A DNA stretch of 64,000 bases from an uncultured Gammaproteobacteria bacterium (GCA_943788815.1 CALSRS010000003.1:66588-130587); one strand, 5' to 3'. Positions 1-64,000 are shown, numbered from the stretch's first letter. Made by a program: numbers and translations. Notes: a model not told the origin generated them from the sequence alone.

Positions 1-711
1 AATGGTGAACTGGTAAGAAAAAGCGAGATTGTTGAGGAAGTTATCAGTAATGCCACCATACTTGAGCAACTAGGTAAACGTTTTCAGATAACGGGTCTTG
101 ATTCACCACAAGAAGCCCGTAATCTGGCATTACTTTTGCGAGCAGGGGCATTAGCAGCACCTGTTGAGATTATTGAAGAGCGCACAGTTGGCCCTAGTCT
201 TGGCCAGGAAAACATTAACCAGGGATTTCTGTCTGTGATGATAGGCTTTTTGTTGGTCTTGGTATTTATGCTGGTTTATTACAAGGTATTTGGAATTGCC
301 GCCAATATTGCACTGACATTGAATTTGGTGTTAATCATATCCTTGCTTTCGCTATTACAGGCCACCTTAACCTTGCCTGGTATTGCTGGGATCGTCCTGA
401 CAGTGGGTATGGCTGTGGATGCAAATGTGCTCATTTATGAACGAATACGTGAAGAGCTGAAAAATGGTAACTCACCCCATGCCAGTATCCACGCAGGTTA
501 TGAAAAGGCCTTTTCCACGATTTTTGATGCTAACATTACAACCTTAATCGCTTCGCTTGTTTTATTCAGTTTTGGTACGGGACCCATAAAAGGGTTTGCC
601 GTAACCTTGTCGTTGGGAATTGTCTGCTCCATGTTTACCGCAATTGTGGTAACAAGAGCGATAATAAATCTCATTTATGGAGGCCGTCGTATACAGGCCC
701 TTGCTATTTAA
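1..711 (+). CDS. secD: Protein translocase subunit SecD (C-terminal part; gene starts before the window)
   Basis: The reading frame is open from base 1 and encodes the last 236 residues of SecD, an inner-membrane subunit of the SecDF complex that uses the proton gradient to help proteins leave the SecYEG channel. The fragment starts in the periplasmic P1 region, passes the conserved [20 protein letters not shown] segment just before the membrane, and continues through the hydrophobic helices of the SecD/SecF fold with the family motif [18 protein letters not shown]. The true start and most of the periplasmic domain lie outside the window. secF follows 17 bp downstream on the same strand, the usual secD-secF order. 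Assignment is secure; only completeness is limited. Confidence 0.97.
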
Positions 712-728
712 TAATGTGAATCATTGCT

Positions 729-1664
729 ATGGAATTATTTAACAGAGACTCAACTATCAATTTTCTTGGCCATCGAAAACTTGCGGCTATTTTTTCCGGC
801 ATATTAATCTTAGCGTCAATTCTTTTGTTGTTTGTCAATGGTCTGAATTTTGGTGTGGATTTTACCGGAGGAACCATTGTTGAACTCAGATACGAAAATG
901 CAGCTAATCTGGAAGAAATCAGGGGCATACTAAATAACTCAGAGTTTGACGGTGCGGTAGTCCAAAATTACGGATCGGCGAATGAAGTATTAATCAGGCT
1001 TGCTCCCATTGAAGAATTAAATAGTTCTCAGATTAGTTCCCAGGTTACGCGAGTACTTAGTCAATCTGGGCAGTCTATCGAACTCAGACGGATTGAATTT
1101 GTGGGCGCCCAGGTAGGTGAGGAATTAACAGAAAGTGGCAGCCTTGCAATGTTATTTGCTCTGTTTGGCATCTTGATATATGTGGCCATTCGATTTCAGA
1201 CACGTTTTTCACTTGGAGCGATTGTAGCCCTTGTGCATGATATTATTCTTACCTTAGGTTTTTTCGCCCTGATACAAATGGACTTTGATTTAAGTGTACT
1301 GGCGGCTATCCTCGCGGTTATTGGTTACTCACTAAACGATACAATAGTTGTATTTGACAGGATACGTGAAAACTTTCGAAAAATGAGAAATTCAACGCCA
1401 TTCGAAGTATGTAATACATCCATAAATCAGACTATGAGCAGGACGATAATCACCGGACTAACAACGCTACTGGTGCTATTTGCTTTGTTTTTCCTGGGAG
1501 GTGAAACTATTCATGGTTTTGCTATGGCGCTGATCGTCGGTGTGATTGTGGGAACATATTCATCAATCTTTGTGGCCAGTCCTGTCACGTTAGCATTGGG
1601 AATCTCCAGGCAGGATCTAATGCCAGTAGAAAAAGAAGGTGAAGAACTGCCAGATCGTCCCTGA
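729..1664 (+). CDS. secF: Protein translocase subunit SecF
   Basis: This 311-residue membrane protein partners SecD in the accessory Sec complex. One N-terminal membrane helix (about residues 15-35) leads into a periplasmic domain with the family signature GVDFTGGTIVELRY, and five more helices follow from about residue 135. The motif YSLNDTIVVFDRIREN matches the conserved SecF segment equivalent to [15 protein letters not shown] in SecD. Length is normal for the family. It lies 17 bp after secD and is presumably cotranscribed. The 64-bp gap to pdxB shows no clear terminator. Confidence 0.97.
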   Translation: MELFNRDSTINFLGHRKLAAIFSGILILASILLLFVNGLNFGVDFTGGTIVELRYENAANLEEIRGILNNSEFDGAVVQNYGSANEVLIRLAPIEELNSSQISSQVTRVLSQSGQSIELRRIEFVGAQVGEELTESGSLAMLFALFGILIYVAIRFQTRFSLGAIVALVHDIILTLGFFALIQMDFDLSVLAAILAVIGYSLNDTIVVFDRIRENFRKMRNSTPFEVCNTSINQTMSRTIITGLTTLLVLFALFFLGGETIHGFAMALIVGVIVGTYSSIFVASPVTLALGISRQDLMPVEKEGEELPDRP

Positions 1665-1728
1665 TTGTCCGGGTAATCTTATCCACATCTGGTTTCATTT
1701 TATATTTTGGTCAAAACTTTGACCGCTT

Positions 1729-2880
1729 ATGAATATCGTTGCAGATAGTGCCATTCCTTTTATTTCCAGAATATTCAATTCATCTGGTAATACAGTTCTC
1801 CTTGATACACATGAAATCACCAGGAGTAATATTAAAAATGCGGATGTTCTAGTCGTTCGGTCAGTGACCTGCGTCAACGAGGCGCTTTTAGCCGGAACGG
1901 AGATAAAAATTGTAGCGTGTCCCGCCAGTGGTATCGATCATATTGATCTTACTTATTTGCATTCTGTCGGAATAAAATTAATTAATACACCTGGTTGTAA
2001 TGCACGTTCGGTTGCAGAATATGTATTAAGTAGTTTATTTTCCCTTCAAAAAAAACAATACATTAAGCTTGCTGATATTAAAATTGGCTTAATTGGATGT
2101 GGGCATGTGGGGTCTTATGTATTTTCCCTGTTAGATGCCATTGGCATCAAGGTCTTACTCTATGATCCTCCTCTACAGGCGGCAGGAGATAGTAGAAAAT
2201 TTTCAACCTTGCATGAGATTCAAAAGGCCGATGTAATCAGTTTACATGTACCATTAAATTCTACTGGCGCAAATTCTACGTATCAGCTTGTTAATCATGA
2301 TTTCTTATCGGCAATAAAGCCGGGAGCTGTGATCATTAATACTTCCAGAGGAGAAGTTATAGACGATAAGGCATTACTGGATTTCCTTGAATATAATCAT
2401 GGGAGCAATGTGGTTATTGATGTTTGGAAAGATGAGCCTGTTATTAATCAGGAATTACTGTCCAGGGCAATACTATCTACACCTCATATTGCGGGATACA
2501 GTATTGATGCCAAGTATCGTGGCACCTTATGGGTATATGAAAAGTTGTGTGAAATGCTGGGTATCGAAAAATGTGTGCCAGCAGAGGATATCATACCTGC
2601 ATTGAAAGAAAATCAATTCAATATTCCAGAAGTGCTGGATGATAATGAAGTGATTCAATTCGCTGTGTTATCTGGTTATGATGTGGAAGCAGATTCTGAC
2701 GTTTTTAAACAATTATTAACAAAAAATGAAATGATACCTGGTCAGTTTTTCAGTGAATTAAGAAGACATTATCCATTGAGAAGGGAATTTACCTATTTTA
2801 CAGTATCCCTCCCTCCGTCAAAAATAAGGTGTAAAAAACGATTGGAAGACCTGGGATTTAACGTAATGCTTACGAACTAA
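1729..2880 (+). CDS. pdxB: Erythronate-4-phosphate dehydrogenase
   Basis: PdxB oxidises 4-phosphoerythronate with NAD in the branch of vitamin B6 synthesis that feeds pyridoxal 5'-phosphate from erythrose 4-phosphate. The 383 residues have the D-isomer 2-hydroxyacid dehydrogenase layout. The nucleotide-binding motif GCGHVG is at residues 123-128, followed by the catalytic Arg in NTSRGEVID, the Glu in DVWKDEP and the His in TPHIAGYS. About 100 C-terminal residues correspond to the PdxB-specific dimerisation domain, which separates it from SerA and other family members. The family is largely confined to gammaproteobacteria, which supports the lineage call. purN starts 11 bp downstream, so the two are probably cotranscribed though they serve different pathways. 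Confidence 0.95.
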   Translation: MNIVADSAIPFISRIFNSSGNTVLLDTHEITRSNIKNADVLVVRSVTCVNEALLAGTEIKIVACPASGIDHIDLTYLHSVGIKLINTPGCNARSVAEYVLSSLFSLQKKQYIKLADIKIGLIGCGHVGSYVFSLLDAIGIKVLLYDPPLQAAGDSRKFSTLHEIQKADVISLHVPLNSTGANSTYQLVNHDFLSAIKPGAVIINTSRGEVIDDKALLDFLEYNHGSNVVIDVWKDEPVINQELLSRAILSTPHIAGYSIDAKYRGTLWVYEKLCEMLGIEKCVPAEDIIPALKENQFNIPEVLDDNEVIQFAVLSGYDVEADSDVFKQLLTKNEMIPGQFFSELRRHYPLRREFTYFTVSLPPSKIRCKKRLEDLGFNVMLTN

Positions 2881-2891
2881 TTAATAATCAT

Positions 2892-3491
2892 ATGACCAAT
2901 ATTAAACTGGGTTTTCTAGCATCACACAGGGGCTCGAATATGCAAAGCATAATTGATGCCTGCAATAAGGGAGAGCTTGATGCCATTCCTGGAGTTGTGA
3001 TCAGTAATAATGGAGATTCAGGGGCATTGGATAGAGCCGCATCTGAGCAGATTCCCGCTTATCATTTAAGTAGTAAAACATACCCGGAACCAGATGAGCT
3101 GGATTATGCAATTCGAGATACGCTATTAAAGCATGAAGTGGATATCGTCATTTTGGCCGGCTTCATGAAGAAGATAGGTCAACATACGATAGATGCGTTT
3201 GCAGGAAGAATACTTAATATTCATCCAGCCCTGCTTCCAAAACATGGTGGAAAAGGGATGTTTGGAGCTAAGGTTCATAAAGCAGTGCTTGATTCCGGAG
3301 ATAAAGAAACTGGTGTAACGATACATGTAGTCACAGATAATTATGATCAAGGACCAATACTTGCGCAACTAGCGATACCTGTTCTTGAAGGTGATACTGT
3401 AGACACACTTTCAAATCGAGTGTTAACAGTCGAACATCAAATATATGTCGATACAATAAAGAGAATCATTGCGGGAGATATTCAACTTTAG
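2892..3491 (+). CDS. purN: Phosphoribosylglycinamide formyltransferase (GAR transformylase), GGKGM variant
   Basis: The 199-residue protein has the formyltransferase fold: RGSNMQSI near the N-terminus for substrate phosphate binding, NIHPALLP with catalytic Asn109 and His111, and the catalytic Asp152 in TDNYDQGP. It would transfer a formyl group from 10-formyl-THF to GAR in purine synthesis. After NIHPALLPK the sequence reads HGGKGMFG followed by VHKAV, a variant I associate with Bacteroidetes-type PurN, whereas E. coli has a PGLHTH-like segment. It is not next to purM, its usual partner in many gammaproteobacteria, but follows pdxB at 11 bp. Function is well supported; the origin of the variant is an inference. 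Confidence 0.9.
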   Translation: MTNIKLGFLASHRGSNMQSIIDACNKGELDAIPGVVISNNGDSGALDRAASEQIPAYHLSSKTYPEPDELDYAIRDTLLKHEVDIVILAGFMKKIGQHTIDAFAGRILNIHPALLPKHGGKGMFGAKVHKAVLDSGDKETGVTIHVVTDNYDQGPILAQLAIPVLEGDTVDTLSNRVLTVEHQIYVDTIKRIIAGDIQL

Positions 3492-3533
3492 TAATTCTGA
3501 CTAATTCAGGAAGCTAGAACGGACGGGTAAATT

Positions 3534-6005
3534 ATGTTTTCATTATTTTCAAAACTCTACAACAGATCTATTTTGGGGAATCCAGAAATCGTTTTATTAC
3601 TTATATTAATAATATGTATTACATCTGGTTATTTTTCACAGGACTTCAAATTGGATGCATCAGCAGACTCTTTATTGCTGGAAGGTGATGAAGGATTAAG
3701 AGTATTTCGTGAATCCAGTGAACGATTTGGTACTCAAGACTTCCTGTTCGTTACATTTATCCCCAATGAAGATATTTTCTCAGATACTTCACTGGACATA
3801 ATAAAGCGTCTCAGGGATGAATTAAGTAGCTTGCCATTAGTTGATTCCGTTGTTTCTATTATAGATGTTCCTCTGGTTAAAAATGCAGGTGGGAAATTAT
3901 CTGACGTTGCCAATAACTACAGAACTTTGCTTGATGCTGATGTAGACAAAGATGCTGCCCGGCAAGAATTATTAAATAGTCCTGTATATAGCAATTTGAT
4001 TATTAGTGATGATGCAAGAATGACAGCACTACAACTAAATCTTAAGAATGATTCAAATTATTTAAATGCTCTAAAAGAGAAAAATCGATTACTCATACAA
4101 AAGTCACAAGATAGTTTGACATCGGTAGCACAACAAGAACTAGAACAGGCTTTGGATACTTATGATTTGTCTAAGAATAATTTTGATACAGCCAACCACG
4201 AAAATATTATCAACATTAGAAATATTATTGGCAATTATAAGCAATATGGTGAAATCCATCTGGGTGGTCTGACTATGATTGCAGATGACATGATTACATT
4301 TATTAAAAATGATTTGATTGTTTTTGGTATAGGAGTTTTTAGTTTTCTTATCTTGATGTTGTCAATAATTTTTCGTGGTATTCGTTGGGTTGTATTGCCA
4401 CTTGCAAGTTGTTTTATTGCGGGTTTGATTATGATTGGATTGCTTGGATTTGCTGGGTGGCAGGTCACAGTAATTTCGTCTAATTTTATATCCTTAATGC
4501 TTATTTTAACGATGTCCATGAATGTTCATTTAATTGTTCGATACAGACAGTTAAACAGAGATAACCCAGGCCTTGACCATCATGATCTGGTTTTTGAAAC
4601 AGCCAGGCGTATGGTTTGGCCTTGTCTTTACACAGCATTGACTACCATGATTGGTTTTGGTTCTTTGGTAGTCAGTGAAATTAAGCCAGTCATAGATTTT
4701 GGATGGATGATGGTTTTGGGACTAATGGTGACATTTCTAACATCATTTATATTTTTTCCTAGTTTACTTGTAATGCTAAAAAAGATTGAAATTTCGGGCA
4801 AGGAAGAGGAGAAAACACCCTACACTGCTATCTTGTCTAGCTTTACTGAAAAGCATGGTTCTGTAATTTTTTTCATCGCTATCATATTAAGCCTGGTTAG
4901 TATCGCCGGGATTACACGATTGAAGGTAGAGAATAGTTTTATAAATTATTTCAGCGACTCTACAGAGATATATCGAGGACTGGAACAGATTGATAAAAGT
5001 CTGGGTGGCACAACGCCCCTTGATGTCATTATTAAATTTGATCCAGTAGAGGAGTATGGTGAGCAAGTAGAAGATGAGTTTGATGAATTCGATGATTTTT
5101 TTGAAGAATTTGAGTCAGATCCGGCTGATGCATGGTTTACAGCATATAAAATGGATCGAATTAAGGGCATCCATGATTACATGGATGGCTTGCAAGCAGT
5201 AGGGAAAGTGCTCTCACTTGCGTCGATAATACGAATGGCAGAAGACTTGAATGAGGGCGAGGCATTTGATGCATTTGAATTGGCTGTGATCAACAAACGA
5301 ATCAGTCCAGAATTAAAACGAAGCATAATTGATCCATATATTTCTATTGAGGATAATCAGGCTAGAGTATCCACGCGTATCCAGGATTCACTGCCGGACC
5401 TAAGACGTAATGATTTGATAAATCAGGTGAGGAACGATCTGAAATCTCAATTTGGAATGGATGATGACGACTTTGAGTTAACTGGTTTGCTGGTATTATA
5501 TAATAATATGCTCCAAAGCCTTTTCAGATCCCAGATAATGACACTAGGTGTCGTCATGATTGGTATAGCCCTGATGCTTTGTTTTTTATTTCGTTCAATA
5601 CCACTAGCGATTATTGGTATCATTCCCAATATTCTTGCAGCATCAATCATTCTTGGCTTAATGGGCCTGCTTAATATTCCCTTAGACATGATGACAATTA
5701 CTATTGCAGCGATCACTATTGGTATCGCTGTGGATAATAGTATTCACTATATATACAGATTTCGTGAAGAGTTTCCTAAGCAGGGCAAGGATTACATCTC
5801 TACCATGCATTATTGCCATGCAAATATTGGCAAGGCTGTTTTTTACACGGCAACAACAATTATTGTAGGGTTTTCCATTCTGGTATTTTCAAATTTTATT
5901 CCAACAATCTATTTTGGTCTTTTGACGGCACTGGCCATGTTAATTGCACTTTTGGCCGCATTGACCTTGTTACCCAGGTTGATTCTTCTTTTTAAGCCAT
6001 TTTAA
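3534..6005 (+). CDS. RND/MMPL-family exporter, probable lipid transporter
   Basis: This 823-residue protein has the twofold RND layout: one N-terminal helix (about 17-37), a periplasmic domain to about 255, a bundle of helices at about 258-420, another single helix at about 440-462, a second periplasmic domain, and a final helix bundle from about 665 to the end. The segment IAVDNSIHYIYRFREE matches the conserved region after helix IV or X in COG1033-type exporters. This is the family of HpnN and other hydrophobe exporters, not the tripartite drug pumps. The second periplasmic domain carries a strongly acidic run at about residues 505-530. mlaC follows 213 bp downstream, with ibaG and murA next. 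That context suggests a role in outer-membrane lipid traffic; substrate unknown. Confidence 0.85.
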   Translation: MFSLFSKLYNRSILGNPEIVLLLILIICITSGYFSQDFKLDASADSLLLEGDEGLRVFRESSERFGTQDFLFVTFIPNEDIFSDTSLDIIKRLRDELSSLPLVDSVVSIIDVPLVKNAGGKLSDVANNYRTLLDADVDKDAARQELLNSPVYSNLIISDDARMTALQLNLKNDSNYLNALKEKNRLLIQKSQDSLTSVAQQELEQALDTYDLSKNNFDTANHENIINIRNIIGNYKQYGEIHLGGLTMIADDMITFIKNDLIVFGIGVFSFLILMLSIIFRGIRWVVLPLASCFIAGLIMIGLLGFAGWQVTVISSNFISLMLILTMSMNVHLIVRYRQLNRDNPGLDHHDLVFETARRMVWPCLYTALTTMIGFGSLVVSEIKPVIDFGWMMVLGLMVTFLTSFIFFPSLLVMLKKIEISGKEEEKTPYTAILSSFTEKHGSVIFFIAIILSLVSIAGITRLKVENSFINYFSDSTEIYRGLEQIDKSLGGTTPLDVIIKFDPVEEYGEQVEDEFDEFDDFFEEFESDPADAWFTAYKMDRIKGIHDYMDGLQAVGKVLSLASIIRMAEDLNEGEAFDAFELAVINKRISPELKRSIIDPYISIEDNQARVSTRIQDSLPDLRRNDLINQVRNDLKSQFGMDDDDFELTGLLVLYNNMLQSLFRSQIMTLGVVMIGIALMLCFLFRSIPLAIIGIIPNILAASIILGLMGLLNIPLDMMTITIAAITIGIAVDNSIHYIYRFREEFPKQGKDYISTMHYCHANIGKAVFYTATTIIVGFSILVFSNFIPTIYFGLLTALAMLIALLAALTLLPRLILLFKPF

Positions 6006-6045
6006 CTTTATAGATTTAATGGATATTTTTTTGATATTCAATCAG

Positions 6046-6074
6046 TTAGCTATGGTTGTCGAGTCTGATATACT
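6046..6074 (+). promoter_or_regulatory. Candidate extended -10 promoter for mlaC
   Basis: An extended -10 element (TG at 6066-6067, then TATACT at 6069-6074) lies in the 213-bp gap between the RND exporter and mlaC. The upstream hexamer TTAGCT at 6046 is a poor -35. Transcription would begin near 6081 and leave a leader of about 138 nt. A leader hairpin, CAATTT-AGTG-AAATTG at 6131-6146, is flanked by GCCAG and CTGGT arms at 6123-6127 and 6157-6161. Its role is unknown. Confidence 0.35.
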
Positions 6075-6218
6075 ATTCGAAGAACTTTAATCTAAATACT
6101 AAATCAGACAAAGTGTATTTGTGCCAGGTGCAATTTAGTGAAATTGATTTAGCTAGCTGGTAACCCTTGAGCAAATTAAAAAGAATTATATTTAAAATCT
6201 ATTGACCAGGAGATGGTA

Positions 6219-6830
6219 ATGAATCGCTATGTTGTATTTTCATCGATATTAACAGCTATTATTTTGTTTTTATCGAACTCAGTTTTAGGACAAACGGAAT
6301 CTGCTGATGATACTGTTAAATCTACAACAACGATAGTAATTGAAAGAATCAAGGCAGAACGTAACAGGATTAAGTCAGACCCAGGATATCTCTATGTTCT
6401 GATGGATCAGCTGGTTGTCCCCAAATTTGATTTTCATATCATGTCCAGAGCGGTATTGGGTTCAGCATGGCAAAATGCGACTGTGGACCAACAAGAGGCA
6501 TTTCAAAATGAATTTAAAAATTTGCTGATAGGAACCTATGCAACAAGCCTTGCAGAATACGCTGACAACCAAATTATATTTCACCCTGCAGAAAGTCGGC
6601 CTGATTCACGGTTTGTACTGGTTAGGACAGAGGTTAAGGGGGCGGCAAATAATAATCCTCTACCCATTGATTATCGAATGCATCAGGTCGATGAAAAGTG
6701 GATGGTTGTTGATGTTGCAGTTGATAAAGTTAGTCTGGTCTCAACCTACAGAGGATCATTTAGATCTGAAATTAACAATGATGGTTTGGATTCATTAATC
6801 AAAAAGTTGGCAGAAAAGAATAAGAAGTAA
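6219..6830 (+). CDS. mlaC: MlaC-like periplasmic phospholipid carrier (Ttg2D/HpnM family)
   Basis: The 203-residue protein begins with a Sec signal peptide (hydrophobic core to about residue 23, likely cleavage after VLG). The mature part has the MlaC/Ttg2 fold signature, with the FDFHIMSRAVLGSAW motif and regularly spaced helices ending in a YRGSFRSEI segment. MlaC proteins ferry phospholipids across the periplasm between an outer-membrane MlaA complex and an inner-membrane transporter. I chose ATG 6219 over ATG 6213 because AGGAG at 6208-6212 sits 6 bases before it. The canonical partners mlaF, mlaE, mlaD and mlaB are absent; an RND exporter is upstream and ibaG downstream. HpnM of the hopanoid system belongs to the same family, but no hopanoid genes are in the window. 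Confidence 0.88.
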   Translation: MNRYVVFSSILTAIILFLSNSVLGQTESADDTVKSTTTIVIERIKAERNRIKSDPGYLYVLMDQLVVPKFDFHIMSRAVLGSAWQNATVDQQEAFQNEFKNLLIGTYATSLAEYADNQIIFHPAESRPDSRFVLVRTEVKGAANNNPLPIDYRMHQVDEKWMVVDVAVDKVSLVSTYRGSFRSEINNDGLDSLIKKLAEKNKK

Positions 6831-6937
6831 TAATCATTATTTAAAGTGTTTCTTCTACTATTCTCTCAAACATCCTTCCAAATAAATATGATGAGCCAGG
6901 CATAGACTGCCGGGCGGTATCATCGAACAAATAAGAG

Positions 6938-6943
6938 TATAAT
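6938..6943 (+). promoter_or_regulatory. Candidate -10 element for ibaG-murA-hisGD
   Basis: A perfect TATAAT at 6938-6943 lies 30 bp before the ibaG start in the 142-bp gap after mlaC. No good -35 hexamer is seen at the usual 16-18 bp distance, so the site may be weak or need an activator. It would give a leader of about 23 nt containing the AGGAG ribosome-binding site. Confidence 0.4.
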
Positions 6944-6972
6944 GCCCATGATAGGTATTTCAGGAGAGCACT

Positions 6973-8498
<1,526 letters not shown>

Positions 8499-8548
8499 GC
8501 CCTGGGAATTTCAATGCAAATAGGCATGTAAAAAAATAGGAATTTAGT

Positions 8549-9175
8549 GTGACTAGTAGTCTGACAATAGCAATATCCAAAGGGAGAATTCTTGATGATA
8601 CATTACCACTACTTGAAAAGGTGGGTATTGTCCCTGAGGAAAATCCTGATAAATCAAGGAAACTGATCCTGGGAACAAATCAGCCCGATATCAATCTTAT
8701 TATTGTTCGAGCGACTGATGTACCTACCTATGTAGAGTACGGTGGTGCAGATGTGGGAATAGCTGGAAAAGATATATTACTCGAACATGATAGCAGCGAA
8801 CTATATGAACCTTTAGATCTTGGTATTGCTAAATGTAGATTAATGCTTGCAGAACTTGTGCAATACAAAACAAGAAATGGCAGATTGCGGGTAGCAACAA
8901 AATATACCAGGACAACCAGGAAATATTTCACCGAACAGGGCATACAGGTTGAAATAATTAAATTATATGGCTCTATGGAACTCGCTCCAGTACTAGGACT
9001 TGCGGATAAAATCGTTGATTTGGTTGATACAGGAAATACCTTAAAAGCCAATGGGTTAAAGGCAACTGATACCATATGTGAGATTAGTTCAAGATTGATT
9101 GTGAATAAGGCAGCGATGAAAATTAAGCGGGATAAAATCAAACAATTAATTTCATCTCTGGAGAAAATTGTATAG
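8549..9175 (+). CDS. hisG: ATP phosphoribosyltransferase, short form
   Basis: HisG condenses ATP with PRPP, the first step of histidine synthesis. The 208-residue length places it in the short HisG_S class, which lacks the C-terminal regulatory domain and in known cases needs the HisZ subunit for activity and feedback. Motifs include [17 protein letters not shown] at the N-terminus and the PRPP-binding loop [14 protein letters not shown]. The start is GTG at 8549, preceded by an AGGAA-like site. hisD begins 2 bp after its stop, so the two form one unit. No hisZ is in the window. Confidence 0.96.
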
Positions 9176-9177
9176 AT

Positions 9178-10476
9178 ATGATTTCAATTAAAAGAATATG
9201 TGACTCAGATAAAGACTTCATCAATTCGTTAAAGGAAGTCTCTACTGTTATAGCTCAGAATGATCCTGAATTGACAAAAGTGGTAAGTGATATTGTCAAT
9301 GATGTGCGTCTAAGAGGGGATGATGCTCTTGTCGAATATACCAACAGATTTGATCGTAGAAGTATCAGTATAAATGACATTGAAATCACAAAAGATATCT
9401 GGCAAGAAAATATAAAAAGTGTTTCAGATGGTTTAATTAATGCCTTGAAACATGCTGCATCAAGAATTACAAGCTATGCAAAAAAACAAAAAGCAGAATC
9501 GTGGAAATATACAGATGATGACGGGATTGAATTAGGTCAGCAGATTACCGCGATAGAAAGAGCAGGTATATATGTTCCTGGTGGGAAGGCTGCTTATCCA
9601 TCATCGGTTTTAATGAATTGTATTCCGGCCCGTGTGGCTGGTGTAGATGAAATCATCATGGTAGTACCTACGCCTGATGATAATTTAAATCCGATTGTGC
9701 TTGCTGCAGCATCCATTGCAGGCGTAGACAGGATATTCAGTATAGGGGGTGCCCAGGCTGTCGCTGCATTGGCATACGGTACAAAAACGGTTCCACAGGT
9801 AGATAAAATCGTTGGTCCTGGAAACCGTTATGTAGCAGAAGCAAAGCGTCTTGTCTTTGGAACAGTAGGAATAGACATGATCGCTGGTCCCTCTGAGGTA
9901 TTAATTATTGCTGACGGTAGTTGTAATCCAGACTGGATAGCAATGGATATGTTTGCCCAGGCGGAGCATGATGAAGATGCAAGGTCTATTCTTGTCAGTA
10001 CAAATAATGCATACATTGATGAAGTATATGTAAGTATATGCAAGTTATTACCCGAAATGGAACGTAAGGAAATTATTGAGAGTGCGCTTGAAAAACACGG
10101 TGTATTTATCTCAGTGGAAAATCTGGATGCAGCAGTAAAAATAATAAACCAGATCGCTCCGGAGCATCTGCAGCTTGCAATACAACAACCTGAATCTATT
10201 GTTTCACAAGTTAGAAGTGCAGGAGCAATATTTTTGGGGTCTTATACTTCTGAGTCTCTGGGTGATTATTGTGCTGGGCCAAATCATGTTTTACCAACAG
10301 CACGGTCAGCACGATTCTCGTCTCCACTAGGTGTGTATGATTTTCAAAAACGCACATCAATTATAAAATGTGGTCCAGATTCTGCTTCCCACTTGGCACA
10401 GACAGCATCAGAATTGGCGCGAGGGGAAGGTTTAACTGCGCATGCAAGATCGGCAGAAATGCGAAAAAATAAATAG
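9178..10476 (+). CDS. hisD: Histidinol dehydrogenase
   Basis: HisD oxidises histidinol to histidine in two NAD-dependent steps. The 432 residues show the zinc-site motifs MFAQAEHDED (Gln and His), GDYCAGPNHVLPT (Asp) and GLTAHARSAEM (His). The catalytic Glu-His pair is in QIAPEHLQLA. Other family signatures are AGIYVPGGKAAYPS and VDKIVGPGNRYVAEAKR. It follows hisG by 2 bp. In Pseudomonas hisC follows hisD; here the next gene is a convergent DegS-like protease whose stop lies only 7 bp away. Confidence 0.97.
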   Translation: MISIKRICDSDKDFINSLKEVSTVIAQNDPELTKVVSDIVNDVRLRGDDALVEYTNRFDRRSISINDIEITKDIWQENIKSVSDGLINALKHAASRITSYAKKQKAESWKYTDDDGIELGQQITAIERAGIYVPGGKAAYPSSVLMNCIPARVAGVDEIIMVVPTPDDNLNPIVLAAASIAGVDRIFSIGGAQAVAALAYGTKTVPQVDKIVGPGNRYVAEAKRLVFGTVGIDMIAGPSEVLIIADGSCNPDWIAMDMFAQAEHDEDARSILVSTNNAYIDEVYVSICKLLPEMERKEIIESALEKHGVFISVENLDAAVKIINQIAPEHLQLAIQQPESIVSQVRSAGAIFLGSYTSESLGDYCAGPNHVLPTARSARFSSPLGVYDFQKRTSIIKCGPDSASHLAQTASELARGEGLTAHARSAEMRKNK

Positions 10477-10483
10477 ATATTAA

Positions 10484-11629
10484 TTATTGAATAATTTTTG
10501 GCCTTTGTGTCACTTCCGCACTTATAAATATCCTGTCCCAATTTCTGATTATATCCAGATTGATTAATTCTCCTGGTTTAAAACCTGTAATTACCTGAAT
10601 AGCTTGTTGGGAATCCACTAGTGGGTGTCCATTGACCTTAATAATGATATCACCTGGCATCACGCCAGCGGCTGCGGCAGGGCTATTATTAAATACTGCA
10701 GTTACAATTATTCCGGATGTGTCCAGGTTTAAAGCATCGGATATGTCTGCTGGGACTGGTTGTGGAACAATACCCAGCCAACCTCTTTCTACATAGCCGC
10801 GGTTAATCAGTTGTTGCATGACATCAATTGCCTGGTCAACAGGTATAGCGAAGCCTATACCCTGGGAGCCTCCGGAATTAGAGACGATAGCTGTGTTTAT
10901 TCCCACCAGTTCTCCCCGAGCATTGATCAGAGCACCTCCAGAATTTCCGGGATTAATCGCGGCATCAGTCTGTATGAAGTCTTCTATAATATTTATTCCC
11001 ACTTTGTTTCTGCGTGTAGCGCTAACGATCCCTTGTGTGACTGTCTGACCAAAGTTATAGGGATTACCTATAGCTAGCACAATATCGCCTACTTGAAGCG
11101 CATTAGATTTTCCAACAGGAGAAACTGGGAGATTTGTCAGTTCAATATGCAACACTGCAAGATCGGTTTCACTGTCTATACCAACAACTTCTGCAGTGGC
11201 CTGGCGGCCATCTATTAACGTGACCTGGATATCATTAGCTTCATTAATTACATGGGCATTTGTGAGCAAATACCCTGATTTATTCATAATAACGCCCGAT
11301 CCCAGGTTATTGTTTATTTCTTGCTCCGAAGATAGGTTGCCAAAAAAACGTCTGAAAATAGGGTCCTGGAATAATGGATTTGTCTGTTCTGAGCGAATTT
11401 GTCTGGCATATACATTGACAACGGCGGGAGAGGCCAGTGAAATTGCATCATTATAAGAGTAAATTTCTACAGGATTTTTTTCCTCTAACGAGATATTATT
11501 CACCTGCATTTCTGGATGAGGTAAGAATTTATCTGGAAAGGAGACAATAAGAATAAAAGCAATCGCCAGTCCAGAAATACTGAACTGAACCAGGAATTTT
11601 ATAACATTGGTCAAACGGTTTGGATTCAT
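10484..11629 (-). CDS. degS: DegS/AlgW-type membrane-anchored serine protease
   Basis: The 381-residue protein has one N-terminal membrane helix (about residues 11-31), a trypsin-like protease domain with the triad His126 (LLTNAHVIN), Asp156 (SETDLAVL) and Ser230 (NPGNSGGAL), and a single C-terminal PDZ domain from about residue 285. One PDZ domain plus a membrane anchor is the DegS/AlgW plan. Those proteases sense misfolded outer-membrane proteins in the periplasm and make the first cut in the anti-sigma factor RseA/MucA. DegP has a cleaved signal peptide and two PDZ domains. The location beside hisD matches algW in Pseudomonas. It is convergent with hisD and divergent from petA. Confidence 0.92.
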   Translation of the reverse strand: MNPNRLTNVIKFLVQFSISGLAIAFILIVSFPDKFLPHPEMQVNNISLEEKNPVEIYSYNDAISLASPAVVNVYARQIRSEQTNPLFQDPIFRRFFGNLSSEQEINNNLGSGVIMNKSGYLLTNAHVINEANDIQVTLIDGRQATAEVVGIDSETDLAVLHIELTNLPVSPVGKSNALQVGDIVLAIGNPYNFGQTVTQGIVSATRRNKVGINIIEDFIQTDAAINPGNSGGALINARGELVGINTAIVSNSGGSQGIGFAIPVDQAIDVMQQLINRGYVERGWLGIVPQPVPADISDALNLDTSGIIVTAVFNNSPAAAAGVMPGDIIIKVNGHPLVDSQQAIQVITGFKPGELINLDIIRNWDRIFISAEVTQRPKIIQ

Positions 11630-11736
11630 TGCACGGATGATTATCGCTCAATTAGGCAGGTGCTTGCCACATCGAGGTAAAAATACCATTTGTATCGGTA
11701 GATTTGGCCTAAGATACTTATACAAACCGACTATCG

Positions 11737-11745
11737 TGGTATAAT
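11737..11745 (+). promoter_or_regulatory. Extended -10 promoter for petABC-sspAB
   Basis: A perfect extended -10 (TGGTATAAT) lies 46 bp before the petA start in the 162-bp divergent gap with degS. The hexamer CTTATA at 11717-11722 gives a weak -35 at 17-bp spacing. Transcription would start near 11752. Confidence 0.55.
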
Positions 11746-11791
11746 TCGGAGAAAATACCCGCCAATCTAACTGTTTGGGGAAATTAAGAAA

Positions 11792-12394
11792 ATGAGTACT
11801 AATAGTGTTGATAACAATCGCAGACGGTTCCTGACGACGACGGCATCAGTCGTAGGTGGAGCAGGTGCTGTCGCGACCAGCATTCCATTTATATCCACTT
11901 TATCACCGAGTGCGAAAACCAAGGCCATAGGTGCCCCGGTAGAAGTGGAGATTGGTGAACTACAAGCAGGAGAACTCAAGATTGCCCAATGGCAGGGTAA
12001 ACCTGTCTGGATATTAAGGCGATCTGAATCAGCGCTTAATACTATCAGGGAACTGGATAGTGAAGTGGCTGACCCGGCTTCAGAGCGTGAACAACAGCCT
12101 GAATATGCAAAAAATGAATTTCGTTCAGTAAAACCTGAATACCTGATTGTGCTGGGTCTTTGTACCCACCTTGGATGTTCACCGACTTATGTCAGCCGCG
12201 AAAACGGAGGAAGTCATAATCTTGATAGTAGCTGGAAAGGCGGTTTTTTCTGCCCATGTCACGGCAGCAGGTTTGATTTGGCTGGCAGGGTGTATAAAGG
12301 GGTTCCTGCCCCAACGAATCTAGTTGTCCCGCCTCATATGTATCTTAGTGAAACCAAGGTGCTGATCGGTGATGATTCAGGAGTGCTCTCATGA
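11792..12394 (+). CDS. petA: Cytochrome bc1 complex, Rieske iron-sulfur subunit
   Basis: This 200-residue protein carries the [2Fe-2S] cluster that takes electrons from ubiquinol in the bc1 complex. The N-terminus has a twin-arginine-like NRRRFLTT motif followed by a hydrophobic anchor (about 15-35), typical of Tat-inserted Rieske proteins. The cluster ligands are in CTHLGC (Cys124, His126) and CPCHGS (Cys154, His157), with Cys129 and Cys156 placed for the disulfide. The end overlaps petB by 4 bp (ATGA). The protein indicates an aerobic respiratory chain that reduces cytochrome c. Confidence 0.97.
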   Translation: MSTNSVDNNRRRFLTTTASVVGGAGAVATSIPFISTLSPSAKTKAIGAPVEVEIGELQAGELKIAQWQGKPVWILRRSESALNTIRELDSEVADPASEREQQPEYAKNEFRSVKPEYLIVLGLCTHLGCSPTYVSRENGGSHNLDSSWKGGFFCPCHGSRFDLAGRVYKGVPAPTNLVVPPHMYLSETKVLIGDDSGVLS

Positions 12395-13614
12395 TTAAAT
12401 ATATACTTGCGTTGAGAGACTGGATCGATGCCAGATTTCCACTTATCGAAGAGTGGAATAAACATGCTGGGCAGTATTATGCTCCCAAAAATTTCAATTT
12501 TTGGTATTACTTTGGTGTTTTAAGCATGGTTGTACTTGTTATCCAGATCGTTACGGGCATCTGGTTGACCATGAATTATAAGCCATCAGCAGACCTTGCT
12601 TTTGCCTCAGTGGAATACATTATGCGGGATGTTGAATGGGGATGGTGGATACGCTATATGCATTCCACCGGTGCCAGCGCATTTTTTATCGTTGTATACC
12701 TGCATATGTACCGCGCGATGTTATATGGGTCCTACAAGCGTCCAAGAGAATTGATCTGGCTAATTGGAATGTTGATTTATTTTACATTGATGGGAGAAGC
12801 CTTTTTTGGATACCTATTGCCATGGGGGCAAATGTCCTACTGGGGTGCACAGGTAATCATTTCCTTATTCGGTGCTTTACCGATCATCGGAGACGACCTG
12901 TCTTTGTGGATTCGGGGTGATTTTGTGGTATCTGATGTGACGCTAAACCGGTTCTTTGCATTGCACGTAATCGCGTTACCTCTGGTACTTTGTGGTCTCG
13001 TGGTTGCTCATATTCTTGCTCTGCATGAAGTGGGATCCAATAATCCGGATGGAGTAGAAATCAAGGAACACAAGGACGAGAATGGTATTCCATTGGATGG
13101 AATCCCTTTTCATCCTTATTACACGGTTAAAGATACGGTTGGGGTCGTAATCTTTCTGATTCTGTTCGCAGCCGTGGTTTTTTTCTGGCCGGAAATGAAT
13201 GGTTATTTTATTGAACATGCGAATTTCGTACCGGCTGATCCTTTAAAAACACCAGAGCATATTGCTCCTGTGTGGTATTTCACTCCGTTTTACGCCATAT
13301 TACGGGCGGTTCCTAGTCAGTTAGGTGGTGTGATAGCCATGGGCTTAGCCACGGTACTGTTTTGTTTCCTACCCTGGCTAGACAGAAGCAAGGTGAAATC
13401 TATCCGGTATAGAGGGATGAATTACAAACTGGCATTGACTGCGTTTACCATCAGTTTCATTGGTTTGGGCTGGTTGGGCATGCAGGCCCCGACCCCGTTG
13501 TTTACCTGGATGGCGAGGGGATTCTCCTTTGTTTATTTCATGTTTTTCCTGTTAATGCCGTTATATACAAGTATTGATAACGATAAACCTGTACCTGACA
13601 GGGTGAGATTCTGA
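12391..13614 (+). CDS. petB: Cytochrome bc1 complex, cytochrome b subunit
   Basis: The 407-residue integral membrane protein holds both b hemes and the Qo and Qi quinone sites. Heme ligands are His91 and His105 (14 apart) in helix B, and His192 and His207 (15 apart) in helix D. That spacing agrees with gammaproteobacterial sequences I recall. The Qo-site motif reads PVWY at residues 293-296 instead of the mitochondrial-type PEWY. Both the N-terminal (b/b6-like) and C-terminal parts are fused in one chain. It is cotranscribed with petA (4-bp overlap) and petC (2-bp gap). Confidence 0.97.
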   Translation: MIKYILALRDWIDARFPLIEEWNKHAGQYYAPKNFNFWYYFGVLSMVVLVIQIVTGIWLTMNYKPSADLAFASVEYIMRDVEWGWWIRYMHSTGASAFFIVVYLHMYRAMLYGSYKRPRELIWLIGMLIYFTLMGEAFFGYLLPWGQMSYWGAQVIISLFGALPIIGDDLSLWIRGDFVVSDVTLNRFFALHVIALPLVLCGLVVAHILALHEVGSNNPDGVEIKEHKDENGIPLDGIPFHPYYTVKDTVGVVIFLILFAAVVFFWPEMNGYFIEHANFVPADPLKTPEHIAPVWYFTPFYAILRAVPSQLGGVIAMGLATVLFCFLPWLDRSKVKSIRYRGMNYKLALTAFTISFIGLGWLGMQAPTPLFTWMARGFSFVYFMFFLLMPLYTSIDNDKPVPDRVRF

Positions 13615-13616
13615 CC

Positions 13617-14372
13617 ATGCGTATATATATATTAATAACAGCCCTATTATTAACCCCCGGTTGGTTGTTGGCAGCTGAGGGTGAAATGCCTTATGAATTT
13701 TCTCCGGATCTCTCCGACCAAAGTGCATTACAACGAGGCGCGAGAACATTTGTAAATTATTGTTTAACCTGTCATTCAGCGTCTTATATGCGATACAATC
13801 GGATGGGACAAGATATTGGTATACCTGACAGTGTTTTACTTGAAAATTTTATGTTTGGGACAGATAAAGTTGGAGATACCATGCAAATTGCAATGACACC
13901 TTCAAGTGCTGAGCAATATTTTGGAATCTCAACGCCAGATCTTTCAGTGATAGCCAGGGCGAGAGGTCCTGAATGGCTATATAACTATTTGATGACTTTT
14001 TATCTGGATTCCTCCAGGCCTTTTGGGGTGAATAATCTAGTTTTCAAAGATGTAGCTATGCCTCATGTGCTATGGGAATTACAAGGATGGCAGAAAGCTG
14101 TTTATGTGGAAGAAGCAGGTGAAGATGGCTTGCCAGTGAGGTCTATTGATCATCTTGAACTGATGGAAGAACCTGCAGGTAAACCGGCTGCCTATCAGAA
14201 TGAAAGTTATGAGCAAACGGTAAGTGATCTCGTTAATTTTATGGTTTATTTAGGTGAGCCGATAAAATTAAAGCGTGGATCATTTGGTGTCTGGGTCATA
14301 CTTTATCTTATGTTTTTGCTAGTGATTGTCTATTTCCTTAAAAAGGAATATTGGAAAGACATACACGAATAA
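13617..14372 (+). CDS. petC: Cytochrome bc1 complex, cytochrome c1
   Basis: Cytochrome c1 passes electrons from the Rieske protein to a soluble or membrane cytochrome c. The 251 residues start with a signal peptide (cleavage near Ala20), carry one heme-binding CLTCH motif at 49-53, and place a candidate axial Met in FKDVAMPHVLWELQG. A C-terminal membrane helix (VWVILYLMFLLVIVYFL) ends in a short basic/acidic tail. Length and order after petB are standard. sspA follows 46 bp later, with its own AGGAG site. Confidence 0.96.
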   Translation: MRIYILITALLLTPGWLLAAEGEMPYEFSPDLSDQSALQRGARTFVNYCLTCHSASYMRYNRMGQDIGIPDSVLLENFMFGTDKVGDTMQIAMTPSSAEQYFGISTPDLSVIARARGPEWLYNYLMTFYLDSSRPFGVNNLVFKDVAMPHVLWELQGWQKAVYVEEAGEDGLPVRSIDHLELMEEPAGKPAAYQNESYEQTVSDLVNFMVYLGEPIKLKRGSFGVWVILYLMFLLVIVYFLKKEYWKDIHE

Positions 14373-14418
14373 ATAAATACCTTTAATAATAAAATCAAAC
14401 CGTCTTAGGAGAATTATA

Positions 14419-15048
14419 ATGACGAGTGTGGCAAACAGACGCTCAGTCATGGTCTTGTATTCTGACACAGTTAGCCCTATAGGGCATGCAGTAAGGATCG
14501 TATTGGCTGAAAAAGATATTAATGTAGAAGTAAATTATGTCACTGGAAATAATCTACCAGAAGAAATTTCTGAGATTAACCCTTACAATACGGTTTTAAC
14601 TTTAATAGACCGGGATCTGGTCCTATATGATGCGCAAATTATGATGGAGTATTTGGATGAGAGATTTCCTCATCCTCCATTAATGCCAGTTGATCCTGTA
14701 GCTCGTGCCAGTAACCGACAGTTGCGATACCGGGTACTTCAGGACTTATACAGCTGTGTGGAAGATCTGGACAGTGATAATGAATTATCTGCTGCAAATG
14801 CAAAGAAAAACATAAAAGACCATCTGACAGCAATCTCGGCAGTATTCGCTCAGAAGCCTTATTTTATGTCTGATGAATATACCCTGATAGATTGTTGTAT
14901 GGCGCCGTTATTATGGCGTCTTGACTATTATGGTATTAAATTGCCAGCATCCGCTAAACCATTACAGAAATACGCTGAGAGTTTATTCGAACGTGAGCCG
15001 TTTAAAATAAGTCTGTCAGAACATGAGCGGGAAATCAAAAGCCCGTAG
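14419..15048 (+). CDS. sspA: Stringent starvation protein A (glutathione S-transferase-like)
   Basis: SspA binds RNA polymerase and affects transcription in stationary phase and acid stress. The 209 residues have the GST-like fold: a thioredoxin-like N-terminal half (MVLYSDTVSPIGHAVRIVL) and an all-helical C-terminal half. The usual catalytic Cys or Ser of GSTs is not obvious, consistent with a non-enzymatic role. TTAGGAGAA precedes the start. petC-sspA-sspB is a conserved succession in gammaproteobacteria and supports the call. Confidence 0.93.
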   Translation: MTSVANRRSVMVLYSDTVSPIGHAVRIVLAEKDINVEVNYVTGNNLPEEISEINPYNTVLTLIDRDLVLYDAQIMMEYLDERFPHPPLMPVDPVARASNRQLRYRVLQDLYSCVEDLDSDNELSAANAKKNIKDHLTAISAVFAQKPYFMSDEYTLIDCCMAPLLWRLDYYGIKLPASAKPLQKYAESLFEREPFKISLSEHEREIKSP

Positions 15049-15053
15049 ATTTT

Positions 15054-15434
15054 ATGAATTCGAATCGTCCATATCTAATTCGCGCGTTAAATGAATGGAT
15101 AATAGATAATGACATGACTCCGCATTTACTAATTGATGCGGATTTTCCCGGAACCAGCGTGCCTCAGGATTTTATTCAGGATGGCAAGATAGTGCTGAAT
15201 ATTTCCCCTGGTGCAGTAAGTGATCTTAATATTGATAATGAGATGGTTTCATTTTCTGCCCGTTTCTCAGGAAAATCAACGAACATATATCTACCCATAG
15301 GTGCTGTGACTGCTATCTACTCCCGTGAAAATGGTCACGGAATGATTTTTCCTGAAGAGAATAATGATAATCTGGAGCAGGAGGTTTCTTCAGTTGTTGA
15401 GCGAAAGAAGCCGGATTTAAAATTAATTAAGTAG
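15054..15434 (+). CDS. sspB: ClpXP adaptor SspB
   Basis: SspB delivers ssrA-tagged proteins to the ClpXP protease. The 126 residues begin with the conserved block RPYLIRALNEWIIDN followed by TPHLLIDA. The N-terminal folded domain (about 1-105) is followed by a charged linker and a short basic tail (KPDLKLIK) of the type that docks on ClpX. It starts 5 bp after sspA. The 192 bp after it, up to the convergent dolP, contain no gene, tRNA or convincing terminator that I can see. Confidence 0.95.
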   Translation: MNSNRPYLIRALNEWIIDNDMTPHLLIDADFPGTSVPQDFIQDGKIVLNISPGAVSDLNIDNEMVSFSARFSGKSTNIYLPIGAVTAIYSRENGHGMIFPEENNDNLEQEVSSVVERKKPDLKLIK

Positions 15435-15626
15435 GGTTAATAGGTAGCACTCAAAGTGAAAATACCATGGCCTCCTCTGGTGCGATTGCGCTATGAGTCA
15501 CTGTTTGCAGCCGAGTCAGTAAACCAGTTTTATGCTCGATCGTGATTACATTGAGATTTGTAATTTTAAGTAGATTCAAGTAACGCAGCTTAATATCTGT
15601 GAATTATGATATTTTAACAGGCGCAA

Positions 15627-16205
15627 TTAATCTGTGTATTGAAATAATCTGACGACTTTTTGTACTCCTCCAGTAGTTCTGGCAATCTCAGTTGCGGCAT
15701 CTGCTTTTTCCCTGGCTAACATTCCCATCAGGTAGACAACTCCTTTTTCCGTTACGACTTTGGTATTAAGTGCAGAAGCAGTCTTATCAGCGATCAGTTT
15801 TGTTTTTACCTTTGAAGTAATAACCGAGTCACTGCTACGAGACATAAATGAGCTAGGTGCTGCAATTGTCATTTCATTGTGGACACTAGTAACTTTTTCA
15901 ATATTTCTTACTATATTAATTATTTTGTCTCGCATGGCCTCAGTTGGTGCCTCGCCAGTTACGAGTACTACGGTGTTAAAGCTTGTGAAATTAACATGAG
16001 TGCTTTCTCTTAGTTCTTTGTCGGAAAAAATTGACTCAGATGCTTTAAGTTCAATTGCCTGATCTTCAATTACTGTTCCAGTTGTTCTTTTATCAGAGGC
16101 AACAGATGCACCGGCTGCGACACCTGTCACTGCGACAGCTGCACAACCATTTAAAAAAATGAATGAAAGGATTATTAAGTATGTATATATCCTGTTTTTT
16201 TGCAT
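15627..16205 (-). CDS. dolP: BON-domain outer-membrane lipoprotein DolP (YraP)
   Basis: DolP is an outer-membrane lipoprotein that binds anionic phospholipids and supports the BAM complex. The 192-residue product has a lipoprotein signal with lipobox FLNGC (Cys21) and two BON domains, roughly residues 65-118 and 125-190. I use ATG at 16205 with GAGGG upstream; a TTG 15 bp further up is possible but would overlap diaA. Mature Cys is followed by Ala-Ala, with no Asp at +2, so outer-membrane sorting is expected. It is the last gene of lpoA-yraN-diaA-dolP, the same set as in E. coli. Confidence 0.9.
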   Translation of the reverse strand: MQKNRIYTYLIILSFIFLNGCAAVAVTGVAAGASVASDKRTTGTVIEDQAIELKASESIFSDKELRESTHVNFTSFNTVVLVTGEAPTEAMRDKIINIVRNIEKVTSVHNEMTIAAPSSFMSRSSDSVITSKVKTKLIADKTASALNTKVVTEKGVVYLMGMLAREKADAATEIARTTGGVQKVVRLFQYTD

Positions 16206-16209
16206 GGGT

Positions 16210-16824
<615 letters not shown>

Positions 16825-16830
16825 CTAATT

Positions 16831-17199
16831 TTATTCAGTAAATGCGTTTTGATACCAATGTATCTCTGGAGTTTCAAGATTTCCTGAAAGTGTAATAATA
16901 TCAATTCTGTATATACTGTTATCAGCGTTAGATTTTTGAATATAAAAATTACAAGTATTGATAATATGTTTGACCTTTTTGCTGTTAATAGATTCCAGTG
17001 GGTCCAAATATTTTTTATTCTTTCTGTATCGAACTTCCACAAAAACTGTTTTTTCTGCATCCTTCATTATCAGGTCAATTTCACCATACCTGGATCTGAA
17101 ATTTCGTTCGATTAAATGCAAGCCCTGCTTAGTAAGGAATTTAATGGCAGTATCTTCTGCTATAGCACCTAATGTTGTCGTGGATGTTATATTTGTCAA
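16831..17199 (-). CDS. yraN: YraN/UPF0102 family protein, endonuclease-like fold
   Basis: The 122-residue protein belongs to UPF0102. It has the family's nuclease-like core: GAIAEDTAIKFL near the N-terminus, then YGEIDLI and VFVEVRYRKNK, which fits the E-x(n)-D-x(n)-ExK pattern of PD-(D/E)XK enzymes except that the terminal Lys is Arg here. The biological role is not established. Its start overlaps the lpoA stop by 4 bp, and diaA follows 27 bp later. Confidence 0.9.
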   Translation of the reverse strand: MTNITSTTTLGAIAEDTAIKFLTKQGLHLIERNFRSRYGEIDLIMKDAEKTVFVEVRYRKNKKYLDPLESINSKKVKHIINTCNFYIQKSNADNSIYRIDIITLSGNLETPEIHWYQNAFTE

Positions 17200-19058
17200 T
17201 GAGTATTTCCAGTACTCAATGGTACAGGTATTCCTTTATCAAACTTGGCCCATATTAAATTGCGTCGAATCTTCCCCTCTTCAGTTAAATATAGTTGACC
17301 AGTTTCTCCCATATATTTATTACTGGTTTTTAGCATTAGATCACCAATATTGGAGATTAATCTAAATGCATCTACGCCAAATGCATAATATCTGGGAAAG
17401 ACAGAACTTTCAGAATCCCAGTTATCCTGGATTTGTGATGCAAGACTTGATGGCTCGATGTCCCCTCGCAATAACCAGGGAATATCTACAAATTCCACAC
17501 CATTTAGGTCGCTATCAATTTGAGGGTTTTCATTTCCTGAATATACTGAAGAGATTGAATATATGGGCATATCTTCTGCACGGAAGAATCTTAAATGTGG
17601 GACCACTTGTCTGGCAGTGAGATTTGTTCCAACGACAAATATAAACTCTGCATCTTCCCTGAGTCTGCTGTTGTATACGAGATTTCTGCTTAGTCTTTGT
17701 CTTAGATTCGTAAACCGTTGCTCGCTACTATTAATATTCAGTAATTGCTTAATAGGTGTTACAAAATCTGTTGTTCGTGAGTCATATTCAACTTTCTCAA
17801 GAATATGACCCCCCATAGCAGTCCATTCATCATGGAATGCATTAAATACTCTGTGACCAAATGCGTCATTTGATGTTACAACCAGCGCTCTGTTGTAACC
17901 TTCGAAAATGCCTCTTTGAGCAACTTGTCTCGCTTCATCTTCAGGTGGTAGCCCAAATTGAACGAATTGATGTAAGGGTACGATTCGATCCAAGGTATGC
18001 GTGTTTGTAGTTTCATCAATTTGATTTAAAGCCAGTGTCCTAACTGGAATATTTTCCATTACTGAAATTTTTTGTACTGCTTCCTTGTCCAATGGTCCTA
18101 CAATAAAGTCAGCGCCGTCTGACACCGCTTGATCATATATTTTAAGTATGTCGATATTATTCGTATTATAAATTTTAATTTTTGGCTTATAGCTGCTTTC
18201 ATTGAACCATGCCGTTAAAAAACCTTCTCGAATTTTTTCTGAATATCTTTCATATATGCCTGTTAAGGGTAATAACAATGCAATTTGATCCGGTTTGGAA
18301 TTGAAATTATCACTAATCAGTAGTAATTCTGGAATTAACTCATCATTGGCGGGGTGGGATGGATTTAGTTGGCGCCATACATCAATTGTCTCTCTAAATT
18401 GTATACTCTGAGTGATTAAGGACTTTGTGATATTAGTTAATTCAATCCAGGCAAGTAAAAAGTTTTCAGATAAATTTCCCAGATCTCCAATTTCGTCCAG
18501 GCTTTCACTAATAAGATATTTCCATATTTCCATGCTGTATGCAGGCGGGTGATCTAAATCTATTCTTATATTATCTAAAGTTATTAATTCTTTTGCCGCA
18601 CGATATGTTTGGCCAGATTGTTCAAACGCAATTGCCCTGGTTTCTAATAGTAGTTCAACAATTTCTGGAGCTAGAGTCCCAGGATTAATATTCTGAGTTA
18701 TTTTTAAAGACAGTTCAGGATTTCCATTTTCCAGTTCAATCTTTGCTTTTAATATTGAATGAAAGTTATTTTTGAATTCTTGCGTTTGGGAAGTGGTGAT
18801 AGTGTTTAATATTTCAGATGCATTTTCAAAATTATTGGCCTTGATATATGAATTTACGGCTTTTAATTTATAGTCAGTAGCTTCTGCAGGAAAATCTTCT
18901 GATAGTCTTATATATTCCTGGCCAGCTAACAGGAATTTTCCCTCCTGATATAATTCCAATGCCTCCTGATCTGGAGTCGATGGAACTTCTGGTTGAACAT
19001 TTGTTGTTTCACAACCATATATCACTGCAAGCAGAAAGGTAATTAAGAGTATTCGCAT
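17196..19058 (-). CDS. lpoA: Outer-membrane lipoprotein activator of PBP1A (LpoA/LppC)
   Basis: LpoA reaches from the outer membrane through the peptidoglycan to stimulate the synthase PBP1A. The 620 residues start with a lipoprotein signal and lipobox VIYGC (Cys16). An N-terminal helical TPR-like domain spans about 25-255, and a C-terminal periplasmic-binding-protein-like domain runs from about 265 (PDQIALLLPLTGIYERYS) to the end. The architecture and size match LpoA/YraM. It is divergent from rsmI with a 62-bp gap and starts the lpoA-yraN-diaA-dolP operon. Confidence 0.92.
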   Translation of the reverse strand: MRILLITFLLAVIYGCETTNVQPEVPSTPDQEALELYQEGKFLLAGQEYIRLSEDFPAEATDYKLKAVNSYIKANNFENASEILNTITTSQTQEFKNNFHSILKAKIELENGNPELSLKITQNINPGTLAPEIVELLLETRAIAFEQSGQTYRAAKELITLDNIRIDLDHPPAYSMEIWKYLISESLDEIGDLGNLSENFLLAWIELTNITKSLITQSIQFRETIDVWRQLNPSHPANDELIPELLLISDNFNSKPDQIALLLPLTGIYERYSEKIREGFLTAWFNESSYKPKIKIYNTNNIDILKIYDQAVSDGADFIVGPLDKEAVQKISVMENIPVRTLALNQIDETTNTHTLDRIVPLHQFVQFGLPPEDEARQVAQRGIFEGYNRALVVTSNDAFGHRVFNAFHDEWTAMGGHILEKVEYDSRTTDFVTPIKQLLNINSSEQRFTNLRQRLSRNLVYNSRLREDAEFIFVVGTNLTARQVVPHLRFFRAEDMPIYSISSVYSGNENPQIDSDLNGVEFVDIPWLLRGDIEPSSLASQIQDNWDSESSVFPRYYAFGVDAFRLISNIGDLMLKTSNKYMGETGQLYLTEEGKIRRNLIWAKFDKGIPVPLSTGNTH

Positions 19059-19120
19059 TATTGATTCATAAATATATACTGTTTTTTTAACATTCCCAGA
19101 CTAACGATGTGGAGTTTATT

Positions 19121-19966
19121 GTGTCAAATCCAGTAGGTACCTTATATGTTATCGCTACACCCATAGGCAATCTGGAAGATATCAGTTTCAGGGCTTTGAG
19201 CATATTAAAACAGGTAAAGTATATTGCTGCGGAAGATACCAGGCAAAGTAAAAAATTACTCAGTCATTATGATATTACAACTCGACTAGTATCCCACCAC
19301 AAATTTAATGAGCGTAATAACGAGCAGAAACTGATAAAAGATTTGCACATTGGCCACGATATTGCATTAATCAGCGATGCCGGTACACCTTTAATTTGTG
19401 ATCCAGGTTCTGGGCTGGTTAAATCTTGTCATGAAGCTGGCATACACGTTGTGCCTGTTCCTGGCCCCTCAGCATTAATAGCAGCATTATCTGTGTCGGG
19501 ATTGTCTTCAGACAGGTTTGTATTTGACGGTTTTTTACCCGAAAAAAAATCTATGCGTACAAAGGTATTTAAAGATTTGCTTTACGAAGATAGAACGATG
19601 GTTTTTTATGAGACTCCGCATCGAATCATGGCAGCATTGGACGATATAAGAGAAATATTTTCAGAAGACCAAATAGTATTAGTAGCCCGAGAATTAACGA
19701 AAAAGTATGAAACGCTCTATTGTGGTACTGTTAGTAAAATCAAAGAGTTACTGCATGAAAATGTATCTCAACAAAAGGGTGAATTCGTAATAGTCATAAA
19801 AGGCACTGATAAAAAGGTGCCTACTTCAGAAAAGTTAAATCAAAAAGTAATGGAATCCTTATTACGTGAATTACCTTTGAAAAAGGCCGCAAGTTTAGCT
19901 GCTGAAATTACGGGCGAAAGTAAAAACAATATGTATAAATTGGGCCTGGAATTACAAAAAAAGTAA
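19121..19966 (+). CDS. rsmI: 16S rRNA (cytidine1402-2'-O)-methyltransferase
   Basis: RsmI methylates the 2'-OH of C1402 in the decoding centre of 16S rRNA using SAM. The 281-residue protein has the tetrapyrrole-methylase fold with the motifs GTLYVIATPIGNLEDIS, AAEDTR and ALISDAGTPLICDPG. I chose the GTG at 19121 because GGAG at 19111-19114 lies 6 bases before it. An in-frame GTG at 19109 would add four residues but has no visible site. rsmH, which methylates the base of the same nucleotide, is encoded 1.2 kb downstream. rnpB follows on the same strand. Confidence 0.95.
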   Translation: MSNPVGTLYVIATPIGNLEDISFRALSILKQVKYIAAEDTRQSKKLLSHYDITTRLVSHHKFNERNNEQKLIKDLHIGHDIALISDAGTPLICDPGSGLVKSCHEAGIHVVPVPGPSALIAALSVSGLSSDRFVFDGFLPEKKSMRTKVFKDLLYEDRTMVFYETPHRIMAALDDIREIFSEDQIVLVARELTKKYETLYCGTVSKIKELLHENVSQQKGEFVIVIKGTDKKVPTSEKLNQKVMESLLRELPLKKAASLAAEITGESKNNMYKLGLELQKK

Positions 19967-20003
19967 AATTTTAAAAATATAATTAAATAATGACTAAATA
20001 GAC

Positions 20004-20031
20004 TTGAAAGCACTATTTTTATCTTTACTAT
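20004..20031 (+). promoter_or_regulatory. Promoter of rnpB
   Basis: TTGAAA at 20004-20009 and TACTAT at 20026-20031 are separated by 16 bp. The predicted start, 7-8 bases after the -10, falls at the first base of the P1 helix of rnpB (about 20039), which supports both the promoter and the RNA 5' end. Confidence 0.6.
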
Positions 20032-20038
20032 GAGTCTT

Positions 20039-20366
20039 GAGTCAGCCAGACAATCGCCCTGAATTATAAGGGAGGAAAGTCCGGGCTCTATAGGGTAAGA
20101 CGCCAGGTAACGCCTGGGCGGCGTGAGTCGACGGAAAGTGCCACAGAAAATATACCGCCTGTAAGGGTAAGGGTGAAATGGTGTGGTAAGAGCGCACCGC
20201 ATATCTGGTAACAGATATGGCATGGTAAACCCCGTCTGGAGCAAGGCCAAATAGGGAAACATTGGTGTGACCCGCACTGTTTCCGGGTAGGCTGCTAGAG
20301 GTGTATGGCGACGTACACTCGAGATGAATGATTGTCCAAGACAGAACCCGGCTTACCGGCTGACTC
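20039..20366 (+). ncRNA. rnpB: RNase P RNA, bacterial type A, with reduced P3 and P12
   Basis: This is the catalytic RNA of RNase P, which trims tRNA 5' leaders. The ends pair as P1 (GAGTCAGCC with GGCTGACTC). The conserved core is plain: GGAGGAAAGTCCGGGCTC near 20071 and GACAGAACCCGGCTTA near 20340 form P4 and its surroundings, and GGTAAGAGCGCACCGC, GGAGCAAGGCCAAATAGGG and CCGGGTAGGCTGCTAGAG follow the type A order. The L15 loop has GGT at 20264-20266, the site that pairs with tRNA CCA. It is about 328 nt, shorter than the 377 nt of E. coli. The P3 hairpin is only 4 bp (20057-20072), and P12 is reduced to CCT-GTA-AGG (20158-20166). Confidence 0.97.
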
Positions 20367-20592
20367 CTTAATTTTGCAGTTTTCAGATCGGATCATCAGA
20401 ATCCACTAAAAAATCCAGAAATAATGAAAATTTCGGGCATTTCTCGTAATTTACATTAATAAGATCATTCAATTTATTGAAATAAAAGGACTTATTTTAT
20501 ATATATTGAATCTACTCATGCTAATTTCAAGTTTTGTCACATAAGTATCTGTAAATAAAGGCAGATTTCCGTCAGAAAAAAGCAAGATTCAC

Positions 20593-20622
20593 TTGACACA
20601 ATCCTTGTTAACTCCCTATGAT
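20593..20622 (+). promoter_or_regulatory. Main promoter of the dcw cluster (Pmra)
   Basis: A consensus sigma70 promoter lies in the 318-bp gap between rnpB and mraZ: TTGACA at 20593-20598 and TATGAT at 20617-20622, spacing 18 bp. Transcription would begin near 20629-20631, exactly at the first MraZ repeat. Upstream of it (20367-20592) the gap is AT-rich and I see no gene or strong terminator. Confidence 0.8.
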
Positions 20623-20630
20623 TTCCTTTA

Positions 20631-20654
20631 GTGGGGAATAGTGGTGAAAAGTGG
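20631..20654 (+). promoter_or_regulatory. MraZ operator: three GTGG repeats at 10-bp spacing
   Basis: The tetramer GTGG occurs at 20631, 20641 and 20651, each starting a 10-base unit (GTGGGGAATA, GTGGTGAAAA, GTGGTTATTA). MraZ is known to bind direct repeats of this type, with about one helical turn between them, just downstream of its own promoter. The position at the predicted transcription start and 31 bp before mraZ fits autorepression of the dcw operon. Confidence 0.8.
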
Positions 20655-20684
20655 TTATTATATTCATAAATCAGGGGTTTATTT

Positions 20685-21143
20685 GTGTTTAGAGGGTCGA
20701 GTTCAGTCAGCGTAGATAACAAGGGCAGACTTGCGGTTCCAAGCCGTTTTCGCGAGCGGTTAACGGCGATCTCGGGTGGGTGTCTTGTGCAAACATTGAA
20801 TCCGCTAGATAGATCATTATGGCTGTACCCACTTAGTGAATGGGAAATTATTGAAAATAAACTCGCTACCTTGTCAGATTTTGATAAACAAAGTCGACGT
20901 GCAAAACAAATGATGCGCGGATATGCAACGGATTGCCAGCTTGATTCACAAGGTCGCATTCTGTTGTCACAGGAACTTAGGGAATACGCGACTATTTCCA
21001 AACACACAGTAATCCTTGGTCAGGGAAATAAATTTGAAGTTTGGGATCAGTCTACATGGATAGATCAAAGGGACCAATGGCTGGAACAGGTTGGTGATGA
21101 AAACAGTGAACCCTCTGATGTTCTCAAGCCACTATCTCTTTAG
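20685..21143 (+). CDS. mraZ: Transcriptional regulator MraZ
   Basis: MraZ is the AbrB-like repressor of the dcw cluster. The 152-residue protein has two copies of the SpoVT-AbrB-like module: VDNKGRLAVPSRFRERL near the N-terminus and LDSQGRILLSQELREYA near residue 92. Both carry the DxxGR element that contacts DNA. The start is GTG at 20685, with AGGGG at 20673-20677 before it. It binds repeats like those at 20631-20654 and so should repress its own operon. rsmH follows 27 bp later. Confidence 0.95.
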   Translation: MFRGSSSVSVDNKGRLAVPSRFRERLTAISGGCLVQTLNPLDRSLWLYPLSEWEIIENKLATLSDFDKQSRRAKQMMRGYATDCQLDSQGRILLSQELREYATISKHTVILGQGNKFEVWDQSTWIDQRDQWLEQVGDENSEPSDVLKPLSL

Positions 21144-21154
21144 AACCCCATTTT

Positions 21155-21182
21155 ATTTGTCTTCATATTGATGAAGACAAAT
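21155..21182 (+). promoter_or_regulatory. Perfect 12-bp inverted repeat over the rsmH start codon
   Basis: ATTTGTCTTCAT (21155-21166) and ATGAAGACAAAT (21171-21182) are exact reverse complements separated by the 4-base loop ATTG. The first three bases of the 3' arm are the rsmH ATG. In mRNA the hairpin would bury the start codon, and no Shine-Dalgarno sequence is visible upstream. No U-tract follows, so a terminator is unlikely. A ribosome ending mraZ (stop at 21141-21143) would reach into the 5' arm, which suggests translational coupling. Confidence 0.7.
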
Positions 21183-22112
21183 GAATATGAACATGTACCC
21201 GTTCTGGTTAATGAAGTTGAACAAGGACTTAATATTCAGCAGGACGGGATTTATGTTGATTGTACATTTGGCAGAGGCGGGCATAGCAGGGTCATACTCA
21301 GGAATTTAAATGACAAGGGCAAATTATTTGTTTTTGATAAAGACCCAATGGCAATTGAGGCTGCTGAAGTATTGGCAGCTGAAGACTTCAGGGTCAAAGT
21401 TATACATTCAGCTTTTTCAGAAATTTCAGTATATCTTAATAAAGAAGGGCTATTGGGATCAGTTAATGGAATATTATTTGATCTTGGTATTTCATCTCCG
21501 CAAGTTGATGACCCTGAAAGGGGGTTTAGTTTTAGCCAATCCGGAGACCTTGATATGAGGATGGATCCTACCTCGGGAGTTTCCGCTAAGGATTGGATTA
21601 ATCTATCAGATGAATCTGAAATTTCTCAAGTTATAAGAAAATATGGTGAAGAAAAATTTTCTCGTCGAATAGCCAGAGCGATTATAGAGAGTAGAGATAT
21701 TACACCTATAGCAACTACTGCAGATTTATCTGACATTATCGTCAAGGCAATTCCTTTTCCAGATAAAAATAAACATCCTGCTACCAGGACATTTCAGGCG
21801 ATAAGAATATATTTGAATAATGAGCTTGATGAATTGAAAGCAGGTTTATTTGAAGCATATGAGCTACTTGCAGTTCATGGTCGATTAGTCGTAATAAGTT
21901 TTCATTCTCTTGAGGACAGGATAGTCAAAAGGTTTATGCGTCAGTATTCAAAAAATGATCCTTATCCAGATGATTTGCCAATTACTTCAGATAAAATAAA
22001 GCCTGCATTGAAAATGATAGGTAAATTAATTACACCCTCAAATAAGGAATATGAAACCAACGTCAGAGCAAGAAGTGCGAAGCTTCGTATAGCTGAAAAG
22101 CTTGCAACATGA
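21171..22112 (+). CDS. rsmH: 16S rRNA (cytosine1402-N4)-methyltransferase
   Basis: RsmH (MraW) methylates N4 of C1402 in 16S rRNA. The 313 residues show the class I methyltransferase signature DCTFGRGGHSRVIL for SAM binding, the family blocks GILFDLGISSPQVDDPERGFSF and DLDMRMDP, and the C-terminal ISFHSLEDRIVKRF. I chose ATG 21171 (nine residues before the conserved HVPVLVNE) over the TTG one codon upstream. The start lies inside a 12-bp hairpin. It overlaps ftsL by 4 bp (ATGA). Confidence 0.96.
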   Translation: MKTNEYEHVPVLVNEVEQGLNIQQDGIYVDCTFGRGGHSRVILRNLNDKGKLFVFDKDPMAIEAAEVLAAEDFRVKVIHSAFSEISVYLNKEGLLGSVNGILFDLGISSPQVDDPERGFSFSQSGDLDMRMDPTSGVSAKDWINLSDESEISQVIRKYGEEKFSRRIARAIIESRDITPIATTADLSDIIVKAIPFPDKNKHPATRTFQAIRIYLNNELDELKAGLFEAYELLAVHGRLVVISFHSLEDRIVKRFMRQYSKNDPYPDDLPITSDKIKPALKMIGKLITPSNKEYETNVRARSAKLRIAEKLAT

Positions 22113-22372
22113 AAATGATGATTAACAGTTTACTATTTCTTTCGGTATTTATAACAGCAATATTAATTGTCTTAACCCAACACAATTTTAGAAAGACCTT
22201 TATGGAAATTCAGAAACTGGAAATGGTTAGCAATGACTTAAACGAAGAATGGGGAAAGTTGCAATTAGAACAAAGTACCTGGGCGACAGATGACAGGATA
22301 GAAAGATTGGCCAGAGATAAATTAAATATGCATCCACCCGAGATTGATTCGATAGTTTTGATTTCAAAATGA
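22109..22372 (+). CDS. ftsL: Cell division protein FtsL
   Basis: FtsL is a small bitopic division protein that with FtsB and FtsQ activates the septal synthase FtsWI. The 87 residues have a short cytoplasmic start, one membrane helix (about 4-22), and a periplasmic coiled-coil region with the family ending REKLNMHPPE-like pattern (here ARDKLNMHPPEI). Position between rsmH and ftsI with 4-bp overlaps on both sides makes the call firm despite low sequence conservation. Confidence 0.93.
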   Translation: MKMMINSLLFLSVFITAILIVLTQHNFRKTFMEIQKLEMVSNDLNEEWGKLQLEQSTWATDDRIERLARDKLNMHPPEIDSIVLISK

Positions 22373-24096
22373 AAAAGGAAATGAAACAGTCTATATATCC
22401 TTTTCGCAGAAAATTTATACTGATATTTTTTGCAAGCTTATCTGTTTTGCTTGTGTGGAGGGCGGCGTTTTTACATATTGTTGATAAAGACTTCCTCCAG
22501 GATCATGGGGACGCAAGATCTTTGAGAGTAGTATCTATACCTGCTCATCGTGGAATGATTACCGATAGAAATAATGAGCCACTCGCAATTAGTACACCTG
22601 TGGATTCAATTTGGGCTATACCACGACAGGTACTGGAGCATCCTGAAGATATTCCTGTGTTGGCCAATCTGCTTGATATGTCCACAGAGCATTTGCTTGA
22701 AATGCTCAATGATCGAATTGATAGACAATTTGTTTATTTAAAACGTCATATATCTCCTGATCTTACAAATAAAATATCTAGTCTTGAAATTTTTGGCGTA
22801 CATCTGCAGCAAGAATTTAAGCGATTTTATCCTGCAGGTGAAATTACTGCACATCTAGTCGGATTTACAAACGTTGATGATACTGGTCAGGAAGGTCTTG
22901 AGCTTGCTTATGATCACTGGTTAAAAGGAGAAGCAGGTGAAAAACGAGTATTGAGAGACAGACTAGGCCGTGCTGTCAGGGATATTGAAAGTATCAGTGA
23001 ATCCAGCCCGGGTAGAAATCTTGTTCTTAGTATTGATCGGCGCGTTCAATATCTTGCCTATCGAGAACTCGCAGCAGCTGTTAAGTATTATCAGGCAAAA
23101 AGCGGTTCGCTAATAGTTATCGACCCTGATAACGGGGAAGTGCTGGCACTTGCTGCACAACCATCTTATAACCCCAACAACAGGGCTGGCCTTAAGAGTG
23201 AAAATTTCAGGAACCGTGTTATCACGGATGTTTTTGAGGCAGGCTCAACACTTAAGCCGTTTACTATTGCAGCGGGATTGAAATCAGGATTATTCACAGA
23301 AGATACTTTAATTAAAACCAGTCCTGGTTATCTCAGGGTAAGTAATCACATTATCAGTGACACGTCCAATTATGGGACACTGGATTTAACAGGAATAATA
23401 CAAAAATCCAGTAATGTAGGAACCAGCAAGATTGGCCTGGCCGTCGGGCCTGAAGCCTTATCACAAACTCTTCGTGCAGTAGGATTCGGTGAACAAACGG
23501 GCACAGGGTTTCCTGGTGAATCTCCTGGATTAATGTCCAGTTATACAAGCTGGAGTGAACTTGACCTGGCGTCTATTGCATTCGGACATGGGATAGCTGT
23601 AACTGCATTACAGCTGGCCCAGGCATATAGTGTTATTGCATCTGATGGAATACTTCGCCCTCTTTCCTTTCTTAAAGTTAATGAAGAAGTAGTCGCAGGG
23701 CAACAGGTAATGTCATCTGAGATTGCAAAAAAGTTGCGAGATATGCTGGAGAAAGTTGTACAGCCCGAAGGAACGGGGCAAAAGGCCAATGTCCCCTTAT
23801 ACAGGGTAGCAGGAAAGACCGGTACAGCTCACAAGTCCTCTAGCGAAGGCTATGCCGAAGATAGATATTTATCCTTATTTGCAGGATTTGCGCCCGCGAG
23901 CAATCCCAGACTGGTAATGGCTGTAATTATTGATGAGCCTCAGGGTGCTGAACATTTCGGTGGACAGGTAGCCGCACCTGTTTTTTCAAAAGTGATTCAA
24001 GGTGTGTTGAGAATATTAAATATTCCGCCAGATAAACTACCAGCAATAAATAGTAGTAATGTAATTTCAACACAAATGCCAGGGACAACAGGATAG
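22369..24096 (+). CDS. ftsI: Septal peptidoglycan transpeptidase FtsI (PBP3)
   Basis: FtsI crosslinks septal peptidoglycan in complex with FtsW. The 575 residues start with a cytoplasmic tail and one membrane helix (about 14-34). The pedestal domain begins at AHRGMITDRNNEPLA. The penicillin-binding domain has the three active-site motifs STLK (Ser293-Lys296), SSN (347-349) and KTGT (483-486). Size and order are typical for class B PBP3. It overlaps ftsL by 4 bp and ends 4 bp before murE. Confidence 0.97.
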   Translation: MKKEMKQSIYPFRRKFILIFFASLSVLLVWRAAFLHIVDKDFLQDHGDARSLRVVSIPAHRGMITDRNNEPLAISTPVDSIWAIPRQVLEHPEDIPVLANLLDMSTEHLLEMLNDRIDRQFVYLKRHISPDLTNKISSLEIFGVHLQQEFKRFYPAGEITAHLVGFTNVDDTGQEGLELAYDHWLKGEAGEKRVLRDRLGRAVRDIESISESSPGRNLVLSIDRRVQYLAYRELAAAVKYYQAKSGSLIVIDPDNGEVLALAAQPSYNPNNRAGLKSENFRNRVITDVFEAGSTLKPFTIAAGLKSGLFTEDTLIKTSPGYLRVSNHIISDTSNYGTLDLTGIIQKSSNVGTSKIGLAVGPEALSQTLRAVGFGEQTGTGFPGESPGLMSSYTSWSELDLASIAFGHGIAVTALQLAQAYSVIASDGILRPLSFLKVNEEVVAGQQVMSSEIAKKLRDMLEKVVQPEGTGQKANVPLYRVAGKTGTAHKSSSEGYAEDRYLSLFAGFAPASNPRLVMAVIIDEPQGAEHFGGQVAAPVFSKVIQGVLRILNIPPDKLPAINSSNVISTQMPGTTG

Positions 24097-24100
24097 AAAA

Positions 24101-25618
24101 ATGACGATGGCTTTTTCTACATCTGATAATGCCAACCTGAGTAGTTTGCTCAGTGGATTGGTGCCATCTAATAACATCACAGAGGCATACATATCTTCGC
24201 TTCAGTTGGACAGTCGAAATGTGACGCCTGGCAGTTTATTTTTTGGGAAAAACGGGGCCCAAACAAGTGGTCGGCATTTTGTTAATGATGCAATTGAAAA
24301 AGGCGCGAGTGCTATTGTTATTGAAAGCGAGTCAAATAGCTTTGAACTGATTGATCAGGTTCCCGTCTATGAGGTCAATGAAATTAAGTCTGTACTGGGA
24401 ACGATAGCTTCGAGATTCTATGATTTTCCATCAGCTAAAATTGATCTCACAGGAATAACTGGAACAAACGGAAAAACCTCTGTTGTGTATTTTTTAAACC
24501 AGGCAATATCAATTTGCTTAAATAAGCCAGTTGGCATTATTGGTACCCTGGGTTATGGAACAGCAAATAACTTGTCGCCGGCTATTAATACAACACCAGA
24601 CATCATCACTTTAAATGCATTGCTTAACGATTTTTATTCCCGCGGGATTGAAGAAGTGGTAATGGAAGTATCGTCCCATGGGATAGATCAAGGAAGAGTG
24701 AATAATATTGAAATTGACACTGCGGTCTTTACAAATCTCAGTCAGGATCATCTTGATTACCATAAAGACATGGATGCTTATGGTAAAGCGAAGCAGGAAT
24801 TATTTTATCTATCTTCTATAAAAAATGCTGTTATAAACGTTGGCGATGATTTTGGTCTGCAAATTTCTTCCGATCTCCCCGAAAATATAAATCTAATTCG
24901 GTATAAAGTCCTGGAACATGATGTAGATATTAATGCACAAGATAGTGAATTATATGCAGTTATAAAGCACCATGATATCTATTCAATTTCCATGGAAATT
25001 TTCAGTGAATGGGGAAATGAACAATTGACAGTTAATCTAGTGGGAGATTACAACGCTGAAAATATCCTGGCCTGTCTTGGAGTTCTTTGTATTAAAAATA
25101 TTCCGTTTACTGATGCGTTGGAAGCACTTTCCAAAGTAAAGGCAGTTCCTGGAAGAATGGAATTGTTTTGTGCGCCAACATCGCCAAAGATTTTTATTGA
25201 CTATGCACACACGCCAGATGCACTTGAGAAATCCCTGAGCACATTGCGCAAGCTTGGATGCAGGCGTTTAGTCTGTGTATTCGGATGTGGTGGTGATCGT
25301 GATAAGGAGAAGCGCCCGCTAATGGGGAAAATTGCTGAGAAATATTGTGACGGAATTTTTCTTACCAGTGATAACTCAAGAAATGAGTCAGCAAAAGAAA
25401 TAATTGAAGATATCCAGTCAGGAATGAGTGGGGTGGTTGCCTGTGAAGTGGAATTGGACAGGACCTTAGCTATTCAAGAAGCAATTGATACATATGGTTC
25501 AGATGACTTTATTTTAGTTGCTGGTAAAGGACATGAAACTTATCAGGAAACCAACGGTGTGAAAGTGCCGTTTTGCGACAGACAGTTAGTAATTAATTTA
25601 TTGGAGTCGCTCTGGTGA
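24101..25618 (+). CDS. murE: UDP-MurNAc-tripeptide synthetase MurE (meso-DAP adding)
   Basis: MurE adds the third stem-peptide residue to UDP-MurNAc-L-Ala-D-Glu. The 505 residues have the ATP loop GITGTNGKTS (119-127), the N-terminal UMP-binding domain, the central ATPase and a C-terminal ligase domain with GCGGDRDKEKRP. The residue-selecting motif, DNPR in meso-DAP enzymes, is DNSR here (424-427); the Arg that reads the DAP carboxylate is kept, so DAP specificity is still expected. It overlaps murF by 4 bp (GTGA). Confidence 0.96.
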   Translation: MTMAFSTSDNANLSSLLSGLVPSNNITEAYISSLQLDSRNVTPGSLFFGKNGAQTSGRHFVNDAIEKGASAIVIESESNSFELIDQVPVYEVNEIKSVLGTIASRFYDFPSAKIDLTGITGTNGKTSVVYFLNQAISICLNKPVGIIGTLGYGTANNLSPAINTTPDIITLNALLNDFYSRGIEEVVMEVSSHGIDQGRVNNIEIDTAVFTNLSQDHLDYHKDMDAYGKAKQELFYLSSIKNAVINVGDDFGLQISSDLPENINLIRYKVLEHDVDINAQDSELYAVIKHHDIYSISMEIFSEWGNEQLTVNLVGDYNAENILACLGVLCIKNIPFTDALEALSKVKAVPGRMELFCAPTSPKIFIDYAHTPDALEKSLSTLRKLGCRRLVCVFGCGGDRDKEKRPLMGKIAEKYCDGIFLTSDNSRNESAKEIIEDIQSGMSGVVACEVELDRTLAIQEAIDTYGSDDFILVAGKGHETYQETNGVKVPFCDRQLVINLLESLW

Positions 25619-26970
25619 TATCAATGAGACTATCTGAAGTGGCTCATAATATCGATGGTGTTTTTTCGGGAATGGATACCGTATTTGCAGGTGTGAGTAT
25701 AGATTCGCGTTCAATTCATAGTGGAAACCTTTTTGTGGCAATAAAAGGGGAAAGAATGGATGGCCATGCTTTTTTATCTACAGTTCATGATAATAAAGCA
25801 GCAGGTGCGATTGTAGATACCAAAGTAAATGATACAGACCTACCTCAAATCAAGGTTGATAATACTCTAAATGCCATGTCAAAACTTTCAAATCAGTGGC
25901 GAAGTAAGTTTGATATCCCTGTAATTGCAATTACTGGAAGTAATGGAAAAACCACTGTTAAGGAAATGGTTGGGTCTATTTTGGGACTCAATGCAAAGAT
26001 ACTGGCGACCAAAGGCAACCTAAATAATCACATCGGCGTTCCACTAACATTATTTGAACTTGGTGATGCGCATAAATTTGCCGTAATTGAGATGGGTGCT
26101 AATCATGCAGGTGAGATTGCACGGCTTTGTGAGATTACCATGCCAACAGTTGCTTTAATTACCCAGTGTGCACCCGCCCACTTGGAGGGATTTATTTCAG
26201 AAGAGGGTGTTGCAAAGGCTAAGGCTGAAATATTTTCAGGCTTGAGTTCCAATGGTACCGCGATAATAAATGCAGATGATAAATACGCTGGCATGTGGAC
26301 TGAAACTGCAAAGCAAAATAAAACCTTATATTTTGGTATTAAAAATAAAACAGGTATTTATGCTGAGAATATTCGGTTCAATAAAAAGAATGGAAGGACT
26401 GAATTTGAAATTCAATTTCCAGAAACCGTATTGACTATTAGTCTTTCACTTATTGGTGAGCATAACGTTCTAAATTCATTGGCTGCGGCTGCGTGCTGTT
26501 ATTCGGTAGGTGTACCTGTATTACAGATTAAGCAGGGGTTGGAGAATATGATCTGTGTTCCTGGACGTTTGGAAAGAATTAAGGGCTTATCAGGATCGAC
26601 AATATTCAATGATACCTATAATGCAAACCCTTCATCATTAGAGGCGGCGTTAAAAGTTATGTCAGGTATTGATGGTGCCCGATGGCTGATTTTTGGTGAT
26701 ATGGGGGAGTTAGGCGCTGAAGCAGAAAATTTTCACAGGCTAGCTGGCAGTCTTTCCAGAAAATACAAGATTGACAGACTATTTACAGTCGGTGAGTTAA
26801 GTCAATTTGCCACAGAAGAGTTTGGTGAGGGAAGTATTCACTTTGATTCAGTCGATGATCTACTAAGTCATTTAATAGATGAGATATCTGCCGATGTTAC
26901 TGTGTTGATTAAGGGTTCAAGATTTATGCGTATGGAACAATTAGTGGATGGATTAAGGAGGGGGAATTAA
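25615..26970 (+). CDS. murF: UDP-MurNAc-tripeptide:D-Ala-D-Ala ligase
   Basis: MurF joins D-Ala-D-Ala to the UDP-MurNAc tripeptide, completing the pentapeptide. The 451 residues contain the P-loop [14 protein letters not shown], the MGANHAGEI segment and INNDTYNAN-like block (here [12 protein letters not shown]). The start is GTG at 25615, with GGAG at 25603-25606 eight bases before; an ATG three codons later has poorer spacing. mraY starts 2 bp after its stop. Confidence 0.97.
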
Positions 26971-26972
26971 CC

Positions 26973-28055
26973 ATGTTGCTCTGGTTATCTGAATACCTGA
27001 TTCAATACTACAGTGGTTTTAATGTCTTTTTATATATTACCCTGCGAACAATTCTTGGCGCGCTTACGTCATTATTTATTGCTTTGGCTATAGGTCCAAT
27101 ATTAATTGCATATCTGAGTAAATATAAGGTTGAGCAAACAGTCCGTGATGATGGTCCTGAGTCACATTTATTAAAAACCGGTACACCCACGATGGGGGGG
27201 GTGTTAATTATCATTTCCATCGCATTCAGTACTTTATGCTGGGCAGATCTTACAAATCGGTATGTGCAAATTGTATGTGCTGTAACTATGGCCTTTGCAT
27301 TGATTGGATATGTTGATGATTACAAAAAAGTCGTCAGACAGGATCCAAAAGGATTATCGGCAAAATGGAAATATTTCTGGCAATCTGTTGTTGGTTTTAG
27401 CGCAGCAGTGTTTCTTTTCAAGACTTCTATTACTCCTGTTGAAACTCAATTGATCCTGCCATTTATAAAATTTTTTACAATTGACCTTGGCTGGTTCTTT
27501 ATCGTTTTAGCTTATTTTGTCATTGTCGGCTCAAGTAATGCAGTCAATCTAACTGACGGTTTAGATGGTCTTGCAATTCTTCCTACTGTAATGGTTGCTT
27601 CAGGATTGGCAATATTTGCGTATGCATCAGGGAATGTCCAATTTGCTGACTATCTAAGTATTCCATATGTTCCTGGCGTTGGTGAAATCTGTGTATTTTT
27701 AGGTGCAATAGTAGGTTCAGGACTCGGATTCCTATGGTTTAACACGTATCCCGCACAGGTATTTATGGGAGATATTGGCGCTCTTGCATTAGGAGCTGCA
27801 CTGGGAATTGTTGCAGTTGTTGTCAGGCAAGAGGTTGTACTTTTCATCATGGGAGGTGTTTTTGTGATAGAGACAGTTTCCGTGATTTTGCAAGTTAGTT
27901 CATTCAAATTGACAGGTAAAAGAATCTTCAGAATGGCGCCATTACATCATCACTATGAATTAAAAGGATGGCCAGAACCAAGAGTAATTGTCAGATTTTG
28001 GATAATCACTTTCATTCTGGTTTTGATTGGATTATCAAGTTTAAAGATTCGGTAG
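26973..28055 (+). CDS. mraY: Phospho-MurNAc-pentapeptide transferase (lipid I synthase)
   Basis: MraY transfers phospho-MurNAc-pentapeptide to undecaprenyl phosphate in the inner membrane, making lipid I. The 360-residue protein has about ten membrane helices and the family motifs [29 protein letters not shown] (the Mg-binding Asp pair), [13 protein letters not shown] and the cytoplasmic APLHHHYE loop. A strong ribosome-binding site (AAGGAGGGGG) precedes the ATG at 26973. Confidence 0.98.
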
Positions 28056-28096
28056 GGCAGATGAATAGTGCGTTAAGTATTTTATATAAGGACAAC

Positions 28097-29461
28097 ATGC
28101 GCGAAATACAGGAAAAATATGATGCAATTGTGGTAGGCCTGGGTATCACAGGTATGTCTTGTGTACGCTATCTTTCGCGTAATTTATTAAAGCTTGCCGT
28201 GGTTGATAGTAGAAATGAGCCGCCTCAATTTAAAACCTTACGTTCTGAATTTCCAGAAATACCGGTATTTTTGGGTGAATTTGATCAGAATTTATTCAGC
28301 TCTACTGAGAAGTTGATAGTTAGTCCCGGGGTTCCGTTGTCGAATCCGGTTATTCAAAAAGTTATGGAAAAAGGGGTGGAAATTTCAGGTGATATTGAAT
28401 TATTTCTAGAAAAGGCTAAGGCTCCAGTCATCGCAATTACTGGTTCAAATGGTAAGAGTACAGTCGCAATGCTGATATCGGAAATGATCTCCGCTTCTGG
28501 CAAAAAAGTATTACTAGGCGGCAATATTGGCACGCCTGCATTATCTCTTCTTGAATTTGATGTTCCAGATTATTACGTGCTCGAATTATCCAGTTTTCAA
28601 CTGGAGTCTACTCAGCATATTAACGCTATCGTATCCAGCGTATTGAATATCAGTGAAGACCACATGGACAGATACAAAAATTTCCAGGAATACTTGCTTG
28701 CAAAAAAGAAAATTTTTATGGGTGACGGGATTAAAGTAATTAATCTTGATGACGCTGTTATCAAATCAATGGTCAATATAGATGACAATATTATTTACTT
28801 TACACAAAACGAACCTGATGGTGGGACTTTTGGTATTAGAATTATTGATGATGTTGACTGGATTTGTTTCGGAAATCAAAAAATTATTAGTGTGTCTGAA
28901 ATAGGGATTAAAGGAAGACATAATATATTAAATTCTCTGGCCAGCCTTGCTCTTGGCCATGCCATTGGTCTGGAGTTTCTACATATGGCCGAGGCATTAA
29001 AGCAATATAAGGGATTGCCGCATCGTTGTGAATTTATTGCAAACATTGATGGTGTTGACTGGGTAAACGATTCAAAAGGGACAAATCCCGGTGCTACCTG
29101 TGCTGCTGTTGAAGGTCTGGCAAAGGGTGAAAATATAGTATTAATTGCAGGTGGTGATGCAAAAGAAGCAGACCTTTCCAGTCTTGGTCTCTCACTAAAA
29201 GGGAGGGTGCATACAGCAATATTAATTGGTAAAGATGCATTAAAGCTGGAGCAAGTTATTTCAGATAATTGCACGGTTATACACGCAATCAGTCTGGAGG
29301 CAGCGGTAAAAACGGCAAAGAAGCTTTCAAGTTCAGGAGACACTGTACTGCTTTCTCCTGCATGCTCAAGTTTAGATATGTTTACTGATTACACGGAACG
29401 TGGTGAAGAATTTATCAGGAATGTAAAACAGCTTGAAAAAAACGGAGGGACCGAACTTTGA
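28097..29461 (+). CDS. murD: UDP-MurNAc-L-alanine:D-glutamate ligase
   Basis: MurD adds D-glutamate to UDP-MurNAc-L-Ala. The 454 residues show a Rossmann-like N-terminal domain (IVVGLGITGMSCV), the ATP loop [11 protein letters not shown], the ELSSFQLE motif and a C-terminal domain with WVNDSKGTNPGAT. The frame is open well into mraY, so the start needs choosing: ATG 28097 has AAGGA five bases upstream and places the first Gly-rich strand at the usual distance. ATG 28061 would add 12 residues and has only a weak site. The stop overlaps ftsW by 4 bp. Confidence 0.95.
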   Translation: MREIQEKYDAIVVGLGITGMSCVRYLSRNLLKLAVVDSRNEPPQFKTLRSEFPEIPVFLGEFDQNLFSSTEKLIVSPGVPLSNPVIQKVMEKGVEISGDIELFLEKAKAPVIAITGSNGKSTVAMLISEMISASGKKVLLGGNIGTPALSLLEFDVPDYYVLELSSFQLESTQHINAIVSSVLNISEDHMDRYKNFQEYLLAKKKIFMGDGIKVINLDDAVIKSMVNIDDNIIYFTQNEPDGGTFGIRIIDDVDWICFGNQKIISVSEIGIKGRHNILNSLASLALGHAIGLEFLHMAEALKQYKGLPHRCEFIANIDGVDWVNDSKGTNPGATCAAVEGLAKGENIVLIAGGDAKEADLSSLGLSLKGRVHTAILIGKDALKLEQVISDNCTVIHAISLEAAVKTAKKLSSSGDTVLLSPACSSLDMFTDYTERGEEFIRNVKQLEKNGGTEL

Positions 29462-30648
29462 GGTCTCAGGCTATATCATTGAGGGAAAGGTCTGCCGATA
29501 GAATGGCATCATCCTACGACATTATTTTAATTGCTGTTTCTATTGCGTTGGTATCAACAGGATTAGTGATGGTTGCATCATCATCAATTTCTGTTTCTGA
29601 TGATGCGCTCTCAATTCCTCTTTATTATTTTTGGAAACAATTAATTTCAGTTGGACTTGGGTTGTCAGTTGCAATTTTTATTATCAATGTTCCTCTTGAT
29701 GCTTGGGAAAAAGTAAGTTCTTTTCTTATGGTGCTGAGCGTGCTGTTACTAATAATGGTGCTAATTCCTGGGTTGGGACGAGAGGTAAATGGCAGTATGC
29801 GATGGATCAGTGTTGGTCCTGTGAATATTCAAAGCTCAGAAATCATGAAGATTTGTTTAATTATGTATCTTGCTGGTTACCTGGTAAGGCATGGTGAAAA
29901 ACTCAAGAATAGTTTTGCGGGCTTTATACATCCTATTATTGTGGTAACGATTGTTGCTGGCTTATTGCTAATGGAACCCGACTTCGGATCCGCTGTCGTC
30001 TTATTTGCTACAGCATTAGGAATGATATTCATGGGTGGAGTCCCATTGAGCCGTTTCTTTATCTGGGTTGTAGCTGCCACTGCTGCCTTGTTGGGTTTGG
30101 CTATATCTTCCCCTTATCGTATGCAGCGATTAACTAGTTTTCTTGACCCATGGCAAGATCCATTTAATTCAGGATTCCAGTTAAGTCAGGCTTTAATAGC
30201 CTTTGGAAGAGGAGATTGGTTTGGTGTAGGCCTAGGTAGCAGCATACAAAAATTATTTTATTTGCCAGAGGCTCATACTGATTTTGTTTTCGCAATACTT
30301 GCAGAAGAATTTGGTTTGTTTGGTTCGATTCTAATCATTATTCTCTATTTCGTATTAGTTTGGCGCGCAATGATTATTGGAGAGCTTGCGCATAGATTGG
30401 GCAAATTGTATTCCGCATATTTTTCCTATGGTATTGGCCTGCTAATAGGTATTCAGGCCTTTATTAATATCGGAGTAAATATGGGTGTCTTGCCTACCAA
30501 AGGTTTGACACTACCTTTAATAAGTTATGGCAATAACAGTGTTGTAGTTTCAATTGTTTTAATCGCTTTTTTAGTTCGTATCGAAATGGAAAACAGATTG
30601 CATCAAAGAAGTAAATCACCAGAAGGAAGGAATACTTATGGCGATTAG
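29458..30648 (+). CDS. ftsW: Septal peptidoglycan glycosyltransferase FtsW
   Basis: FtsW is the SEDS-family polymerase that makes septal glycan strands with FtsI. The 396 residues have about ten membrane helices and SEDS signatures such as GREVNGSMRWISVGPVNIQ-type text near residue 105, LLMEPDFGSAVV, and the C-terminal LPTKGLTLPLISYGNNS block. The start is TTG at 29458 in a TTGA overlap with the murD stop. The strong site GGAGGG at 29444-29449 eight bases before it supports TTG over the ATG 15 codons later, which has no comparable site. Confidence 0.95.
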   Translation: MRSQAISLRERSADRMASSYDIILIAVSIALVSTGLVMVASSSISVSDDALSIPLYYFWKQLISVGLGLSVAIFIINVPLDAWEKVSSFLMVLSVLLLIMVLIPGLGREVNGSMRWISVGPVNIQSSEIMKICLIMYLAGYLVRHGEKLKNSFAGFIHPIIVVTIVAGLLLMEPDFGSAVVLFATALGMIFMGGVPLSRFFIWVVAATAALLGLAISSPYRMQRLTSFLDPWQDPFNSGFQLSQALIAFGRGDWFGVGLGSSIQKLFYLPEAHTDFVFAILAEEFGLFGSILIIILYFVLVWRAMIIGELAHRLGKLYSAYFSYGIGLLIGIQAFINIGVNMGVLPTKGLTLPLISYGNNSVVVSIVLIAFLVRIEMENRLHQRSKSPEGRNTYGD

Positions 30649-31726
30649 GCCAGTTTTAATTATGGCAGGAGGTACAGGCGGTCATGTTTACCCGGCTTTA
30701 GCAATTGCAGAATATTTGAGAAAGAAAGGCGCGCAATTGTACTGGCTTGGAACCAGCAAAGGTCTGGAATCTCGGGTAGTACCTCAAAATAATTTTCCAC
30801 TGTTTACAATAAATGTTTCCGGATTAAGAGGTACAAATATTTTTCGTTGGATACTTGCGCCATTTGCTGTGCTTATTGCAATTGCACACGCATTAAAAAT
30901 CATGATAAATATTAGACCCTCTTTAGTGATAGGAATGGGTGGGTTTGTTAGTGGGCCTGGTGGTATAGCTGCCTGGCTATTAAGAATTCCATTACTAATA
31001 CACGAACAAAACTCAATTGGGGGATTAACCAATAAATTACTCTCACCATTTGCCAGAATAATCATGCAAGGGTTTCCTCATGCATTTACTGGCAAGAAAG
31101 TCATTACGACTGGCAACCCTGTGCGCTTGGAAATCATTCAAAAAGCGAGCGAGTTAGGTGAAATAAAACAAGCTGAAAAAGGTGAGACCTTAAATATACT
31201 TGTATTGGGTGGCAGTCTCGGAGCCAGGGTTTTAAATAATATAGTTCCAGTTGTGCTTGCTAAGTTATCACAGGATATCAATATTAAAACATTGCATCAG
31301 ACGGGAACAGCGCATTTAGAAGCTACAGTACATGCATACGAAGTATCTGGTATAAAACCGGACGGTGTGGTCTCTTATATTGAAGATATGGCCCAGGCTT
31401 ATTCATGGGCGGATCTTGTCATATGTCGGTCAGGTGCACTAACAGTCAGTGAAATTAGCGTTATGGGCTTGGCGTCAATTTTTATTCCTTACCCCTATGC
31501 AGTGGATGATCATCAAACTATGAATGCAAAATATTTGGCCGACGCTGGTGGTGGTGTATTACTACCAGAAAACGAGCTGAATAATGAAAAGCTGCTAGAA
31601 CTAATTACAGATTTTCATAATAAGCGTGAAACCATAGTTGAAATGTCAAGCATCGCAAGAAAAAAATCCATGCCTAACGCAACAGAAACTATAGGAAATT
31701 TATGCATGGAGATTGTTAATGCCTGA
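30638..31726 (+). CDS. murG: Undecaprenyl-PP-MurNAc-pentapeptide GlcNAc transferase (lipid II synthase)
   Basis: MurG is a peripheral inner-membrane GT-B glycosyltransferase that turns lipid I into lipid II. The 362 residues begin with the first glycine loop MAGGTGGHVYPALA, then GGFVSGPGG, and in the second Rossmann domain LGGSLGARVLN and the donor-binding region around ICRSGALTVSEI and YPYAVDDHQ. It overlaps the ftsW end by 11 bp and has GAAGGAAGG before the ATG. Confidence 0.98.
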   Translation: MAIRPVLIMAGGTGGHVYPALAIAEYLRKKGAQLYWLGTSKGLESRVVPQNNFPLFTINVSGLRGTNIFRWILAPFAVLIAIAHALKIMINIRPSLVIGMGGFVSGPGGIAAWLLRIPLLIHEQNSIGGLTNKLLSPFARIIMQGFPHAFTGKKVITTGNPVRLEIIQKASELGEIKQAEKGETLNILVLGGSLGARVLNNIVPVVLAKLSQDINIKTLHQTGTAHLEATVHAYEVSGIKPDGVVSYIEDMAQAYSWADLVICRSGALTVSEISVMGLASIFIPYPYAVDDHQTMNAKYLADAGGGVLLPENELNNEKLLELITDFHNKRETIVEMSSIARKKSMPNATETIGNLCMEIVNA

Positions 31727-33137
31727 CCTGAATGATAGTGCAATGGGCAGGGCGCGTAACATACACTTCGTTGGTATAGGTGGTGCAGGTATGTGTGGGA
31801 TAGCAGAAATTCTTCATAATCTGGGATACCATATTTCCGGTTCTGATGTGATGTCCTCAAAGGTTACAACTCATCTGGAAGGTCTTGGTATTCCTGTTAG
31901 TTATGCTCACGATTCAGAAAATGTCAGTGGATCTGATGTCGTCGTTGTATCTAGTGCTATAGCAAACGATAATCCGGAAGTCGAAACGGCAAGAGTAAAT
32001 CGTATTCCAGTAATCCCGAGAGCGGAAATGCTGGCAGAAATAATGCGTTTTAGACACGGAATTGCGGTCGCAGGGACGCATGGAAAGACCACAACGACAA
32101 GTTTAATTGCAAGTATCCTTGCTGAAGGAGGTTTGGATCCAACTTACGTAATAGGTGGTCAATTAAACAGCATTAATACGAATGCAAAACTTGGAAGTGG
32201 CAAATATTTAGTTGCAGAGGCTGATGAAAGTGATGCTTCATTTCTTCACCTGCAGCCAGTTTTCGCAGTCTTAACAAATATTGATTCGGACCATCTTGGT
32301 ACCTACGAAAATGACTTTGCACGTTTAAGTCACTCATTTGTTGAGTTTCTACAAAGACTTCCGTTTTATGGTTTTGCTGTACTTTGTCTGGAAGATGCTG
32401 CAATTAAAGATGTTATACCTTTGCTAAGTAAGCCGTATGTTACTTACGGATTTAATTCACAGGCAGACTATATCGCAACTAATATTTTAATTGATCAACA
32501 CCGTTCATTCTTTTCAGTCTCAAGGCCAGGTGAAAAATCAGAATTGAGTATTGAGCTTAATCTTCCTGGTAAACATAACGTACTTAATGCCCTGGCAGCC
32601 ATAGCGGTAAGTACAGAACTTGAAGTATCCGATAGTTCAATCGTCGCGGCACTTAAAAACTTTCAGGGTATAGCACGAAGATGCAATATGTTAGGTAGTA
32701 TCAAGATTAATGACAAAGTAATGACAGTGATTGATGATTATGCTCATCATCCAAATGAAATTAAAGCCACTTTAGATGCTATTAAATCAGGGTGGCCGGA
32801 TCGTGAATTACTGGTTGTATTTCAACCCCACCGTTATACCCGTACAAGAGATCTTTTTTCTGATTTTTGTGATGTGCTATCAAGCGAAAATAATATTATT
32901 TTACTTGATGTATATCCAGCAGGGGAGGATCCAATAAAAGATGCGGATACGGCCACATTATATTCAAGCCTTTCATCAAATATCAGCATGAACATTGCGC
33001 ATGTTAAAGGCGATGAAGTGTATTCGGTAATTTCAGATATGGTAATTGAGAACGGAATAATATTAATCATGGGAGCAGGTGATATTGCGAAACTGGGACC
33101 AGGCTTGATGGAAAATTTTAGTAATACTATTCATTAA
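31719..33137 (+). CDS. murC: UDP-MurNAc:L-alanine ligase
   Basis: MurC adds L-alanine to UDP-MurNAc, starting the stem peptide. The 472 residues have the N-terminal loop HFVGIGGAGMCGIAE, the ATP loop VAGTHGKTTTTS, and the C-terminal DDYAHHPNEIKATL motif. I chose ATG 31719, seven bases after GGAG at 31708-31711, over the TTG two codons upstream. It overlaps the murG stop by 8 bp. murB follows 2 bp after its stop. Confidence 0.97.
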   Translation: MPDLNDSAMGRARNIHFVGIGGAGMCGIAEILHNLGYHISGSDVMSSKVTTHLEGLGIPVSYAHDSENVSGSDVVVVSSAIANDNPEVETARVNRIPVIPRAEMLAEIMRFRHGIAVAGTHGKTTTTSLIASILAEGGLDPTYVIGGQLNSINTNAKLGSGKYLVAEADESDASFLHLQPVFAVLTNIDSDHLGTYENDFARLSHSFVEFLQRLPFYGFAVLCLEDAAIKDVIPLLSKPYVTYGFNSQADYIATNILIDQHRSFFSVSRPGEKSELSIELNLPGKHNVLNALAAIAVSTELEVSDSSIVAALKNFQGIARRCNMLGSIKINDKVMTVIDDYAHHPNEIKATLDAIKSGWPDRELLVVFQPHRYTRTRDLFSDFCDVLSSENNIILLDVYPAGEDPIKDADTATLYSSLSSNISMNIAHVKGDEVYSVISDMVIENGIILIMGAGDIAKLGPGLMENFSNTIH

Positions 33138-33139
33138 TT

Positions 33140-34114
33140 ATGGGAATGCAAAATACATTAACTTTGAATGAAAAGCTGGATTTTTATTTGATGATGACAG
33201 AGAAGAATGGTGAATATAAAGGCAAGTTTAGGACAAATGAACTTATGTCCAGGCATACCTCGTGGCGTGTCGGTGGGCCAGCAGATCAATTTTATATTCC
33301 ATATGACTATGAGGATTTAAGAAATTTTCTTACCCAATTAGAGAAAAGTGAGTCACTTACATGGATAGGATTAGGAAGTAACTTATTGGTCAGAGACGGT
33401 GGTATTAGAGGTACGGTTATTGCCACAAAAAATATGGATGAGAAGATTGAAAAACAATCAAGTACTAATATTTTTTCAGGCGCAGGGGTTTCCTGTGCTC
33501 AGCTTGCAAAAGCCAGTGTGAAACTAGGTCTAAGTGGTGCGGAATTTTTAATTGGCATTCCAGGAACACTAGGTGGTGCTTTGGCTATGAATGCAGGTGC
33601 ATTTGGTTTAGAAACCTGGGGTGTAATTGAATCGGTTACTACGATTAACAGAGATGGTATTGCAATAAAGCGGTTTAAAGATGAATTTATTATTGGATAT
33701 AGAACAGTGAAAATTCCAGCTGGAGAGTGGTTTGTCTCTGCGAACCTAAAATTATTTCAAGATACAGAAGAAAATGGGAAGCAAATAATTAAAGATTTGT
33801 TAAGCCAAAGATCAAGATCACAGCCTATTGGAGAAGCAAGTTGTGGCTCAGTATTTAAGAATCCAGAAACAGGTGACCCTGCAGCAAAACTAATTGATGA
33901 CTGTGGCTTAAAAGGATTTTCTGTCGGTGGGGCAGCGGTATCTACCAAGCATGCAAATTTTATCATTAATGAAGGTAATGCTACTGCAGAGAATATTGAA
34001 AATTTGATTAATCAAGTTCAGATGAAAGTACTTGAGAAGTTTAGTATTAAATTAATCCCAGAAGTCAGGATCGTTGGTGATAGGCAAGATGTAGGGGTTG
34101 ATTTCAATGCATGA
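33140..34114 (+). CDS. murB: UDP-N-acetylenolpyruvoylglucosamine reductase
   Basis: MurB is an FAD enzyme that reduces the enolpyruvyl group made by MurA to the lactyl ether of MurNAc. The 324 residues include TSWRVGGPADQF, the FAD-binding block WIGLGSNLLVRDGGI, LIGIPGTLGGALAMNAGA, and the catalytic Ser segment CGSVFKNP. This is the layout of type II-like MurB near 300 residues. Here murB lies inside the dcw cluster between murC and ddl; in E. coli and Pseudomonas it is elsewhere. Confidence 0.97.
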   Translation: MGMQNTLTLNEKLDFYLMMTEKNGEYKGKFRTNELMSRHTSWRVGGPADQFYIPYDYEDLRNFLTQLEKSESLTWIGLGSNLLVRDGGIRGTVIATKNMDEKIEKQSSTNIFSGAGVSCAQLAKASVKLGLSGAEFLIGIPGTLGGALAMNAGAFGLETWGVIESVTTINRDGIAIKRFKDEFIIGYRTVKIPAGEWFVSANLKLFQDTEENGKQIIKDLLSQRSRSQPIGEASCGSVFKNPETGDPAAKLIDDCGLKGFSVGGAAVSTKHANFIINEGNATAENIENLINQVQMKVLEKFSIKLIPEVRIVGDRQDVGVDFNA

Positions 34115-35069
34115 TATTAAGAAATTCTCAGAGTTTGATTATGGAAAAGTTGCAGTTTTGCTGGGAGGGTCATCAGCAGAAAGAACTATTTCCCTGGAGA
34201 CAGGAGCTGCAATCTGTGAGGCCTTGAAGCAATCTGGAGTTGATGCATATGAATTTGATACAAGTGAAAACTCGCTGATTGATTTGAAACAACAGAATTA
34301 TGATCGTGCGTTTATTGCATTGCATGGAAGGGGAGGGGAAGACGGAACAATACAGGGTGCATTACAAACTTTAGGTATTCCTTATACAGGAAGTGGTGTT
34401 CTTGGATCTGCTTTGTCAATGGATAAAATCAGAAGTAAATTAATCTGGAACGCGACTGAACTACCAACACCTGAATTCTTGAATATTAATAACGATAAAG
34501 ATTTGATTAAAGTTCCTGATAAATTAGGTTTTCCAGTGGTAATCAAGCCCGTTACTGAAGGCTCAAGCGTTGGAGTCACTATAGTCAGGAATCAAGACCA
34601 GTTGTTGTCCGCATGGGAAAAGGCAAGCGAGCTTGATAATCAGGTTATGGCAGAGAAATGGATAGATGGGGAAGAATATACGGCAACAGTACTGATGGAT
34701 GAAGTTCTACCCATGATTAAACTTAGTACTCCCAGAGAGTTCTATGACTATGAAGCAAAATATCATGCAGATACAACTGAGTATCTATGCCCTTGTGGTT
34801 TGAGTGTATCGCAGGAAAATAAATTAGCCGATATGGTAATGGATGCATTTGTTGCATTATCAGCGTCTGGTTGGGGGAGAGTCGATTTCCTGCTCGACAA
34901 GGATAGCAAGCCCTGGTTAATAGAATTAAATACGGTGCCAGGGATGACTAGTCACAGTTTGGTTCCCATGTCAGCAAAACAAGCTGGCCTAAGTTTTACA
35001 GAATTAGTCCTGAATATACTTTACACCAGTGTTTACCTTGATCGAAATAATGGAGTAACACTGCAATGA
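34107..35069 (+). CDS. ddl: D-alanine:D-alanine ligase
   Basis: Ddl makes the D-Ala-D-Ala dipeptide used by MurF. The 320-residue ATP-grasp enzyme has VAVLLGGSSAERTISLETG, ALHGRGGEDGTIQG, GFPVVIKPVTEGSSVGV, and the metal-binding C-terminal LIELNTVPGMTSHSL. I chose ATG 34107 (nine bases after AGGGG) over TTG 34098. It overlaps the murB stop by 8 bp and ftsQ by 4 bp. Position before ftsQ makes it the DdlB-type copy. Confidence 0.97.
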   Translation: MHDIKKFSEFDYGKVAVLLGGSSAERTISLETGAAICEALKQSGVDAYEFDTSENSLIDLKQQNYDRAFIALHGRGGEDGTIQGALQTLGIPYTGSGVLGSALSMDKIRSKLIWNATELPTPEFLNINNDKDLIKVPDKLGFPVVIKPVTEGSSVGVTIVRNQDQLLSAWEKASELDNQVMAEKWIDGEEYTATVLMDEVLPMIKLSTPREFYDYEAKYHADTTEYLCPCGLSVSQENKLADMVMDAFVALSASGWGRVDFLLDKDSKPWLIELNTVPGMTSHSLVPMSAKQAGLSFTELVLNILYTSVYLDRNNGVTLQ

Positions 35070-35872
35070 TTAGGTTTATGGCATCAGGTAAACAAAACCA
35101 GCTTGATGGTGCAGTTAAAAATTTTTTGGTAGAAAGTAAAGTTGATTTTATACAGGGAATTATTTTTGCTCTCTTAATAATTGGCACATTAATGTTTGTG
35201 GTGATTAGGCTATCAGATCCTATGACTTTACCAATACGCCATGTGAGCATTAATGGTGATTTTATTCATCTTTCACCTGTTAGTTTACAAGAGCGTGCCA
35301 GTAGTGTTGTCAGAGGTGGTTTTTTTAATGTCAATGTGGAAACAATACAGGAAGTTGTAAGTAATGAACCATGGGTAAAAGAAATTATGGTCAGCCGAAT
35401 ATGGCCTGACAGAATTAGTGTTGATATTAAAGAACAAGAAGCAGTTGCAATATGGAAAGATAATGCCTTATTGAATGCGGATTCATTCATCTTTAATCCA
35501 GAAAGATCGACATTTCCAGAAGGCTTGCCATATTTATCCGGACCGGAAAATTCAAATTATTTAGTGATGGATCAACTCTACAAAATTACCGAGATTCTGC
35601 CGGAACCTCTCAAAGTAAAAGAATTACATTTAAGTGAAAGGCGTTCATGGCAATTAATCCTGGATAACAATGTGAAATTGCAAATTGGAAAGACAAATAT
35701 ACTGGAGAAAGTAAATCAGTTTATTAAATATTATCCAGGTCTATATGAGAATAATGAGAGGAAAGTAAGTTACGTGGATTTGCGGTATACAAATGGGTTT
35801 GTAATAGGGTGGAAAACAAACAATGAAACTGAACTGATGACCAGGCAGGGTGAAAATGGCAAAGAAATCTGA
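35066..35872 (+). CDS. ftsQ: Cell division protein FtsQ
   Basis: FtsQ links early and late division proteins at the septum. The 268 residues have a cytoplasmic tail, one membrane helix (about 28-50, IIFALLIIGTLMFVVIRL), a POTRA domain starting at PIRHVSINGDFIHLS, and the FtsQ beta domain ending around YVDLRYTNGFVIGWK. The ATG sits in a 4-bp overlap with ddl, and the end overlaps ftsA by 17 bp. Confidence 0.95.
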   Translation: MIRFMASGKQNQLDGAVKNFLVESKVDFIQGIIFALLIIGTLMFVVIRLSDPMTLPIRHVSINGDFIHLSPVSLQERASSVVRGGFFNVNVETIQEVVSNEPWVKEIMVSRIWPDRISVDIKEQEAVAIWKDNALLNADSFIFNPERSTFPEGLPYLSGPENSNYLVMDQLYKITEILPEPLKVKELHLSERRSWQLILDNNVKLQIGKTNILEKVNQFIKYYPGLYENNERKVSYVDLRYTNGFVIGWKTNNETELMTRQGENGKEI

Positions 35873-37091
35873 CAAAAATTTAATTGTTGGACTAGATATT
35901 GGGACTTCAAAAGTAGTAGCAATCGTTGGTGAAATGTCACCATCTAATGGAATTGAAGTTATCGGAATTGGATCCTGTCAATCAAGGGGATTGAAAAAAG
36001 GAGTTGTGGTTAATATAGAGTCAACCGTCCACTCCATACAAAGGGCTATTGAAGAGGCAGAATTAATGGCTGGATGTGAAATTCATTCTGTTTATGCTGG
36101 TATAGCGGGAAGTCATATTAGAAGTTTAAACTCACATGGAATTGTCGCTATACGCGACAATGAAGTGACTGTCGGTGACATTGATCGAGTGATCGATGCG
36201 GCTCGGGCAGTTGCTATTCCAGCTGACCAACGAATGCTCCATATATTGCCACAGGAGTTCGTTATCGATAATCAGGAAGGTATTAAAGAACCTATAGGAA
36301 TGTCGGGTGTCAGGTTGGAGGCAAAAGTCCATATGGTAACTGGGGCGGTGAGTGCTGCACAAAATATTATCAAGTGTGTCAGGAGATGTGGTCTAGAAGT
36401 CGATGACATTATCCTTGAACAACTTGCTTCTAGTTATGCAGTTTTGACTGATGATGAAAAAGATCTTGGAGTTTGTATTGTAGATATTGGAGGTGGCACT
36501 ACTGATATAGCAGTATTTACTGATGGATCAATTCATCATACTGCTGTCATTCCAATTGCTGGTGATCAGGTTACCAATGATATTGCCGTTGCTCTGCGGA
36601 CACCTACACAACATGCAGAAGATATCAAAGTCAGGTACGCATGTGCCTTAACACAACTTGCAAATCCCGATGAAACTATTGAAGTTCCAAGTGTTGGAGA
36701 CAGACCCGCAAGAAGGTTAGCAAGGCAAACCTTAGCTGAGGTAGTTGAACCAAGGTATGAAGAATTATTTACTCTTGTTAGATCAGAGCTGCAACGTAGT
36801 GGTTTTGAAGATCTGATTGCAGCAGGAATCGTCCTTACTGGTGGCAGTTCAAAAATGGAAGGTGCAATTGAACTTGCAGAAGAAATATTTCATATGCCTG
36901 TAAGGGTGGGTGCACCACAACATATCACCGGTCTATCAGATGTGGTTAAAAATCCAATTTATTCAACAGGTGTTGGTCTTTTATTATTCGGCCAACGTCA
37001 GGTTCAAGAATCAATTCATAGTAGACATACTGAAGGTGGATTTAGTGGTGTTTTTGACAGAATGAAAAGCTGGTTTTCGGGAAATTTTTAA
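35856..37091 (+). CDS. ftsA: Cell division protein FtsA
   Basis: FtsA is an actin-like ATPase that tethers FtsZ filaments to the membrane. The 411 residues have the phosphate loops VGLDIGTSKVVAIVG and VDIGGGTTDIAVF, the LTGGSSKMEGA adenosine motif, and a C-terminal amphipathic helix (FDRMKSWFSGNF) for membrane binding. ATG 35856 is preferred over GTG 35850 because AGGG lies five bases before it. ftsZ follows 25 bp later. Confidence 0.96.
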   Translation: MAKKSDKNLIVGLDIGTSKVVAIVGEMSPSNGIEVIGIGSCQSRGLKKGVVVNIESTVHSIQRAIEEAELMAGCEIHSVYAGIAGSHIRSLNSHGIVAIRDNEVTVGDIDRVIDAARAVAIPADQRMLHILPQEFVIDNQEGIKEPIGMSGVRLEAKVHMVTGAVSAAQNIIKCVRRCGLEVDDIILEQLASSYAVLTDDEKDLGVCIVDIGGGTTDIAVFTDGSIHHTAVIPIAGDQVTNDIAVALRTPTQHAEDIKVRYACALTQLANPDETIEVPSVGDRPARRLARQTLAEVVEPRYEELFTLVRSELQRSGFEDLIAAGIVLTGGSSKMEGAIELAEEIFHMPVRVGAPQHITGLSDVVKNPIYSTGVGLLLFGQRQVQESIHSRHTEGGFSGVFDRMKSWFSGNF

Positions 37092-37116
37092 TTTTTATTA
37101 ACTGGAGGGTAACGTT

Positions 37117-38256
37117 ATGTTTGAACTTGTCGATGCTACAAATCAGACAGCTATCATAAAAGTGATAGGTGTTGGTGGTGGAGGTGGGAATGCTGTAGAG
37201 CATATGTTAAAAGCAAATATAGAAGGAGTTGATTTTATATGTGCCAATACAGATGCTCAGGCATTAAAAAACTCTACTTCAAAAACCATATTGCAGTTAG
37301 GAGGGACAGTAACCAAAGGACTAGGCGCCGGTGCAGATCCGGATCTTGGGAGACAGTCTGCTCTTGAGGATCGTGACCGTATTATGGACGTATTGGAAGG
37401 TAGTGATATGGTATTTATTACGGCAGGAATGGGAGGAGGTACCGGTACAGGTGCTGCGCCAGTAGTTGCACAGGTTGCAAAAGAAATGGGAATTCTTACG
37501 GTTGCCGTAGTGACTCGGCCATTTTCTTTTGAAGGAAAAAAACGTGCTGTGGTAGCGGATAATGGGATTAGTGATCTGAGTCAATTTGTTGATTCATTAA
37601 TTACGATTCCAAATGAAAAGTTGATGAGTGTATTAGGCAGGGAAGTAAGTTTGTTAAATGCCTTTGCAGCAGCAAATGATGTCTTGCTTGGTGCAGTACA
37701 GGGGATTGCTCAACTTATTACATGCCCAGGATTAATTAATGTTGATTTTGCTGATGTAAGAACTGTAATGTCTGAAATGGGTATGGCAATGATGGGGTCC
37801 GGTAAAGCACAGGGAGAAGATAGGGCAACAGTTGCAGCAGAAGCGGCTATATCCAGTCCCTTATTAGAAGATGTCAATTTATCAGGTGCAAAAGGTATTC
37901 TTGTGAATATTACAGCAGGTATGGATTTTGCTATAGGTGAATTTGAAGATGTTGGAAATACAATAAAGCAGTTTGCATCGGATAATGCAACGGTGGTAGT
38001 TGGTACAGTAATCGATCCAGAAATGAGTGGTGAGCTTAGGGTTACGATAGTCGCAACTGGCCTTGGTCATTCAGTAATTCGTGAAGAATCACCTAGAATT
38101 AAGGTGGTTACTGAATCAAATGTGGCTGTTGACTATAAAGACTTTGATCGACCCACTGTCATACGAAATCAGGATGTTGGTCAGAATAAGTCTCCTGATG
38201 AACAGGATCCTGATTATCTTGATATACCAGCATTTTTACGTCGCCAGGCAGATTAA
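37117..38256 (+). CDS. ftsZ: Cell division protein FtsZ
   Basis: FtsZ is the tubulin-like GTPase that forms the division ring. The 379 residues carry the GTP-binding loop GGGTGTG at 106-112, the T7 loop region NVDFADVRTVMSEMG with catalytic Asp residues, a short linker, and the conserved C-terminal peptide YLDIPAFLRRQ that binds FtsA, ZipA and ZapD. CTGGAGGG precedes the ATG. zapD is encoded 8 kb downstream. Confidence 0.98.
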   Translation: MFELVDATNQTAIIKVIGVGGGGGNAVEHMLKANIEGVDFICANTDAQALKNSTSKTILQLGGTVTKGLGAGADPDLGRQSALEDRDRIMDVLEGSDMVFITAGMGGGTGTGAAPVVAQVAKEMGILTVAVVTRPFSFEGKKRAVVADNGISDLSQFVDSLITIPNEKLMSVLGREVSLLNAFAAANDVLLGAVQGIAQLITCPGLINVDFADVRTVMSEMGMAMMGSGKAQGEDRATVAAEAAISSPLLEDVNLSGAKGILVNITAGMDFAIGEFEDVGNTIKQFASDNATVVVGTVIDPEMSGELRVTIVATGLGHSVIREESPRIKVVTESNVAVDYKDFDRPTVIRNQDVGQNKSPDEQDPDYLDIPAFLRRQAD

Positions 38257-38298
38257 TGAGAGAATATCGATAAACTTTAAAGATATTAAGGATTCAAC

Positions 38299-38327
38299 TT
38301 GACAGTAAATAAATATGGTCGTAAAAA
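38299..38327 (+). promoter_or_regulatory. Candidate lpxC promoter
   Basis: A perfect -35 (TTGACA, 38299-38304) lies in the 104-bp ftsZ-lpxC gap with TAAAAA at 38322-38327, a weak -10, 17 bp downstream. A separate lpxC promoter at this place is known in E. coli. Start would be near 38334. Confidence 0.45.
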
Positions 38328-38360
38328 GCCCTTTGTCTTTCATATACATATATAAATGCA

Positions 38361-39284
38361 TTGATAATTAAGCAGAGAACACTAAAAAATGTAATTCGAG
38401 CTTCTGGCGTCGGCTTACACACTGGGAATAAAGTTTATTTAACTCTTAGGCCTGCTCCAGTTAATCATGGAATTGTATTTAGAAGGGTCGACCTGGATCC
38501 TGTTATTGAGATAAGTGCCAGACCAGAGAATGTTGGTTATACCACCTTGTCTACGAGTCTTGTGAGAGGTGATATTCGTATTACTACAGTTGAACATTTA
38601 TTGTCAGCTTTTGCTGGATTTGGTATTGATAATGCATTTGTCGATTTAAGTGCAGAAGAAGTTCCTATTATGGACGGTAGTGCAGGGCCGTTTGTATTTC
38701 TCATTCAATCTGCTGGTGTTGTGGAACAAAACAGTCTGAAAAAATTTCTAAAGATAAAACGCCCAATACAGATCGCTGATGGCGATAAGTGGGCTCGTTT
38801 TGAACCATTTTCTGGGTTTAAGGTTAGCTTTACAATTGAGTTTGATCATCCTGCCTTTAATCGTAAAAATTGCCATGCTGAAATAGATTTTTCGACGACA
38901 TCTTATGTTAGAGAAATCAGTCGCGCCAGGACATTTGGGTTCATGAAAGAAGTAGAAAAATTAAGGCAACAAAATTTGATTTTAGGTGGGAGTCTAGATA
39001 ATGCCGTCGTGGTAGATGACTACAGAGTTATTAATGAAGATGGACTTCGTTACCAGGATGAATGCGTTAAACATAAAATTCTGGATGCGATAGGCGATTT
39101 ATATTTGTTAGGATACAGTTTGATTGGTGCATTTAATGGTTACAAATCCGGGCATGAACTAAATAATCGATTATTAAAAGAGTTAATGGAAAATGAAGAT
39201 GCCTGGGAACTGGTTGAGTTTGATAAAGAATCAGAAATTCCTTTCTCATATATACAGCCCTTGAGTGTCTCCCAATCAGCTTAA
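38361..39284 (+). CDS. lpxC: UDP-3-O-acyl-N-acetylglucosamine deacetylase
   Basis: LpxC is the zinc deacetylase for the committed step of lipid A synthesis. The 307 residues align from the first residues ([15 protein letters not shown]). Zinc ligands are His79 in TTVEHLLSA and the His and Asp in [12 protein letters not shown]. The only start that keeps the conserved N-terminus is TTG at 38361; an in-frame stop lies at 38322 and no ATG intervenes. No Shine-Dalgarno sequence is visible. The stop codon region overlaps the convergent dciA by 4 bp. Confidence 0.96.
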
Positions 39285-39727
39285 ACTTCCTTGTGTTTAG
39301 AGAGTCTGAGCAGGGCAGATTTTAGCTCGGGGTCATTCATATTATCTGCAATTTCTTCGAGAAATTTTGATGTTTTAGGGGTTAAATTTATTGGTGTATT
39401 CTCTTCTTGCTCTATATATAGTGTTGGACTAACTTTTATTCTAATCGTTTTAATCTTTGGGAAATCAGGTATATTACTAAAGATATCAATAAGTTGCTGT
39501 GTTTTGAACCGTAATTTCGAGGCCCATGCGGGGCTGTCAGTATAGAGAATTGCCGTATCTTCGCTTACACTGGCCAGATAAATATGCTCTGATTCCGGCG
39601 AATTAAGTTTAGATCGCATAATTGACTGGAATCTCAAAAGGGAATAAGAGTGTAAAATAAGCCTGGATATGTCTGGGCCATGACTTAAGATAGCATTGAT
39701 ATTAACGGCGGATTTCATTGGAATCAT
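39281..39727 (-). CDS. dciA: DUF721 protein, probable replicative helicase operator DciA
   Basis: The 148-residue protein fits the DUF721/DciA family. DciA loads the DnaB helicase in the many bacteria that lack DnaC. The N-terminal KH-like part includes [20 protein letters not shown] and the [15 protein letters not shown] segment that is the family's best-kept block; the C-terminal third is helical and charged. The placement between lpxC and the M23-secA pair, on the opposite strand, is the same as in Pseudomonas. I saw no helicase gene nearby, so the call rests on family and synteny. Confidence 0.82.
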
Positions 39728-39763
39728 GGCGGTTAGTGTATAATTATCTATAAAAGAATAATA

Positions 39764-40696
39764 ATGAATATCATATTAATCTCAAATAATCGTAATAAGA
39801 GCTATAAATTGGTTCTAAGACCAATGGTTATTTATGCCATATTTGGATTAATTGCCATTTCAGCTTTTTTTATCTATAAAACTGGCTATTCCCATGCACA
39901 GACTTTATCACTTGATATGTTGCAGGCTGCAAGAACAAACACATACTCAATCTGGCAAAAAGAATTACATCAGCAGGAGAATACGTTAAATCATCTAGAA
40001 GATAGTACCAAGAAATCTCTTGATGCAATGGCAGGAAGATTAAGTATTTTACAGGGTTATGTGATGAGATTAGATGCCCTGGGGTCACGACTTGCAAGTA
40101 TGGCCAATCTTGATGATATCGAATTTGGTGTAGAGAACCCACCTGGAATTGGTGGGCCGATAGACTCCACTGTGGACAAACACATGCAGCTATCCGATTT
40201 GTTAATATCTTTCAATGCCCTTGAGAAAACTCTTCAGGATCGTTCGGAAAAGTTAACTGCAATGGAATCGATGTTAATAAACCGCACACTACAGGAACAA
40301 ACTTCTCCAGGCGGTAAGCCATCTATGGGTGGATACTTATCATCATTATTTGGCTATAGAACTGATCCGATGTCAGGTAGAAAGGAATTTCATGAAGGCC
40401 TTGATTTTGCAGGTAAGCAAGGAACGCCTGTTGTTGCTGTTGCAGCAGGAATTATAACCTGGTCAGGTTCCAGATATGGATATGGAAATATGATAGAAGT
40501 AAGTCATGGGAATGGTTATATAACCAGATATGCCCACAATAATAAAAACCTTGTTTCCGTTGGTGAGAAAGTTGAAAGAGGTGAAGTGATAGCAACGATG
40601 GGAAATACTGGTAGAAGTACCGGAACACATGTGCATTTTGAAGTTATCTATAACGGAAAGCATGTAGATCCGAAAAAATACCTTTCAACAAAGTAG
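39764..40696 (+). CDS. M23-family peptidoglycan metallopeptidase, membrane anchored
   Basis: The 310-residue protein has a short cytoplasmic start, one membrane helix (about 22-40), a helical coiled-coil region (about 60-180) and a C-terminal M23 peptidase domain. Zinc ligands are His210 and Asp214 in FHEGLDFAG and His291 in HVHFE (with His289). The full set suggests an active DD-endopeptidase of the periplasm, not a degenerate EnvC-like activator. The location beside secA and dciA matches an uncharacterised Pseudomonas homologue. It starts 36 bp from the divergent dciA. Confidence 0.9.
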   Translation: MNIILISNNRNKSYKLVLRPMVIYAIFGLIAISAFFIYKTGYSHAQTLSLDMLQAARTNTYSIWQKELHQQENTLNHLEDSTKKSLDAMAGRLSILQGYVMRLDALGSRLASMANLDDIEFGVENPPGIGGPIDSTVDKHMQLSDLLISFNALEKTLQDRSEKLTAMESMLINRTLQEQTSPGGKPSMGGYLSSLFGYRTDPMSGRKEFHEGLDFAGKQGTPVVAVAAGIITWSGSRYGYGNMIEVSHGNGYITRYAHNNKNLVSVGEKVERGEVIATMGNTGRSTGTHVHFEVIYNGKHVDPKKYLSTK

Positions 40697-40750
40697 TAAA
40701 TTTTCTCTAAATCAACTCCTTATTTGGTACCTGCCAGATGATTTTCTCTT

Positions 40751-40756
40751 TATAAT
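40751..40756 (+). promoter_or_regulatory. Candidate -10 element for secA
   Basis: A perfect TATAAT lies in the 131-bp gap between the M23 gene and secA. The best -35-like hexamer (TTGGTA at 40724) is 21 bp away, too far for a typical sigma70 site. No secM-like arrest ORF is visible in this gap. Confidence 0.35.
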
Positions 40757-40827
40757 CACGTTTTGTGGGAATTGATTATCTTAAAAAAGTTGAAATTAAT
40801 TTTATAAAAACTACCTAAATACAGTCA

Positions 40828-43524
40828 ATGTTTAAAAAAATAATTACATCTATATTCGGAAGTAGAAACAATCGTGTGATTCGGCAGTTTCAAAAAACCG
40901 TTGTGATTATTAACTCGCTAGAAGAAGAGTTTTCAAAACTAGAGCCTTCCGATTTTCCCAAAAAGACAAATGAACTTAAAGATAGACACTCTAAAGGAGA
41001 GTCTCTGGATGAATTATTACCAGAGGCATTTGCTCTCGTAAGGGAAGCAAGTGCACGTACTTTAGGTATGCGGCATTTTGACGTTCAGCTAGTTGGTGGG
41101 ATGGTTCTGCATAGCGGAAAAATATCAGAAATGCGCACAGGAGAAGGTAAAACATTAGTAGCCACATTACCGGCATATTTAAATGCCATATCAGGCAAAG
41201 GTGTTCATATTGTGACTGTAAACGATTATCTGGCCAGACGTGATGCAGAATGGATGGGAAATATTTATTCATATTTGGGGTTGAAAACAGGAGTTATAGT
41301 TTCCGGGCTGAATAAGGACGAGCGAAGATTGGCTTATTCTGCAGATATTACATACGGAACAAATAATGAGTATGGGTTTGATTACCTACGAGACAATATG
41401 GCCTTTAGAGAAGAGGACCGTGTGCAAGGTGAATTAAATTACTCAATTGTAGATGAGGTGGATTCAATATTAATTGATGAGGCAAGGACACCTTTGATAA
41501 TTTCGGGTGTGGTTGATGATCGATCAGAATTATACAATGCAATAAATAAGATTATACCCAGGTTAAAGGCATCAGAATCTGAGGATGTAGAAAATGATTT
41601 TACTATCGATGAAAAAACTAAGCAGGCATTTCTAACTGAACAAGGCCACGATAATGTAGAAAATATCTTGACCGAGACCGGCATTATTAAGGAAGGGCAG
41701 AGTTTATATCATCTGGCTAACATCCCAGTATTACATCATTTAAATGCAGCACTACGTGCTCATTCGCTCTTTCATAAAGATGTTGAATATATTGTTCAAG
41801 ATAATGAAGTTGTAATAGTGGACGAGTTTACTGGTCGTACTATGCCTGGACGTCGCTGGTCTGATGGGTTACATCAGGCAATTGAAGCCAAGGAAGGCGT
41901 AACTATTCAAAATGAAAATCAGACGCTGGCTACCATTACATACCAAAACTTTTTTAGATTATATAGCAAGCTTGCGGGAATGACAGGTACTGCAGATACT
42001 GAAGCCTTTGAATTTCAACAAATATATGGACTTGAAGTTATCGTCGTACCAACACATAAAGATATGATTCGAAATGATGAGTCCGATGTAATATTTTTAT
42101 CAGCAGAAGAAAAATTCAAAGCTATCATTGAAGATATTATCGATTGTGTAAATAGAGGGCAGCCTGTTTTGGTTGGAACAGCTTCTATAGAGGTATCTGA
42201 GTACCTTTCAAAGATGCTGAACGTTCAGAATATTAAGCACCAGGTGTTGAATGCCAAATTTCATGAAAAAGAAGCTGAAATTATTATGCAGGCTGGGATG
42301 CCTGGTAACGTAACTATAGCGACAAACATGGCGGGCAGAGGTACAGATATTGTATTGGGTGGTAATCTGGAAGGACAATTAAAATTGCATGTAGAGCAGG
42401 ATGAAGAAACTCTAAATAAAATTAAGCTTGATTGGCAGAAACTTCATAATGACGTAATTAATGCAAACGGATTGCGAGTCATAGGTACCGAGCGCCATGA
42501 ATCACGTAGAATTGATAACCAATTGCGAGGGAGGTCAGGGCGACAAGGTGATCCTGGGTCAACTCGTTTCTATTTATCACTAGAAGATAATTTGATGCGT
42601 ATATTTGCATCAGATAGGGTTGCCGCAATCATGCAAAGACTGGGTATGCAAGAAGGTGAAGCAATTGAATCAAACCTGGTAAGCAAGGCAATTGAGAACG
42701 CACAAAGAAAAGTAGAGGCTCATAACTTTGATGTTCGTAAACATCTTCTGGAATATGATGATGTTGCTAATGATCAACGTAAAGTTATATATGAATGGAG
42801 AAATGATCTGCTGGAAGTAGATGAGATCTCTGAAGATATAAAAAGCATGCGAAATGATATAGTAAATGATTTGTTGAATTTCTATATTCCATCTGGAAGT
42901 TTTGAAGATTCCTGGGACATTAATGGTCTTACTGAAGTAATTGATCATGATTTAGCTATTAAGTTAGATATTAATCAATGGTTGAAGAATGATCAGTCAT
43001 TACATGAAGAATCCTTAAAAGAAAAAATACTATATGAAGTAGAAAAGTTTGCGGAAGAAAAACAAAGAGATATCCCTACGGACCTGATTCGTAGAATAGA
43101 AAAAGATTTTATGCTTGATGTCCTTGATAGGCATTGGAAAGAACATCTTGTTGGTATGGATCATCTCAGGCAGGGTATCGGCCTAAGAAGTTATGCTGCA
43201 AAGAATCCTAAGCAGGAATATAAGCGAGAAGCATTCACAATGTTTCAGGAAATGCTTGAGAATATTAAGAAAGAAGTGATTAGCATATTATCGAAAGTGC
43301 AGGTTCGTTCTGAAGAGGATATTAACGCTGTAAAACATGATTCGAACGTGAATATGCAGTATAACCATCCTGCAGCTCCTAATGCGCTGTCAAATGAAAA
43401 TGCAACGGAAGATGAATCAGCAAAAACACCATTTGTTAGACAGGATAAAAAAATCGGAAGGAATGAGCCTTGTCCATGTGGTTCAGGGAAAAAATATAAG
43501 CAATGCCATGGGCAGCTATCCTGA
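40828..43524 (+). CDS. secA: Protein translocase ATPase SecA
   Basis: SecA is the motor that pushes preproteins through SecYEG. The 898 residues include the Walker A motif MRTGEGKT (102-109), the [17 protein letters not shown] Walker B region, the second helicase motor with [15 protein letters not shown], and the [11 protein letters not shown] arginine-finger block. The C-terminal zinc motif [13 protein letters not shown] (882-894) that binds SecB is intact. The site before the start is poor, so initiation may be regulated or weak. argJ follows 20 bp later. Confidence 0.98.
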
Positions 43525-43544
43525 ATTTATAAGCTTAAATTATT

Positions 43545-44765
43545 ATGGTGGAGAGTACTTCAGTTAATAATATCAACTCAGTTCCTGGAATATTATTATC
43601 ATCAACCAGCGCAGGAATTTATAAAAATAAACGAAATGATGTGACATTAATTCGTTTATGCCCAAATGCATCTGTCGCAGCAGTTTTTACCAAAAATAGT
43701 TTTGCTGCAGCTCCCGTCATTATTGCCAAAAAACACCTCTTACTTGAAGATTCTCCTGAATTCTTAATAATTAATGCTGGTAATGCTAATGCAGGACTAG
43801 GTAAAAAGGGCGAGCTTAGTGCGCTAGAGACATGTAATAGCATCTCAAATGCGGCGGGTTGTGAAATTCAAGCAATCCTTCCATTTTCAACTGGAGTAAT
43901 AGGCGAAGTATTGCCCGTTGAGAAAATAACTAAGGTAATACCAGATCTTATTGCAAAGCTTGAACCAGGTGGTTGGCTGGAATCAGCTAGAGCAATAATG
44001 ACAACAGATACGTTTGAAAAAGTTATTTCTACTGAAGTTGTAATTAATGAAAAAAAAATCACAATTACTGGTATTGCAAAAGGGTCTGGGATGATTAGAC
44101 CAGATATGGCAACAATGCTGGCATTTATTGGAACTGATGTGTCAATTGATTCCAAAGTATTACAGCATTTACTCCAGGAAGTAATTAATATTACATTCAA
44201 CAAAATAACTGTAGATGGTGACACCTCAACTAACGATGCTTGTGTGGTAATGGCAACCGGTAAAGGAGGAAATAGTAAGATAACTAATTCTAACGGGATT
44301 GAATATAATTTATTAAAAGATGCGATACATAAGGTATGTGAGTTTCTTGCTAAATCCATCATCAAAGATGGAGAAGGTGCTACGAAGTTTATTGAAGTAA
44401 ATGTGAACGGAGGAGACTCGCCTCAAGAATGTTTACAAGTTGCATATGCAATTTCTCATTCACCTCTGGTAAAAACTGCTTTTTTTGCTTGCGATCCTAA
44501 TTGGGGAAGAATATTAGCAGCAATTGGCAAGGCGGGGGTTATTAATCTTGATACAGAAGGAATCAATATATTTATAAATGAGTATTGCATCGTAAAGAAT
44601 GGGATGAGATATCATGATTATAGTGAAGAACAAGGAGTTTCTGCTATGTCAAAATCTGAAATTACGCTTACAGTAGAACTTGGTAGGGGTGAATATAAGG
44701 AAAGTATATGGACATGTGACCTATCACATGAATATGTCAGTATTAATGCTGATTACAGGTCCTGA
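43545..44765 (+). CDS. argJ: Bifunctional glutamate N-acetyltransferase / amino-acid acetyltransferase
   Basis: ArgJ recycles the acetyl group from acetylornithine to glutamate in arginine synthesis. The 406-residue precursor should cleave itself between Ala189 and Thr190 in the motif PDMATMLAF, giving alpha and beta chains. Other family blocks are STGVIGE, TVDGDTSTNDAC and CDPNWGRILAAIG. Whether it also makes acetylglutamate from acetyl-CoA cannot be read from sequence. Order secA-argJ-nudix is shared with Pseudomonas. Confidence 0.96.
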   Translation: MVESTSVNNINSVPGILLSSTSAGIYKNKRNDVTLIRLCPNASVAAVFTKNSFAAAPVIIAKKHLLLEDSPEFLIINAGNANAGLGKKGELSALETCNSISNAAGCEIQAILPFSTGVIGEVLPVEKITKVIPDLIAKLEPGGWLESARAIMTTDTFEKVISTEVVINEKKITITGIAKGSGMIRPDMATMLAFIGTDVSIDSKVLQHLLQEVINITFNKITVDGDTSTNDACVVMATGKGGNSKITNSNGIEYNLLKDAIHKVCEFLAKSIIKDGEGATKFIEVNVNGGDSPQECLQVAYAISHSPLVKTAFFACDPNWGRILAAIGKAGVINLDTEGINIFINEYCIVKNGMRYHDYSEEQGVSAMSKSEITLTVELGRGEYKESIWTCDLSHEYVSINADYRS

Positions 44766-44786
44766 ACTTTTATTTGAATTTTTAAT

Positions 44787-45803
44787 ATGATGCCCGAGTC
44801 TCGACAGCAAGTTATTGTCGGAATTATTTACAATCAAACACTTGATTCTGTTCTGATATCAAAACGCCCTTACAGCAAACCGCAAGGAGGTATGTGGGAA
44901 TTTCCTGGTGGTAAACCACTACCTGATGAATCAGAGTTTAAAACCTTATCGCGTGAAATTGAAGAAGAAACTGGACTCAAAGTTGTAAATGCACACAAAA
45001 TTCAGGTTATAAATCACGACTATGTTGATTTGAAAACCACATTAAATATATGGATAGTTGATCGCTGGACAGGTGAGTATGCCAGTAGGGAAGGTCAGAT
45101 TATAAAATGGTGTAATGTTGATGATTTGATAAACTATCATTTTCCAGAGGCTAATAAAAATCTGCTTAAAATATTAAAGCTCCCAATCTTGTATTTGATT
45201 ACACCTGATCTCAAGCATTATAACGAAAATTATTTTTATACGATTAATAGATATCTCGAAAATGGTTTAAAATTAATTCAATTTAGATGCCCATCTTTGC
45301 CAATACATGAACGCATGGCAGTTGCAGGACGATTAAAAAAATTATGTAATCAATTTAACTGTCTGATGATATATAACGGTAGTCAGAACGAAGCGGAAGC
45401 AGTAGGGGCTGACGGTGTACATTTATCAAGTAAAAATTTGATGAATTATCATCCACAGAAAACAGCAGAAAATTTTTATCTGGCTGCTTCGTGTCATAAT
45501 ACTTATGAATTAAGTCAGGCAAAGAAATGTAATCTGGACTTTTGTGTCATTGGACCTGTTCATAATACCACAAGCCACGAACACACAATTCCACTGGGAT
45601 GGGAGAATATCTCTAATCTTACGAAAGGTGTGCCATTTCCTGTATATGCATTGGGCGGAATAAAACATTCAGATACTATTAAGGCCCTTAATTCAGGATG
45701 TTATGGTATTTCAATGATATCTGGCATATGGGATTCAGATATAGGAATTGAAATTATAAAGAAGTATGGAGGTCGTCCAAGTCATATGCCCAATTTCAGC
45801 TAA
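44787..45803 (+). CDS. Nudix hydrolase (MutT-like) fused to a ThiE-like domain
   Basis: The 338-residue protein has two domains. Residues 1-130 form a Nudix domain with a full Nudix box GKPLPDESEFKTLSREIEEE followed by TGL, as in MutT, which clears 8-oxo-dGTP. Residues 135-338 resemble thiamine phosphate synthase: LITPDL, FRC, ADGVHLSSKNL, VIGPVHNTTS and YALGGI. The ThiE catalytic and metal residues are largely replaced (see findings), so TMP synthesis is doubtful. The fusion is common at this locus in gammaproteobacteria. It is convergent with yacG. Confidence 0.9.
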   Translation: MMPESRQQVIVGIIYNQTLDSVLISKRPYSKPQGGMWEFPGGKPLPDESEFKTLSREIEEETGLKVVNAHKIQVINHDYVDLKTTLNIWIVDRWTGEYASREGQIIKWCNVDDLINYHFPEANKNLLKILKLPILYLITPDLKHYNENYFYTINRYLENGLKLIQFRCPSLPIHERMAVAGRLKKLCNQFNCLMIYNGSQNEAEAVGADGVHLSSKNLMNYHPQKTAENFYLAASCHNTYELSQAKKCNLDFCVIGPVHNTTSHEHTIPLGWENISNLTKGVPFPVYALGGIKHSDTIKALNSGCYGISMISGIWDSDIGIEIIKKYGGRPSHMPNFS

Positions 45804-45815
45804 CATGTCTGAAAT

Positions 45816-46004
45816 TTAGTGTTTAGTGAAATTACCAATATCAGTTTCATCCAGCATAGGCTCAATATTTTCCTCAGATATCTTATGGTTTTCAGTTAAC
45901 CAATCACCAAGATCAATTAGTCGACAGCGTTCTGAACAAAATGGAAATGAATCATTATTTTTGATTTTATCGAATCTTTTATTACAAGCGGGGCACTTAT
46001 TCAT
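45816..46004 (-). CDS. yacG: Zinc-binding DNA gyrase inhibitor YacG
   Basis: YacG is a tiny zinc protein that binds GyrB and inhibits gyrase in E. coli. The 62-residue product has CPAC near the N-terminus and FCSERCR with the conserved LIDLGDWL block, four cysteines in CxxC and CxxxC pairs. ATG 46004 overlaps the zapD stop by 4 bp; a TTG four codons upstream is less likely. It ends the coaE-zapD-yacG group. Confidence 0.93.
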   Translation of the reverse strand: MNKCPACNKRFDKIKNNDSFPFCSERCRLIDLGDWLTENHKISEENIEPMLDETDIGNFTKH

Positions 46005-46771
46005 AATATGCAACAATGTAATTGAAAGTCTAGATTATCATCTGTCTGTACAGGTCTTCCGGAAGTATCTTCCTGGAGTAAAAAACGGATTGTAAACCTG
46101 TGTTTGCCAGCACTTATTTCAGGAAAATAAATTGAATCATTCGGCATAATAATGCGGATTAACTGACAATTAACATTTTGTTCAAGAGATTTTTGAAAAA
46201 AACCTTTTTCAGCTTTTTCAATAGTAGGATTGCTGCTGTTTCTTATCAGGTTGATTATTAGAAATATGCTACGTTTAATAACCCGGAAGTCTTTTTGCCA
46301 CTCAGATATTCTCAATTTTAATTGGTCTGCAGGTCTGTTTAACCAGAAATGATACGCAGGAATATCAAAATTGCAGGAACCTCCCAGTATTGCATTACGT
46401 TGTTTTACAGTGCTAATTAATTCATCCTGACGCAACAACAGGCCAGGTTGGCAGTTTTTGTCACGTAATTCCTCAATATTATTACTTATGTCACCTAAAA
46501 TTAAATCCAGCCGTTTAAGATCCACGCCAGGGCTTTTTTTTAAGGAATTTAAGGTTTTCGAATGCCTATCTAGTTCTTTGATGATTTCATTTTTTATGTC
46601 AGTTCTACTAATTAGATCATTAATATTTAATAAAGAGTCAATTGTAGAGCGGATATCCCATTCAGTATGTCCTGACATAAAGTGATCATTTAATCGGAAT
46701 AGATGCGCCAGTCTGAGGAACGTTCTTACACGTTCATTTAGCGGCTGCTCATAAATAATTTCTGTATTCAC
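46001..46771 (-). CDS. zapD: Cell division protein ZapD
   Basis: ZapD binds the C-terminal peptide of FtsZ and bundles FtsZ filaments. The 256 residues begin with IIYEQPLNERVRTFLRLAHL, the most conserved segment, followed by an all-helical domain, and end in a beta-rich region. It overlaps coaE and yacG by 4 bp on each side. coaE-zapD-yacG is a conserved trio in gammaproteobacteria. Confidence 0.93.
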   Translation of the reverse strand: MNTEIIYEQPLNERVRTFLRLAHLFRLNDHFMSGHTEWDIRSTIDSLLNINDLISRTDIKNEIIKELDRHSKTLNSLKKSPGVDLKRLDLILGDISNNIEELRDKNCQPGLLLRQDELISTVKQRNAILGGSCNFDIPAYHFWLNRPADQLKLRISEWQKDFRVIKRSIFLIINLIRNSSNPTIEKAEKGFFQKSLEQNVNCQLIRIIMPNDSIYFPEISAGKHRFTIRFLLQEDTSGRPVQTDDNLDFQLHCCIL

Positions 46772-47388
46772 AGTATTTGATTATTTGATAATGATCTTTT
46801 TGTATAAATTTCATGTAATTTCTGGACCTGGTTCTCCAGAGATTCCAATGCGCAATTGTTGGTAATAATTTCGTTTGCTTTATTTAATCGTTCTTCCCGA
46901 TTAACTTGATTAGAAATTATACCTGTTGCAATTACTGGTGTAATCCCATCTCTACTTAATATCCTTTCAAGCTGCAATTCTTCCTTGCAATCAATAACAA
47001 GTATCGTGTCTACAAGATCATCTGAGTCTGTTTCAAACAGTAATGGAATACTTAAAATACAGTATCCAGTATCTATATCTTGAATCTTTTTTTCAATAGA
47101 TTCAAAAACTTTTGGATGCAGAATTGCTTCGAGCTTTTTTCTGGATGTTCTATCTTTAAATACTTTATCTCGTAAGGCTTTACGATTTAGTTCATTAGAT
47201 GAGTCAAAAACCTCCGTGCCAAATGTTGCTTTAATTTCATCTAGCGCAGGAGTGCCAGGTAGAGTTAATTGGTGACTGATATCGTCTGCATCAATAATCG
47301 CTATCCCTAACTTTTCAAATAATTTTGCGACAGTCGTTTTCCCGCAACCAATACCCCCAGTCAAACCAACTTTATAAGGAATTGCCAC
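46768..47388 (-). CDS. coaE: Dephospho-CoA kinase
   Basis: CoaE phosphorylates dephospho-CoA, the last step of CoA synthesis. The 206 residues carry the P-loop GLTGGIGCGKTT (8-19) and DADDISHQLT, with the LID and CoA-binding regions following. The start is GTG at 47388, directly after the pilD stop (no gap). It overlaps zapD by 4 bp. Confidence 0.96.
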   Translation of the reverse strand: MAIPYKVGLTGGIGCGKTTVAKLFEKLGIAIIDADDISHQLTLPGTPALDEIKATFGTEVFDSSNELNRKALRDKVFKDRTSRKKLEAILHPKVFESIEKKIQDIDTGYCILSIPLLFETDSDDLVDTILVIDCKEELQLERILSRDGITPVIATGIISNQVNREERLNKANEIITNNCALESLENQVQKLHEIYTKRSLSNNQIL

Positions 47389-48261
47389 TTATTTTAATGC
47401 CCAGTTTATATAAAGACCGGTTAAAAAATTTCCATACATTAATGCTATCCAACCAGCTGCAGCTAAAAATGGGCCAAATGGTATTGGATGACTGTTTTTA
47501 TGATTTTTTAATACCATGAGTCCTATTCCGACTATAGAGCCAACAATAGATGAAATGATAATAATGAGGGGTAAGTATTGCCAGCCTAACCAGGCACCTA
47601 GCATAGCAAGAAGCTTAAAATCACCATGGCCCATACCTTCTTTACCAGTTAGTAGTTTAAATACGATATAAACTGACCATAAGGAGAGATAACCAAATAT
47701 TGCACCATAGAGGCTTGAATAAATATCAGTAAAGATACCAAACATGTTGCAAATTATTCCTAACCACAAAAATGGTATTGTAATACTGTCTGGAAGTAAT
47801 TTATGGTCATAATCTATTGCGGTAAGTGTTATTAGTGACCATGTAAATAAAAACGCAAATAACGATTTTATGCTAACACCAAAATTTAATGCTACAGCAA
47901 TGATTAGTAAACAACTTGTAAGTTCTATTAGTGGGTATCTCTTTGCAATATTTGTATTGCAGTGCCTGCATTTACCTGCAAGCAATAGAAAACTGATAAT
48001 TGGAATATTATCCAAAGGATGAATTTTATTATTACAAGATGGGCATGATGAGGAAGGCAAAAGCAGATTAAATTCAGGAACGGGGCTATTGTCATCACCC
48101 ATGCCTAGTAGAATTTTGCACTCTTTTTTCCATTCAGACTCCATCATTTTAGGGAGTCGATATATTACTACATTCAGGAAGCTTCCAATTAGAAGAGCAA
48201 GAACGCCGGATGTAATATAAAAAAACATCGGGTTTTGCTGAAAGACAGTCAACAAGTTCAT
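47389..48261 (-). CDS. pilD: Type IV prepilin peptidase and N-methyltransferase
   Basis: PilD cleaves and methylates type IV prepilins and related pseudopilins in the inner membrane. The 290 residues have about eight membrane helices, an N-terminal cytoplasmic zinc loop with two CxxC pairs (CPSC and CRHC), and catalytic Asp residues in AIDYDHKLLPD and GHGDFKLLAMLG. ATG 48261 is used; an in-frame TTG three codons upstream is possible. The pilB-pilC-pilD order is typical, with coaE directly after. Confidence 0.96.
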   Translation of the reverse strand: MNLLTVFQQNPMFFYITSGVLALLIGSFLNVVIYRLPKMMESEWKKECKILLGMGDDNSPVPEFNLLLPSSSCPSCNNKIHPLDNIPIISFLLLAGKCRHCNTNIAKRYPLIELTSCLLIIAVALNFGVSIKSLFAFLFTWSLITLTAIDYDHKLLPDSITIPFLWLGIICNMFGIFTDIYSSLYGAIFGYLSLWSVYIVFKLLTGKEGMGHGDFKLLAMLGAWLGWQYLPLIIIISSIVGSIVGIGLMVLKNHKNSHPIPFGPFLAAAGWIALMYGNFLTGLYINWALK

Positions 48262-48346
48262 ATTAGGCAAAAAGAAATATCTCTGATGATAAATATACTA
48301 TCAACACGATACAGTAATTAGGTGTTAGGCAAAACAGACTTGTCGA

Positions 48347-49567
48347 TTAGACGACTGCACCCATCTTGAAGATTGGAAGGTACATTCCGATTACGATACC
48401 ACCGATAACCACACCCAAGAACGCCATAATCATAGGCTCAAGTAAACTGGTAAGGGCTTCCACTGCATCATCTACTTCTTGCTCATACCAGTCAGCTACT
48501 TTTCCTAGCATAGTGTCTATTGCACCGGATTCTTCACCAATGGCTACCATTTGTACAACCATATTTGGGAACAGGCCAGTTTCTCGCATGCTCGCCTGTA
48601 ATTGTGTGCCGGTAGAAATTTCATCTTTCATTTTCATAACTGCGTCATAAAACACAATATTTCCGCAGGCACCGGCAACGGAGTTCATGGCCTCAACCAA
48701 AGGCGTACCGGCAGCAAACATTGTTTCCAGAGTACGAGCAAACCGTGCGATAGCTGATTTTTCCAGTATCATACCGATTACTGGAATCTTTAATGAATAT
48801 CGATCCATGTATTCACCGAACTTCTTGGATCGTTTCTTAAGTTCTAGCACGCCATATACGGTTCCACCGATGACTCCAAAAATGAGATACCATTGATCGA
48901 CAAAGAAATTTGATGAATCGACCAGAAATTGTGTGAGTGCAGGAAGATCTGCACCAAAACTGGAAAACAGTTCTGAGAATTGAGGTATCACAAAAATCAT
49001 AAGTATAGTCACGATAATAAACGCAACGACAATAACCGCTGTTGGATAAAAGAGCGCTGCTTTAATTTTTGATTTTAAAGCTTCAGTCTTTTCCATGTAG
49101 GTGGCAAGCTTGTGTAATATAGCTTCCAAAATACCTGCTTGTTCACCTGCTTCTACCAGGTTGCAATAGAGCATGTTGAAGTTGAGGGGATGCTTTTTCA
49201 AAGCATCAGTGAGTGAATTGCCTGCTTCTACATCTGCTTTGACCGAAAGAATCAAATCTTGCATAGCGGCATTTTCATGACCATTCCCTACTATTTCAAA
49301 TGCCTGTACGAGAGGGACTCCGGAGGACATCATTGTTGCTAGCTGTCGACTAAAGACTGTTATGTCTTTAGGTGTAACTTTACCTTTGCTGGCTCCACCT
49401 AATAGCGGTTTGGGTTTTTTCTTAACTTTAAGCGGATTAACTCCCTGTTTGCGGAGCATGGCTTTAACCAGGGCATCACTTTTCCCAGGCATTTCTCCCT
49501 TAACTTTTTTTCCTGATTTATCCGTTCCTTCCCAGGCGAATATGTCAGCTTTTGCAGCTTCTGCCAT
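48347..49567 (-). CDS. pilC: Type IV pilus inner-membrane platform protein PilC
   Basis: PilC is the platform protein that works with PilB ATPase to build pili. The 406 residues hold two copies of the GspF domain (about 70-195 and 275-400), with FSRQLATMMSSGVPLVQAFE in the first and FARTLETMFAAGTPLVEAMN in the second, and three or four membrane helices. It starts 6 bp after pilB. The 76 bp before pilD contain no gene. Confidence 0.96.
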   Translation of the reverse strand: MAEAAKADIFAWEGTDKSGKKVKGEMPGKSDALVKAMLRKQGVNPLKVKKKPKPLLGGASKGKVTPKDITVFSRQLATMMSSGVPLVQAFEIVGNGHENAAMQDLILSVKADVEAGNSLTDALKKHPLNFNMLYCNLVEAGEQAGILEAILHKLATYMEKTEALKSKIKAALFYPTAVIVVAFIIVTILMIFVIPQFSELFSSFGADLPALTQFLVDSSNFFVDQWYLIFGVIGGTVYGVLELKKRSKKFGEYMDRYSLKIPVIGMILEKSAIARFARTLETMFAAGTPLVEAMNSVAGACGNIVFYDAVMKMKDEISTGTQLQASMRETGLFPNMVVQMVAIGEESGAIDTMLGKVADWYEQEVDDAVEALTSLLEPMIMAFLGVVIGGIVIGMYLPIFKMGAVV

Positions 49568-49573
49568 AATTAA

Positions 49574-51298
49574 TTACTCGATAGTTACTCTGTTGACTTC
49601 AGATAATGAGGTTAATCCCTGTAGTGCCTTTTGTAATCCTGATTTACGTAAATCCCATATTCCTTCTTTTAATGCCTGGTCTGCTAGTTGAACAGCATTT
49701 GCACCTTCAATAATCAGTCGTTTACTCGCATCAGATATACTCATCACCTGGTAGATGCCGGCTCTGCCCTTGTATCCACTGGGACAATCATCATTGCCCG
49801 TTACGGGTTCAAATAATTTAACTCCTTTCTCCACTTCCTCTTCGGTATATCCTTCATCCAATAATGAATCATGAGGCAAATCAAGGGGCTCTCGGTATTC
49901 AGAATGCAAGCGTCTGCATAATCGTTGTGCAGTAATAAGGTTAATACTGGTTGCTACGGCGAATGCCGCAATACCCATGTCTTGTAAACGAGTAAGTGTC
50001 TGGGGACAGTCATTGGTATGCAGGGTTGACATGACCATGTGGCCTGTCTGAGCAGCTTTAACCGCAATAGAAGCAGTGCCCAGATCACGAATCTCTCCGA
50101 CCAGGATAATATCAGGATCCTGACGAAGAAAGGCTTTCAGCGCTTTATCAAAAGTCATACCAGTCTTTTCATCCACCTGGACCTGGTTGACCCCCGCCAG
50201 GTTTATTTCAACTGGATCCTCTGCTGTACATATATTGACATCAATCTGGTTGATGATATTAATTCCTGAATAAAGAGAAACAGTTTTACCACTACCTGTG
50301 GGCCCGGTGACAAGAAACATGCCGTAGGGTTTATGCAGGTTTTCCAGAAATTGTTCTTTTTGGTGATCCTCATATCCAAGCATATCTATCTGTAATGCTG
50401 CCGCATCGGAATTGAGGATACGCAAACAGGCCTTTTCTCCAAACAATGTTGGACAAGTGTTCACACGAAAGTCGATAGACTTAGACTTAGATAGTTTTAA
50501 TTTAATTCTACCGTCCTGGGGTACGCGTTTTTCAGATACGTCCATACGAGACATAACCTTAATACGAGCAGCAATTTTCCCTGCAAGACTGATGGGAGGT
50601 CTTGCCGCTTCCATTAACACACCATCAATGCGGAACCTGACACGGTAGTATTTTTCATAAGGTTCAAAATGTAAATCCGAGGCACCTTTCTTAATAGCGT
50701 TCAGCATTATCTTATTAACAAATTTGACCACGGGTGCGTCATCAATCTCATCACCGCCATCATCTGCTTGCGGTGTGCTCTCATCAGCTACTTCAAGACC
50801 TTCAAGGTCTTCGAGATCATCATCATCCATGTCACCCAAACCACCTTCCATTTCTTCCAGTGCTTTTTCAACAACTTTGGCTAGCTTGTCCTGTTCAACC
50901 AGGATGGCTTCTGTGTTGGTGCCTGTTGCAAACTTTATTTCGTCCAGGGCCATCAGGTTTGTTGGGTCAGAAACGGCTATGTATAGACGTTTTCCTCGCT
51001 TGAAGATGGGTATCGAATTATGCTTTCTTATTAAATCTTCTTTGACGAGTTTGACAATGTCGATATCAATTTCCATGGAATTGATATCAACAACGGGCAC
51101 TCCAAATTCCTGTGAGGCCGACACTGCAATATCGCTGGCTGGTACTAGATTATTCTCGACGAGATAAGGCAAAAACCCCATTTTTTTACTAAGAGCTTTT
51201 TGGTGGTGTTCAGCCGCTGCAGCTTCCTCAAGAAACCCGTCCAAAACCAGTTTCCTGGCAAGACCGCTGAGATGAATTTTATTTGCCGAAACAGCCAT
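49574..51298 (-). CDS. pilB: Type IV pilus assembly ATPase PilB
   Basis: PilB is the hexameric ATPase that powers pilus extension. The 574 residues have the N-terminal GspE/MshEN domain (about 1-150), an acidic linker (about 150-190, with LGDMDDDDLEDLEGLE), and a C-terminal motor with Walker A GPTGSGKT (near 333), the Asp box and DPDIILVGEIRD Walker B. The zinc-binding tetracysteine motif seen in many PilB proteins is only half kept: CRRL and NDDC stand where CxxC pairs are expected. No pilA is beside it. Confidence 0.95.
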   Translation of the reverse strand: MAVSANKIHLSGLARKLVLDGFLEEAAAAEHHQKALSKKMGFLPYLVENNLVPASDIAVSASQEFGVPVVDINSMEIDIDIVKLVKEDLIRKHNSIPIFKRGKRLYIAVSDPTNLMALDEIKFATGTNTEAILVEQDKLAKVVEKALEEMEGGLGDMDDDDLEDLEGLEVADESTPQADDGGDEIDDAPVVKFVNKIMLNAIKKGASDLHFEPYEKYYRVRFRIDGVLMEAARPPISLAGKIAARIKVMSRMDVSEKRVPQDGRIKLKLSKSKSIDFRVNTCPTLFGEKACLRILNSDAAALQIDMLGYEDHQKEQFLENLHKPYGMFLVTGPTGSGKTVSLYSGINIINQIDVNICTAEDPVEINLAGVNQVQVDEKTGMTFDKALKAFLRQDPDIILVGEIRDLGTASIAVKAAQTGHMVMSTLHTNDCPQTLTRLQDMGIAAFAVATSINLITAQRLCRRLHSEYREPLDLPHDSLLDEGYTEEEVEKGVKLFEPVTGNDDCPSGYKGRAGIYQVMSISDASKRLIIEGANAVQLADQALKEGIWDLRKSGLQKALQGLTSLSEVNRVTIE

Positions 51299-51414
51299 AT
51301 GAAGATATTTTCTCTTTCATTCAGTTTGAGACGTAAATATTAGATTATATTACAAAAATTACCAATATTTTTATGATTATTGCGTTGCAACATCAAGAAT
51401 AGTCTCTTGCAATC

Positions 51415-51435
51415 ACTGAGATTATACACCTCAGT
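51415..51435 (-). promoter_or_regulatory. Candidate pilB promoter element within a palindrome
   Basis: On the minus strand TATAAT (51426-51421) lies about 123 bp before the pilB start, inside the inverted repeat ACTGAG-N9-CTCAGT. No good -35 hexamer is seen at 17 bp. The arms could bind a dimeric regulator or form a weak hairpin. The rest of the 184-bp clpB-pilB gap shows no gene. Confidence 0.25.
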
Positions 51436-51482
51436 CGACAAATGCTAGTGAGGAGCCCAATATTTCAAGCGTTTTTATGAAT

Positions 51483-54068
51483 TCAGGAATGCTCGCCTTT
51501 TGTAAAAACCAATCTATCATCTTGTAATTTAACGATTATTTTATTTCCTCCTGAATACTGTCCGGAAAGAATTTCATTCGCCAGAGGGGTTTCCAACAGG
51601 TTTTGTATTGTGCGTTTAAGTGGTCTGGCACCATAAACAGGATCAAAGCCAGACCTGCCAAAAAACTCAATTACATTTTTTGAGACTTCCAGTTGGATAT
51701 CCTGTTCTAAAAGGCGTTGAGCTACAAGGTTAACCTGTATCTTGGCAATTTCAAGGACCTGTTCCTGCTTTAAGGCGTGGAAAACAACCAGATCATCAAT
51801 CCGATTAATAAATTCTGGCTTGAAATGTGAGGCGACCACTTCGAGAACCAGTTGCTTCATTTTTTCGTAGTCTTCATCGTCAGCCATAGACTGAATCCTG
51901 TCCGAACCAAGGTTTGATGTCATGACAATTATTGAGTTTCGAAAATCTACTGTTCTGCCATGGCTATCGGTTAAGCGCCCATCATCCAACACTTGTAACA
52001 GGATATTAAAAACATCCGGGTGTGCTTTTTCTACCTCATCGAGCAAAATGACACAGTAAGGTTTACGTCTGACCGCTTCTGTCAAATGTCCACCTTCTTC
52101 GTAACCTATATATCCAGGTGGCGCACCAACGAGACGTGCGACCGAATGTTTCTCCATGTATTCAGACATATCGATTCTGATAATGGCATCTTCCGTATCA
52201 AACAGAAATTCGGCAAGAGATTTACATAATTCGGTTTTACCGACACCTGTTGGCCCGAGAAACAGGAACGAACCATTAGGACGATTAGGGTCTGATAGTC
52301 CTGCCCTGGAGCGTCTGATGGCATTTGAAACAGCATTGACTGCTTCATCTTGACCAATAACTCGCTTATGTAATGCGCTTTCCATTTTAAGTAACTTTTC
52401 TTTTTCACCTTCAAGCATTTTTGACACTGGAATTCCAGTCCAGTGAGAAATAACTTCTGCGATTTCATTTTCAGTCACTTTATTTCTTAACAAATGCATT
52501 TCGAGCATCTCTGTCTTAGAGCTTTCATCAAGTTTTTTCTCAAGTTCAGGAATGATGCCGTATTGCAGTTCAGACATGCGATTGAGATCACCAGCACGTC
52601 TGGCAGACTCTAGTTCCAGTCTGGCCTGTTCAAGATTTTCTTTTGTGGTATGACTGCCCTGTAAGGCAGCCTTTTCCGCTAACCAAACCTCCTCGAGGTC
52701 GCTGTATTCTTTTTCAACTGTCTCTATATCTGATTCCAGTTTGTCCAGTCGTTTTATAGAGGCATCATCCTTTTCCTTTTTAAGTGCTTGCCTCTCAATT
52801 TTCATTTGAATAAGTCTTCGTTCCAACTTATCCATAGATTCAGGCTTGGAATCAATTTCAATACTGATTCTGCTAGCAGCTTCGTCAATAAGATCGATTG
52901 CCTTATCTGGCAATTGACGATCGCTTATATATCTATGAGAAAGTGTTGCAGCAGCAACAATGGCAGGATCAGAAATCTGGACATTATGATGAACCTCATA
53001 ACGTTCTTTTAATCCTCTTAAAATGGCGATTGTATCCTCTACATTTGGTTCATTAACTAAAACCCTTTGAAATCGTCTTTCCAGTGCGGCGTCTTTTTCA
53101 ATATTTTCTCGATATTCATTTAAAGTGGTTGCCCCTATACAATGTAATTCACCTCGAGACAATGCCGGTTTTAGCATATTGCCGGCGTCCATGGACCCTT
53201 CTGCCTTGCCAGCACCAACCATGGTATGTACCTCATCAATAAACAGAATGATTTTACCTTCCTGTTTACTTAGATCTTTTAGGACTGCTTTTAATCTTTC
53301 TTCAAACTCACCTCTAAATTTAGCACCAGCAATTAACAATCCCATGTCCAGGACCAGAAGTCTTTTTCCTTTCAGTCTGTCCGGAACTTCGCCATTTATT
53401 ATTCGCTGCGCTAGCCCTTCCACGATAGCGGTTTTGCCTACTCCAGGTTCACCAATTAATACTGGATTATTTTTTGTCCTGCGTTGAAGAACCTGGATTG
53501 TTCTTCTAATTTCATCATCCCTGCCTATTACAGGATCCAGTTTTCCCTGTTCTGCTCTAGCAGTGAGGTCTATTGTATATTTGGCGAGTGCCTGACGGTT
53601 TTCTTCATCATTAGCATCATTAACTGTTTCTCCACCTCTGATAGATTCAATTTCAGAATTGAGTTTTTCTCTAGTAATCCCGAATTTTTTTAACAGTGGC
53701 CCTACTTTTCCTTTGTCTTCCAGAGCAGCGAGGATAAATAATTCACTGGATATGTATTGGTCCCCTTTCTGTTGAGATAATTTATCTGATAGGTTTAGTA
53801 AGTTTTCAAGATCCTTGGAGATGATCATATCGCCAGCCGTCCCCTGGACCTGAGGATATTTATCTATAATTGAAACTAATTCAGTTCTGAAACCATGGTA
53901 ATCGTGACAGATATTGGATAAGAGATTTTTTACAGAACTACCATCTTGTTCCAACATGGAGAGTAGTACGTGAGCTGGCTCGATATATTGATGGTCTTTC
54001 CCAATAGCCAGGCTCTGTGCCTCAGCGAGGGCTTGCTGAAATTTACTTGTGAATTTATCTTGGCGCAT
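51483..54068 (-). CDS. clpB: Chaperone protein ClpB (disaggregase)
   Basis: ClpB is the AAA+ disaggregase that works with DnaK after heat shock. The 861 residues have the N domain (1-145), NBD1 with Walker A GEPGVGKT (206-213), the long coiled-coil middle domain (about 405-530) and NBD2 with GPTGVGKT. The E. coli short form starts at codon 149; here codon 149 is GTT, so that isoform is not predicted. AGGAAAG precedes ATG 54068. A sigma32 promoter lies just upstream. Confidence 0.98.
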
Positions 54069-54098
54069 ATACTTTCCTGATATAATTTATACCGATTA

Positions 54099-54127
54099 AT
54101 ATGGGGACATAAGCAGGAAAATTCAAG
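54099..54127 (-). promoter_or_regulatory. Sigma32 (heat-shock) promoter of clpB
   Basis: On the minus strand CTTGAAT (54127-54121) and CCCCATAT (54106-54099) are separated by 14 bp. The -10 matches the RpoH consensus CCCCATnT fully, and the -35 matches CTTGAAA at six of seven. Transcription would start near 54092, about 24 nt before the clpB ATG. Confidence 0.82.
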
Positions 54128-54140
54128 GAAGGACCTTGAA
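54118..54140 (-). terminator. Candidate terminator of the glutamate dehydrogenase gene
   Basis: On the minus strand TTCAAGG-TCCTT-CCTTGAA forms a 7-bp stem with a 5-base loop, followed by TTTT. It lies 47 bp after the gdh stop. The stem is AT-rich and the U-tract short, so termination may be partial. Its 3' arm includes the -35 of the clpB promoter. Confidence 0.45.
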
Positions 54141-54186
54141 ATTAATTCGAAGTTACGAGTTTGACGATGTTCTTGTCCTTCATGGG

Positions 54187-55605
54187 TCAATATACTCCTA
54201 TGTCAAAATAAGAACGTGAAATTTTACTTATTGCGACGACGTAGGCAGCTGTTCGAAAGTCATTTACCTTTTCATTCGTCGTGAGTGTTTCTCTTAGTTC
54301 CTGATATGCATTTCTCATGGTGTCATCCAGTCCAGAGCGAACAAGGTCTAATTCATCAGCACCTTTAATAATTTCTTTTTGCATCCATTCTGGGACGTCT
54401 TTTTGAGTCATGTTTTGTAGCGCTGATATATAATGTTGTCCTTTCATTTCATCAAAACGTCTCTCCATCCGGCCAAACCTGATATGAGATAGGTTTCTTA
54501 TCCACTCAAAATATGACACGGTGACACCGCCGGCATTGACATATGCATCAGGCAGTATTGTGATATTTTTATTTCTTAATATTTCATCAGCTTCAAATGT
54601 AATAGGCCCGTTAGCTGCTTCAACTATTAAATTAGTCTTAATTCTTTCAGCATTATCCTTTGTGATTTGGGCCTCCATTGCAGCAGGGATCAGTATGTCA
54701 CATTCCATTTCAAGCACCGCCTTGCCATTTTCTGTAAAGCTGGCGTCAGGAAATCCCTTTATTGTTTTATTGGCATTAATATATTCTCGTACACGTTGTA
54801 CAGAGATCCCATCCTCATTTATCAGGGCCCCATCTTTTTCTATAATGGCAATGATTTTGGCATCATCTTCTTCATCCAGAAGTTTGCCAGCATGGTATCC
54901 AACATTCCCCAGTCCCTGTAACACAATTTGCTTTCCCCCAAGACCTCCGTCCATGCCCGCTTGCTTAACATCAGATGTATGTCTGAAGAATTCTCGCATG
55001 GCGTATACAACACCTCTGCCGGTAGCTTCGACCCTGCCTGGTATTCCACCGTGATGGACAGGTTTGCCGGTTACACAGGCCGTATAGTTCAGGTTTTCCG
55101 GATGCAGATGTTTATAGGTATCTGCAATCCATGCCATTTCTCGTTCCCCGGTCCCCATATCAGGGGCGGGTACATTAGTGGATGGGCTAATAAAGTCTTT
55201 GCGGATTAGCTCCCGGGCAAACCGTCTTGTAATAAGCTGCATTTCATCCCGGTTATATTTTGAGGGATCAATCTGTAAGCCACCTTTTGAACCACCGAAG
55301 GGTACGTCGACAATGGCACATTTATAGGTCATAAGGGCAGCCAGAGCCTTAACTTCGTCCTGGTCAACTATGGGGGCATAGCGAATGCCTCCTTTAACGG
55401 GTAATCGATGGGTACTGTGTGTAGCACGCCAACCCGTGAAAACTTCAAGTCTTCCATTGAGATTGACTGGGAAATTTAACTCAATGATTGCTTCACATGC
55501 TTTGATTGTATTGGATGTGCCGGAGTCCATATCCATAGCATCAAATGCCCTGTCAGCCATGAAGTTGACACTTTGGCTGAATTTCATGGTTTTCTCTCTC
55601 TTCAT
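54187..55605 (-). CDS. Glu/Leu/Phe/Val dehydrogenase family protein, probable glutamate dehydrogenase
   Basis: The 472-residue enzyme has the amino-acid dehydrogenase signature. The substrate-binding domain has RLPVKGGIRYAP (Lys71), TYKCAIVDVPFGGSKGG (Lys95, Lys107) and PAPDMGTGEREM with catalytic Asp149; the nucleotide-binding domain has VLQGLGNVGYHAGKL. It most resembles catabolic glutamate dehydrogenases of about 420-475 residues, but leucine or another amino acid as substrate cannot be excluded. GAGGGGG lies four to five bases before ATG 55605. It sits between pgeF and clpB, which are adjacent in E. coli and Pseudomonas. Confidence 0.88.
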   Translation of the reverse strand: MKREKTMKFSQSVNFMADRAFDAMDMDSGTSNTIKACEAIIELNFPVNLNGRLEVFTGWRATHSTHRLPVKGGIRYAPIVDQDEVKALAALMTYKCAIVDVPFGGSKGGLQIDPSKYNRDEMQLITRRFARELIRKDFISPSTNVPAPDMGTGEREMAWIADTYKHLHPENLNYTACVTGKPVHHGGIPGRVEATGRGVVYAMREFFRHTSDVKQAGMDGGLGGKQIVLQGLGNVGYHAGKLLDEEDDAKIIAIIEKDGALINEDGISVQRVREYINANKTIKGFPDASFTENGKAVLEMECDILIPAAMEAQITKDNAERIKTNLIVEAANGPITFEADEILRNKNITILPDAYVNAGGVTVSYFEWIRNLSHIRFGRMERRFDEMKGQHYISALQNMTQKDVPEWMQKEIIKGADELDLVRSGLDDTMRNAYQELRETLTTNEKVNDFRTAAYVVAISKISRSYFDIGVY

Positions 55606-55646
55606 TGATCCCCCTCAGGTCTATGTGCACTTGCAAGCATAGCCTA

Positions 55647-56393
55647 TCAAACCATCCAGATCATGCTTGCCATGCGTCCAGTTGTTTGATTTCGTCTATA
55701 TGAAAAGAAGTTGTCTTCGTCTAAATATGTACAATACGAAGAGCTGTAAATGTTCCAAACACCGCTTTTATTTAGCAAATACTTAATCATCGCTTCCAGG
55801 TTTGCATACCAATGTGTGCTGTCTTTTCTTTTGAAAGCAGATTTTAAATTATCATCAATCTCTAAACAGCTATGATAAACATCAGGGCCAACTTCATAAT
55901 TATCTTCTTTGATGTGTGGGCCAATCCAGACCATAAGCTGGTCTGGGCTAGTATCAAATACCTTGACGGCATTGTGTACGATACCTGATACCAGACCTCT
56001 CCATCCAACATGGATGGCCCCAATTGTATCTCCATCTTGATTGCATATAAGTAAGGGTACACAGTCAGCCGTCATAACCACGCAGGGAATACCAGGTGTA
56101 GATGTTATTGCACCATCTGCAACAATGTTAATATTACCATCTGCGGTTACGATTCGATTTTGATGTATTTGATTTAACCACACAGGTTCATTTTCTAGAT
56201 TTAAGTCTGCTATTAACTTACTACGGTTTTTTCTCACATCCAATTTGTCATCTCCGACATGGTTTGCGAGATTAAATGCATTAAATGGGGCTTTGCTAAA
56301 ACCACCGACCCTGGTGGTAATCCCAGCGTTAATTCCAGGAGGAGCGTCCCATATTGCAGGAATCCAGGGTAGGCTGTCAGGATTGTTTTTCAT
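55647..56393 (-). CDS. pgeF: Peptidoglycan editing factor PgeF (YfiH, multicopper polyphenol oxidase family)
   Basis: The 248-residue protein belongs to the YfiH/DUF152 family. PgeF prevents misuse of serine-containing peptidoglycan precursors in E. coli, and relatives act as purine nucleoside phosphorylases. The metal-binding residues are seen in LNQIHQNRIV (His), ADCVPLLI (Cys) and GAIHVGWRGLVSG (His). Its start overlaps rluD by 17 bp, and the rluD-pgeF pair is conserved. Confidence 0.93.
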   Translation of the reverse strand: MKNNPDSLPWIPAIWDAPPGINAGITTRVGGFSKAPFNAFNLANHVGDDKLDVRKNRSKLIADLNLENEPVWLNQIHQNRIVTADGNINIVADGAITSTPGIPCVVMTADCVPLLICNQDGDTIGAIHVGWRGLVSGIVHNAVKVFDTSPDQLMVWIGPHIKEDNYEVGPDVYHSCLEIDDNLKSAFKRKDSTHWYANLEAMIKYLLNKSGVWNIYSSSYCTYLDEDNFFSYRRNQTTGRMASMIWMV

Positions 56394-57330
56394 GTTTCAA
56401 TAAATCCAGTAATGACATCATGTCGTCGGGCAGGGGGGCTATCCATGACATTAAATTTTCATTAGTTGGATGAGTAAGTTCTAGACGCCAGGCATGTAGT
56501 GCCTGGCGAGGAAAATTATTTATAAAATTTGAAGTTTCTTCTGAGATGTTCTTGGGTCGTCGGCCCCGACCACCATAAACTGGATCTCCTACAACAGGAT
56601 TATGAATATGTGCCATATGAACTCGAATTTGATGAGTGCGTCCCGAGTCAAGTTTTACGAGTAGATGAGTAATATCATTAAATCTTTCTAAAATCCTGAC
56701 ATGTGTTTTGGCGGGTTTACCAGAATTTACCACAGCCATGCGTGTACGTTTTAAAGGATGCCTTCCTATAGGAGCCTCTATGGTCCTTCCTGCTGTTAGT
56801 GTTCCATGTACTATTGCCTGGTATTCCCGAGTAATATTTCTTTCCTGAAGCTCTCTAACCAGTAAGGTATGTGCCTTAATTGACCTGGTTATTACCATGA
56901 TTCCAGATGTTTCCTTATCGAGTCGCTGAATTATTCCGGCCCTTGGTATTATTTCAAGATCTGGGAAGTGATAGAGAAGTGCGTTAAATAAAGTGTTATC
57001 AGGGTTGCCTGCACCCGGGTGAACAACCAGACCTGGAGGCTTATTGATAATGATGATGTCATTATCTTCATATAATATCTCCAGCGGGATTTCCTGCCGG
57101 CTGGATGAATTATCTTCAGGTATGAGATTGACATTTATGTGAATAAATTCTCCCCCCTTCAATTTTTCCCGTTGAGATAATTGATTATTATCAACTTTTA
57201 TATAACCAGATTTGTTCCAGTTCTGTAATCTTGTCCTGGAATATTCTGGTAGTAAGTCGGCGAGCACCTGATCTAGCCGCATTCCCTGGCAGGAATCGGG
57301 GACCTGGATTATTTGGTTTATTTTTTCCAT
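56377..57330 (-). CDS. rluD: 23S rRNA pseudouridine1911/1915/1917 synthase
   Basis: RluD makes three pseudouridines in helix 69 of 23S rRNA. The 317 residues have an N-terminal S4 RNA-binding domain (about 16-65), then the catalytic domain with RLDKETSG (catalytic Asp138), ARTEYQA-like ITREYQAIVHG, and the SGRTHQIRVHMAHI block. ATG 57330 is chosen; an in-frame TTG three codons up is possible. It is divergent from bamD, as in E. coli, with a 76-bp gap. Confidence 0.95.
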   Translation of the reverse strand: MEKINQIIQVPDSCQGMRLDQVLADLLPEYSRTRLQNWNKSGYIKVDNNQLSQREKLKGGEFIHINVNLIPEDNSSSRQEIPLEILYEDNDIIIINKPPGLVVHPGAGNPDNTLFNALLYHFPDLEIIPRAGIIQRLDKETSGIMVITRSIKAHTLLVRELQERNITREYQAIVHGTLTAGRTIEAPIGRHPLKRTRMAVVNSGKPAKTHVRILERFNDITHLLVKLDSGRTHQIRVHMAHIHNPVVGDPVYGGRGRRPKNISEETSNFINNFPRQALHAWRLELTHPTNENLMSWIAPLPDDMMSLLDLLKHEKQS

Positions 57331-57390
57331 TACTGTCAATAATAATATATATATCTGCTAAAATATGATTAATTTTGAATTCTAACCATG

Positions 57391-57399
57391 TGATATAAT
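57391..57399 (+). promoter_or_regulatory. Extended -10 promoter of bamD, predicting a leaderless mRNA
   Basis: TGATATAAT is a perfect extended -10. The -10 hexamer ends at 57399 and the bamD ATG begins at 57407, so transcription should start at or next to the A of the start codon. No Shine-Dalgarno sequence is present. No -35 is apparent, which extended -10 promoters can do without. Confidence 0.6.
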
Positions 57400-57406
57400 C
57401 AAAAAT

Positions 57407-58180
57407 ATGTTGAAAAAATTCCTCTGTATAATATTAATCGTTTCCCTGTCAGGGTGTGCTTTATTTGGTAAAGATGAAGATGAGGCAAACAATTGGACAC
57501 TGGAAAGGTTATATTCTGAAGCCAAACGGTCTATGGAGCGGCAAAATTATAACCGTGCGATAGAGCTGTACGAATTTCTCGAGACTCGATATCCCTTTGG
57601 TGTATATGGTCAACAGGCCTTACTGGACCTGGCCTATGTGTATTATAAAATTGGCAATCATGAGCAGGCTCTCTCAACCACTGACCGTTTTATCAGGCTC
57701 TATCCACAAAACAATCATGTTGATTATGCCTATTATCTACAAGGTTTGATCAATTTTAGTAGGAATAAAAGTTTAACTGATAGATTTGTCAAAACTGATT
57801 CATCTCAACGTGATGTGTCAAGTGCCTATGCATCTTTCCAGAATTTCTCAGAACTATTGGAGCGTTTTCCAGACAGCCGCTATGCAGAAGATGCAATTAT
57901 GCGAATGGTGTACCTTCGAAATATTCTTGCACAGAACGAAATCCATGTTGCAAATTACTATATGCGTCGAAATGCATATATTGCGGCAATTAACCGCGCA
58001 AGATTTGTGGTTGAAAATTATTCAAAAACGCCTTCCGTACCAGATGCCCTGGTTGTAATGGCCAAAGCATACCGATTTATCGAACTGGATGATCTGGCAT
58101 ACGATACCCTGAGAATTTTGAAAATGAATCACCCATCACATCCAGGTATTTCAGAAGTCGAAGGTATTGTTTTAAACTAG
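57407..58180 (+). CDS. bamD: Outer-membrane assembly lipoprotein BamD
   Basis: BamD is the essential lipoprotein partner of BamA in outer-membrane protein insertion. The 257 residues have a lipoprotein signal with lipobox SLSGC (Cys17) and five TPR-like repeats, starting at LYSEAKRSMERQNYNRAIEL. The conserved YPFGVYGQQALLDLAYVYYK block is clear. It diverges from rluD. The 21 bp to the convergent nadE contain no gene. Confidence 0.96.
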   Translation: MLKKFLCIILIVSLSGCALFGKDEDEANNWTLERLYSEAKRSMERQNYNRAIELYEFLETRYPFGVYGQQALLDLAYVYYKIGNHEQALSTTDRFIRLYPQNNHVDYAYYLQGLINFSRNKSLTDRFVKTDSSQRDVSSAYASFQNFSELLERFPDSRYAEDAIMRMVYLRNILAQNEIHVANYYMRRNAYIAAINRARFVVENYSKTPSVPDALVVMAKAYRFIELDDLAYDTLRILKMNHPSHPGISEVEGIVLN

Positions 58181-58201
58181 TAAGCTAATTATGTAACTAA
58201 A

Positions 58202-58222
58202 TCAGGTTTCACGATAACCTGA
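58202..58222 (-). terminator. Weak stem-loop at the nadE stop
   Basis: On the minus strand TCAGGTT-ATCGTGA-AACCTGA forms a 7-bp stem followed by TTTAG. The nadE stop TGA is the end of the 3' arm. The U-tract is poor, so termination is uncertain. Confidence 0.3.
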
Positions 58223-59821
58223 GGTGATTGGATATCTTCGCTCCTTACCAAAAGAGCGCTTACTTATTTTTACTCCAGGTGGTGCCTGCCTACGTTTGAA
58301 CTCAGACCTGTCAACAAGATTAATAACTGGCATTACATCGTTTTTATCGAAACCGATATTAATAATCTGTTGTGGACTTTTGTCCTGCTCAATATACATT
58401 TCAAGTATAGGGTCCAGAATCTCATATGGTGGCAATGAATCCTCATCTTTTTGATCGGCACGTAATTCTGCACTGGGTGGCCTGTCTATTATTCTTTGTG
58501 GAATAATATTGCCTGATTGGTTTATAAAATTAGCAAGTTCATAGACAAGTAATTTAGGTATGTCTTTTAATGGCGAAAATCCACCTGCCATGTCGCCATA
58601 AAGTGTGGCATAGCCAACAGCCATTTCACTTTTATTGCCTGTTGCTAGTACCAGGCGGCGAGATTTATTGGATATTGCCATGAGGATCAGTCCCCTGGAA
58701 CGGGCCTGGATATTTTCTTCAGTAGAATCAGCTGGAAGATTATTGAAAATCGGATCTAGTAGTTCCATGAATGCAGAAACAGGTTTTTCAATAGATATAT
58801 TTTGGTAATTAATACCTAGATTGTTAGCAAGAGCTAAAGAATCTTCTACACTCATATCTGCTGTATATTTGGATGGCATCATTACCACCTCGACATTTTC
58901 AGCGCCTAATGCATCAACAGCAAGACAAGTCACCAGCGCAGAATCAATACCTCCAGATAGTCCAATGATAACGCCGTTAAAGCCATTTTTACGTACATAA
59001 TCTCCAATTGCTGTAACTAGCGCTTTATATATGGCTTCATTATCTGTTAATTCAGGAATATTGTTATTGCTAGTACTAAAAGAAATTTTATTATTATCTT
59101 GCTCTAAGTTTACTGTGAATAGTCCTTCAGTAAACGAGGGGGCAATAGTTTGAATTAAACCATCTGAGTCTATCGCAAGTGAACTTCCATCAAATATTAG
59201 TTCGTCCTGTCCACCAGTAAGGTTTACATAGATAATTGGTAAACCTGTTTCATTATTTCTTGTTTTAAGTACATTCCTTCTTTCTTCGAATTTCTCTTTG
59301 TGAAACGGTGATGCATTTATATTGATAATAAGTTCAGCACCTTGATCTTTCGCCAGTTTGGCAGGTGTGGCACTCCAAATATCTTCACATACTGTAAGGC
59401 AGGTCTTGATGTTACCAATATCAACTAAGCATGGGTGGCTCCCAGCTGAAAAATACCGTACTTCATCAAATACGCCATAATTAGGCAATATCATTTTGTC
59501 ATAGCTGCGAATCAGCTCTTCATTACTGATATAAGCGCAGCTATTATAAATGTTATCTTTTTCTTTTCGGGGATACCCTAAAATAATATTAATATTTTTA
59601 CTTTCAGAAACTATAGTCTCAATAGCATTAGTAACTTGAGTAAATAGTTGAGACCTGTATAAAAGATCTTCTGGCGGATATCCTGTCAGTACCAGTTCCG
59701 GGAAAATTAATGTATCAACATTTAACTCGGTTTTGGCAGTTTTTATGCTATTAAGAATTAAATCTTTATTGTGTTCAATTGCGCCTACTATAGGGTTGAC
59801 TTGTGCAATACCAATGATCAT
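58202..59821 (-). CDS. nadE: Glutamine-dependent NAD+ synthetase
   Basis: This two-domain NadE converts deamido-NAD to NAD with ammonia taken from glutamine. The 539 residues start with a nitrilase-like glutaminase domain with triad Glu42, Lys109 and Cys145. From about 265 the ATP-pyrophosphatase synthetase domain has GLSGGIDSALVTCLAV, LATGNKSEMAVGYATLYGD and RPPSAELR. The full triad means it should use glutamine directly. The short NadE of E. coli lacks the first domain. Confidence 0.97.
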   Translation of the reverse strand: MIIGIAQVNPIVGAIEHNKDLILNSIKTAKTELNVDTLIFPELVLTGYPPEDLLYRSQLFTQVTNAIETIVSESKNINIILGYPRKEKDNIYNSCAYISNEELIRSYDKMILPNYGVFDEVRYFSAGSHPCLVDIGNIKTCLTVCEDIWSATPAKLAKDQGAELIININASPFHKEKFEERRNVLKTRNNETGLPIIYVNLTGGQDELIFDGSSLAIDSDGLIQTIAPSFTEGLFTVNLEQDNNKISFSTSNNNIPELTDNEAIYKALVTAIGDYVRKNGFNGVIIGLSGGIDSALVTCLAVDALGAENVEVVMMPSKYTADMSVEDSLALANNLGINYQNISIEKPVSAFMELLDPIFNNLPADSTEENIQARSRGLILMAISNKSRRLVLATGNKSEMAVGYATLYGDMAGGFSPLKDIPKLLVYELANFINQSGNIIPQRIIDRPPSAELRADQKDEDSLPPYEILDPILEMYIEQDKSPQQIINIGFDKNDVMPVINLVDRSEFKRRQAPPGVKISKRSFGKERRYPITSGYRET

Positions 59822-59862
59822 AGATAATATAATTTGCTTAAATTCGGGTAAGAAATTTGTAC

Positions 59863-62817
59863 TTAGTTATTTAACTGGATTTGAGCAAGGAGAATTTCAT
59901 ATTCCAGTGGAATTTTTCCATTGACTATAAATAATGCTGCCATTTCATCTTTCCAGAAATCCATGGCGTCCTGAAATTTACCAGTTTTTATTAAACCTAA
60001 TAGAAAACTGGTCTGCAGGTATTTTTTTTGTTCAAGATCATTAAAGAGGCTATTGGATAAAAGTGTTGCGGCTGAACGGTTAATCTCATTATAGTCTTTA
60101 TCCACTATGGCTCGAAAAACAGCAAGCCAGTTCAGATGTGAATCTCTATTACCTTCAATATTACACTTTGGCTCAAATGCATCCAGCATTTCATTAACCT
60201 GGTCGTGAGGTAAATACGGAATGATCTGACTCAACAACATGAAAACTGAATCTATCCATACCGTTGTATTGTAAGTAATATCGCAATTTTTTGCAGCTGA
60301 ATTTAGAAAGTTTACACTTGCTATTGCCGCTATATTTTCCTTGTCAAAAATCTGCTTACTAAAAAAATCATAAATATTATTGGCGTTATCTACACCGTTA
60401 GAACTGAAGAAATTTGTGGTGCTGAGACGATTCTCCTGGTCTGGAAAATCGGTATAGATCAATTGTATTAACGGTATTGTATTTAAACGTAGATTTAAAA
60501 TTTCCTTTACATCTTGTTTTAAAAATCTGGCGCGCGTCGCGTTTTGGTCTAGATAGGGAAAATAATCAGAATTGACTGGAATGGAAGAATGATTAATAAA
60601 TGAATTAAAAATTTTCTGGTTACCCAGGAAACGAATATGAATATCGTCAACATGATTTATAAAAATAGTCGAAAGATGTTTGTTTAGTGCAGGAACATTA
60701 AAGACATTATCTGACGCCATCGGTATGGGATGATCTTCACTTGCGATTAATATCAAATTACCATCATCAGCAAAGTAGATATCATAATATAAAAATTCAT
60801 TGGAAATTGCTTTGAGAATTGAAACCAGTAAATCAAGGTTGAACTCATAGATGTGAATCCATTGAACCAGTATACCACTGGGATTTAGGTGTGATTTGAT
60901 TGTTTTATAAAATTCCTGTGTAAACAGGTTGGAAACGCCACTTACCCAGGGATTAGACGGTTCTGAGATTATGACATCGTATTTTTTCTGATAAGTTGAA
61001 AAAAATGTTTTGGCATCTTCTATATGGATGTTGCTACGCGGGTCTGTATAAACTAGTTCAGTTTTTTTGCCATAAAACCGGGCTCCTTCAACTATGGCGG
61101 ATTCAATTTCTATAGTGTCTATGCGTTTAACTTTAGGCGAGCCAAGAACAATATGAGATGTTAATCCAGAACCTAAACCTATATTGGCAAAGTATTGGGC
61201 ATCAGGCTTGATTAAAAGCGGCAGGGTGCCAAGCAGAGTCATGGTTGATTCATCTGTTCCAGGAGGAACATCATCAACAATTGTCATTGCTGCGTCTGGT
61301 TTTCCGTTCGTGATGATAGAAAGGCTGACGTCTTTCCAGTTGGTAACACTAACTGAGGCTGTTTTTCCATCTTTGTGATAAATAACTTCAGATCGTAAAT
61401 CTGGATCTGCTAATCCACGTCTAAATACACTGGATGCCATGAGACTAGTGTCAAATCGGGTAAATATGGCGGATATCAGAATGATAATACCCAATGTGGC
61501 GGTGATATACCCTGAACGGTTTCTCATTGAGACAGCAACAGTTCTAAATAACAATATTCCAATGACAACGTCGATAATTGCTCCGCTAAATATAGTGCCT
61601 TTTAGTGTAAGTAAAGGCATGCCTATAAATACTGCAAAGACCACACCAAATATTGCCCCCAATGTATTGCTAGAATATATCTGTCCTATACTCTTTTCAC
61701 CATGTCCCTTGTTGATAAGAATATAAGTGAATAATGGTAAGGTCATCCCTGCGCATATTGTTGTTGGTAACATTATAAGTAGTGCTATGGAATGACTTGC
61801 CAGATTAAATAGGAAATATCCCTGATCTGTTTCCTTCAGGGCTGACATGAAAAAAGATTGCACATAGAAGCTGTTGTTATAAAGTACAATTGTAAGAAGA
61901 GAAAAAGCCCCCATCGCAATTTGTACCATAGCTGCAAAAATTACCGGATTTTTCAGCGTATCTATTCGTTTTCTAATCCAGAATCCCCCAATTGCCAGAC
62001 CAGTTATAAAAGCACTTAACATTAACTCAAATGAATGGGTACTTGCGCCAAGTACCATCGACAGCATTCTTATCCAGGCAATTTCGTAGATAAATGATGC
62101 CATTCCGGTAAAAAAGGCAGCACCAAGGATGAGTATAGGCCATGACTTCCGAATACCTTTATCTTTGTCAGTCTGTATATGCTCTCCGCTGTGGTTTTTA
62201 ACCATAAAGTACACAGTTATCGCGAGCAGTATATTGATTATCCCGGCTGTCATCATGGTGCCTGGAAGACCTGTTTTTGAAATCAAATAAAATGCACTAA
62301 TAAGAACAGCAAGTGCCGCACCAATACTATTTGAAAAATATAAAAACGAAATTGAATGTCCCGGCGCCATTGGGAATTTTCGGATAAACCCACCACTCAT
62401 TAATGGAAATGTTGCCCCCAGTAATATGGATTGGGGAAGTATGAGTAATGAAGCAATGAAAATTTTGTATATTTGTACTAATTCAGGCGAGCCTAATGAT
62501 GGAATGATGATGTCGAAAGAATAGTGGGATGTCTCAACATATATACTATGAAATACAATGCCGATGATGCCTATGACACCTTCGACTATGGCATAGGCAA
62601 GCAGCATATTTCTTATATGATGACTGTAGTGGCTGATTAACCAGGCACCTGCCGCCATACCACCCATGAAAATGATTAAGACAAGACTTTGGGCATAAGC
62701 AGCATGCCCAAGAAATTGTTTTAGATAGTGAGACCAGACTGATTCGTATATCAATCCGGTTGCGCCGGATAAGGCAAATACCAGATACAGGCCGTACTGA
62801 ATTTGCCGAGGTGCCAT
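59863..62817 (-). CDS. Polytopic membrane protein fused to a spermidine synthase-like domain
   Basis: The 984-residue protein has three parts. Residues 1-450 hold about 12-14 membrane helices in two related halves, each opening with an IYE-x2-W motif (GLIYESVW near 24 and SFIYEIAW near 243). Residues about 475-690 form a spermidine synthase-like methyltransferase fold with NIGLGSGLTSH (545-555), TIEIES and YDVIISEPSNPWVSG. Residues 690-984 are mostly helical with no domain I recognise. The usual catalytic Asp motif of spermidine synthases reads SEPSNP here, so aminopropyl transfer is not assured. Neither speD nor other polyamine genes are nearby. Family membership is clear, function unknown. 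Confidence 0.85.
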   Translation of the reverse strand: MAPRQIQYGLYLVFALSGATGLIYESVWSHYLKQFLGHAAYAQSLVLIIFMGGMAAGAWLISHYSHHIRNMLLAYAIVEGVIGIIGIVFHSIYVETSHYSFDIIIPSLGSPELVQIYKIFIASLLILPQSILLGATFPLMSGGFIRKFPMAPGHSISFLYFSNSIGAALAVLISAFYLISKTGLPGTMMTAGIINILLAITVYFMVKNHSGEHIQTDKDKGIRKSWPILILGAAFFTGMASFIYEIAWIRMLSMVLGASTHSFELMLSAFITGLAIGGFWIRKRIDTLKNPVIFAAMVQIAMGAFSLLTIVLYNNSFYVQSFFMSALKETDQGYFLFNLASHSIALLIMLPTTICAGMTLPLFTYILINKGHGEKSIGQIYSSNTLGAIFGVVFAVFIGMPLLTLKGTIFSGAIIDVVIGILLFRTVAVSMRNRSGYITATLGIIILISAIFTRFDTSLMASSVFRRGLADPDLRSEVIYHKDGKTASVSVTNWKDVSLSIITNGKPDAAMTIVDDVPPGTDESTMTLLGTLPLLIKPDAQYFANIGLGSGLTSHIVLGSPKVKRIDTIEIESAIVEGARFYGKKTELVYTDPRSNIHIEDAKTFFSTYQKKYDVIISEPSNPWVSGVSNLFTQEFYKTIKSHLNPSGILVQWIHIYEFNLDLLVSILKAISNEFLYYDIYFADDGNLILIASEDHPIPMASDNVFNVPALNKHLSTIFINHVDDIHIRFLGNQKIFNSFINHSSIPVNSDYFPYLDQNATRARFLKQDVKEILNLRLNTIPLIQLIYTDFPDQENRLSTTNFFSSNGVDNANNIYDFFSKQIFDKENIAAIASVNFLNSAAKNCDITYNTTVWIDSVFMLLSQIIPYLPHDQVNEMLDAFEPKCNIEGNRDSHLNWLAVFRAIVDKDYNEINRSAATLLSNSLFNDLEQKKYLQTSFLLGLIKTGKFQDAMDFWKDEMAALFIVNGKIPLEYEILLAQIQLNN

Positions 62818-62900
62818 TTTATTAGCTCAAGTTTGGATATTTGGAAATATACATTTTCAGGGCTATCTTAAACATTGAGAAAATAATTATCGGCATTAAA

Positions 62901-63770
62901 TCATAGTGCATCGGCAATCGTACTACCAAGATCAGCAGGTGATCTCACTGTTTTTACACCAGCTGATTCAAGCGCACTAAATTTGTCGTCTGCAGTTCCT
63001 TTACCACCGGAAATAATTGCGCCGGCGTGTCCCATCCTTTTGCCTGGAGGTGCAGTCACTCCAGCTATGTAGGCTACCACGGGCTTGGAAATATTGGCTT
63101 TTATAAAGGCAGCGGCTTCTTCTTCTGCGGTACCGCCAATTTCCCCTACCATAATTATGCCCTTGGTATCCGGGTCGCTTTCAAATAATTCAAGACAATC
63201 AATAAAGTTCATGCCATGGATAGGATCTCCTCCAATTCCGATACAGGTGGTCTGTCCTAACCCTGCCATGGTGGTTTGATTTACAGCTTCATAGGTCAAG
63301 GTTCCTGATCTGGAAACAATGCCAATACTACCGGCAGTATGAATATTCCCAGGCATGATTCCGATTTTGCATGAGCCAGGGGTGATAATGCCCGGACAAT
63401 TTGGGCCTATCAGTCTGGTACCAGGATACTGGTCCAGGTATGCCCTTACTTTAAGCATATCCAGTACCGGAATTCCTTCTGTTATGCATACAATTAACTC
63501 GATACCAGCATCTGCGGCTTCGGCTACCGCTTCAGCTGCAAACGCGGCCGGAACCATAATCATACTTGCATTTGCACCCGTCTCAGAAACAGCCTCGCTT
63601 ACTGTATTAAACACAGGCTTGTCCAGATGCGTCTGTCCACCTCTTCCAGGCGTAATTCCACCGACCACATTTGTTCCGTATTCAATCGCCTGTTCTGCAT
63701 GAAAGGTCCCTTGTTTTCCGGTGAACCCCTGAACGATAAGTTTTGTATTATTGTCTACTAAAACGGCCAT
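62901..63770 (-). CDS. sucD: Succinyl-CoA synthetase alpha subunit
   Basis: SucD binds CoA and carries the phosphohistidine in the TCA-cycle succinyl-CoA synthetase. The 289 residues begin with [20 protein letters not shown], then [21 protein letters not shown], and the active-site [17 protein letters not shown] with the phosphorylated His. ATG 63770 is chosen because GGGAGGAAA lies seven bases before it; an earlier in-frame start would overlap sucC. The sucC stop is 1 bp upstream. Confidence 0.97.
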
Positions 63771-63771
63771 G

Positions 63772-64000
63772 TTAGTTTCCTCCCTTTGAAGCATTTACAA
63801 CTTTATGAGCTGCATCCGTAAGATCGTCTGTGGAGATAATTTCTAATCCACTATCATTTAGAAGATTTTTTCCTTCTTCTACTTTTGTTCCCTGCAATCT
63901 TACGACGACTGGAACACTAACACCGACTTCTTTTACGGCGTTAATAATGCCTTCGGCAATCAGGTCGCATCTAACAATTCCACCAAATATATTGACAAAG
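63772..64000 (-). CDS. sucC: Succinyl-CoA synthetase beta subunit (3' end; gene continues past the window)
   Basis: The minus-strand frame open from 64000 to the TAA at 63774-63772 encodes the last 75 residues of SucC. It includes [32 protein letters not shown] and a [16 protein letters not shown] ending, matching the C-terminal CoA-ligase domain. The ATP-grasp N-terminal domain is outside the window. sucC-sucD is the universal order. Confidence 0.96.

Follow-up and report, generated by a model that had tools for sequence, protein, structure and literature searches.

An RND-family transporter gene in the place of mlaFED, beside mlaC, upstream of ibaG-murA in an uncultured gammaproteobacterium

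The DNA analyzed here (the window) is a stretch of 64,000 nucleotides from the genome of an uncultured gammaproteobacterium (GCA_943788815.1). Reading of its open reading frames, combined with Pfam profiles, gave the gene order pdxB-purN-RND-mlaC-ibaG-murA on the + strand, with the following features.

1729-2880, + strand: pdxB-like dehydrogenase, conserved left flank (Pfam 2-Hacid_dh and DUF3410; synteny)
2892-3491, + strand: purN, to the left of the swap site, ending 42 bp before the RND gene; it keeps this position in relatives whether the slot contains the RND, mlaFED or no gene
3534-6005, + strand: RND gene (MMPL/HAE3-type), coding for an inner-membrane lipid-transporter homologue; intact ORF of 823 aa (Pfam MMPL, 111 bits)
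6213-6830, + strand: mlaC, periplasmic lipid carrier; ORF of 205 aa (Pfam MlaC PF05494, 168 bits, cut-off 26)
6973-7230, + strand: ibaG (BolA family), marker of the canonical mla locus (Pfam BolA; synteny)
7239-8498, + strand: murA, marker of the canonical mla locus (ORF; same position in relatives and in the E. coli reference)

The reference locus of E. coli K-12 reads mlaFEDCB-ibaG-murA at the corresponding place. The window mlaC adjoins ibaG-murA as in this canonical Mla locus, with the RND gene standing where the mlaFED(B) operon would be expected. None of mlaF, mlaE, mlaD and mlaB is present at the window locus, and its intergenic gaps of 207 bp and 142 bp contain no STAS/MlaB or MCE gene. 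The original prediction, that an RND gene and mlaC precede ibaG-murA and that mlaFED is absent there, was confirmed with coordinates exact to the base. Scanning of the window region for promoters and terminators gave matches no commoner than in shuffled sequence.

The nearest NCBIfam family of the RND protein is HAE3 (TIGR00921), matched with 188 bits, below the cut-off of 352; this is consistent with its earlier designation as COG1033-type. A Foldseek search with the AlphaFold2 model of the protein (pLDDT 80, pTM 0.68) gave MmpL5, MmpL4, MmpL3, HpnN and NPC1 as matches (query TM-scores ~0.65-0.70). By Pfam and by this model, the protein is assigned to the MMPL/RND superfamily, with the predicted fold of the lipid-moving RNDs. 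Residue D734 in TM10 is invariant in all 15 rows of the alignment, and position 330 in TM4 is an Asn in 14 of them. The one invariant aspartate of TM10 suggests that the RND may be driven by protons. As for MlaC, its relatives in the PDB are MlaC/Ttg2D, it reached 70 bits against the E. coli MlaC family (below the cut-off of 195), and its translation begins with a hydrophobic N-terminal leader, a putative signal peptide.

The content of the slot was then compared among 53 genomes of the order, which represent one family and 18 genera. An orthologue of the RND was found in 44 of them (58-81% identity where full length). The RND gene is followed by mlaC in 29 of the 29 order loci read, showing that the adjacency is not a matter of chance; on contigs that extend far enough, ibaG and purN are mostly present as well. 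The site shared by the relatives can be written secDF-pdxB-purN, X, mlaC-ibaG-murA, where X is mlaFED, RND or nothing. The slot is occupied by mlaF-mlaE-mlaD in L090, L092 and L103, with a STAS/MlaB ORF 3′ of mlaC in the last two, and is empty in L087, L088, L089, L091 and L104, where mlaC is retained without the RND. Because relatives of the same family have mlaFED, this RND or no gene next to an mlaC that is orthologous, we conclude that the RND took the slot of mlaFED; the identical flanks, the orthologous mlaC and the presence of mlaFED in the slot of close relatives bear out the claim that it stands in place of mlaFED with mlaC kept. Since E. coli also has mlaFEDCB-ibaG-murA, mlaFED is most simply the ancestral content of the slot and the RND state derived. 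Two of the loci with an empty slot (L087 and L088) come from congeners of the window organism, which keep mlaC-ibaG-murA and carry an extra mlaFEDC operon elsewhere (L189, L190). One other relative (G037) has tandem copies of the RND gene, in the order RND-RND-mlaC-ibaG-murA (L097 3574-8453).

In the MlaC tree, the RND-linked, FED-linked and orphan ibaG-linked MlaC proteins of the family form one group, outside which fall HpnM and the MlaC of a second mlaFED described below. Judged from these sequences, the window mlaC is an orthologue of the mlaFED-linked mlaC of sister genera. This grouping, together with the slot contents in relatives, points to the same carrier gene with its neighbour swapped. 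We also compared the residues by which E. coli MlaC binds MlaD, taken from published work (PMC10245069, PMC11289387). As a signal, loss of these contacts in RND-linked MlaC proved uninformative: the residues are alike in the FED-linked MlaC of the family, so that there is no sign of a lost MlaD contact, and the comparison would neither support nor exclude the RND-MlaC model. MlaC fusion proteins of 625-647 aa, deduced from open frames, proved to be artefacts of GC-rich open frames.

The genome of the window (3.23 Mb, 3 contigs, 99% complete) was searched for mlaA, mlaD/MCE and mlaEF. A second mlaF-mlaE-mlaD with a convergent MlaC gene was found at C2:~107-110 kb; the search for mlaB in this genome covered the window site. 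Also present are a second MCE importer (L007), the MlaE-type permease of which has 379 aa, and a PqiA-PqiA-PqiB-PqiC operon (L008 901-7930, C1:~258-265 kb). In the latter, the Pqi genes are followed by those for a LolA-like protein and for an RND of 908 aa, which has a cyclic-nucleotide-binding domain at its C-terminus; here, too, an RND is linked to an MCE system. The locus had been thought to form an MCE-free shuttle, a view against which a complete mlaFED elsewhere in the genome was to speak. Such a set is present and, with L007 and PqiB, it means that the cell of the window is not MCE-free; the idea of an MCE-free shuttle thus fails for this genome and holds for many RND-bearing relatives that have MlaC without MCE (see below). 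Because a full second mlaFED-MlaC is kept, the MlaC of the window could serve that MlaFED instead. On this view, the RND, an exporter of hydrophobes or drugs without relation to MlaC, would have entered the locus, and its adjacency to mlaC would be a clade-specific accident. Besides the second mlaFED, the five relatives with an orphan mlaC and no RND fit such an account.

The genome also contains hopanoid genes, namely those for squalene-hopene cyclase, HpnH, HpnB, an HpnG-like protein and HpnL. Together with the occurrence of HpnN among the family matches of the window RND, they would fit a pair that transports hopanoids or other triterpenoids as a displaced HpnN-HpnM. The RND scored, however, only 113 bits against the HpnN family TIGR03480 (cut-off 752) and 93 bits against NF052374 (cut-off 1100), MlaC remained below the HpnM cut-off (TIGR03481; 102 against 160 bits), and the true HpnN (897 bits) and HpnM (174 bits) are encoded elsewhere in the same genome. 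A displaced HpnN-HpnM was rejected on these grounds, and a hopanoid or triterpenoid substrate for the window pair is very improbable. The likeness to the HpnN-HpnM pairing that had been drawn at the outset therefore stands as an analogy and not as an identity. The single MlaA of the genome lies at C1:107 kb in an hpnH-hpnB-hpnM-mlaA cluster (L017 3621-7316) and, given this position among hopanoid genes, may work with HpnM and also with other MlaCs. A fourth MlaC gene (L018 5466-5999, C2:~402 kb) is shortened by an IS3-type insertion, with transposase ORFs at 6016-7358. It matches the MlaC of a second RND-MlaC operon of the relatives, the partner RND of which is absent here; the second pair has apparently disappeared from the genome of the window.

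That second RND is a paralogue of 42-47% identity present in about a dozen order genomes. In the loci read (L093-L096, L098-L100), MlaC lies immediately upstream of it, in the opposite gene order. Outside the order, the RND family was detected in 62 more genomes of a 370-genome draw from the class. Most of these homologues lie in varied contexts with no adjoining MlaC, as would be expected of an unrelated exporter. Against this expectation, the most recurrent neighbours of the RND outside the order are MlaC (5 families) and then MlaA (4 families), counted within two genes to either side of it in 48 genomes that represent 36 families, with MlaC and MlaA grouped by profile and the others by BLAST. 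For MlaC, we estimate the chance expectation at ~0.1 family (~1.5 MlaC copies per 2000 genes). The arrangements comprise MlaA-RND-MlaC (L143, L182, L183), RND-MlaC-MlaA adjoining murA in genomes of ~1 Mb (L155, L156, L159), RND-MlaC-murA (L134) and, in a record from a deltaproteobacterium, RND-MlaC-MlaA (L222). MlaC adjacency switches state 8 times on the RND tree. Co-occurrence of the RND with MlaC and MlaA, the check proposed together with the original prediction, thus extends well beyond the genome of the window. Among the loci from SAR11 and marine Alphaproteobacteria (L225, L230-L271), an RND of 47-54% identity has in SAR11 a conserved place between dnaB and cvpA-purF; a SAR11 RND beside MlaC was accordingly rejected, MlaC being found elsewhere with MlaA.

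The loss of MCE proteins was followed in genomes with and without the RND. MlaE counts, which cover the order genomes only, showed no MlaE in 15 of the 53, and 14 of these 15 have the RND; all eight RND-less order genomes at least 75% complete have kept MlaE. At this same completeness, the mean number of MlaE copies is 2.6 without and 1.1 with the RND (Mann-Whitney p 3e-4, kinship ignored), while zero versus some MlaE did not differ significantly within the order between genomes with and without the RND (p 0.09). The MCE domain was absent from 49 of 80 genomes tested, nearly all of them RND carriers and partly picked for lacking MlaE, and MlaC was present in 46 of the 49. Because of this selection, a fairer figure comes from the class beyond the order, where 39 genomes were picked by hand among the RND carriers: 22 of the 39 have no MCE domain, and each of the 22 has MlaC. 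The surveyed genomes include many fragmented drafts, MAGs and single-cell assemblies, but the MCE-free pattern was also found in the most complete ones. MlaC without MCE occurs in three one-contig gammaproteobacterial assemblies (G151, G217, G353), in a member of the window's own family (G017; 97%, 6 contigs) and in a 5.7 Mb chromosome record (G436). In SAR11, the MCE domain was found in none of 8 genomes (probably mostly incomplete) and MlaC in 6, beside MlaA in 5 of the 5 loci read. In MCE-free genomes, the MlaC gene either adjoins murA, mlaFED being absent, or shares an operon with MlaA; in many MCE-free gammaproteobacteria, mlaC has kept its place before murA, mlaFED is lost and the RND lies at another locus. 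A BolA/IbaG-like gene precedes the RND by one or two genes in three small MCE-free genomes (L142, L145, L152), the mlaC of which lies at murA elsewhere. The retention of MlaC and RND in MCE-free genomes, the recurrence of MlaC and MlaA as RND neighbours in other families and the MlaC adjoining the second paralogue all argue against an unrelated exporter brought into the locus by accident, which we hold to be unlikely.

We rather favour, with some reserve, a model in which MlaC has the RND as an alternative partner in the inner membrane, with which it would exchange glycerophospholipid, in a proton-driven manner, in place of MlaFEDB; the contact, substrate, energy source and direction are all inferred. 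In an ancestral mlaFEDCB-ibaG-murA operon, mlaFED(B) would have given way to the RND, with mlaC retained. MlaC would ferry glycerophospholipid across the periplasm and exchange it with the periplasmic domains of the inner-membrane RND, instead of with the MlaFEDB ABC/MCE complex, and the RND would spend the proton gradient on transport. MlaA may also be part of this exchange pathway. In the genome of the window, the RND-MlaC module would work alongside the second MlaFED-MlaC system and the Pqi system.

The direction of transport within such a pair can be argued both ways. HpnN and the MmpL proteins are thought to load or export their own lipids outward, and NPC1 accepts lipid from the soluble carrier NPC2. 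The nearest solved folds (MmpL3, MmpL5, HpnN) being exporters, the same module could run in the anterograde sense, with inner-membrane phospholipid loaded onto MlaC for delivery to the outer membrane. On the other side, MlaA, the outer-membrane partner of retrograde transport in E. coli, recurs beside the RND, and NPC1, which has the same fold, receives its lipid from a soluble carrier. Given the pair, retrograde flow from MlaA to MlaC to the RND, by analogy with NPC2 and NPC1, appears slightly the better supported; that the module exists and also runs in the anterograde sense is rather unlikely. A broader proposal, that MlaA, MlaC and the RND replace MlaFEDB altogether across parts of the Gamma-, Alpha- (including SAR11) and Deltaproteobacteria, with the proton gradient as energy source and not ATP, is put forward more tentatively and may well prove too wide.

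The Mla pathway has been described as universal in Gram-negative bacteria, with MlaFEDB as an importer (PMC11289387), and MlaEFD as its ancestral core (PMC10665443). Genomes that have MlaC (and MlaA where read) and no MCE protein contradict the picture of a universal MlaFEDB, and the RND offers itself as a specific candidate for the inner-membrane partner that MlaC lacks in them. The combination of RND and MlaC without an MCE importer in relatives points to an unrecognized lipid route between the two bacterial membranes. In the literature searched, we found no report of an MlaC-RND pair other than among the hopanoid genes. The debate on the direction and energy of Mla transport gains a natural experiment, in which the same carrier and the same slot go with an ATP-driven importer in one genus and with an RND in the next. 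If true, a widespread MCE-free pathway would mean that, in some bacteria that are among the most abundant of the sea, MlaC phospholipid traffic is powered by protons and not by ATP.

The window locus can finally be set against the known systems. It shares with E. coli Mla (MlaFEDB-MlaC-MlaA) the mlaC-ibaG-murA locus, the MlaC carrier and an MlaA in the genome, and differs from it by the RND that stands for the ABC/MCE complex MlaFEDB, a separate MlaFED remaining in the genome. The minimal MlaEFD of Veillonella, without MlaA and MlaC, is likewise an Mla variant that lacks part of the six-protein set (PMC10665443); it is the mirror image of the present case, MlaEFD being kept there, whereas the MCE-free relatives described here keep MlaC and MlaA and have lost the MCE importer. 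HpnN-HpnM also combines an RND of the same fold class with a carrier of the MlaC family, and MlaA adjoins HpnM in this genome, but the window pair falls under both cut-offs and the genuine HpnN and HpnM are separate genes. In BstA-BstB-BstC of Methylococcus, which transports C-4 methyl sterols, an inner-membrane RND works with a soluble periplasmic lipid binder (PMC10942540); BstB belongs, however, to another binder family, that of phosphonate-binding proteins, the substrate is a sterol, and the window RND reached only 20 bits against the BstA cut-off of 1400. NPC2-NPC1 and MmpL3/MmpL5 share the RND lipid-transporter fold at the TM-scores given above, while the homology is remote (11-15% identity) and the partners and substrates are different. 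By the tests made, the RND-MlaC pair is a member of none of these systems and appears, by analogy, to be built like HpnN-HpnM, BstA-BstB or NPC1-NPC2.
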